From: Fibrobacter sp.
GTDB lineage: Bacteria > Fibrobacterota > Chitinivibrionia > Chitinivibrionales > Chitinispirillaceae
NCBI GenBank assembly: GCA_012523595.1
Contig: JAAYIG010000004.1
Location: 1-34,441 of the forward strand
Direction of reading: 5' to 3'
Length of the DNA: 34,441 nucleotides
Position 1 is the first letter of the stretch. The number at the start of each line of letters is the position of its first letter. Of the stretch, positions 1-34,441 are shown piece by piece. Below the pieces are notes generated by a model. It was not told where the DNA came from. It made no database searches and saw only the letters and a list, made by a program, of their open reading frames with translations. The translations under genes and the position numbers were made by a program.

Positions 1-189
1 AAAACTGAAGAACCGTTTTGCATGTTCCTTTTCCTGGTTTGCTGTTTCCTCGAAAATATCTGCAATCTGAACGAATCCCTCTTTCCGGGCAACACCTGCG
101 AAATAGGTGTAGCGGGTGCGGGCCTGAGATTCACCAGCAAATGCTTTTAGAAGATTCTTTTCGGTTTCTGTACCTTTGATTGAAGCCAT
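1..189 (-). CDS. rbr: Rubrerythrin, N-terminal part (runs off the left edge)
   Basis: The 63 visible residues start MASIKGTETEKN and continue with LLKAFAGESQARTRYTYFA, then EETANQEKEHAKRFF. This is the first helix pair of the rubrerythrin ferritin-like diiron domain. E19 of GESQAR, and the E and H of the NQEKEHA motif, are the expected iron ligands. Rubrerythrins reduce hydrogen peroxide in the cytoplasm of anaerobes. The C-terminal rubredoxin-like domain, if present, lies outside the window. The ATG at 189 follows a purine-rich stretch (GAAAGGGAAA) at a good distance. A dyad about 70 bp upstream may be its operator. Confidence 0.93.
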   Translation of the reverse strand, partial: MASIKGTETEKNLLKAFAGESQARTRYTYFAGVARKEGFVQIADIFEETANQEKEHAKRFFSF

Positions 190-255
190 TATTTCCCTTT
201 CGTTTGGTGATATTGATTTAATTATTGAATTATGTTTTATATAAATGTGAATAAA

Positions 256-272
256 TGACAGAATTACTGTCA
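256..272. promoter_or_regulatory. Inverted repeat upstream of rubrerythrin
   Basis: TGACAG-AATTA-CTGTCA is a perfect 6-bp dyad with a 5-bp spacer in an AT-rich gap, 67 bp before the rubrerythrin start. On the minus strand it overlaps a TTGACA hexamer, so a bound protein could block a -35 element. I see no convincing -10 at 16-18 bp from that hexamer. The role as a redox- or metal-responsive operator is inference. Confidence 0.3.
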
Positions 273-415
273 ATTAGAAAATTAAAGGTGGTACTGTAAG
301 ACTGTAAGAAAAAGGACTGCGAGATTAAGTAATTATTGAGAAATTATTGTATCTGCCGTTAAGTTACGAATTCTTATCCGGGGTGTATCTTCTTATAATC
401 CGATAAAATCCGGGA

Positions 416-979
416 TTAAAACACCAGGTGCTCAAGTAATATCTTTATTGCAATACCGATAAGCATTATCCCACCCAATGCCTCGAACCTTTTTCCGCAA
501 ATATCACCGACTTTTTTTCCGAAGTATACTCCTGCAAGAGAGATGAAAAAAGTGATAATTCCTATTATTATTGCAGGTTTGAAGATAGCAACTCTCAGGA
601 GTGAGATTGAAATTCCCACTGCCGCTGCATCGATACTTGTCGCTAATGCCAGGACAGGGAGGAGAGTATAGCAGAAGGGATCGGTCTTTTTCCCGGAATC
701 ATCGCACCTGCCGCATGCTTCATAGATCATCTTTGCGCCTATTACTGTAAGGAGTATGAAGGCAATCCAGTGATCAAGTCTTTGAATGTAATCTGCTGCG
801 TAATATCCAATACTCCATCCTGCCAGCGGCATTATCGCCTGAAAAGCCCCAAAAAAAAGTGCCATTCGCAGTGCATATCGCAGGCGCATCTTTGCCATCC
901 CGATACCGCTGCTTATCGACACCGCAAATGCATCCATAGAGAGTGCGATTGCTATCAATGTGGTAGTAATTATCGACAT
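416..979 (-). CDS. mntP: MntP-type manganese efflux pump
   Basis: This 187-residue membrane protein has the length of E. coli MntP (188). It shows the family's internal duplication: SMDAFAVSIS near residue 14 and TSIDAAAVGIS near residue 114. The paired aspartates D16 and D117 occupy the positions needed for Mn export in the family. About six hydrophobic helices can be drawn. It exports manganese from the cytoplasm and limits Mn toxicity. The ATG at 979 is the first in frame; the Shine-Dalgarno sequence is weak. I looked for a yybP-ykoY Mn riboswitch in the gap upstream and did not recognise one. It is divergent from metK. Confidence 0.92.
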   Translation of the reverse strand: MSIITTTLIAIALSMDAFAVSISSGIGMAKMRLRYALRMALFFGAFQAIMPLAGWSIGYYAADYIQRLDHWIAFILLTVIGAKMIYEACGRCDDSGKKTDPFCYTLLPVLALATSIDAAAVGISISLLRVAIFKPAIIIGIITFFISLAGVYFGKKVGDICGKRFEALGGIMLIGIAIKILLEHLVF

Positions 980-1191
980 AGGAACAAGAGTATAAATGAT
1001 TTGATACGATAAGACAAAGGCTTTATTAAGAGCAATAGAATTCTTTTTCTCTCTTTTTATCTTTTCTAAATCATGTCAATCCGCTAACCAGGTAAATCAT
1101 CATCAGTTTTGAATAAACTTGTAATTATTTTTTACTGTTATTTATTTTTAAACTCTTTTTCATTTTCATTTTCATCTTTTCAGGAGGAACG

Positions 1192-2352
1192 ATGCGGCGG
1201 TTTTTTACATCAGAAAGCGTATCTCAAGGGCACCCGGACAAGGTCTGTGATCAGATTTCAGATGCCGTCCTCGATGCTATGCTGGCTCAGGACCCGGATT
1301 CAAGGGTGGCTTGCGAGACTCTGGTTACAACCGGACTTGTAGTGGTTGCCGGTGAAATTACCAGTAAAGCTGTTGTTGACCTTCAAGATGTAGTCCGCAA
1401 AACAATAACTGAAATCGGGTACACCGATTCTGCTCTTGGCTTTGATGCCAATAGCTGCGGTGTGATGATTTCCATTCATCAGCAGTCTCCTGATATCTCT
1501 CAAGGTGTCACAGAAGGACAGGGACTCTATTCCGAACAGGGTGCAGGCGATCAGGGTATAATGTTTGGCTATGCCTGTAACGAAACCCCAACCTATATGC
1601 CGCTTGCGATCCACTACGCTCATCGCCTGATGGAAGCACTTACTGAGGCTCGCGAAAAGAAACTTATCCCTTACCTCCGTCCTGATGCAAAATCACAGGT
1701 CACTGTCGAATATGATGACCTCAAACCGGTCAGAGTTGATACAGTAGTTATCTCCACACAGCATGCGCCGGAAGCTACTCATGAGCAGATCACTAAGGAT
1801 ATGGTCGAAAAAATCATAAAGGAAGTGATTCCTGCGGAGATGCTTGATTCCAATACGGTCTATCACATCAACCCTACCGGCCGTTTTGTTATCGGCGGAC
1901 CTCACGGAGATTCAGGTGTGACAGGACGCAAGATTATCGTTGACACATACGGAGGTTATGGAGCGCATGGAGGAGGGGCTTTTTCCGGAAAAGATCCTTC
2001 AAAGGTCGACAGAAGCGCTGCTTATGCTGCACGCTGGGTAGCAAAGAACATTGTGGCTGCCGGACTGGCAACTCATTGCGAGATACAGTTTTCCTATGCT
2101 ATCGGTGTTGCAAAACCGATCTCTATTCATGTTGACACTTATGGAACCGGAAAAATCTCTGAACTGAGGATATGTGAGATTATCCAGAAGCTCTTCGATC
2201 TGCGTCCGGCAAGAATTATCGAGAGACTCGATCTGAAGAGACCCATCTACCGCGAAACTGCGAGAAACGGTCACTTCGGACGTGAATTTCCCCAGTTTAC
2301 CTGGGAAAAAACCGACATGGTAGATGCAATACGTAAAGAGGCAGGTCTCTGA
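1192..2352 (+). CDS. metK: S-adenosylmethionine synthetase
   Basis: This enzyme makes SAM from methionine and ATP in the cytoplasm. All signature segments are visible: [17 protein letters not shown] at residues 13-29, [12 protein letters not shown] near 116, the phosphate-loop-like [19 protein letters not shown] near 261, and [13 protein letters not shown] near 235. The length (386) is normal for the family. The start ATG at 1192 has an excellent AGGAGG seven bases upstream. An upstream in-frame alternative does not exist, and the family N-terminus ([13 protein letters not shown]) fits this start. A clear terminator follows, so the gene is probably transcribed alone. No SAM riboswitch was recognised upstream. 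Confidence 0.97.
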
Positions 2353-2425
2353 TAAACAGGTCAACAGGGACAGGTGCCCTGGCAGTGAATCGGCTGTAAC
2401 AAAGATGTTCAGCGTATCGATGCAG

Positions 2426-2464
2426 ATACCCATTATCGCAGACTGCGAAATGGGTATTTTTTTT
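2426..2464 (+). terminator. Rho-independent terminator of metK
   Basis: ATACCCATT (2426-2434) pairs perfectly with AATGGGTAT (2449-2457). The inner TCGCA/TGCGA pairs extend the stem around a bulged A, with a GAC loop. Seven T follow directly. It sits 73 bp after the metK stop and isolates metK from nfnA. Confidence 0.9.
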
Positions 2465-2527
2465 AAGGTATAAAATGCAATTTTAAATAATCTGGGAATC
2501 GAAAGAGTATTCCTAACCGGAGTAAAA

Positions 2528-3370
2528 ATGTTTAAAATCCTGAAAAAAGAGCAGCTTTCGGAACAGGTTTGGCGGCAGAGGATTGCGGCGCCGCGTATTG
2601 CCAGAAAAAGAAAAGCTGGACAGTTTATTATCCTGAGGCCAAATGCTGACACTGAGCGAATTCCTCTGACTATTGCCAGTGCAAATCCTGATGAAGGATG
2701 GATAGAAATAGTTTTCCAGGTAGCGGGAAGGACCACTTCAGTTCTGTCAGGTTTTGATGCAGGGGACAGTATTCTGGATCTGGCCGGACCACTGGGGAGG
2801 CCGACTCATATAGAGAAATTCGGAAAGTGCCTCTGTATCGGCGGGGGAGTGGGAGTAGCCCCACTTTATCCAATTATCTGTGCCTTGAAAGACGCGGGTA
2901 ATGAGGTGGTTTCGATTATCGGTGCCCGTTCCAGGGATCTTGTCATTCTCGAAAATGAAGTAAATGCTGTTTCTGACAGGACACTGGTCACAACAGATGA
3001 TGGATCGTATGGCCGCAAGGGATTTGTTTCTGATGTGTTCAACGATTTGGTTGCTAAGGGTGAGAAGTTCGATATGGCAATTGTGATCGGGCCTGTCATT
3101 ATGATGAAAGTGACTTCATCGCTTACTGTCGCTGCAGGTATCAAAACATTCGTGTCACTTAACCCTATTATGATTGATGGAACAGGAATGTGCGGTGGAT
3201 GCAGGGTGACAGTGGGAGGACAGATTAAGTTTGCCTGTGTGGATGGGCCGGAGTTTGATGCCTCCATGCTTGACTGGAAAGAACTGATTAACCGGCTTGG
3301 CAGTTACAGGGATTTTGAATCCAGAGCCAGGGAAAAACATGAATGCAGATTGGAAGGTGTTCAGGCATGA
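2528..3370 (+). CDS. nfnA: NfnA: ferredoxin-NADP+ oxidoreductase, FAD/[2Fe-2S] subunit
   Basis: The 280 residues match the small subunit of NADH-dependent reduced ferredoxin:NADP+ oxidoreductase (also annotated SudB). The N-terminal FAD-binding barrel carries RIPLTIAS near residue 44. An NAD(H)-binding fold follows with GGGVGVAPLYP at 105-115. At the C-terminus, C222, C225 and C237 (in MCGGC and FACVDG) bind a [2Fe-2S] cluster, with D217 a candidate fourth ligand as described for Nfn. The complex couples NADH and reduced ferredoxin oxidation to NADP+ reduction by flavin-based electron bifurcation, supplying NADPH in anaerobes. ATG 2528 has GGAG upstream. The stop overlaps the nfnB start (ATGA), indicating translational coupling. 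Confidence 0.9.
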   Translation: MFKILKKEQLSEQVWRQRIAAPRIARKRKAGQFIILRPNADTERIPLTIASANPDEGWIEIVFQVAGRTTSVLSGFDAGDSILDLAGPLGRPTHIEKFGKCLCIGGGVGVAPLYPIICALKDAGNEVVSIIGARSRDLVILENEVNAVSDRTLVTTDDGSYGRKGFVSDVFNDLVAKGEKFDMAIVIGPVIMMKVTSSLTVAAGIKTFVSLNPIMIDGTGMCGGCRVTVGGQIKFACVDGPEFDASMLDWKELINRLGSYRDFESRAREKHECRLEGVQA

Positions 3371-4800
3371 CTGAAAATCAGAAAAACGGAGATGGCAAGT
3401 TTCAGCGCACACCAATGAGGGAGCGGGATCCTGCTGTTCGCAGCAGGAATTTTCTTGAAGTGCCTTATGGTTACTCTGAAGAAGAGGCTGTCAGAGAGGC
3501 AAAACGCTGCATTCAGTGTAAAAAACCGCTCTGTGTTGAGGGATGCCCTGTAAATGTAAAGATACCGGAATTCCTGAAACTGATCTCAGAAGGCAGATTC
3601 GCCGAAGCAGCAGCCAAGATAAAGGAAACAAATGCCCTGCCTGCCATTTGCGGTAGAGTTTGTCCGCAGGAAGACCAGTGTGAGAAAAGATGTATTCTGG
3701 GTAAAAAAGGTGCACCGATTTGCATCGGGAATCTGGAGAGATTCGCGGCTGACTGGGAGCGGCAGCATGGAAAGATAAGAATCCCGGAGATAAAACCTCC
3801 AAATGGCAAAAGAGTGGCAATTGTGGGATCCGGGCCGGCCGGGTTGACCTGCGCTGGTGAACTTGTCAAGGAAGGATTCGATGTCACTGTGTTTGAGGCG
3901 CTTCATGAAGCCGGAGGTGTTCTCACTTACGGAATCCCGGAATTCAGACTTCCTAAAGAGATCGTGAAGCAGGAGGTCAGTTATCTGGAAAAACTCGGTG
4001 TCAAAATCGAAAAAAATTCTGTAATTGGGAAAACAATTAATGTAGATGAATTGCTTGGTGAAGAAAACTTTGATGCTGTCTTCATCGGTTCAGGAGCAGG
4101 CCTGCCCTCATTTATGAATATAAAAGGGGAAAACCTGATAGGTGTATACTCTGCAAATGAGTATCTGACCAGAAGCAATCTGATGAAAGCATATCTGGAA
4201 GATTCACCTACACCGATCATGAGAGGCAGAAACGTAGTGACTGTTGGTGGCGGAAACGTCGCTATGGATGCCGCCAGAACCGCTCTGCGTCTTGGTGCTG
4301 AGAAATCGATCATTGTGTACAGACGCAGTGAACAGGAAATGCCGGCAAGGGAAGCGGAAATTCATCATGCAAAACAGGAAGGAATAATTTTCAATTACCT
4401 TTGCAACCCTGTTGAAATCCTGGATGACAGCAATGGTTTTGTGCAGGCGGTTCGTTGTATACGCATGGAGCTTGGCGAGCCAGACTCCTCGGGAAGACGC
4501 CGCCCCATTCCTGTACAGGGAAGCGAGTTTGATATTCCATGTGATGTAGTAATTATTGCTATTGGAAACTCTCCTAATCCGTTGATATCTATGTCTACTC
4601 CTGATATAAAGATCTCTAAACGGGGTACAATTGAGGCAGATGAAAAAGACGGGCGTACATCGAAAAAATTCGTTTACGCAGGGGGAGATATCGTTACAGG
4701 TGCCGCAACTGTCATCCTTGCTATGGGGGCTGGAAAAGTTGCAGCCAGAAGCATTATGGAAGATCTGCTTGTACCTGTTGATCAGCAGAAATTCTCCTGA
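3367..4800 (+). CDS. nfnB: NfnB: GltD-like FAD/[4Fe-4S] subunit of Nfn transhydrogenase
   Basis: From the ATG at 3367 the product is 477 residues, close to known NfnB. I chose this start because it overlaps the nfnA stop and has GGAAGG upstream; an ATG at 3343 would add eight unconserved residues. The N-terminus has two cysteine groups for [4Fe-4S] clusters: C48, C51, C56, C60 and C95, C99, C105, C109. A FAD Rossmann motif GSGPAG lies at 154-159 and an NADP-binding GGGNVA at 294-299. The C-terminal YAGGDIVTGAATVILAMGAG segment is typical of the GltD family. Together with NfnA it forms the bifurcating heterodimer. A stand-alone glutamate synthase small subunit is unlikely given the nfnA neighbour. 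Its 3' end overlaps the opposing protease gene by 47 bp. Confidence 0.92.
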   Translation: MTENQKNGDGKFQRTPMRERDPAVRSRNFLEVPYGYSEEEAVREAKRCIQCKKPLCVEGCPVNVKIPEFLKLISEGRFAEAAAKIKETNALPAICGRVCPQEDQCEKRCILGKKGAPICIGNLERFAADWERQHGKIRIPEIKPPNGKRVAIVGSGPAGLTCAGELVKEGFDVTVFEALHEAGGVLTYGIPEFRLPKEIVKQEVSYLEKLGVKIEKNSVIGKTINVDELLGEENFDAVFIGSGAGLPSFMNIKGENLIGVYSANEYLTRSNLMKAYLEDSPTPIMRGRNVVTVGGGNVAMDAARTALRLGAEKSIIVYRRSEQEMPAREAEIHHAKQEGIIFNYLCNPVEILDDSNGFVQAVRCIRMELGEPDSSGRRRPIPVQGSEFDIPCDVVIIAIGNSPNPLISMSTPDIKISKRGTIEADEKDGRTSKKFVYAGGDIVTGAATVILAMGAGKVAARSIMEDLLVPVDQQKFS

Positions 4801-6022
4801 GGGTCTGCAGTTCAGGTTTTTTTAATGAATCCGGATAACCAGTCTGCCTGGTTCGGGAAGTCTCCGGAACTGATGGAAGTTTTTCCACTTCTTTTCCGGC
4901 AGCTTCTTCCCTGAGATCTATTTTCTGGGAAAAAAAGGGGAGCAGGTCTTTCAGAGTTATCACTCCTGCAAGATCTCCGTTATCTATTACCAGAAGTCTT
5001 CCTGTGGAATTTTTGCACATTCTGTCTATCGCTTGTACGACATCGGCAGAAGAGGAGATGGAATTGGTTTCATCACAAATATCTGCTGCATCAGCAACAG
5101 TAAGACTACTCCATGAGTCCTCTGGTATCTTCCTTATTTTTTCGGAAGTGATGCAGCCCAGAATCTGATTTGAGGAAGTGACCGGGAAAATCCCGGAATG
5201 GTATCTGTAAAGATAAGATGCAACAAACTGGTCTATTGGTAGCTGTGAAGGTACAGTGACCGGGTTCAATCTCATGAATTGCGAGACCTTTTCCCCCTCA
5301 AGATTGTCTCTGAGTGAAAACTGTTTCCTTGACAACACAATTCCCTCTCTAAGTACGGCTCCGGTAAGTATCCACCAGATCCCAAATGGCAATGAACCTT
5401 TGTAAACGACCACAGTTCCACCTGCAATCAGAATAATTGCAAGAAAATGTCCGCTTATTCTTGAAATATTCGAAACAGTCTGATTGTTCTTTGTATACAT
5501 TAGAAGTGCAGATTTAAGAATTACGGCTCCATCAAGAGGGGAAGCAGGAATAAGGTTTATTCCCGCGATTATGATATTGATGGTCGCAAGATGATCAAGA
5601 ATAAAAAGAAATGGACCAGGCCAGTTCTGATGCAATCCGATCAGGAATAAACAATACCACAGGCATGCAGTGATTATGCTTGACAGGGGGCCTGAGAGTG
5701 CCGGAATAAGTGCTTTGCCGGCATCGAAGCTTCTCTTTTCGTCTGAAATCCCTCCAAAGGGCAACAGGATTCGTATTCCTGGAGAGATGCCATATCTGTA
5801 TTCGGCCAGGATATGTCCGCTTTCATGCAGGATCAAAGAGAGCAGAAGACCTGCAACTCCAGCAATTCCCCACAAAATAGATGTGTCAGAGGGGAGAACC
5901 GAGACGTAGAAGGGGAGGGCGTCTTTCCTGAATGACCAGACAATCAGAAAGATGATAATCACCCAGCTTTCATGAATTCGGAGGAAACGGAATGAATTCA
6001 GAACCGGGTTACTCGCCTTCAT
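4754..6022 (-). CDS. Site-2-protease family (M50) membrane metalloprotease with CBS pair
   Basis: This 422-residue protein has several hydrophobic helices in residues 18-225. The zinc motif HESGH is at 66-70 and the third ligand lies in NLIPASPLDGA (D164), the two diagnostic M50 signatures. Two CBS-like segments follow (about 248-300 and 307-365), a domain order seen in rhomboid-independent S2P homologues such as archaeal S2P-CBS proteins, where the CBS pair probably senses adenine nucleotides. A charged tail of about 55 residues ends the protein. The likely job is intramembrane proteolysis of an unknown anti-sigma factor or membrane regulator. It starts 13 bp after the ferritin-like gene, so the two are probably one operon. 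Its last 47 bp overlap the end of nfnB on the other strand. Confidence 0.9.
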   Translation of the reverse strand: MKASNPVLNSFRFLRIHESWVIIIFLIVWSFRKDALPFYVSVLPSDTSILWGIAGVAGLLLSLILHESGHILAEYRYGISPGIRILLPFGGISDEKRSFDAGKALIPALSGPLSSIITACLWYCLFLIGLHQNWPGPFLFILDHLATINIIIAGINLIPASPLDGAVILKSALLMYTKNNQTVSNISRISGHFLAIILIAGGTVVVYKGSLPFGIWWILTGAVLREGIVLSRKQFSLRDNLEGEKVSQFMRLNPVTVPSQLPIDQFVASYLYRYHSGIFPVTSSNQILGCITSEKIRKIPEDSWSSLTVADAADICDETNSISSSADVVQAIDRMCKNSTGRLLVIDNGDLAGVITLKDLLPFFSQKIDLREEAAGKEVEKLPSVPETSRTRQTGYPDSLKKPELQTLRRISADQQVQADLP

Positions 6023-6035
6023 CTCCTCGTTTTCC

Positions 6036-6557
6036 TCAACTGGAGATTGTATTCTCCTGAAGCTTCTTTCTGATTCTTATTTCTGGACCGGAGTAGGAAG
6101 AAAATTTCGTTCTCTCCATTGTGAATTTTGAGTAACCGGCAGATATATCCTGAATAAAATCTTTGGATAGCTTAGAGAGAGTAACAAGGAGTTTTTTTGT
6201 TTTGTCGTCTTCTTCCAGAGCAGCCAGACTGATATAGAGGCTAAGATCTTTTTCGGCTCTGCTGTTTGCAAATCTCAGTATAGCCTCCGGAGTGCTGTTT
6301 ATAAGATCTACACTCTTATATTCATCAGAAATGCTGATATTGTTGTAATCGTTGAATGAAATAGGTTTTTCACGATTGTTGGTAGCGAGCATTTCCAGTA
6401 CAACGTGCTGAACTCGTTTTTTCCCTGCCAGGTAGTACAGGAAAAGTTTGTTTTTGGAATCTTTACAAATCTTTGCCTGGGATTCATAGAGGAGTGCGGT
6501 TTCGATTATGCGATGAAGAGCGAATTTCAGGAAATCGATATAGCGCTCATTATTCAT
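6036..6557 (-). CDS. Degenerate ferritin/rubrerythrin-like helical protein
   Basis: I place the start at the ATG at 6557 (MNNERYIDFLKFAL), which has GGAGTT just upstream; a longer frame to 6716 would run through the promoter region and adds an implausible N-terminus. The 173-residue protein has two helix pairs with ferritin-like spacing. E19 and Y24-E25 lie in the first pair, H51 and E55 in the second, and AEKDLSLY occurs in the third helix. The final helix, where ferritin-like proteins carry E-x-x-H, reads KLSKDFIQDI, so iron ligands seem lost. It may be a structural or sensory relative rather than a diiron enzyme. It precedes the M50 protease in the same operon and follows a sigma-54-like promoter. 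Confidence 0.65.
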   Translation of the reverse strand: MNNERYIDFLKFALHRIIETALLYESQAKICKDSKNKLFLYYLAGKKRVQHVVLEMLATNNREKPISFNDYNNISISDEYKSVDLINSTPEAILRFANSRAEKDLSLYISLAALEEDDKTKKLLVTLSKLSKDFIQDISAGYSKFTMERTKFSSYSGPEIRIRKKLQENTISS

Positions 6558-6641
6558 GATTGGAACTCCATAATTTACTGGTTTCTGGTAAATGGAATTG
6601 TGAATCGTAAAGGCTCCAGGAAATGGTGAACCTTTAAAGAC

Positions 6642-6658
6642 AACAAATATTGTGCCAA
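6642..6658 (-). promoter_or_regulatory. Candidate sigma-54 (-24/-12) promoter
   Basis: Read on the minus strand, the site is TTGGCACAATATTTGTT. It matches the sigma-54 consensus YTGGCACGrNNNTTGCW at every defined position except two: A for G after the -24 block and T for C in the -12 GC. GG and the -12 dinucleotide are the required 10 bases apart. Transcription would start near 6631, about 74 bases before the ferritin-like ATG. An NtrC-type activator gene ends 87 bp upstream of it. Confidence 0.55.
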
Positions 6659-6674
6659 GAGGAAAACAGAGATT

Positions 6675-6698
6675 CACTGCAGGAGAACTCCTGCAGTG
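6675..6698. repeat. Perfect palindrome between activator gene and sigma-54-like promoter
   Basis: CACTGCAGGAG and CTCCTGCAGTG are perfect inverted copies separated by two bases; in RNA the stem would be at least 10 bp with a GAAC loop. The centre lies about 55 bp upstream of the predicted transcription start. It could be an activator-binding site. On the minus strand it also follows the activator's stop codon and is trailed by a poor U-rich tract (AATCTCTGTTTTCC), so a weak terminator is the alternative. Confidence 0.55.
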
Positions 6699-6746
6699 AG
6701 AAAGTGTGCTTCCCAAAATGAGAAAGTATTTCTAAAATGAGAACTT
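6697..6746. repeat. Three direct repeats of TGAGAAAGT type
   Basis: TGAGAAAGT occurs at 6697 and 6719, and TGAGAACTT at 6738; the last two are preceded by AAAA. Spacings are 22 and 19 bp, about two helical turns, so bound proteins would face the same side. They lie roughly 70-110 bp upstream of the predicted sigma-54 start, the normal range for enhancer sites. The third copy overlaps the activator's stop codon. Confidence 0.4.
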
Positions 6747-8088
6747 ATGCTGGGGCCTGTTGCTGTTGCTGGATTTTATCGAGTTTACGATACAGAGAGG
6801 AAAGAGAGATCCCCAGTGCGCTGCTCGTCTCGTATTTATCGCCGCTGAAATGTTTCAGTGCAAGCATTATATGGTTTCTCTCAATCTCTTCGAGATTCCA
6901 TGTGTAGGTGAACTCTTTCTGCCCAGGAGTGCTTGTTTTCTCAAGTCCGGGGAAATGAGCAACCGAGAGAGGTTCGTTCTGGGCCAGAAGAAGTCCGCGT
7001 TCCAGCATGTTCCTGAGTTCTCTTATATTTCCTGGCCAGGGATAATTGATCAGGGTTTCAATCACCTTGTTGTCCAAGGGGAATTTGTCATAAGAGTAGC
7101 TGACCAGAATGTGTTTTATCAGCCCCGGCAAATCCTCTTTTCTCTCCCGCAGTGGCGGAAGGTTAATGGGGAAGATGCAGATACGATAATAGAGATCTTT
7201 TCTGAAACTGCCGTTTACTGATGCTTCGGTAAGGTTGCGGTTTGTGGCACAGATAAGCCGGAAATCGGATGTGCGCACCTTGTTTTCGCCGATCCTGCGA
7301 TAGGACTTCTCCTCAATTGTTTTCAGAAGCTGAGCCTGTACCTCAAGATCCATGTCCCCGATTTCATCGAGAAACAATGTTCCACCGTCAACAACCTCGA
7401 TGAGTCCGGGACGATCTTTTATAGCTGAGGTGAATGCTCCTTTAGCATGCCCGAAAAGCTCACTTCTGAGCAGTTCGCCCTTGAGACTCGAACAGTTTAC
7501 TTCTACGAAAGCCTCGTTTTTACGGGCACTGTGATCGTGTATCCAGCGGGCAAGAATCCCTTTTCCGGTACCGGTCTCCCCATGAAGCAACACAACTGTG
7601 TTGTTCATCGCGGCAACATTGGCATATTGAATGATTTTCTCAATTACAGGGCTGTTGCCAAAAAACGGTTCCGCTTTCTGTGGGGCAAGACGCTGATAAA
7701 TGGAGTCTCTTCTGCGGAGTTCCTCTACCTCCAGACTCTTTTTAATGCTTATTACCAGATCATCCATGTTTACCGGCTTGGTGAGGAAATTGTGGGCGCC
7801 ATATTTCATGGCTTTAACCGCTGTTGGGATATCGCTCAGCCCGGTTATTACAATGATTGCAAGATTCTCGTATGTACTGTGAAGCTCTCCTATCCACTCT
7901 ATGGCATTGCCATCCGGAAGCTTCAAATCCAGGAGAATTGCATCAAAGTGCTCAGATGATATCAATGATTTTGCGTCTTTAAGGCACTTTGCAGTCTCTA
8001 TAGAAAAACCACCTTTTGTCAGATACCTGGTGTAGCCAAAAAGTGTGGCTTCCTCATCATCCACAATGAGTAATCTGGGTGTTTTCAT
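6745..8088 (-). CDS. NtrC-family sigma-54-dependent response regulator
   Basis: The 447 residues show the full three-domain plan. The receiver (1-120) has acidic residues D10-D11, phosphorylation site D54, T82 and K104. The AAA+ domain (about 140-375) has Walker A GETGTGKG at 170-177, the sigma-54-contacting GAFTSA at 217-222 and Walker B GGTLFLDE at 235-242. A Fis-type helix-turn-helix lies near 405-440, ending in a short QQQQQ tail. It should bind enhancer DNA and open sigma-54 promoters when phosphorylated. No partner histidine kinase is in the window. ATG 8088 has CGGAGAG upstream. The adjacent downstream operon carries a sigma-54-like promoter and is the obvious candidate target. Confidence 0.95.
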   Translation of the reverse strand: MKTPRLLIVDDEEATLFGYTRYLTKGGFSIETAKCLKDAKSLISSEHFDAILLDLKLPDGNAIEWIGELHSTYENLAIIVITGLSDIPTAVKAMKYGAHNFLTKPVNMDDLVISIKKSLEVEELRRRDSIYQRLAPQKAEPFFGNSPVIEKIIQYANVAAMNNTVVLLHGETGTGKGILARWIHDHSARKNEAFVEVNCSSLKGELLRSELFGHAKGAFTSAIKDRPGLIEVVDGGTLFLDEIGDMDLEVQAQLLKTIEEKSYRRIGENKVRTSDFRLICATNRNLTEASVNGSFRKDLYYRICIFPINLPPLRERKEDLPGLIKHILVSYSYDKFPLDNKVIETLINYPWPGNIRELRNMLERGLLLAQNEPLSVAHFPGLEKTSTPGQKEFTYTWNLEEIERNHIMLALKHFSGDKYETSSALGISLSSLYRKLDKIQQQQQAPA

Positions 8089-8399
8089 TTTTTCTCTCCG
8101 ATTTGTTTGGAAGATGAGACTTATTTAATCCTTAAAAAATTTAAACGCATTCAAAATAGTTTCTGTACTCCAAGGCTTTCATTAAAAAAAATTAGGAAGC
8201 AAAAACAGTGACCATTTTTTCCCTCCTGCAAACAACTATACACATGATAAAATGCCCGATACCCGGACTAATAGGAATTTCCCTGCATGAACCATACCAG
8301 TATTTTTTCCTCAAAAAAGACTACCTCCTCCTCTTTATCCCTTCTCGGGCAGTTGTTATTTTTTCAGGCTCTTGAATATTTCATGAATGAGGTGAAAAG
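8089..8399. other. Divergent gene-free region between the sigma-54 activator and aspS
   Basis: This 311-bp AT-rich gap must hold promoters for both flanking genes. I see GAGGTG as the aspS ribosome-binding site at the right end and CGGAGAG for the activator at the left end. Poly-A and poly-T runs are frequent. No hairpin with a T-run, no open frame and no convincing -35/-10 pair stood out. Confidence 0.6.
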
Positions 8400-10190
8400 A
8401 TGAGTCTTAAAACTGCCTGGCATCGAACTCACACTTGCGGTGAACTGACTGCAAAAAATGACGGTGAGACGGTAATTCTTAATGGATGGGTACACAACTG
8501 GCGTAATCATGGTGGAATAATATTTATCGACCTGAGAGACAAACAGGGGATTACACAGGTCGTTTTCAGCCCTGAATCAGATGCGAATCTGGCCGAAGAT
8601 GCCTCTCAGCTAAGGCATGAATATGTAATAGCAGTGATGGGAACCGTAAGGAAACGCCCCGGTAATATGGCAAATCCACATATGGTCACCGGAGAGATAG
8701 AAGTCGTCGCAAAAGAACTGGAGGTGTTCAATACCTCCGCCACACCGCCATTACATATTAATGATCCTGACATCTCGGAGTCAGAGGAACACAGATTTCG
8801 CTACCGTTATCTTGACCTCCGTCGTCCATCTCTGCAGAAAAATATCCTCTTCAGGCACAAGGTCACCGAAGAGGTACGCAAATACATGTGGAGCATGGGT
8901 TTTACGGAAATAGAAACACCAATACTAATGAAAAGTACCCCTGAGGGAGCGAGGGATTTCCTTGTGCCAAGCCGCCTTAACAAGGGAAAGTTTTACGCGC
9001 TTCCTCAGTCCCCGCAAACCTATAAACAGATTCTGATGGTTTCCGGATTTGACAGGTACTTTCAGATAGCGAGATGTTTCAGGGATGAGGATCTGCGGGC
9101 TGACCGTCAGCCGGAATTCACTCAGATAGACGCGGAGTTATCATTTGTCGATGAGAACGATATCTACTCTATTTTCGAAACGCTTATGGCAACTCTTTTC
9201 AGAAACTGCCTGGGGAGGGAGATCCCTCAGCCGTTTCCCAGCATGACCTATCAGACAGCTTTCCGTACCTATGGATGTGACAAACCGGATATCAGATTTG
9301 GCCTGCCGATAAAGGATGTCACCTCGATCTTTTCTGGATCGGGGTTTAAGGTCTTCAGTTCTGTTATTGAAAGCAAAGGTTTCATTGCTGCTTTAGCTGC
9401 CAGCGGTTTCGCCGACTTGACACGCCGAAATATTGACGATCTTACGGCTCTTGTCACCAGATTCGGTGCAAAAGGGCTCGTGTGGCTGCGCATTACAGAT
9501 GAGGGGGTGGAAGGCCCCTCGAAAAAATTCCTTTCTGAAAATGAAATTGCTTCACTTACGGAAGAAACCGGGGCTAAAGCAGGAGATATGGTGTTTATTG
9601 TAGCCGCCCCGGAGAAAATCTGCTTTACATCACTGGGACAATTGCGGCTTGAACTTGCCAGGATGAGAAATCTTACATCTAAAGATGACTTTCGCTTCCT
9701 GTGGGTGAATCATTTTCCTCTGTTCGAATTCAGTGAGGAGGAGCAGCGTTATACATCTGTACATCATCCATTCACCGCTCCTCTGGAAAGTGACATAAAC
9801 CTTCTTGATACACCAGAATTCTATAAAGCCCGTTCGCGTGCATACGATCTGGTGCTTAACGGCTTCGAACTGGGTGGTGGAAGTATTCGAATACACCGCA
9901 GGGAGGTTCAGCAGAGGATATTTAATCTTCTGGGAATCAGCACAGAGGAAGCTGAAAACAAGTTCGGGTTTCTTCTTAAAGCTTTGACATTCGGTGCTCC
10001 TCCTCATGGGGGAATAGCATTTGGTCTGGACCGTCTGGTGATGGTGATGCTTGGCTTGGACAGCATCAGAGACACTATTCCTTTTCCTAAAACAACCGCC
10101 GGCATCTCTTTGATGGACAATGCTCCTGATACTGTTGCTCAGAAACAGCTAAGAGAGCTGGGTATCTGGCTTGAGGAGGAAAAGGGGTGA
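8400..10190 (+). CDS. aspS: Aspartyl-tRNA synthetase
   Basis: This class II synthetase charges tRNA-Asp (or also tRNA-Asn if non-discriminating). The N-terminal OB-fold anticodon-binding domain includes GWVHNWRNHGG near residue 28. Motif 2 appears as RCFRDEDLRADRQPEFTQ near 222, and motif 3 as GGIAFGLDRLVMVM near 537. The roughly 120-residue GAD insertion between motifs 2 and 3 marks the bacterial type, and 596 residues is the usual length. The ATG at 8400 has GAGGTG at a good distance. The stop at 10190 is followed by a promoter for the lipoprotein gene. A cognate tRNA-Asp gene is 4 kb downstream. Confidence 0.97.
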   Translation: MSLKTAWHRTHTCGELTAKNDGETVILNGWVHNWRNHGGIIFIDLRDKQGITQVVFSPESDANLAEDASQLRHEYVIAVMGTVRKRPGNMANPHMVTGEIEVVAKELEVFNTSATPPLHINDPDISESEEHRFRYRYLDLRRPSLQKNILFRHKVTEEVRKYMWSMGFTEIETPILMKSTPEGARDFLVPSRLNKGKFYALPQSPQTYKQILMVSGFDRYFQIARCFRDEDLRADRQPEFTQIDAELSFVDENDIYSIFETLMATLFRNCLGREIPQPFPSMTYQTAFRTYGCDKPDIRFGLPIKDVTSIFSGSGFKVFSSVIESKGFIAALAASGFADLTRRNIDDLTALVTRFGAKGLVWLRITDEGVEGPSKKFLSENEIASLTEETGAKAGDMVFIVAAPEKICFTSLGQLRLELARMRNLTSKDDFRFLWVNHFPLFEFSEEEQRYTSVHHPFTAPLESDINLLDTPEFYKARSRAYDLVLNGFELGGGSIRIHRREVQQRIFNLLGISTEEAENKFGFLLKALTFGAPPHGGIAFGLDRLVMVMLGLDSIRDTIPFPKTTAGISLMDNAPDTVAQKQLRELGIWLEEEKG

Positions 10191-10246
10191 TGTCTGCCGG
10201 GAGTCGGAAACAGGGGTAAAGGGAGGGTTATCCATGCCTATTTTCC

Positions 10247-10276
10247 TTGACTTGCCAATTACTTAGAAACTATTAT
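10247..10276 (+). promoter_or_regulatory. Likely sigma-70 promoter of the small lipoprotein gene
   Basis: TTGACT (10247-10252) and TATTAT (10271-10276) are separated by 18 bp. Transcription would start near 10283, about 50 bases before the lipoprotein start codon. The -35 block shares the string CTTGACTT with the sequence before the HU and TPR genes. Confidence 0.55.
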
Positions 10277-10331
10277 ATAAAAACTACTTGAACTGGAATA
10301 CTACTTTCCGAAAAATAAACAGGAGGTTTCA

Positions 10332-10604
10332 ATGTCTGTTGTACGTACTCTTTCCCGTGTGCTTCTGATTGGTTCTATGGTGTTATGGGGGTTGAGCGGA
10401 TGTACGAAAAAGCCGAACACAGAAGAAACGGGGAAGCTGGAAGAAGCAAGATCAGCCGCTGAGAGCGCCGAAAGAAAACTCTCTGAACTTCGTCAGGAAA
10501 GAATAGCCCTTGAGCAGCAGCTTCAGGGAAAACAAAAAGAGCTTGATGGTCAGAAGGAAGAGCTTAACAGCCTGAATGCAGACTCCGAGGGAGCTACCGA
10601 GTAA
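10332..10604 (+). CDS. Small coiled-coil lipoprotein
   Basis: The 90-residue product begins with a signal peptide (MSVVRTLSRVLLIGSMVLWG) ending in the lipobox LSGC, with the lipidated Cys at residue 24. The mature part is about 66 residues, rich in E, K, Q and L with heptad-like spacing, so a coiled coil is expected. This resembles Lpp-type or YgdR-type small envelope lipoproteins by layout only; no named family is certain. The position-2 residue after Cys is Thr, which does not signal inner-membrane retention, so outer-membrane anchoring is plausible. An AGGAGG precedes the ATG and a good promoter lies 50 bp further up. No terminator follows. Confidence 0.85.
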   Translation: MSVVRTLSRVLLIGSMVLWGLSGCTKKPNTEETGKLEEARSAAESAERKLSELRQERIALEQQLQGKQKELDGQKEELNSLNADSEGATE

Positions 10605-10919
10605 CCAAAGGTGCAGGCGGTCCTGAGAGCAGTAATTGACAAGGCACCACTTTTTCGGCGCAGATAACAGTACTTACCTACAAGAATTGGAGCTAAGAGG
10701 CTTCTCTGCAAGATTGCACAATTGCTCGTGAGCAGAAAGCTCAGGAGCAATTTCAGGCTGCCTGGGGGAAACCCCGGATCACGGAATCTGATCTTTACAA
10801 GGCAGATTCTTCAATACTACAAAAAAGCACGGGAGAACCCGGTGCAGAACTTTTTATCACGATGAATTCCGTTGTTCTTATTCCGGTTTGATTGTCCTGT
10901 TCAGGGGAGCTTTCTCCCG
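10605..10919 (+). other. Gene-free stretch with a GAAA-tetraloop hairpin
   Basis: This 315-bp stretch lies between the lipoprotein gene and a possible small ORF. At 10762-10777 CTGGGG and CCCCGG enclose a GAAA loop, a very stable RNA hairpin; no T-run follows, so it is not a simple terminator. Just upstream GCTC/GAGC repeats could form smaller hairpins. A frame open from 10640 to 10891 has one internal stop (10694) and no start codon or ribosome-binding site. I could not match the stretch to a known riboswitch, including the c-di-AMP (ydaO) and c-di-GMP types that would suit the downstream gene. Confidence 0.4.
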
Positions 10920-11042
10920 ATGATTTTTGAAAACAGGATGAAAAGTATGTATTTTCATTACAATATAACCCAAAGGGAAATGCGTGAGCTTGATATGAGA
11001 TTGATGTTCCCTGAGGGTAACATTTTCGGAGAGGAAATCTGA
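10920..11042 (+). CDS. Possible 40-residue protein before pgpH
   Basis: The frame starts at ATG 10920 with AGGGGAG ten bases upstream and ends 11 bp before the pgpH start. The product begins MIFENRMKSMYFHYN and ends EGNIFGEEI; it is rich in Met, charged residues and aromatics, with no signal peptide or membrane segment. I do not recognise a family. An alternative ATG lies at 10938. The case for translation is its own Shine-Dalgarno sequence, plus the lack of one for pgpH, which suggests that pgpH translation is coupled to this small frame. Confidence 0.3.
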   Translation: MIFENRMKSMYFHYNITQREMRELDMRLMFPEGNIFGEEI

Positions 11043-11053
11043 TCAGCTCTGAC

Positions 11054-13369
11054 ATGTTAAAGGGTTCCAAAAAAACACGCAGGGACACACGATCTCTGAA
11101 AGTGATCCGTATTGGAAAGAAGTTCCGGGTTCGCCTGCCATTGTTTATTTCTCCGCCACTTTTTGTTCTTCTTGGAACAATCCTCGTTGTTGCTCTTCTT
11201 TTTCCCTATACCCAGACTGTTCAGTCCTTTGATCTTCCAAAGCTTGGTGAAGCCGCAAAAGAGACAATAATCGCCCCTTTCACATTTGATATTGTGAGGT
11301 CTCCGGAGGAGCTTGAGAAGGAGAGAAAGAAGGCGATGAGTCAGGTTCTGGCTGTGCTTGATTATGATACAGGTGTCAGGAAGACGGTAAATAACAGGTT
11401 TTTTGAACTTCGTAACGCCATAATCAAACATCTGGACAGGGAAGCAACGGATTCTGCAAAAAGCCTTATCCGGCAGACATTTTCGAAGGAGATATCTGAG
11501 AACACCTTCAACATTCTTCTGAGACGCCCGTATCTGCTCGATGATGCAATGCTGCTGGCAGACGAACTGCTTGAAAAGGGAATCTCTGCAGTGTTGCTTG
11601 TTCCCGACATGAAGAAGCTGACTCAGCTCAGGTCGACGTATAATACCTCTTTTGAGCAGCATCTTTTCTATGATCGTGAGTATGTTTCTCTCAGGCGTGA
11701 CTCAGAAGAAAAGACAGTCTCCACAGAGGAAATCCCGGTTAAGGAAATAGCTCTGGAGAGCTGCATAAAGCGTCTGCGGAATGTCAGGAAGCTTGATGAT
11801 GAGGCGCTCAACACAATCTACGAGCTGCTTTTTGCATACTGCCGCCCCAATGTAAGATTAAATGGGGCAGCTACGATGCAGCGTCGTCAGAAGGCAACTC
11901 AGGATATCCTGGAGATAAGCGGCAAGGTTATAAAAGACACCGAAATCGTAAGAAAACACCAGGAAGTCACAGCCGAGGTGATCCAGAAACTCAGTTCTCT
12001 GCAAAGAGCACTGGATGTACTGGGAAATGTCCAGGAGAAGCGCAAAGTGAAGGCCGGTAATGCAGGACGATTGTTATTGACGCTGCTGCCTCTTCTTTTT
12101 GTTGCCGTTTACATAAGAAGGTTCGATCAGAAGCTCATGAAAAACAGTAAACATCTTCTGGCCCTTGCTTTACTGCTCGTACTGCAGCTCCTTATAATCA
12201 GGGCGGGAATGATGCTTGCGCCGAAGCTGTTTGAGGGGATGATTGAGATGGGGTCTCTGGTGCCGGAATACCTGATCCCCCTTTCTACCGGTTCCCTTCT
12301 GGCATCGATTCTTTTCAGCCTGGAGATCAGCTTCATTTTCACTCTTTTTGTGAGCATCTTTTTCGGAATGATAATGGGCTTTAACCATTTCTTTTTTCTC
12401 TATGCTTTTCTGGGGGGGATCATCGCCTGTTTTATGGGATGTAATATCCGCTACAGATGGCATTTCTTCAAGGTGATTGCTCCTGTTGCAATTATCTATA
12501 TGATTGTGATTTCTATCTGGCATATTATTGGTTTTAAGATGTCTGTCATTGAATTGTTCCAGAATTACGGGTTATTGCTTATCAGTGTGATCGTGTCAAT
12601 TTTCCTGACGATGATGTTTACACCGATTTTCGAGAGGTTCTTTGATATCACTACTGATATGACTCTTGTGGAACTCTCGGATATGAATAATCCCATTTTA
12701 AAAAGGCTCTCTATCGAGGCTGCGGGAACTTACAATCACAGTGTGCTTGTGGGGAACCTGGCAGAATCCGCAGCCCAGAGGATAGGTGCCAATCCGCTTC
12801 TGGCCAGGGTGGCTTCTTACTACCATGACATAGGAAAAATAGAGAAGGCAGATTATTTTGTTGAGAACTGTTTGACAGTAGACAGAAGCAGGCATACCAA
12901 ACTGGCGCCTTCGATGAGTGCTCTTATAATATGCTCGCATGTAAAGGATGGCGTTGAACTGGCACGAAAGCACCGTATCCCCAAGGTGATTCAGGATATT
13001 ATCATGCAGCATCATGGGACTAGTACGGTTTCCTTTTTCTATGAAAAGGCACTTGAGCAGGATCAGCACAAGCAGGTTCAACCCGAGGACTTTGCATACA
13101 GCGGGCCGATTCCGCAGACCAGGGAGGCTGCGATTATCATGCTGGCTGATTCAGTCGAGGCTGCATCGAGGAGCCTGGGAACAAGCTCTCCCAAGCTACT
13201 GCGTGAGCTGGTGAAAAAGATTATCAGAGACAAGTTTATTTCATCACAACTGGATCAGAGCGATTTGACTTTACGGGACCTGGATGAGATTATAGAGGGA
13301 TTCATGCCGGTTCTGCAGGGAATTTTTCATTCCAGAGTTGAGTATCCTAACAGAGAAAAAGGAGTGTAA
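11054..13369 (+). CDS. pgpH: 7TM-HD family cyclic-di-AMP phosphodiesterase (PgpH/YqfF-like)
   Basis: At 771 residues this is the standard length for the family. A first membrane segment (about residues 28-50) is followed by a large extracytoplasmic 7TMR-HDED domain to roughly residue 335. Seven hydrophobic helices then run to about 530, and a cytoplasmic HD domain ends the protein. The HD site reads YYHDIGK (H591, D592), preceded by YNHSVLVGNLAESAA and followed by MQHHGTSTVSFFY, as in PgpH, which hydrolyses c-di-AMP. The substrate is assumed from the family. The ATG at 11054 lacks a Shine-Dalgarno sequence, and only an unlikely CTG (11039) lies in frame between it and the preceding stop. The following HAMP gene begins at the next base after the stop. 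Confidence 0.92.
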   Translation: MLKGSKKTRRDTRSLKVIRIGKKFRVRLPLFISPPLFVLLGTILVVALLFPYTQTVQSFDLPKLGEAAKETIIAPFTFDIVRSPEELEKERKKAMSQVLAVLDYDTGVRKTVNNRFFELRNAIIKHLDREATDSAKSLIRQTFSKEISENTFNILLRRPYLLDDAMLLADELLEKGISAVLLVPDMKKLTQLRSTYNTSFEQHLFYDREYVSLRRDSEEKTVSTEEIPVKEIALESCIKRLRNVRKLDDEALNTIYELLFAYCRPNVRLNGAATMQRRQKATQDILEISGKVIKDTEIVRKHQEVTAEVIQKLSSLQRALDVLGNVQEKRKVKAGNAGRLLLTLLPLLFVAVYIRRFDQKLMKNSKHLLALALLLVLQLLIIRAGMMLAPKLFEGMIEMGSLVPEYLIPLSTGSLLASILFSLEISFIFTLFVSIFFGMIMGFNHFFFLYAFLGGIIACFMGCNIRYRWHFFKVIAPVAIIYMIVISIWHIIGFKMSVIELFQNYGLLLISVIVSIFLTMMFTPIFERFFDITTDMTLVELSDMNNPILKRLSIEAAGTYNHSVLVGNLAESAAQRIGANPLLARVASYYHDIGKIEKADYFVENCLTVDRSRHTKLAPSMSALIICSHVKDGVELARKHRIPKVIQDIIMQHHGTSTVSFFYEKALEQDQHKQVQPEDFAYSGPIPQTREAAIIMLADSVEAASRSLGTSSPKLLRELVKKIIRDKFISSQLDQSDLTLRDLDEIIEGFMPVLQGIFHSRVEYPNREKGV

Positions 13370-13984
13370 GTGGTGCAGCAGAAAAGTGCCGGGTTTGCCA
13401 GAACGCATTTTTTTATCGACAGGAATTTTCAAGGCAGATACATGCTGACGCTATTAATACCAATGATAATACTTCTGGTATTCATGCTGCTGACTCTTTA
13501 TTTCGCATCTCAGTCAATTATCGGCACTACAGTACGAATTATTAAGCAGGATATCGAAAGCAAAATTGTTCTTGAACTCCAGGATCAGCTTGAACCATCA
13601 CCTGAGAGGTATGGAGTGCTGATTAATGAGGTCAAGGATTATATCAGAACTTTTTCATCAAACAAAGAGTTCCGGAAAAATCTTCTGAATTCACTGTTGT
13701 GGGTTTTCGGGGCAGGGATGCTTCTGGTCATTGTGCAGATAGTCCTTCTGACCATCTTTTTCTCTCATAAAGTAGCCGGACCTGTGTATCGGTTCGAGAA
13801 GGTTTGCCATAATATGATCGAGGGAGATTATACGGATCAGATCAAATTGCGCAAGGGTGACGAGATGCAGAATCTGGCAAGCCTTTTAAACCTGGTGTTG
13901 AAAGTGACCAGAGAGAGGATGCTTGCTTTGAAGACAGAAGATGAGAGTGAACGCGAAAAATTGTTCTCAACATTGAAACTTTAA
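13370..13984 (+). CDS. Membrane protein with HAMP domain and no output domain
   Basis: This 204-residue protein starts with GTG directly after the pgpH stop; a second GTG at 13373 is better spaced from GGAG (13361-13364) and may be the true start. A first membrane helix spans about residues 26-47, a periplasmic segment of about 65 residues follows, and a second helix spans about 114-132. A HAMP-like linker (KVAGPVYRFEKVCHNMIEGDY through GDEMQNL) is next. A short charged helix of about 30 residues ends the protein. There is no kinase, cyclase or chemotaxis domain. It may relay a signal to a partner, possibly the c-di-AMP hydrolase encoded just upstream. Function unknown. Confidence 0.8.
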   Translation: MVQQKSAGFARTHFFIDRNFQGRYMLTLLIPMIILLVFMLLTLYFASQSIIGTTVRIIKQDIESKIVLELQDQLEPSPERYGVLINEVKDYIRTFSSNKEFRKNLLNSLLWVFGAGMLLVIVQIVLLTIFFSHKVAGPVYRFEKVCHNMIEGDYTDQIKLRKGDEMQNLASLLNLVLKVTRERMLALKTEDESEREKLFSTLKL

Positions 13985-14038
13985 TATTGACATCACGGTG
14001 AGCCTTATCTAATTTATAAAATCTTTTTTGGAGAAAAA

Positions 14039-14254
14039 ATGCAGAACTTTTTTTCATCAATTAATTACAAGCTTTTTGCAATAAGTCTGGTCTTACTTGT
14101 AGTTGGATATATATTTCTGGCGCAGGGGCCTGTTGATAGTGCATTATCAAAGAGCGTAGCGCCTCTTATTCTGGTTGGTGTATACTGTGTGTTGATTCCT
14201 GTTGCTCTGGCTGTAAAAGGCAAGGAGCAGAAGAAATCTCCACAGCAGAAATAG
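14039..14254 (+). CDS. Small two-TM membrane protein (DUF3098-like)
   Basis: The 71 residues hold two hydrophobic helices (about 11-30 and 40-60) with a short loop and a basic tail (KGKEQKKSPQQK). The layout resembles DUF3098 proteins of the FCB group, but this is a resemblance only. TTGGAG precedes the ATG at a suitable distance. The last base of its TAG stop codon is the first base of the tRNA-Val gene that follows, so the mRNA and tRNA cannot both be intact from one transcript without processing at that point. Confidence 0.75.
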   Translation: MQNFFSSINYKLFAISLVLLVVGYIFLAQGPVDSALSKSVAPLILVGVYCVLIPVALAVKGKEQKKSPQQK

Positions 14255-14328
14255 GGCGTTTAGCTCAGTTGGTATAGAGCACCTGCCTTACAAGCAGGTG
14301 GTCGGGGGTTCGAATCCCTCAACGCCCA
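14254..14328 (+). tRNA. tRNA-Val (anticodon UAC)
   Basis: The cloverleaf is complete: acceptor GGGCGTT pairs with AACGCCC, the D stem is GCTC/GAGC, and the anticodon stem CCTGC/GCAGG encloses CTTACAA with anticodon TAC. The T arm is GGGGG-TTCGAAT-CCCTC with one G-U pair. The discriminator base is A. CCA is not encoded and must be added. The first G is also the last base of the preceding stop codon. Confidence 0.96.
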
Positions 14329-14363
14329 TTGATAATTAGATTGGTATTAAACCGATTTTATCG

Positions 14364-14440
14364 GGACCGGTAGTTCAGTCGGTTAGAACGCTGGCCTGTC
14401 AAGCCAGAGGTCGCGAGTTCGAGCCTCGTCCGGTCCGCCA
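14364..14440 (+). tRNA. tRNA-Asp (anticodon GUC)
   Basis: Acceptor GGACCGG pairs with CCGGTCC. The anticodon stem CTGGC/GCCAG encloses CTGTCAA with anticodon GTC. The T loop is TTCGAGC and the discriminator is G, as usual for tRNA-Asp. CCA is encoded (14438-14440), unlike in the neighbouring tRNA-Val. It lies 35 bp after that gene and is followed by a terminator, so the two are probably co-transcribed. Confidence 0.97.
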
Positions 14441-14445
14441 TATTC

Positions 14446-14473
14446 AGCCTGCTCCTCAAGGGCAGGCTTTTTT
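14446..14473 (+). terminator. Rho-independent terminator after the tRNA pair
   Basis: AGCCTGC (14446-14452) pairs with GCAGGCT (14462-14468). Inner CCT/AGG pairs can close the loop, and T continues to 14473. It starts five bases after the encoded CCA of tRNA-Asp. Confidence 0.88.
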
Positions 14474-14545
14474 ATTGATTATAATATGTATTAAATTTAA
14501 AGTGTAATATCTACAGTTGTCCTGCCTTTCAGACTGGATGAGTGA

Positions 14546-16450
14546 ATGGGCTCACTGATCTGTATTTCCGGAGAGATTCAGCAAAGGGATCTCGATCTCC
14601 TCAGAGAGGTTGCCGGAATCCATGGCTTTACCGTGACTGTAATGAGCAGAGATGGCATTCAGGGAAAGAGATTCGAGGAAGATCTGCCAAGAGGATTTTT
14701 TTCCTTTCTGCCGCCTTCACCGGATCTGATCCTTGAGCTCTTCGCGAATCTTCTGCTTGGTTCCGGAGAATGCCTTCCTTTGTTTCAAAGGGTAGGAGAT
14801 GAGGTTCCCTCTTTTATAAATAAGATGCCTATTCTGGGTGTATTTGAGACTCCACTTACAAAAGCGGCAGTCTGCAGCATGCTTCTGGCTATTGTCAGAA
14901 GCGATGCTGTAAATGAGCGGAACAAAGCGATGGTTTCCGCAATTGTCAAATACCGTAATGAGAAACTGGATCTGGTGCGTATCGGGACAGCACTGTCAAG
15001 TGAAAATGATCTTCAGAAACTTCTGGAACTCATCCTTTCCACATGCAGAGAGATTCTATGTGCTGATGCCGGAAGTATTTACATAAGGGAGAGGAAGGAG
15101 CACGGTGGAGCCTTCAGCGACACTCTTTCCTTCAAAGTCGCTCAGAACGATTCTGCGGATCTTGGCAGGATGCCTGAGTATTCGGTTCCGATCAACTGTA
15201 ACTATATCGCCGGTTATGTGGCGCTTACCGCAAGATCACTTAATATCGATGATGTAGAAAGGCTTGATGAATCGGTTCCTTACCGGGCCGGCAGGGCATT
15301 GATGGAAAAGACCGGCTACCGTATCAAATCGATGCTTACTATCCCTCTTAAGAATCACGATGGTGAAGTGGTCGGAGTGCTCCAATTGATAAACCGGAAA
15401 AATGCCCCCTCAGTAAGACTCGATAAAGCAAATACGGATCAGATGGTGAGGTCGTTTTCTCTTTCTGATGAGGAGTTTGTGCAATCTGTTGCATCACAGG
15501 CCGCTGTATCGATTGAGCGGGCACAGCTATATGAAAACATCAAAGCCCTCTTTGAGGGATTCCTGGGTTCATCGATAGCTGCCATTGATGAAAGGGACAG
15601 GGTAACATCGGGACATTCAAAGCGTGTGATGGGCTTTGTAAATGCTTTTCTTGATGCCGCGGAAAAGGATCCCTTATGTCCCTATTATGAACTGGCCAGT
15701 TCACCTGACAGGAGAAAGCAGTTTCAGTTTGCTGCATTGCTCCATGACATCGGAAAAATCGGAGTTCCTGAGTATTTATTAACAAAAGAGAACAAGCTCG
15801 GCCAGGGCGAATTTGAAAGCATTATGTCAAGAATGGATTATGTTGAACTTCTGCTTGCTCTCAAACCGTCGAATGCTCCGGGATGGAGTTCGATAGAGGA
15901 GGTGGAGAGGGACAGGGAGCTTCTCAAACAGGTTAACGAATGCGGGAGGCTAAGTGATGAGCTTTACAGGCGTCTTGATGAACTGAAGCAGAAAATTTAT
16001 ATCACAATTCAGGGGCAGAAAAAGGAGTTTCTCAGTCAAGATGAGTGGAATAAGCTCTCAGTCCGCTCCGGAAATCTGACTCCTGAGGAGCGTGAGCTGA
16101 TCAATTCTCATGCTGTCTCTACGTTCCGTATTCTTTCAAAGATTCCCTGGACCGGTAATCTTGCGAGGATACCTGAGATAGCCGCACAGCACCATGAGCG
16201 TACTGACGGGTCCGGGTACCCGGGGAAACTGACAGGTGATAAGATACTTGTTGAAAGCAGGATTCTTGCCGTGATTGATATTTATGAGGCGCTTGTAGCT
16301 CAGGATCGTCCATACAAACCCCGGACCAGTCTGAAAAAGGCACTGCAGATACTCAGAGAGGAGGCCGATAGAAATCATCTGGACAAAAATGTGGTCTCAT
16401 TCTTTATCGAAAAAGAGATCTACCGTTCACCTGAAAAACAGAGCAGTTGA
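14546..16450 (+). CDS. GAF plus HD-GYP signalling phosphodiesterase
   Basis: The 634-residue protein has three parts. Residues 1-150 form an unassigned domain, perhaps a decayed receiver. A GAF domain spans about 150-335. An HD-GYP domain follows, with HD at 400-401 (LLHDIGKIGVPEYLL), H522 (INSHAV), H549-H550 and DGSGYP from D554. HD-GYP enzymes hydrolyse cyclic dinucleotides, usually c-di-GMP, using an iron centre. The HD pair and H522 are 122 residues apart instead of roughly 29, so about 90 mainly helical residues are inserted inside the catalytic domain. The ATG at 14546 is the first in frame. The stop overlaps the murB start (TGATG). Confidence 0.9.
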   Translation: MGSLICISGEIQQRDLDLLREVAGIHGFTVTVMSRDGIQGKRFEEDLPRGFFSFLPPSPDLILELFANLLLGSGECLPLFQRVGDEVPSFINKMPILGVFETPLTKAAVCSMLLAIVRSDAVNERNKAMVSAIVKYRNEKLDLVRIGTALSSENDLQKLLELILSTCREILCADAGSIYIRERKEHGGAFSDTLSFKVAQNDSADLGRMPEYSVPINCNYIAGYVALTARSLNIDDVERLDESVPYRAGRALMEKTGYRIKSMLTIPLKNHDGEVVGVLQLINRKNAPSVRLDKANTDQMVRSFSLSDEEFVQSVASQAAVSIERAQLYENIKALFEGFLGSSIAAIDERDRVTSGHSKRVMGFVNAFLDAAEKDPLCPYYELASSPDRRKQFQFAALLHDIGKIGVPEYLLTKENKLGQGEFESIMSRMDYVELLLALKPSNAPGWSSIEEVERDRELLKQVNECGRLSDELYRRLDELKQKIYITIQGQKKEFLSQDEWNKLSVRSGNLTPEERELINSHAVSTFRILSKIPWTGNLARIPEIAAQHHERTDGSGYPGKLTGDKILVESRILAVIDIYEALVAQDRPYKPRTSLKKALQILREEADRNHLDKNVVSFFIEKEIYRSPEKQSS

Positions 16451-17358
16451 TGAAATTTCTGAAAAACATAACATTGATAGATAAGAATACGTTTCATGTC
16501 GGAGGGGCTGCAGCTTACTATTTGGAGCCCTCAGCGGAAAAAGAGATAGTTGAGGGTTTCAGGATGGCAGCAGACAAGGGATTGCCTGTCTGGATCCTGG
16601 GCAAGGGATCGAACCTTCTGATGAGTGACAAAGGCTGGCCCGGTCTTGTGATGAATCTTTCGGCGGGTTTATCTGATGTCAAATGGGATGGAGATTCGGT
16701 CGAAGCGGGAAGTGGCCTGGCACTGAATTTACTGGTGAGTCAAGCCGTGCGTTCCGGGAATGCCGGAATGGAGGAACTCGCAGGGATACCCGGTACAATT
16801 GGCGGTGCAGTGATAATGAATGCAGGTGCATTCAATACCTGCATTGCAGATACCCTGCAGTCGGTAAGGTATTTTGATTTCATCAAGGGTGAAATTGTTC
16901 ACGTGGAGGCATCAGAACTGGATCTGGGTTATCGTTTCTGCAATCTGAAATACAAACCTGCTGTGGTTCTCAGTGCGAAGTTCAGGTTTCTTTCCGGGAA
17001 AAAACCAGAAGAACTGGCCTCAAGACGTCAGGAGATACTGTCCGGGAGGAAAGCTAAACAACCGCTTGATTTTCCTAATTGCGGGAGTGTTTTCAAGCGT
17101 CCTCCGGGGAACTATGCCGGGCACCTTATTGAAAAGAGTGGTCTAAAGGGTATGCGGGAAGGAGACATGGAAATTTCTGTCAAGCATGCAAATTTTATTA
17201 TAAACAGAGGGCAGGGAACAGCCGCTCAGGCGAGACGTCTCATTATAAAAGCGCAGAAAGCGGTATACGAAGAATCAGGCATACTTCTGGAACCGGAAGT
17301 GATTTTTGCAGGAGAATTTGATGAGCCATTATACAGCCCGCCCGAAAAGGAGAAATAA
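16450..17358 (+). CDS. murB: UDP-N-acetylenolpyruvoylglucosamine reductase
   Basis: MurB reduces the enolpyruvyl group to make UDP-MurNAc for peptidoglycan. FAD-binding segments GKGSNLL (51-57) and AGIPGTIGGAVIMNAGAF (111-128) are clear. The catalytic Ser is S213 in CGSVFKRP and the C-terminal Glu is E281 in LLEPEVIF. With 302 residues it fits the shorter type II form, with HLIEKSGLKG and HANFIINRG segments. I start it at ATG 16450, which overlaps the upstream stop; a TTG at 16447 is possible but unnecessary. Its own stop overlaps the next ATG (TAATG). Location among cell-wall and division genes fits. Confidence 0.95.
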   Translation: MKFLKNITLIDKNTFHVGGAAAYYLEPSAEKEIVEGFRMAADKGLPVWILGKGSNLLMSDKGWPGLVMNLSAGLSDVKWDGDSVEAGSGLALNLLVSQAVRSGNAGMEELAGIPGTIGGAVIMNAGAFNTCIADTLQSVRYFDFIKGEIVHVEASELDLGYRFCNLKYKPAVVLSAKFRFLSGKKPEELASRRQEILSGRKAKQPLDFPNCGSVFKRPPGNYAGHLIEKSGLKGMREGDMEISVKHANFIINRGQGTAAQARRLIIKAQKAVYEESGILLEPEVIFAGEFDEPLYSPPEKEK

Positions 17359-17984
17359 TGACTGTCTTGATTAATAAATTTATCACCGGACCAATAGAGA
17401 CCAACACGTGGATTGTCCATAATGAGCAGAAAGATTGCCTTATAGTAGATCCGTCATCAGGCTGCAGTGAGGTGACAGGTTTTATTTCAGATAACGGACT
17501 TAATCCACAGGCGATACTCCTTACTCATGCTCACTTCGATCATTTTATCGGGATCCCTGAAATTCAGCGGATATTCGGAGATATTCCTGTTTACGCACAT
17601 CCCCAGGAGAAGATTCTGCTGACGAATGCAGGATACAACGGCTCAATAATGATTGGAAACGCGATTACCTATGACAAGGATACCGTGGATGTGACAGTGG
17701 GTAAGATGCGGATAGGGAGTTTTGATCTTGAGGTACTTTTTGTTCCAGGTCACTCTCCAGGTGGAGTCGCGTACAAATTTGGCGAATCTCTTCTATGCGG
17801 TGATATTCTGTTTGCTGGATCGATCGGTCGCAGTGATTTTCCAGGTTGTGACGGGGAACTGCTGATAAGGGGGATAAAGGAGAAAATTCTCACCCTGGAT
17901 GAGAATACGGTGGTTTATCCTGGACATGGAGGCAGGACTACTGTAGGAAGAGAGAAGAGGGAAAATCCCTATCTTAAGTTATGA
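17358..17984 (+). CDS. Metallo-beta-lactamase-fold hydrolase (glyoxalase II-like)
   Basis: The 208-residue cytoplasmic protein has all metal-binding motifs of the fold: THAHFDHF with H57, H59, D61 and H62, then H132 in PGHSPGG, D149 in CGDILF, and H190 in YPGHGG. The length and the GSIGRSDFPG segment match the short YcbL-like glyoxalase II group, which hydrolyses thioesters in vitro; the true substrate is unknown. It overlaps murB by one base (TAATG) and the next gene by four (ATGA), so it belongs to the same operon. Confidence 0.9.
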   Translation: MTVLINKFITGPIETNTWIVHNEQKDCLIVDPSSGCSEVTGFISDNGLNPQAILLTHAHFDHFIGIPEIQRIFGDIPVYAHPQEKILLTNAGYNGSIMIGNAITYDKDTVDVTVGKMRIGSFDLEVLFVPGHSPGGVAYKFGESLLCGDILFAGSIGRSDFPGCDGELLIRGIKEKILTLDENTVVYPGHGGRTTVGREKRENPYLKL

Positions 17985-18889
17985 GTATAAAACTGCCTCT
18001 TCTGGACACATTCCTTGCCTATTTGCGGCTGGAAAGAGCCCTGAGCGATAATACAGCTCAATCTTACCGGTTTGATCTTCAAAGGCTGGAGGGCTTTTTA
18101 AACCAGCATCGTGTAAAAAGCCTCAACACGGTTACACCGGATTTGCTTTCAAAGTATATAAGAGTTCTTTATGATATAGGTTTTGCCGCGACCTCTATCC
18201 AGCGGACAGTTTCTTCGCTAAGGAGCTACTTTGCTTTTGCAGCATCTGAGGGTGAAATTGAGAGAGACCCCACAGAGCTTCTTGAGACTCCCCGTACCAC
18301 CAGGTACCTTCCGTCGGTTTTGACAGTTGATGAAGTCGAGAGAATAATCAATGTCATAGACACTGAAAAGAGGGGCGGAACAAGGGACAGGGCAATGTTA
18401 GAGACCCTCTATGCTACAGGAATGCGGGTTTCGGAACTCTCATCATTTACTTTTGAGCAAATTCTCTGGGAAGAGGGTCTGGTGAGGGTTTTGGGCAAGG
18501 GATCCAAGGAGAGGATTGTGCCTGTGGGAGAGATAGCTATTCACTGGATAAAAGAATACATCGAATCTGAACGGTTTTTCTTTGCGAAACCACACTCCGA
18601 CAGCACAGTCTTTCTCAATGTTCGGGGAAAAGCAATAACCCGTATGGGGATCTGGAAGATAATCCGTAAATACTGCGAAGATGCTGGTATTAGTAAAGAG
18701 GTCTCACCGCATACCTTTCGCCATTCCTTTGCCACGCATCTTCTCGAGGGAGGAGCGGACCTGAGGACCGTTCAGGAGATGCTTGGTCATTCCAATATTG
18801 TTACAACTGAAATCTATACTCATGTTGACCGTGAGTATCTCAAAGAGGTTCATCGCAGCTTTCACCCAAGACAGAAAAAGAGATTCTGA
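17981..18889 (+). CDS. xerD: Tyrosine recombinase XerD (or XerC)
   Basis: The 302-residue protein has the N-terminal SAM-like core-binding domain and the C-terminal catalytic domain with the complete set R149, K173, H244, R247, H270 and Y279 (IYTHVD). The C-terminal segment ADLRTVQEMLGHSNI followed by VDREYLKEVH favours XerD over XerC. Together with a partner it resolves chromosome dimers at dif near division. Position in a housekeeping operon after murB, without inverted repeats or attachment sites, argues against a mobile-element integrase. Start ATG 17981 overlaps the upstream stop. Confidence 0.92.
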   Translation: MSIKLPLLDTFLAYLRLERALSDNTAQSYRFDLQRLEGFLNQHRVKSLNTVTPDLLSKYIRVLYDIGFAATSIQRTVSSLRSYFAFAASEGEIERDPTELLETPRTTRYLPSVLTVDEVERIINVIDTEKRGGTRDRAMLETLYATGMRVSELSSFTFEQILWEEGLVRVLGKGSKERIVPVGEIAIHWIKEYIESERFFFAKPHSDSTVFLNVRGKAITRMGIWKIIRKYCEDAGISKEVSPHTFRHSFATHLLEGGADLRTVQEMLGHSNIVTTEIYTHVDREYLKEVHRSFHPRQKKRF

Positions 18890-18900
18890 GAAGAATATCT

Positions 18901-20436
18901 ATGGATAGGTTTCCCCGTAGCCTCGTTCAGATTCATTATCACAGTCGAATAGGCGGTGTGAGGGAGGTGATGCGGCTTTACGCTTCAGCCTTCAGAGAGA
19001 TTGCAGGTGAAGATTCACTAAGCATTGTGGTGTGCGGAGGACAGGGCTCAGAAGAGTTTCCGGCTGCCGGTTTCATTTACATTGATGAATGCGATTATCG
19101 GACTTACTCTACTTCCGATCATTTTTTTCGAGTGAAAGATCTGCTGAAGAGGAGGCTTAATGATCTTCTGCATTCAAAAGACTTTCATTTACCTGCAGCA
19201 GTATTATGGCACAACATGAGTCTCGGAAAAAATCCGGCACTTTCCTCTGCACTTGCGGAGGTTGCAAGGGAGTGGAGCGGGGAAGGTGTGAGGTTTTATT
19301 CTGTTATTCATGATTTCGCTGAAGAGGGGAGGGTAGAGCAGCTCAGATCTTTACAGGTCTTAGAGAGTGCCGGAGTGGATATAATGCCGGATCTCTATGC
19401 ACTGGGGTCTCCTGTGCGTCATCTGGTGCCGGGATCCGAGGCATTTGAGATATTAAGGAAAGCGGGATTTTCTGTGACACTGTTTCCCAATCCGGCCGAA
19501 AAAAGCGAGTTTTCTGATGATGCAGTTTCGCGGGATTCTGTACTGAAGAGGGCATCTGTTGTAAATGCCAGTATAGACCCTTCAAAACCTCTTTGCGTCT
19601 ATCCATCCAGAGTAATTTTCAGGAAAAATCCACTGGAGGCCATAGTACTGGGGTCTTTGATTCTTGGTTGCAACCTTTTTCTGGGTGCTCCGGGGACAAG
19701 CAGAGCCGATCTTGGTATTTTCAGAGATATCGGGGAATTGGTTGAAAAGTACAGACTGAAAGTGATTCTCGATGCGGGAAAATTGATAACCGGACAGAAC
19801 CAGGATATTGGAAATCCAGTTCCTTTATTGTACGCAGCTTCTGATCTTGCCTTATCAGCATCACTGGCGGAAGGATTCGGGTATGGGCTTTATGAACCGT
19901 GGCTGTATGGGAAAGCAGTGATAGCGAGGCGTCCGGCACACTTTTCCTATCCTGATGAAATGGACTCCTCATTTCTTTACACCCGATTACCTGTACTTTC
20001 CAAATGGATCTCTCTTGAAAGATACAGAGAAAAGTACAGGTCTGAAGCTGCAGCAGCGGGAGTGCAGTTCAGTGATGAGGAATTCGAGAAGATTGTGATA
20101 AACGGTACAATCGACTTTGGTATACTGGACTGGGATACACAGGTTGACATTTTATGCGGTGCAGCAGAAGATAAGGCAAGGGTTGAGGCATGGAAAAGGT
20201 TGCTTTCCATGAAATTACAGGGGTGGCCCGGACTGGGTTGTTTTGATAATATTGAAGGGATGGTAAAACGAAATGAGTCGGTTATGCATTTTGTTTTCTC
20301 CAGAGAGCGCTTTCTGGAGAGATTCAGGGAGTGTTTTTCGACTTCTTATCCTGTTGTGACTGTTTCCGGTGATTACAGGATGATCAGACAATTATTTTAC
20401 AAGGAGAAAAACCGGTTTTCTGTGCAGCGTTTATGA
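18901..20436 (+). CDS. GT-B fold glycosyltransferase-like protein
   Basis: The 511 residues show a GT-B plan. The N-terminal domain has a Gly-rich loop (HSRIGGVREVMR near residue 14), and the C-terminal half has the family-4-like nucleotide-sugar site SLAEGFGYGLYEPWLYGKAVI at about 322-342. YPSRVIFRKNPLEAI near 235 is the usual start of the second domain. No membrane segment is seen. About 120 residues follow the usual GT-B end, of unknown role. Substrate cannot be inferred. ATG 18901 lies 11 bp after xerD with GAGAAG upstream, so it is likely the last gene of the operon. Confidence 0.75.
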   Translation: MDRFPRSLVQIHYHSRIGGVREVMRLYASAFREIAGEDSLSIVVCGGQGSEEFPAAGFIYIDECDYRTYSTSDHFFRVKDLLKRRLNDLLHSKDFHLPAAVLWHNMSLGKNPALSSALAEVAREWSGEGVRFYSVIHDFAEEGRVEQLRSLQVLESAGVDIMPDLYALGSPVRHLVPGSEAFEILRKAGFSVTLFPNPAEKSEFSDDAVSRDSVLKRASVVNASIDPSKPLCVYPSRVIFRKNPLEAIVLGSLILGCNLFLGAPGTSRADLGIFRDIGELVEKYRLKVILDAGKLITGQNQDIGNPVPLLYAASDLALSASLAEGFGYGLYEPWLYGKAVIARRPAHFSYPDEMDSSFLYTRLPVLSKWISLERYREKYRSEAAAAGVQFSDEEFEKIVINGTIDFGILDWDTQVDILCGAAEDKARVEAWKRLLSMKLQGWPGLGCFDNIEGMVKRNESVMHFVFSRERFLERFRECFSTSYPVVTVSGDYRMIRQLFYKEKNRFSVQRL

Positions 20437-20472
20437 TCAAAAGTTCGCTTAGTTGCCTTGTGGTTTTTTTTC

Positions 20473-20501
20473 TTGACTTCAAGTTGATCTCATTGGATAT
20501 T
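20473..20501 (+). promoter_or_regulatory. Possible sigma-70 promoter of the HU gene
   Basis: TTGACT (20473-20478) is followed after 17 bp by GATATT (20496-20501); TATTTA two bases further is an alternative -10 with a long spacer. It lies 30 bp before the GTG start. HU being expressed from its own promoter is expected, but the -10 is only a moderate match. Confidence 0.4.
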
Positions 20502-20530
20502 TATTACGCTAGGATTGTTCAGGAGGGCTT

Positions 20531-20845
20531 GTGGCAAATACTACAAAACATGATTTGATTGCTGAAGTTTCAAGGTACACCGGTTTGACCCAGGGTGATA
20601 CCAAAATAGTGGTTGAAGAGCTCCTTGAGACGATTGCTTCCACTCTGGAACAAGGGAACAGCATTGAGATTCGCGGATTCGGAACTTTTTATACAAAGGT
20701 AAGGAAGCCCCGGCCTGCACGTAATCCAAAAACCGGTGAAGTTATTCCACTTAAAAAGCGGGTAGTTCCCCTTTTCAAGTTTTCAGGTGAGCTTAAAAAA
20801 GCGGTTGCCGATTGCCTCTTGCAACACGCTGATACTGCGGAATAA
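20531..20845 (+). CDS. hup: HU/IHF family DNA-binding protein
   Basis: This 104-residue protein starts with GTG (20531), directly behind a strong AGGAGGG. It has the family's N-terminal helices (KHDLIAEVSRYTGLTQGD), the core RGFGTFYTKVRKPRPARNPKTG with the DNA-inserting P in ARNP, and the helix after VVPLFKFSGELKKAV. It bends DNA and compacts the nucleoid. The tail LLQHADTAE is about ten residues longer than in E. coli HU. It is a single gene between the xerD operon and the envelope genes. Confidence 0.95.
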   Translation: MANTTKHDLIAEVSRYTGLTQGDTKIVVEELLETIASTLEQGNSIEIRGFGTFYTKVRKPRPARNPKTGEVIPLKKRVVPLFKFSGELKKAVADCLLQHADTAE

Positions 20846-20969
20846 TCTTTTCGACATAATCTCCTTTTTTACCCCGTCAAAGGGGATTCTCACCCTATAT
20901 ATATTTCCTCATATCTGATCCAGCCTCAATATATTGAATTAGCCGCTGTTGAGAAATCCTTTTACGTAC

Positions 20970-20998
20970 TTGACACTACAGCAATATCAGCATATAAT
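20970..20998 (+). promoter_or_regulatory. Perfect-consensus sigma-70 promoter of the envelope gene cluster
   Basis: TTGACA (20970-20975) and TATAAT (20993-20998) are exactly 17 bp apart, the ideal sigma-70 promoter. Transcription should begin near 21005, giving an 80-base leader to the ATG at 21085. It is the strongest promoter visible in the window and precedes three genes for exported proteins. Confidence 0.85.
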
Positions 20999-21084
20999 AA
21001 GCAGTACATTAATCCGGTGATATCTTTACAGAATGGAAGTTCCGGCAGGTGTGCGGCGTCCATAATTCAAGAGGAGTGATCTTC

Positions 21085-22551
21085 ATGCGGATCAGGGCAG
21101 TGATTTTCGCTATGGTACTAATGATTGCACAATCCAGGGCTGGTGATATGCCGCAACTGGATGAATTCAATGCTAATGTCAAATTACCGACTCTGGACGC
21201 CCGGGTTTCGATCGGATTCAATTATGATTTCCTGAGAGCTCCAACGGATGTTTCATTTGATTATCCAAAAGGCTATTTCGGATTCAATGTTCCAATTGAG
21301 CAGAATATAAACCTCCGTGATTTTCTCAATTATATCGATCCCGCAATAGATTCCATATTTGCCGATACTTCAATATTTACTAATGGTAGAGATTTCCGCC
21401 CCCGGGGAAAAGCACGGCAGAATCCCAATACAACCTTCAGAGTGGATGTGCCTATGATGGGGGGAGTTGCCTCTTTCTCCAACATCCAGAATTTTTTCCT
21501 CAGCTACACCAATATACTTGGAAATAACAACATATATGCAAATCCTGACTCTCTGGGAGAAGGGATAAGTTTCCTTTTAAGAGGATCAATCAATGTACCT
21601 CTGAGCCTTCAATTGGGCTGGGAAACGATGACTTTCGGTTATGCTTACAAGATCAACCGTTACCTGACCATGGCCCTTAACCTCCACCGGCATCTCTTCA
21701 CCATGGACATTCGGGGCAAAATCAATGTCAATCTGATGGGGAGGCTGAAGTATGAGGGAAAGGGTGCCGATGGTATCGATCTGGACCAGGAACTGGATTA
21801 CCCCTCTGAAAAGGTCAACGGATCTGCCTATGGGCATTATGAGGCGGAAGTGTGGTCACCAACTATAGGGCTTAAAGCCTGGCGCTTTACCCTTACCTCT
21901 CGTTTTGGACTTCGTACCAGGGCTAAAGGCGAGTTTGTGGCCAGGTATTCTGTACCATTCTTTGTTGATCAGGAAACTTTCGACTTCAATGTTGACTTCA
22001 ATGATCCATCTCAGTACACAGATCCCGAGTTTCTCAATAATCTCAATTCCAATGCAGTAGACAGTGTAATCTACTCGACAAAGAAGGATGGAAAAGGAAG
22101 CGATCTGCAGTGGCGCATGCCGACCGGACTTACTGTCGCATTCGATATTATTCCTCAATACCTGGCTGTTTCCTATACAAAGACATTTGGTGATGTTCTT
22201 TTGAAGATTGACAGGATCGAAAAAGAGCACAAAGCCGCTGACGGTTGGAGCAGACCTGGAACAAACGATTCTCTTGTGATTGACATGGGAGCCAACGTCG
22301 ATCACGTTATTCTGCTCCACTTGAACATCTACAACGCATTCCTGAATATCGGGGTTTTTGGTATGGATTTCAGGTACGCGGATAAAGAAAACCTGATTGG
22401 AAGCAAAATGCCATATATGCACATGGGAAAATCGGCGATGCTTCCGGTTTTGAATTTCGGTTCAACGATCGGCACAAAATTCAGGGTCCTGCTTGAACTT
22501 GATGTTCTGCCCCTGCCTGCGTTTAAATCAGGGGTGCTTTACTACTTTTAA
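21085..22551 (+). CDS. Predicted outer-membrane beta-barrel protein
   Basis: I start at ATG 21085, which has GAGGAG upstream and opens a signal peptide (MRIRAVIFAMVLMIAQSRA); an ATG at 21049 would add 12 residues before it. The mature protein of about 470 residues has alternating hydrophobic strands such as LTMALNLHRHLFTMDIRG and LRFGLRTRAKGEF-like segments, many Tyr/Phe/Asn, and a C-terminal Phe (GVLYYF) typical of barrels recognised by BamA. No family was recognised with certainty; DUF5723-type barrels are the closest in style. It is the first gene behind the consensus promoter and precedes a large secreted protein. Confidence 0.7.
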   Translation: MRIRAVIFAMVLMIAQSRAGDMPQLDEFNANVKLPTLDARVSIGFNYDFLRAPTDVSFDYPKGYFGFNVPIEQNINLRDFLNYIDPAIDSIFADTSIFTNGRDFRPRGKARQNPNTTFRVDVPMMGGVASFSNIQNFFLSYTNILGNNNIYANPDSLGEGISFLLRGSINVPLSLQLGWETMTFGYAYKINRYLTMALNLHRHLFTMDIRGKINVNLMGRLKYEGKGADGIDLDQELDYPSEKVNGSAYGHYEAEVWSPTIGLKAWRFTLTSRFGLRTRAKGEFVARYSVPFFVDQETFDFNVDFNDPSQYTDPEFLNNLNSNAVDSVIYSTKKDGKGSDLQWRMPTGLTVAFDIIPQYLAVSYTKTFGDVLLKIDRIEKEHKAADGWSRPGTNDSLVIDMGANVDHVILLHLNIYNAFLNIGVFGMDFRYADKENLIGSKMPYMHMGKSAMLPVLNFGSTIGTKFRVLLELDVLPLPAFKSGVLYYF

Positions 22552-22592
22552 GGAAAGTTGATCCAGAATTTTATTGATCTGAAAGGATTTTT

Positions 22593-25500
22593 ATGGGACT
22601 GTTCAGGAGAATTGGATTTATCGCGGTTATTGCGGCCGTGTATGCATTTGCACAGCAGGCAAACGATTATTTGACAGTTCAGATTCCGGTCGGGGCTCAA
22701 CCTGCAAACAAAGTGTTATGGGTAAGGTGGTCAGGTGTCTCCCGCGGTCCGGGTTACCTTCCTCCCGATTCCGGTTTCATTTACTATGACAGAACTCCCG
22801 GAGGAGCAGACCTGGCTAATTACAGGTATAAGGTAACAGTTCCTTATGTAGATACCATTCGTGATATCGCAACTGGCGAGATTCTCGCGCTGGACACAAT
22901 AAGTAACAAGTATTATCCTGAAAATCCACCCAAACGTGCATGGGCTTTTCGCCCCTCAGACCAGCCGGGAATGGGGTTTGGGGTGTTTTATTGCATTGTA
23001 GCTTTTCCTGTTCCGGGAAAAGATACCCTGTATTCAAATGTGTTTCAGATTTTTGTTGAGAGTCCCAAATCGGTCACTACACTGAATCCGCATGACACAA
23101 TAAGCAATCTGACACCTGTTTTCAGTTGGGAATCAAATCCTGGGGTCCCGTACTATCATGTGGTCCTTTCTGATCAGCTTGTGAAAGTTGATACTGTATC
23201 CGACAGCGGAACAATAAGCCTTGGTGGTTTGAGTATTGTCTGGCAAGCCATAACCCCCAATACTCAGATAACCTACGGGGTACCGGATCCTTCCAGGACA
23301 ATCACTGCTGATCCTCCGCCCTTGTCTCCGGGCCAGGTTTACACATGGATAGCGCTGAACAACTACGGAAACAACGCAATGTTTTCCACGATGAGAATCG
23401 GGAGCGGCTCTTTAAAGACCTTTACAATTAAAGGAACCCCGCTTCATAAGCCAAAAAGCGTTTACCCTGTAAATAAAACCCTCAATTTGCGGGACAATCC
23501 CCAGATACGGTTTTCCTGGACTGACCTGGATCAGAGGGCTAACACTTATAAGGTCTATCTCTATGTCGGATCACCGATAAATGGAATTGAGGGACAGGTT
23601 GTGCTCTGGCAGAAAGAGGTCATGGGTACTGATTATGAGGACACCATGAGTGTGGAGATAGATGCAGCATCTGTAATGACTTCCAATAAATACACCTGGC
23701 GTGTGATCGCCATTGATGACAGGGGAGCGGGAACAGCGGGTGATATTGTTGAATTCAATTACAATGTGCCTTCCGGCGTATTCCGTATTAAAACTATGGA
23801 ACAGGTTTTTATCAATGATACTGTTTCAAGCAGTCCTGTAGGATTGGTAGAGTTAAAGGCAGAGGTGCTGGATGGTTCAATGGAAACGGGGATGCTTTAC
23901 ACCGATTTCAATGGGAACCTGGTAAGAGAAAGGCCGGCAGGTACATACAGATTAACAGCGATAAAGAGTGAGTTTATGCCTCAGACCCAGACAGTTGTTC
24001 TCAGCGAGAATGATACAACTGAAGTCACTTTTTATCTGGAGAGGCCGCAGTCGACAATTTACGGGGGAGTATATGATGTTGCCGGAAACAGGGTTAATCT
24101 GGCCAGGGTTTATGCTGTTTCCGATCTTGGTGATACATCTTCGGCTCTTACCGATGCATCCGGGAATTTTGTTCTGAGAGCTTATGGGGCAGACTGGAAT
24201 ATCGGAGCGGAAAAGGCCGGTTACAAACCATCATTTTCCAGTAAAATCACTGTTGCCCATGGTGAAAGCTATAATTTCGGTTCTATTGTTCTGGAACGAA
24301 ATCCATTTACAATATCGGGTATAGTGGAGAATGGTTCCGGAGTTCCATTACTGGGTGCAAAGGTTACCATTTCCCGGTATGGAGAGAAGGTAGATGAGGT
24401 TCTTTCGACTCCGCAATCAGGTTTCTTCTCCTTTTCTGTTCCTGCCGGGGAATACACCATCTCAGCAGAGAAGACAGGCTTTACATCGTACAAGAATGTA
24501 ATAGAAGTTCTGGGGCCAAAAAACGACCTGAAAATCACAATGAAAGCCGGTGCGACACTTGTAAATGGTTTTATCTATGGAAAGACATGGGTAGGGGAGA
24601 GAGAGGTCATAGCTCCTGTAACCGGTGCTGCAATCAGGTTTATCGAGACCGGTTCATCTGATACATTTTCCGTAATTTCCGATGCCACCTACGGTGACTT
24701 CAAGATAAGCCTCCCTGGTGACAAAGAGTATCAGGTTATCAGCTCCGCTGCAGGCTTTGCATCCAGTAAGCCCCGTAAGATCAAGACAGTGGTCAAAGCC
24801 ACACAGACATTCAAAGATACTCTGCGCAGCCTGGGAATGCTTTCCGGAACAGTTGTATCCGATGGTTCAGTAATATCGGGTGCTAACATAAGTCTTGTCA
24901 GTGCTGCAAGCGATGAAGTTATAGCCACAGGAAAATCATCGTTACAGGGTTATTTCGAAATCAGAAGGATACCTGACGGTGACTATTTAATCAGGGCTGG
25001 TAAAGAGGGGTTTGTGCTTGACAGCATCGAGGGACCGGACAGCCTGAAGGTATCAGATGGTAAGTCAACTCCTGTGTCGACTGTAATACACCTCAAGCCT
25101 GGTACAAAGACAATCAAATGGTTTGTGGCGGGCGAGGGTGCATTTTCTGGATCTGTAAAGATTCAATCCCCGATTCAAAAAACTCTCTCCCATTCTGATT
25201 CTTTGACCAAGAGCGGGGCCGGTGCTTATGTGGTAACTGCAGACGCAAAGGATAATTCCATAATAGACCTGGCAATGCATCGTTTCTTTGTTGCCGATTC
25301 GGAAACTGTACACATTGATACGTTACAAATGGATGTTAAACATAACGCTCCCGATACTCTGACTCCTGTTAAGGGAACAGTGCGGCTTGAACTGAGTTCA
25401 GGAGAAGATCTCGATTCCGTCATTTTGTATTACAGAGATTTCAACTCTTCTGCATACATAAGCCGGAAAGATAACTCCCGCTCAGATTCCTATTCCTTCA

Positions 25501-27047
25501 ATATTGCGCCACCCAGGGATGGAAGTGATATGGTGTATTATTTCAGAGCATTCAGAGGCTCTGATATTTACGGGTACGACAAAGAGTCTTTCAGGACATT
25601 TGTAAAACCTGACACCAGCAGATTGAGCCGTTTTGAGATCTCCCCGTCTTCACAGGATACAATGACTTTTCCGCCGGGCTATTCTGCGCGGTTCTCATTC
25701 AAAGGATATTACAGTTCTGTGTTTCTTCCAGACTCAAGTATCGTTCCAAAGAGTATACGCTGGACTTTGAATAATGCGCAGGGGTGCGTACTTGAAAGCA
25801 AGGAGGGGCTGGAAGCAATAGTCCGTACCGGAAAAAACGCTTCTTCATCAGCTATTGTTTTGACTGCAACAATCGACACCAGTATAACAAAGGTTAAAGG
25901 AACCACAGTTTCGGTTTCGGTTCCTTTCCGCGTTTCAGGATCACCGCTAAAGACTATAGATGTAAAGCGAATTGATGCAGGACACATGAATGCCCTTACC
26001 ACATCTTCTGCTGATCAGGCGGAGTTTACAGTAGAAGCTTTTGATGAGAAAGGAAAGGCACTGAGAATCTCCCCCACATGGTCAATTACTCCATCGATTG
26101 CGGGTAAAATCTCCACTGATGGTGTTTTCCGCCCGGACAGGCATTTCTCCGGTCATGTCAGAATATTTGCGGAAGCGGCAGGAAAACGCGGTGAATACGT
26201 ACAAGAGGGGCAAAAGGAAGGAGGTCTCAATGTTCTGTTTTTGATCTCCCGCAAGAGTTCACCGGATACGGCTCTTAACGGGCAGGGGTGCATGGTGGTA
26301 TTTCCTCCGAATGTGGTGGGAAGCAGGGAAAGCGGGAAACTCAGTATAGCGATGAAACCGCTTAAAAACCAGGTCACCCGTTCATATGGCAATTTCAGAA
26401 CTGTTGACTCACTTGCTTATGAAATTACCGAGATGGAGGATGTATCATTCGACCTTACAAAGGATAGCATTGAACTTGTGATGGATCTTCCTGAATCTCT
26501 GCATAAGATGTCTGCCGGACGGCAGTTGACGATTGCGAGGTGGGATGATGACAGCCTGAAATGGAATATTGTTCAAGGTTCATCAGTTTCCTCTGATGGA
26601 AAGAGAATAAGCGCAAAGGTAACTCATTTTTCCAGATATGCGGTACTGGTGGAGATGAAAATGTCGGGATACCTCAAGGTTTCTCCAAATCCCTTCTCTC
26701 CCTATGTGTGGCCCAGGAATATTTCAGTCGATAAGCATCTTGGAACATGCTTTGAATTTCAGGTTGAAACCGCCTTCCTTCCTGTAGATGCAAGGCTTCG
26801 TATATACAATGTGGTAGGAGATCTTGTATGGTCATTACATGTTCAGGATGCCGATCGTCTGCCTTACAGAGTATGGTGGGACGGACGGACGACTGACAAG
26901 GACATAATCTGGTCAAAACCGGGATACACAATTGCTGAGCCAGGAAAGAAGATGTGCAGAAACGGCAGATATCTGGTGGTACTTACAGCCAGAGATGCAA
27001 ATAATTCTGAATGGAAATTCATGAAACAGATAGTCCTGATCAAGTAG
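22593..27047 (+). CDS. Large secreted multidomain protein with PNPF/FlgD-Ig-like C-terminal tail
   Basis: The 1484-residue product opens with a signal peptide (to about residue 20, AYAFAQQ). Two Fn3-like segments (about 165-270 and 285-390) each carry a PVFSW/QIRFSW strand. About five carboxypeptidase-regulatory-like domains follow (about 395-830), recognisable by repeated G-x-V...G-x-F-x-I...G-x-Y-x-I patterns. Ig-like regions span about 990-1200. At the end (from about 1364) are SPNPFSPY and a FlgD-Ig-like domain with LRIYNVVGDLVW and GRYLVVLTARD. That tail resembles type IX-type sorting domains of Fibrobacterota and Bacteroidota. It has no enzymatic domain; a cell-surface structural or adhesive role is likely. 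The next gene encodes a PorV-like barrel. Confidence 0.8.
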   Translation: MGLFRRIGFIAVIAAVYAFAQQANDYLTVQIPVGAQPANKVLWVRWSGVSRGPGYLPPDSGFIYYDRTPGGADLANYRYKVTVPYVDTIRDIATGEILALDTISNKYYPENPPKRAWAFRPSDQPGMGFGVFYCIVAFPVPGKDTLYSNVFQIFVESPKSVTTLNPHDTISNLTPVFSWESNPGVPYYHVVLSDQLVKVDTVSDSGTISLGGLSIVWQAITPNTQITYGVPDPSRTITADPPPLSPGQVYTWIALNNYGNNAMFSTMRIGSGSLKTFTIKGTPLHKPKSVYPVNKTLNLRDNPQIRFSWTDLDQRANTYKVYLYVGSPINGIEGQVVLWQKEVMGTDYEDTMSVEIDAASVMTSNKYTWRVIAIDDRGAGTAGDIVEFNYNVPSGVFRIKTMEQVFINDTVSSSPVGLVELKAEVLDGSMETGMLYTDFNGNLVRERPAGTYRLTAIKSEFMPQTQTVVLSENDTTEVTFYLERPQSTIYGGVYDVAGNRVNLARVYAVSDLGDTSSALTDASGNFVLRAYGADWNIGAEKAGYKPSFSSKITVAHGESYNFGSIVLERNPFTISGIVENGSGVPLLGAKVTISRYGEKVDEVLSTPQSGFFSFSVPAGEYTISAEKTGFTSYKNVIEVLGPKNDLKITMKAGATLVNGFIYGKTWVGEREVIAPVTGAAIRFIETGSSDTFSVISDATYGDFKISLPGDKEYQVISSAAGFASSKPRKIKTVVKATQTFKDTLRSLGMLSGTVVSDGSVISGANISLVSAASDEVIATGKSSLQGYFEIRRIPDGDYLIRAGKEGFVLDSIEGPDSLKVSDGKSTPVSTVIHLKPGTKTIKWFVAGEGAFSGSVKIQSPIQKTLSHSDSLTKSGAGAYVVTADAKDNSIIDLAMHRFFVADSETVHIDTLQMDVKHNAPDTLTPVKGTVRLELSSGEDLDSVILYYRDFNSSAYISRKDNSRSDSYSFNIAPPRDGSDMVYYFRAFRGSDIYGYDKESFRTFVKPDTSRLSRFEISPSSQDTMTFPPGYSARFSFKGYYSSVFLPDSSIVPKSIRWTLNNAQGCVLESKEGLEAIVRTGKNASSSAIVLTATIDTSITKVKGTTVSVSVPFRVSGSPLKTIDVKRIDAGHMNALTTSSADQAEFTVEAFDEKGKALRISPTWSITPSIAGKISTDGVFRPDRHFSGHVRIFAEAAGKRGEYVQEGQKEGGLNVLFLISRKSSPDTALNGQGCMVVFPPNVVGSRESGKLSIAMKPLKNQVTRSYGNFRTVDSLAYEITEMEDVSFDLTKDSIELVMDLPESLHKMSAGRQLTIARWDDDSLKWNIVQGSSVSSDGKRISAKVTHFSRYAVLVEMKMSGYLKVSPNPFSPYVWPRNISVDKHLGTCFEFQVETAFLPVDARLRIYNVVGDLVWSLHVQDADRLPYRVWWDGRTTDKDIIWSKPGYTIAEPGKKMCRNGRYLVVLTARDANNSEWKFMKQIVLIK

Positions 27048-27058
27048 GGCGGAGAACC

Positions 27059-28606
27059 ATGAGAAAAATTTGTAAAGCGGAGGAAACCGTGAGAGTTTGT
27101 TTAATTTCAGCAGCAATTCTGGCTTTTTTTGCATTGCAGGTATCTGCAGAGCCAAATGCGACTGAGAGCAGGATAAAGGTTGGTGTTCTGAGTCTCGAGC
27201 CTTATGGAGAGGCAGGTGGAGTAGCCGGGAAGGTGACGGAGGAATTGATCGCCAGTCTCAAGGAGATCGGGTTTTATGATGTTTACAATCAAAACATGAT
27301 AGAGGAGGCTTTGAAGCTGGTCAAGAAGAGGATGCCTTCTCATTGCCGTGATCCCCGATGTGTGCTAGATATCGGAAAGAATACCGGTATGGACAGGATG
27401 ATCTACGGATCGATCGATCTGGATGGCAACAGGAATGGAATAAAACTGTCTCTGATCGATATACTGATGAAGAGAACAGTTGAATCTGTGAGTATACAGG
27501 GTGCACCCGGTGTTTCTGTTTCAGAAGTGCTCAAGACTGCTGTAGCCCGTCTGCATGGTAACCCTGTTGATGAAACGAAATCAGAAGTTTATTACGGACC
27601 CAAAGTACATAATGAAAAGCAGCTCTTTTTCAGTGCTGCAGGTGTTATAGGGGCAGGGCTTATATACGGATTGGTCAATTATGCATCCGGAGGAGATGGG
27701 GCGGGCAGGATAAGTGGAGAGTATCCTTCATCCGGAGAAGACAGATCCGGAATAGCATCGAGTGCGGATCAGATAGCCTTTTTTGGCCGTCCGGCTGCCA
27801 TGGCTAACGCATACGTTGCTGAATCTGATGATGCTTACGGGGTGCTTTACAATCCTGCGGGGATGGCCTGGGTTGCGGGAGCAGAGATGGCGCTTGCGTA
27901 CCAGTACAGATTCGGGTTTATCGATAACCTGGCTGCCACCTATGTCAATAAAGCCACTCGGGAAATCGGCTTCGGCCATGCATTCCTTTACAGCTCAGAC
28001 AGGGGTGAGAACCTTTTTACAGAGATATACTTTGTTTCTGCTTTTGCCTATAAATTTCTGAATTTACCATCTTTTATCCGTCCATTTTCTCTCGGTGTGA
28101 ATCTCAAGCTGGTGAGTAACAGAGCCAGGGGTAATGATGAATATTCAATAAGCGGCAGTTCTTTCGGAGCCGGAATAGATCTGGGATTTATGTGGGAACT
28201 GGCGGATAACATCAGATACGGACTGCTGCTCAGGGATGTTCCTGTTGTTAACAGATGGAAAAATATCTCTACTGGAAAGAGATATTTCGAACCTCATGCA
28301 GCCACTATGCACATGGGTGGAATCTTTGAGGTGGGGTATTCGACATTTCTGATTGCGGAAGGACAGATTCCTCTTTACAGGGATCAGGCCTGGAAAATGT
28401 CGGGAGGAATAGAGCAGGAGATGTTTAAATTTATGGTTTTGCGGGCCGGTGTGCAAAAAGAGATTCAGTCTACACGTGAGACGCCATGGAAATTGACTGG
28501 TGGGTTTGGTATAAAGGTAAACTCAGTTGAGCTTGATGGCTCCTATGAATACAACACACTCCGGCTCTTTGATGTGATAGACGTATCTGTGAAGGTGGTT
28601 TTTTAA
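27059..28606 (+). CDS. CsgG-like periplasmic domain fused to PorV/UPF0164-like outer-membrane barrel
   Basis: The start is uncertain. ATG 27059 has GGAGA upstream (515 residues); GTG 27089 has a stronger GGAGG and gives a cleaner signal peptide (MRVCLISAAILAFFALQVSA). After the signal comes a CsgG-like alpha/beta domain (about 38-150): VGVLSLEPYGEAGGVAGKV, then SHCRDPRCVLDIGKNTGMDR with the paired Cys common in this group. A hydrophobic stretch (about 185-210) follows. From about 235 the protein has the PorV/PorQ signature, with GRPAAMANAYVAESDDAYG and LYNPAGMAW, then barrel strands ending in KVVF. PorV-type barrels in type IX secretion bind cargo tails. It follows a cargo-like gene by 11 bp, so they are likely co-expressed. 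Confidence 0.72.
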   Translation: MRKICKAEETVRVCLISAAILAFFALQVSAEPNATESRIKVGVLSLEPYGEAGGVAGKVTEELIASLKEIGFYDVYNQNMIEEALKLVKKRMPSHCRDPRCVLDIGKNTGMDRMIYGSIDLDGNRNGIKLSLIDILMKRTVESVSIQGAPGVSVSEVLKTAVARLHGNPVDETKSEVYYGPKVHNEKQLFFSAAGVIGAGLIYGLVNYASGGDGAGRISGEYPSSGEDRSGIASSADQIAFFGRPAAMANAYVAESDDAYGVLYNPAGMAWVAGAEMALAYQYRFGFIDNLAATYVNKATREIGFGHAFLYSSDRGENLFTEIYFVSAFAYKFLNLPSFIRPFSLGVNLKLVSNRARGNDEYSISGSSFGAGIDLGFMWELADNIRYGLLLRDVPVVNRWKNISTGKRYFEPHAATMHMGGIFEVGYSTFLIAEGQIPLYRDQAWKMSGGIEQEMFKFMVLRAGVQKEIQSTRETPWKLTGGFGIKVNSVELDGSYEYNTLRLFDVIDVSVKVVF

Positions 28607-28637
28607 TCGAAGAGGGCTTACGGAACTCTATTGTTGT

Positions 28638-30182
28638 TTAGAAGTCAATAACCAGCAGGGTTATATCATCTTCGGGTGACTGGTCATCACCGCAGAAAGT
28701 CGTCTGGTCGGCAAGAATCGCACTTACTGCTTCTTTAGCTGGAATATCCAGGGATCTGCTGGCGCTTTGTGTAAGGCGCTCCAGACCATACATTTCCTCT
28801 TTTTTATTTTTAGCTTCGGTCAGGCCATCGGTGTACAGAACCAGTCTTACTGTACCTGGTATATATTCAAATTTTGATTCCGAGAGCATCATATCGGGAA
28901 AAACACCCAGGAACAACCCGTCTGCTTTTATGATATCACAGGATCTGGTCTGGCGGTTAAACAGAAGAACAGGACAGTGGCCGGCTGAAGTGTAGTGAAG
29001 GACATGGTTATTTGTATCGAGTACGGCATAGAAGATGGTCACGAAATTATCGGTCTTGATTTCTGAGAGGAATGTCTGGTTGATGAGTTCGAGGGTTTTC
29101 TGAGGAGATTTTTCTTCCAGAACAATGCTTTTCAAAAGCACTTTTACCATTGACATGATCAGTGCGGATGCGACCCCGTGCCCTGAGACATCAGCTACAA
29201 CCAGTCCATAAACACCCTCTGAGATGCTGAAGGCATCATAGTAGTCACCTCCCACGGCATCGGCGGAGAGGTATTTTGCGCCGAGGGAGAAATCCTCGGT
29301 GTCGTTGAGATCCTGGGGGAGCAGACCCTGTTGAACATTTCTTGCGTGTTCCAGGTCGCTGTTGATTTTAGCCTGTGCCACCTGAAGGTCACGATTGACG
29401 ATTTTTAACATGTCATTGGCCTTCTGGAGACTGGTATTGGCCTTATCAAAAGCATTGAGAATTCTGAAGTTTTCAATCACTATACCGGCCAGGTTTACAA
29501 TAGCAGTCAGTGTTGTGATATCGTCACTTGTGATTGGGGCCTTACGGTTCACCCGATCCATCCAGAGAACGCCTTCGACTTTGAAACACTGGCATTTTAT
29601 GCATGCCTGCCGTCTTTCATCTTCGGAATTGGCATTTGCCAGAAGAGCACTTCCGATGATACTCCAGCAGTAGGGGTTGAAGCTGCTGTGGGCCGGGCAC
29701 ATCGTTTTTGTACATCCCTTTGATTCCCAGCATCTTTTGTTCAATTTACTGACAAGAGGTATTACAAGGTATGAATCGGATGACAGGAACCTGTAGAAAT
29801 AATCCGCTGAATCATCGGGATCTTCTACCAGAACGTGCCGGTTGAGGAAAAGGGCATCGGTGATTTCTCCTCCCTCAAATCCCAGAGGAACAGAGAAAGT
29901 TTTCAACTGATTTTCCGGAATTCCTGCAGAAGTGCCCGGTCTGAGACAGAACTCATCCCTGTCGATCTCAAACAGTATAACCCTGTCAAACTCCAGTATT
30001 TCCTGGATCGCGAGAAGAATGGTTTTTATTATGCTTTCCAGGTCAGTACAGGAATGGAGAACTTTGGTGAGTTCGTGAATAAGAGAGGTGCTCATTAACT
30101 GAGCTTTAAGTATCTCATTCTGAGCTCTCAAAGAATCCAGTTGTTCTTTGCTGTTCAGAGAATCTGATTGGAGGGTCTCCAT
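28638..30182 (-). CDS. GAF-domain PP2C (RsbU/SpoIIE-type) phosphatase with cysteine-rich insert
   Basis: This 514-residue protein has an N-terminal coiled coil (about 10-35), a GAF domain (about 40-240), a second coiled coil (about 245-285) and a PP2C phosphatase domain to the end. Catalytic motifs are DAVGGDYYDAF, VVADVSGHGVASAL, YTSAGHCPVLL, LVLYTDGLTEA and EDDITLLVIDF. Such enzymes dephosphorylate anti-sigma antagonists in partner-switching pathways. Within the GAF region residues 151-199 hold CW at 151-152, C157, C162, CW at 172-173, then C194, C197, C199, resembling the two-CW cysteine module and perhaps binding metal or sensing redox. No anti-sigma or antagonist gene is adjacent. The ATG at 30182 has no clear Shine-Dalgarno sequence. 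Confidence 0.9.
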   Translation of the reverse strand: METLQSDSLNSKEQLDSLRAQNEILKAQLMSTSLIHELTKVLHSCTDLESIIKTILLAIQEILEFDRVILFEIDRDEFCLRPGTSAGIPENQLKTFSVPLGFEGGEITDALFLNRHVLVEDPDDSADYFYRFLSSDSYLVIPLVSKLNKRCWESKGCTKTMCPAHSSFNPYCWSIIGSALLANANSEDERRQACIKCQCFKVEGVLWMDRVNRKAPITSDDITTLTAIVNLAGIVIENFRILNAFDKANTSLQKANDMLKIVNRDLQVAQAKINSDLEHARNVQQGLLPQDLNDTEDFSLGAKYLSADAVGGDYYDAFSISEGVYGLVVADVSGHGVASALIMSMVKVLLKSIVLEEKSPQKTLELINQTFLSEIKTDNFVTIFYAVLDTNNHVLHYTSAGHCPVLLFNRQTRSCDIIKADGLFLGVFPDMMLSESKFEYIPGTVRLVLYTDGLTEAKNKKEEMYGLERLTQSASRSLDIPAKEAVSAILADQTTFCGDDQSPEDDITLLVIDF

Positions 30183-30254
30183 AAGATCAAAATAATAGTA
30201 TGCAATCGCGAAAAAAAGTGAGCAATAAAGCGGAAACAGACTCTGGCTCTTGAC

Positions 30255-30272
30255 TTCACCCTCTCTGGTGAA
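30255..30272. promoter_or_regulatory. Inverted repeat in the divergent region before the TPR gene
   Basis: TTCACC and GGTGAA flank CTCTCT; the left arm overlaps the end of a TTGACT hexamer (30250-30255). The position between the divergent phosphatase and TPR genes suits an operator. A TATACT lies at 30282 but is too far (26 bp) from TTGACT to form a normal promoter with it. Confidence 0.3.
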
Positions 30273-30347
30273 ACATTTTTGTATACTCGCAATAATCTAT
30301 ATTAGTGTAAAACGTATTCAAGATCTGGCCGATAAAGGAGGAACTAT

Positions 30348-31016
30348 TTGAATCTCAAATACAACAAATCTAAACAGGAAATGAGAGAAGATCCTTTAAT
30401 TGAATTACTTCTCAAGACCAAGAGCTTTTTTGTCAAGAACAGTAACCAGATTGTCGGGGGATTGATTGTTATTGCAGTCCTTATCGGCGGTTTTATGATT
30501 TTCAGCAACATCAGAAAATCAGGCGAATTGAAGGCAAGAGAAGCTTTCGGTAAAGCTATGATTTACTATACTGAGAACAATCTGGAAAAAGCAGTTGAAG
30601 AGTTTAAGATCACAGCAGAGAATCACGGTTCAAGTCCGCATGCCTCTATGAGTGCTTTTATACTGGCAAGAATCCTCTATGACCAGAAAAAATATGATGA
30701 TGCGCTGGTTTGGTATGAGAATTCAATAAAAGGATCAAAATCAGTGGAGTTTGTAGGGGGACAGGCTCTTGAGGGGATGGCTGCCTGTTATGAGGCGAAA
30801 GGTGATGTTTCATCAGCTATTCAGGCTCTGGAGAAAGCCCTGAAGGATGAACGGGTAAAATTCCGGCACAATGCTATTAAATGGAAAATCGCACTTCTGG
30901 ACCGAAATTCCCAAAAGTCGCATACCTATTTAAAGGAAATAATCTCGGATACAACTGCAACAGATCTTCATCAGCGTGCTGAGAACCTGCTTGCGACTCT
31001 AAATGCCGGTTCCTGA
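30348..31016 (+). CDS. Inner-membrane TPR protein (YfgM-like layout)
   Basis: The start is a TTG at 30348 behind a strong AAAGGAGGAAC. The 222-residue protein has a basic cytoplasmic N-terminus, one membrane helix (about 35-53, QIVGGLIVIAVLIGGFMIF) and a periplasmic part with three or four TPR-like helix pairs (AREAFGKAMIYYTENNLEKA, ASMSAFILARILYDQKKYDDA, ALEGMAACYEAKGDVSSAIQA). This is the layout of YfgM and related periplasmic chaperone partners, but identity is not certain. It is the first gene of a probable three-gene set with the pseudo-receiver and ParA-M23 genes, 50 and 18 bp apart. Confidence 0.75.
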   Translation: MNLKYNKSKQEMREDPLIELLLKTKSFFVKNSNQIVGGLIVIAVLIGGFMIFSNIRKSGELKAREAFGKAMIYYTENNLEKAVEEFKITAENHGSSPHASMSAFILARILYDQKKYDDALVWYENSIKGSKSVEFVGGQALEGMAACYEAKGDVSSAIQALEKALKDERVKFRHNAIKWKIALLDRNSQKSHTYLKEIISDTTATDLHQRAENLLATLNAGS

Positions 31017-31066
31017 TCTTTCCCTGAAAATCCTGTGTTGATACCCTTAAAACTGGAGATAGATTT

Positions 31067-31420
31067 ATGAAGCTGATCCTTGTTGATGACAATAGAAAAA
31101 GGCGTGAACAGATCAAAACCGCTGCCTCAAAACGCCAGTTTCGTGTCATTGATTGTCCTACGACAAACGATTTTTTAACATCTATTGAAAATGAAAAAGT
31201 TGATTTACTGGTGATAGAGACCGGGGCCTGGAAGAAGAATAAGTCAATTTTCAACTACTTTAAAATCGGCAAAGAGCTTGAAAACCTGCCTGTAATTTTA
31301 TATAATGCAGAAGAAGACTCTTATATAATACAGGACAGGAACAGAAGCGACAGAGACAGAATATTACCTAAACCTACCGATGTAGAAACTTTGATCGAAG
31401 CGATAGGGCAAAACGTCTGA
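31067..31420 (+). CDS. Stand-alone pseudo-receiver protein (Asp to Glu at the phosphorylation site)
   Basis: The 117 residues fit a single CheY-like receiver fold: KLILVDDNRKRREQI at the start with D7 and D8, a second strand-helix pair, VDLLVIETGAW where the phosphorylated Asp should be, and RILPKPTD with the conserved Lys (K102). The phospho-site is Glu (E51) and the usual Thr/Ser is Asn (N80). Glu at this site often mimics the phosphorylated state, so the protein may be locked in one form or regulated by binding. No DNA-binding or enzyme domain is attached. It sits 18 bp before the ParA-M23 gene and is a good candidate regulator or partner of it. Confidence 0.8.
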   Translation: MKLILVDDNRKRREQIKTAASKRQFRVIDCPTTNDFLTSIENEKVDLLVIETGAWKKNKSIFNYFKIGKELENLPVILYNAEEDSYIIQDRNRSDRDRILPKPTDVETLIEAIGQNV

Positions 31421-31438
31421 TCTGTCATTTTTTGCAGT

Positions 31439-33268
31439 ATGGCTGATTTTAAAAAAAAGTCTTTGATATTTGCGGACTCTGATAACGGCGGAATAATTCA
31501 TATCGCAAATATCAAAGGCGGTGTTGGAAAGTCTACAGTTGCCACAAATCTGGCTGCTGCCTTATCCCGGCAGGGCCCCACACTGATAATAGATCTTGAT
31601 GTACAGGGAAGCGCAACTGTAGCTCTGGGCCAGGAGATAGATCCGGCAGGAGGAAATTCCTGGGATCTTTTTCGAAACAGGTTCAGCCTGCCAAATGAAA
31701 GTAATTCACTGCTGAAAAACATCAGTTCCAGGATTCAGAAGATCGCACCCGGAATCCCTGCTCTGAAATCACCTGGAAAGACTCTCAGTTCCTTCATTGC
31801 CAAAGTACATCCAGGACTTGACCTGATAGCCGCCGGACCTGATCTTTTCAAATCTCCTTCACACTTTCAATTAGAGAATCTCACTTATAATCTCAAAGTA
31901 CTGCGTGATAGTTATAAGTACATAGTACTCGATACTCCATCGGTCTGGAATCCCCTTACAAAACATCTTTATCTTCACAGTGACCTGAACCTGATTCCAG
32001 TAACTCTCAATGCGCTTTCAACCAGAAGTCTCAGGGATTATCTCTCCAGTGTTATGGCTTTGGCAAGACATAATCCTGCCCTTCGGGTGAGAATAATTAA
32101 AAACGAGGTGTTCGGGAGACAGAGTTTAAAAATAAAAGGCAAGACACGCACTATCAGTGAAAATCGTAAATTTCTGGATTATCTCTGTGAACAGGTTTCT
32201 TTTCAGAGCAGTGCCGGAGTTTCACTGCTGCCCCAGAATCTGATTTTCGATCTTGAGATACCGGAATCGGCAATAGTCAGGGATGCCCAGGATGAGGGAG
32301 TCCCACTTAACCAGTTTCATCAGTATAGCACCATCACAAAGTCTTTTGAAGAACTGGTGAAGAGGGTACAATATGTGTTAAACACTCCTCTTAGCAGGAA
32401 AAACCGTTTTGAATCCGGTAAATCAGCACTGATTCCCGGAGCACTTGCAGCGGCTGTACTTATAGCAATTTTCAGCCTTAATCAGCCAATCTCTGAATTG
32501 AATGCTCCACGTCCTCTTGCGCCTCAGCAATTTGCAGCTCCTGAAGGCGGAGTTTTCAACCATTCATTCAAGGATGGGGAATCGATTTACAAGCTTGCAA
32601 AGTACGCAATCTGTCGTTTCAGGGCCATGGTACCAAGTTTTGCTGATGTGAATCAGTACATAATGGAGACTGTTGCAATTCACAATCTCACACGCCAGGA
32701 AAATGAACCAAGGATTGACAATATCCACGCCATTGACAGAGATGTCACAATTACTTTCTATCCTCCTGAAAAGATAAAGAACCCACAGGAAAAGCAGCTT
32801 GTTCCGGTTTACAAGTATTTCATGGATCTGATCGAAGACAAATACGTGTATGTAACCGGAGACTGGTGTGAAAGGGGAACCGGCGGGGGACAACCCCATT
32901 ACGGAATGGACATTGCAGGAAAGAGCGGATCTGTGGTCTACAGTCCCATTGACGGGGAAGCGGTGGTCAAAACCAATGCTACTGCGGGAAGAACCATCGG
33001 TGTGGTTGCTGACGGAACAGTGATATTTTTCTCACATCTCGATAAGAGGTTCCTCAAGACGGGCGATAAAGTCAGAAAAGGACAGGCACTGGGTACTATC
33101 GGTATGACAGGAAGGACAAGTGGTCCCCATGTGCATATCGGCTATGGAATCCGTTCACAGACAAACAACGATGTGTCTTTTGGGAAATACAACTACCGGC
33201 TTACCGACCCCAAACTGTTTTTTTATCGTCAGATGTACCTGAACCGGATGTCCGGCAGGGACAGTTAA
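31439..33268 (+). CDS. ParA/MinD-type ATPase fused through a TM helix to LysM-like and M23 peptidase domains
   Basis: Residues 15-315 form a ParA-type ATPase: deviant Walker A KGGVGKST (26-33, with signature K26 and K31), Walker A' IIDLDVQGSA (D52, D54) and Walker B VLDTPS (D165). A basic stretch (SRKNRFESGK, 319-328) precedes one membrane helix (about 329-350), giving N-in/C-out topology. A LysM-like region (about 377-441) follows. The M23/LytM peptidase (about 470-595) is intact: zinc ligands H487 and D491 (HYGMD) and H566, and catalytic H533 and H564 (HVH). M23 enzymes cut peptidoglycan cross-bridges; ParA proteins position cargo by ATP cycling. The ATG at 31439 has no evident Shine-Dalgarno sequence. 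The gene ends two bases before the opposing recN stop. Confidence 0.9.
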   Translation: MADFKKKSLIFADSDNGGIIHIANIKGGVGKSTVATNLAAALSRQGPTLIIDLDVQGSATVALGQEIDPAGGNSWDLFRNRFSLPNESNSLLKNISSRIQKIAPGIPALKSPGKTLSSFIAKVHPGLDLIAAGPDLFKSPSHFQLENLTYNLKVLRDSYKYIVLDTPSVWNPLTKHLYLHSDLNLIPVTLNALSTRSLRDYLSSVMALARHNPALRVRIIKNEVFGRQSLKIKGKTRTISENRKFLDYLCEQVSFQSSAGVSLLPQNLIFDLEIPESAIVRDAQDEGVPLNQFHQYSTITKSFEELVKRVQYVLNTPLSRKNRFESGKSALIPGALAAAVLIAIFSLNQPISELNAPRPLAPQQFAAPEGGVFNHSFKDGESIYKLAKYAICRFRAMVPSFADVNQYIMETVAIHNLTRQENEPRIDNIHAIDRDVTITFYPPEKIKNPQEKQLVPVYKYFMDLIEDKYVYVTGDWCERGTGGGQPHYGMDIAGKSGSVVYSPIDGEAVVKTNATAGRTIGVVADGTVIFFSHLDKRFLKTGDKVRKGQALGTIGMTGRTSGPHVHIGYGIRSQTNNDVSFGKYNYRLTDPKLFFYRQMYLNRMSGRDS

Positions 33269-33270
33269 TC

Positions 33271-34441
33271 TTACCCTTTTCTTTCCAGCAATTCACGGGC
33301 ATGGCGGAGAGAAATTTCTGTGCTGCCGCCCAGCATCCTGGCAACTTCTTCCACTTTTTCATTGCCGCTGAGCTTGACTACGCGGGTAACGGTCCTGTTG
33401 TCCACGGTTTCTTTGTGTACCCTGAAGTGATGATCTGCAAGGGATGCGATCTGATGAAGATGTGAGATGCAGAGTACCTGATGTGATTTGCTCAGGGAGT
33501 AAAGAGATTTACCTACTTCTCCTGCAAGAACACCGCCTATGCCGGTGTCAATTTCATCGAAGATAAGCACTGGAATATGATCATTTTCAGCAAGGACAGT
33601 TTTGATCGCAAGCATCAATCTGGATATTTCGCCGCCGGAGGCAGTCTGTGACAGAGGCAACATCGATTCTCCGGGATTTGTCCGAACCAGAAAACGCACG
33701 GATTCCAGACCCTGAGAAGAGGGAGATTCGAGTTCATTGAAAGATGTATTCCACTGCCCGCCCTTGAATCCGAGCTTTTCCATCAACGCAGTAATCTTTT
33801 TGTCAAATTCAACAGCAGCTTTCTTTCTCGCCTTCCGGAGTTTCTCTCCAGTACTTAGACATTTCTGCAGAGATGCCGAGACTTTTTTCTGGAGCTCGTT
33901 TCTGTCTGATTCCAGATTCTCCAGGGAGAGCAGGTCTTTCTCAATGGATTTCTGACGTTCGATGAGCTTATCAAGAGTGCAGGAATACTTTTTCTTCAGG
34001 CGCTGTATTTTTGCCAGACGGGAGTTTATAAAGTCGATTCGTGCCGGGTCTGCACCGTTTTCTGCTTCCTGAAGATAGGAACTGCAGAAGGTTTCCAGTT
34101 CTGTAAAGATCGTAAGTGTGTTAGCAGTATCATTGATCCATGGGTCAATCGAGGAATCGAACTTCGAGAGGGTCTCCAGCTTCTTCTTTACGGCTGATAT
34201 TTTTTTCTGAATTGATTCATCAGACTCTCCCAGAAGGGAAAGAATTTCGGAAACACAGGAGGTTCTCTGAGCAGAGGAACTTAAGAGAGAGAGTTCTGCT
34301 TCCAGTTTTTCCTCTTCTCCGCTTTGCAGGTTTAAACTTTTCAGTTCATTATTCTGAAATTCAAGCATCTCCTGTTTTTCCGCCAGTTCATCGGCTTTTT
34401 TCTCGAGTTCCTGAAAGGCAGAAACAGCTTCTGTGTAGATG
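33271..34441 (-). CDS. recN: DNA repair protein RecN, C-terminal part (runs off the right edge)
   Basis: The frame is open through the right edge, where KKADELAEKQEMLEFQNNELK continues, so the ATG at 34368 is internal and the N-terminal Walker A is outside the window. Visible are the coiled-coil arms and the C-terminal ATPase half: the ABC signature TASGGEISRLMLAIK, Walker B PVLIFDEIDTGIGG and the H-loop region CISHLHQIASLADHHFRVHK. RecN is an SMC-like protein that acts at double-strand breaks. About 390 of the usual 550-570 residues are present. It is convergent with the ParA-M23 gene with only two bases between stops, and no terminator is visible. Confidence 0.95.
   Translation of the reverse strand, partial: IYTEAVSAFQELEKKADELAEKQEMLEFQNNELKSLNLQSGEEEKLEAELSLLSSSAQRTSCVSEILSLLGESDESIQKKISAVKKKLETLSKFDSSIDPWINDTANTLTIFTELETFCSSYLQEAENGADPARIDFINSRLAKIQRLKKKYSCTLDKLIERQKSIEKDLLSLENLESDRNELQKKVSASLQKCLSTGEKLRKARKKAAVEFDKKITALMEKLGFKGGQWNTSFNELESPSSQGLESVRFLVRTNPGESMLPLSQTASGGEISRLMLAIKTVLAENDHIPVLIFDEIDTGIGGVLAGEVGKSLYSLSKSHQVLCISHLHQIASLADHHFRVHKETVDNRTVTRVVKLSGNEKVEEVARMLGGSTEISLRHARELLERKG

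Follow-up and report, generated by a model that had tools for sequence, protein, structure and literature searches.

A single open reading frame in a 34,441-nt stretch of Fibrobacter sp. DNA (the window) encodes a 609-aa protein in which a ParA-type ATPase, a transmembrane (TM) helix, a LysM-like segment, and an M23 peptidase follow one another in one chain (31439..33268, + strand; defined by translation, Pfam, and 27 colinear full-length homologues). Judged from its conservation across genomes, this ATPase-M23 chain is a functional unit under selection and not a recent accident. With moderate confidence, we propose that the protein is a peptidoglycan endopeptidase tethered to the membrane and equipped with its own ParA-type localizer, which would cluster or position wall cutting in an ATP-dependent manner. 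It is an open question how cells choose the sites at which the peptidoglycan sacculus is opened, and the known routes run through separate cytoskeletal or ABC-type intermediates. The parts of the fusion protein are known; the combination of the two known kinds is new, within the databases and open-access literature searched and one P-loop-based genome scan. In particular, no named family with a ParA-TM-M23 layout was found in Pfam, NCBIfam, or the open-access literature searched, in line with a first-pass annotation of the window, which had taken the architecture to be undescribed.

The fusion frame is uninterrupted from ATG to TAA and occupies exactly positions 31439-33268 (+), as the first-pass annotation had read it. 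Pfam finds both the ATPase (AAA_31/CbiA) and the peptidase (Peptidase_M23) above curated cut-offs, and the catalytic sets that had been assigned to the two ends are complete and conserved: K26, K31, D52, D165, H487, D491, H533, H564, and H566 are identical in all 27 full-length homologues, some of which are only ~40% identical to the window protein. The ATPase domain (residues 19-310; 31493..32368, +), predicted to be cytoplasmic, matches AAA_31 at residues 19-215 (E 7e-20) and also CbiA, ParA, and MipZ, with AAA_31 and CbiA together covering residues 19-255. It contains the motifs KGGVGKST, DLDVQGSAT, VLDTPS, and a C-terminal EIPES..R.AQD.G, and it has the features of the ParA/MinD (Soj) superfamily: a deviant Walker A motif with the signature lysine, a switch I motif DxDxxG, a Walker B aspartate, and a ParA fold. 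The AF2 model of the fusion protein has a low pTM of 0.47, and we predict neither domain arrangement nor dimerization from it; the top PDB matches of the ATPase model are Soj/ParA (Foldseek, E 1.7e-14). On the ATPase tree, the fusion domains group in a clade of their own (99/98), which lies on the Soj/ParA side and is not the sister group of the chromosomal ParA of the phylum. NCBIfam gives no equivalog-level match to a named partition ParA or MinD family: ParA_partition is the best match, at 62.5 bits against a cut-off of 180, and minD_bact scores 28 bits against 213.

These matches make it highly improbable that the protein is, instead of a ParA-type ATPase, a tyrosine autokinase signalling protein of the BY-kinase (Wzc/CapB) kind. 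A MinD-like fold and a membrane anchor are common to BY-kinases, and the fusion protein gives a weak eps_fam match (NCBIfam, 29.9 bits against a cut-off of 108); however, the best family, fold, and tree matches are all Soj/ParA, switch I reads DxDxQGS (DLDVQGSAT) and not the DxDxR of BY-kinases, the domain order is reversed relative to Wzc, and a reading of the sequence finds no tyrosine cluster after the ATPase domain.

The M23 domain (residues 486-569; 32894..33145, +; PF01551, E 6e-17) contains the complete HxxxD ... H ... HxH set of M23 (LytM) zinc and catalytic residues, H487, D491, H533, H564, and H566, and its predicted activity is peptidoglycan crosslink cleavage. MepM is the second-best NCBIfam match of the fusion protein, at 44.8 bits against a cut-off of 341. 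Between the two catalytic domains, a single TM helix (residues about 329-349; 32423..32485, +) is located by hydropathy across the family (Kyte-Doolittle value 2.26 for residues 329-347) and by the structure model, in which the helix spans residues 331-347. The first-pass annotation had proposed one such helix with positive charges on its N-side; the helix is present, but the charge bias is modest, with the N-side more positive in 15 of the 27 intact-ATPase members, compared with 18 of the 19 members with a decayed or missing ATPase domain. An N-in topology, with the ATPase in the cytoplasm and the M23 domain in the periplasm, appears probable mainly because the two catalytic domains need opposite compartments. 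The LysM domain named in the same annotation is borne out only in outline: residues about 371-443 (32549..32767, +) form a divergent beta-alpha-alpha-beta segment with an enlarged middle in the secondary structure of the model, but a search with the Pfam LysM profile finds nothing in the window protein, even with the threshold relaxed to E 10, and the corresponding segment of one homologue scores 17.7 bits, below the cut-off of 20.9. Because the profile match is sub-threshold and the middle is enlarged in the model, "LysM-like" is the fair term.

Homologue searches covered 61 genomes and then 168 Fibrobacterota genomes. The protein was found in 131 of the 168, with Chitinispirillaceae, Chitinispirillales, and Chitinivibrionales bacteria among the named carriers; 27 copies are full-length, 6 are partial matches (several at contig ends), 1 lacks the ATPase, and 97 match only from about residue 300 on. 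Mean pairwise identity is 0.59 in the M23 domain, 0.54 in the ATPase domain, 0.49 in the LysM-like part, and lowest, at 0.30, in the membrane linker. A frameshift, assembly, or chimera artefact is ruled out by 27 independent continuous ORFs with the same colinear architecture. The first-pass annotation had foreseen homologues split into two genes as a sign of such an origin; none was found in the Fibrobacterota genomes searched, and the ATPase-less copy has no separate neighbouring ATPase. The sole genome with the protein in two pieces (G005) is one in which at least the N-terminal piece runs to a contig end. Outside the Fibrobacterota, no fusion was found among the matches listed from a limited scan that used P-loop patterns only, so that a rare fusion elsewhere is possible; the only long match among them (L142, 4932-6896, on one contig of an uncultured bacterium) proved to be a ParA gene close to an M23 gene, in separate ORFs. 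Within the phylum, the whole fusion gene has been cleanly lost in several close relatives, and the protein is therefore not essential across the phylum.

The 97 copies that match only in their C-terminal part come from family f8 and its sister family f12 (labels f1-f14 are those of the genome search; f8, to judge by how large it is and where it falls in the phylum, presumably corresponds to Fibrobacteraceae) and are mostly about 400-510 aa. Their N-terminal domain is a ParA homologue that has decayed and has no P-loop, KGGVGKS being missing from it in those read. Specifically, a profile of 18 diverse decayed-domain sequences aligns with the ATPase profile at a probability of 95.9, an E of 6e-9, and a score of 65.8 (hhalign), against a maximum of 22.4 in 100 column shuffles and 13.8 for the reversed profile; an earlier profile comparison, with just 8 Fibrobacteraceae sequences, had given a probability of 2.5% and no homology. 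The best PDB matches of a modelled Fibrobacteraceae copy, in which the N-terminal part is confident and the M23 part is not, are ParA-family 3ea0 and FlhG (Foldseek); the matches are weak (E 8e-4), and their identity fits the profile result. We take 3ea0, the top match, a ParA-family ATPase from Chlorobium, to be a TadZ homologue. Aligned in register, the decayed domain still has strands 1 and 2, the NLxxxRxxYKxIV helix-strand, and the strand after it, and the nucleotide-binding residues are gone. We read it as a putative pseudo-ATPase.

In family f13 (one genome, G158), the ATPase domain is missing altogether, and a 331-aa TM-LysM-like-M23 protein starts 4 nt after the gene for the pseudo-receiver described below. 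Every one of the 19 decayed or ATPase-less copies examined retains all five M23 residues. On the LysM-M23 tree, f8 and f12 form one clade (100/100), beside f13 and the ATPase-bearing f9 and f10 copies; on this placement, loss of ATP binding is derived, through one decay and one absence, with the finer order made unsure by long branches. With the peptidase retained despite a decayed ATP site, and the ATPase domain missing from one family, ATP cycling would be a lineage-specific, dispensable layer. This pseudo-ATPase series is the part of the analysis that a specialist would least expect.

The same losses could suggest a weakly coupled fusion, in which the ParA domain is merely a membrane-proximal anchor or oligomerizer and ATP turnover is irrelevant to wall cutting: there was at least one loss of the ATP site, and one more family is without the entire domain. 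We consider this improbable, as a mere anchor would not need all ATPase residues to stay unchanged in each of the 27 intact members, distant ones included. Quite improbable, too, is a nucleoid sensor, in which the ATP-bound tethered ParA domain would bind DNA non-specifically and couple wall cutting to the presence or absence of the nucleoid under the membrane. Switch motif (DLDVQGSAT), fold, and tree position assign the domain to the Soj/ParA type, DNA binding is a property of Soj-type proteins (a Soj-DNA complex is seen in 8jmj), and three basic residues of the domain, R218, K221, and K235, are invariant; yet the decay of the domain in Fibrobacteraceae shows that any such link is not generally needed.

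A further alternative is ATP-driven transmembrane gating, in which ParA dimerization would alter the periplasmic part and switch the peptidase on, as a one-chain counterpart of FtsEX-EnvC. ATPase and M23 do share one chain, and in FtsEX-EnvC, the binding of ATP to FtsEX causes periplasmic changes in EnvC through which amidases are activated (PMC12505981). The two systems are alike in that cytoplasmic nucleotide binding is linked across the membrane to a LytM/M23-type domain, but FtsEX-EnvC is an ABC transporter complex of separate chains, in which EnvC is an activator of amidases and not an enzyme, whereas the fusion has a ParA fold. Moreover, the single helix and the least conserved segment between the domains (the linker, at 0.30) suit tethering better than a rigid transmission of force, the peptidase persists where the ATPase is not intact, and FtsX is already in the genome, encoded elsewhere. 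For these reasons we regard gating as unlikely, and one helix, a poorly conserved linker, and a peptidase that stays intact after ATPase loss lead us to hold, with moderate confidence, that positioning or clustering is the better account. FtsX is present in 19 of 21 genomes tested, and its presence in the window's genome led us to reject the idea that the fusion replaces FtsEX.

Members of the ParA family position cargo. In the clustering and positioning mechanism that we prefer, the cytoplasmic ParA domain would dimerize in an ATP-dependent manner, as in Soj, MinD, and TadZ; the domain would bind a cytoplasmic partner; dimerization and binding together would cluster the protein at a chosen inner-membrane site; and clustering would concentrate M23 crosslink cleavage locally. 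The core job would be local wall cutting, since the peptidase outlasts both the decay and the disappearance of the ATP site; ATP cycling would add timing or dynamics where it is kept, and the decayed domain in Fibrobacteraceae may serve as a static docking scaffold. More tentatively, the protein could be a phylum-specific machine in which the ATP cycle of the tethered ParA ATPase would itself pattern or gate peptidoglycan cutting, with no intermediates, and in which the Fibrobacteraceae ATPase is a static pseudo-ATPase scaffold. If the ATP cycle does pattern or gate cutting directly, Fibrobacteraceae would be a natural experiment on what that cycle adds. With a pattern-forming ATPase and a cutter in one chain, their coupling can be tested by point mutations (K31, D52, H566) in one gene, and in the Fibrobacterota series, where the ATPase is intact, decayed, or absent and the peptidase always intact, what ATP contributes can be told apart from what the scaffold contributes.

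The gene 18 nt upstream of the fusion encodes a 117-aa pseudo-receiver (31067..31420, +; Pfam Response_reg) with Glu at the usual phospho-acceptor position. The pseudo-receiver is directly upstream of the fusion in 44 of 46 loci, usually within 30 nt; across a diverse set (n=12), the phospho-Asp is not conserved, and W55, Y64-F65, and R91 are invariant. It has a wider spread than the fusion, being found in 154 of the 168 Fibrobacterota genomes, fusion-less ones included. Two intact-ATPase loci are without an adjoining receiver, and no receiver was found in the genomes of f9 and f10, two other ATPase-bearing lineages. In G020, where the fusion gene is gone, the receiver gene directly adjoins recN; in f11, the methyltransferase and BshC-type genes found after the fusion in f13 come after the receiver gene. 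Since the receiver is kept where the fusion is absent, the two are neighbours and not an obligate pair, and a dedicated partner is ruled out; for the dimerization mechanism proposed above, the pseudo-receiver is a candidate partner only, and it may be a more general player than the fusion.

Next upstream is a gene for an inner-membrane TPR_21 protein (30348..31016, +; Pfam), a conserved neighbour only in many Chitinispirillia-type loci. On the other side, a convergent recN (33271..34368, -; NCBIfam recN, E 4e-92), incomplete at the window end, adjoins the fusion gene in many relatives and is not part of the system. In G038, an SLT lytic transglycosylase gene comes next after the fusion with a 4-nt overlap, which fits a wall role of the fusion. 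Among the identified neighbours (TPR, recN, SpoIIE phosphatase), no Tad genes were seen. Pseudo-receiver homologues (L182-L209) occupy differing operons, with TPR, M23, or methyltransferase-BshC genes.

Three known systems invite comparison with the fusion besides FtsEX-EnvC. LmdC is a bactofilin-linked bitopic membrane M23 DD-endopeptidase of Hyphomonas and Rhodospirillum, whose cytoplasmic N-terminus is recruited by a cytoskeleton (PMC10945521); among experimentally tested systems it is the nearest analogue of the fusion. The fusion resembles it in a single TM helix, here with a predicted N-in topology, and a periplasmic M23 domain with a full active site, the N-terminus being the localization handle of LmdC. 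However, the cytoplasmic tail of LmdC is short and bound by bactofilin, and the LmdC stalk is a coiled coil, whereas the fusion has a ~310-aa ParA ATPase and a LysM-like segment, and the fusion gene is not beside a bactofilin gene, its nearest genes being those for TPR, receiver, and RecN. Of all copies, the ATPase-less one of f13 comes closest to LmdC. In TadZ/CpaE, an atypical receiver is combined with a ParA/MinD ATPase that dimerizes on ATP, and the protein localizes the secretin (PMC13170226). The window likewise pairs a pseudo-receiver with a ParA/MinD-fold ATPase, but here receiver and ATPase are separate genes, no Tad gene was seen among the identified neighbours, the receiver also occurs without the fusion, and the ATPase has a TM helix of its own as anchor and a covalent link to a wall peptidase. 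Soj/ParA partition ATPases have the closest fold and motif set, with ParA_partition as the best, sub-threshold family match; unlike them, the fusion is not beside parB, is membrane-anchored, and forms a clade apart from chromosomal ParA.

The window's genome also has a separate bitopic M23 gene adjoining bactofilin and parAB. Specifically, contig 32 (L212, 4504-7350) carries a tightly packed parA-parB-bitopic M23-bactofilin operon, located 3' of mnmE-mnmG-rsmG, with genes that overlap or nearly overlap (all gene names assigned by reading the sequence), and ParA and M23 are thus associated there at the operon level as well. A possible origin of the fusion from these neighbours is attractive, but the ATPase tree keeps the fusion clade apart from the phylum's chromosomal ParA. 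Bactofilin is found in 19 of the 21 genomes tested, and Amidase_3 is present. MinC_C is below its cut-off in 21 of 21 genomes tested, with or without the fusion; since this holds irrespective of the fusion, we find no link to the replacement of a Min system, and Fibrobacterota may lack a canonical one.

Elsewhere in the window, a 7TMR-HD (PgpH-like) protein (11054-13369) and a GAF-HD protein with two HD matches (14546-16450) flank tRNA-Val and tRNA-Asp. The region 22593-28606 encodes a protein of 1484 aa that looks secreted and may end in a C-terminal sorting tail, and another of 531 aa that has no Pfam match and resembles a PorV-type outer-membrane protein; both are neighbours in G009 too and are possibly a type IX secretion cargo and its partner.
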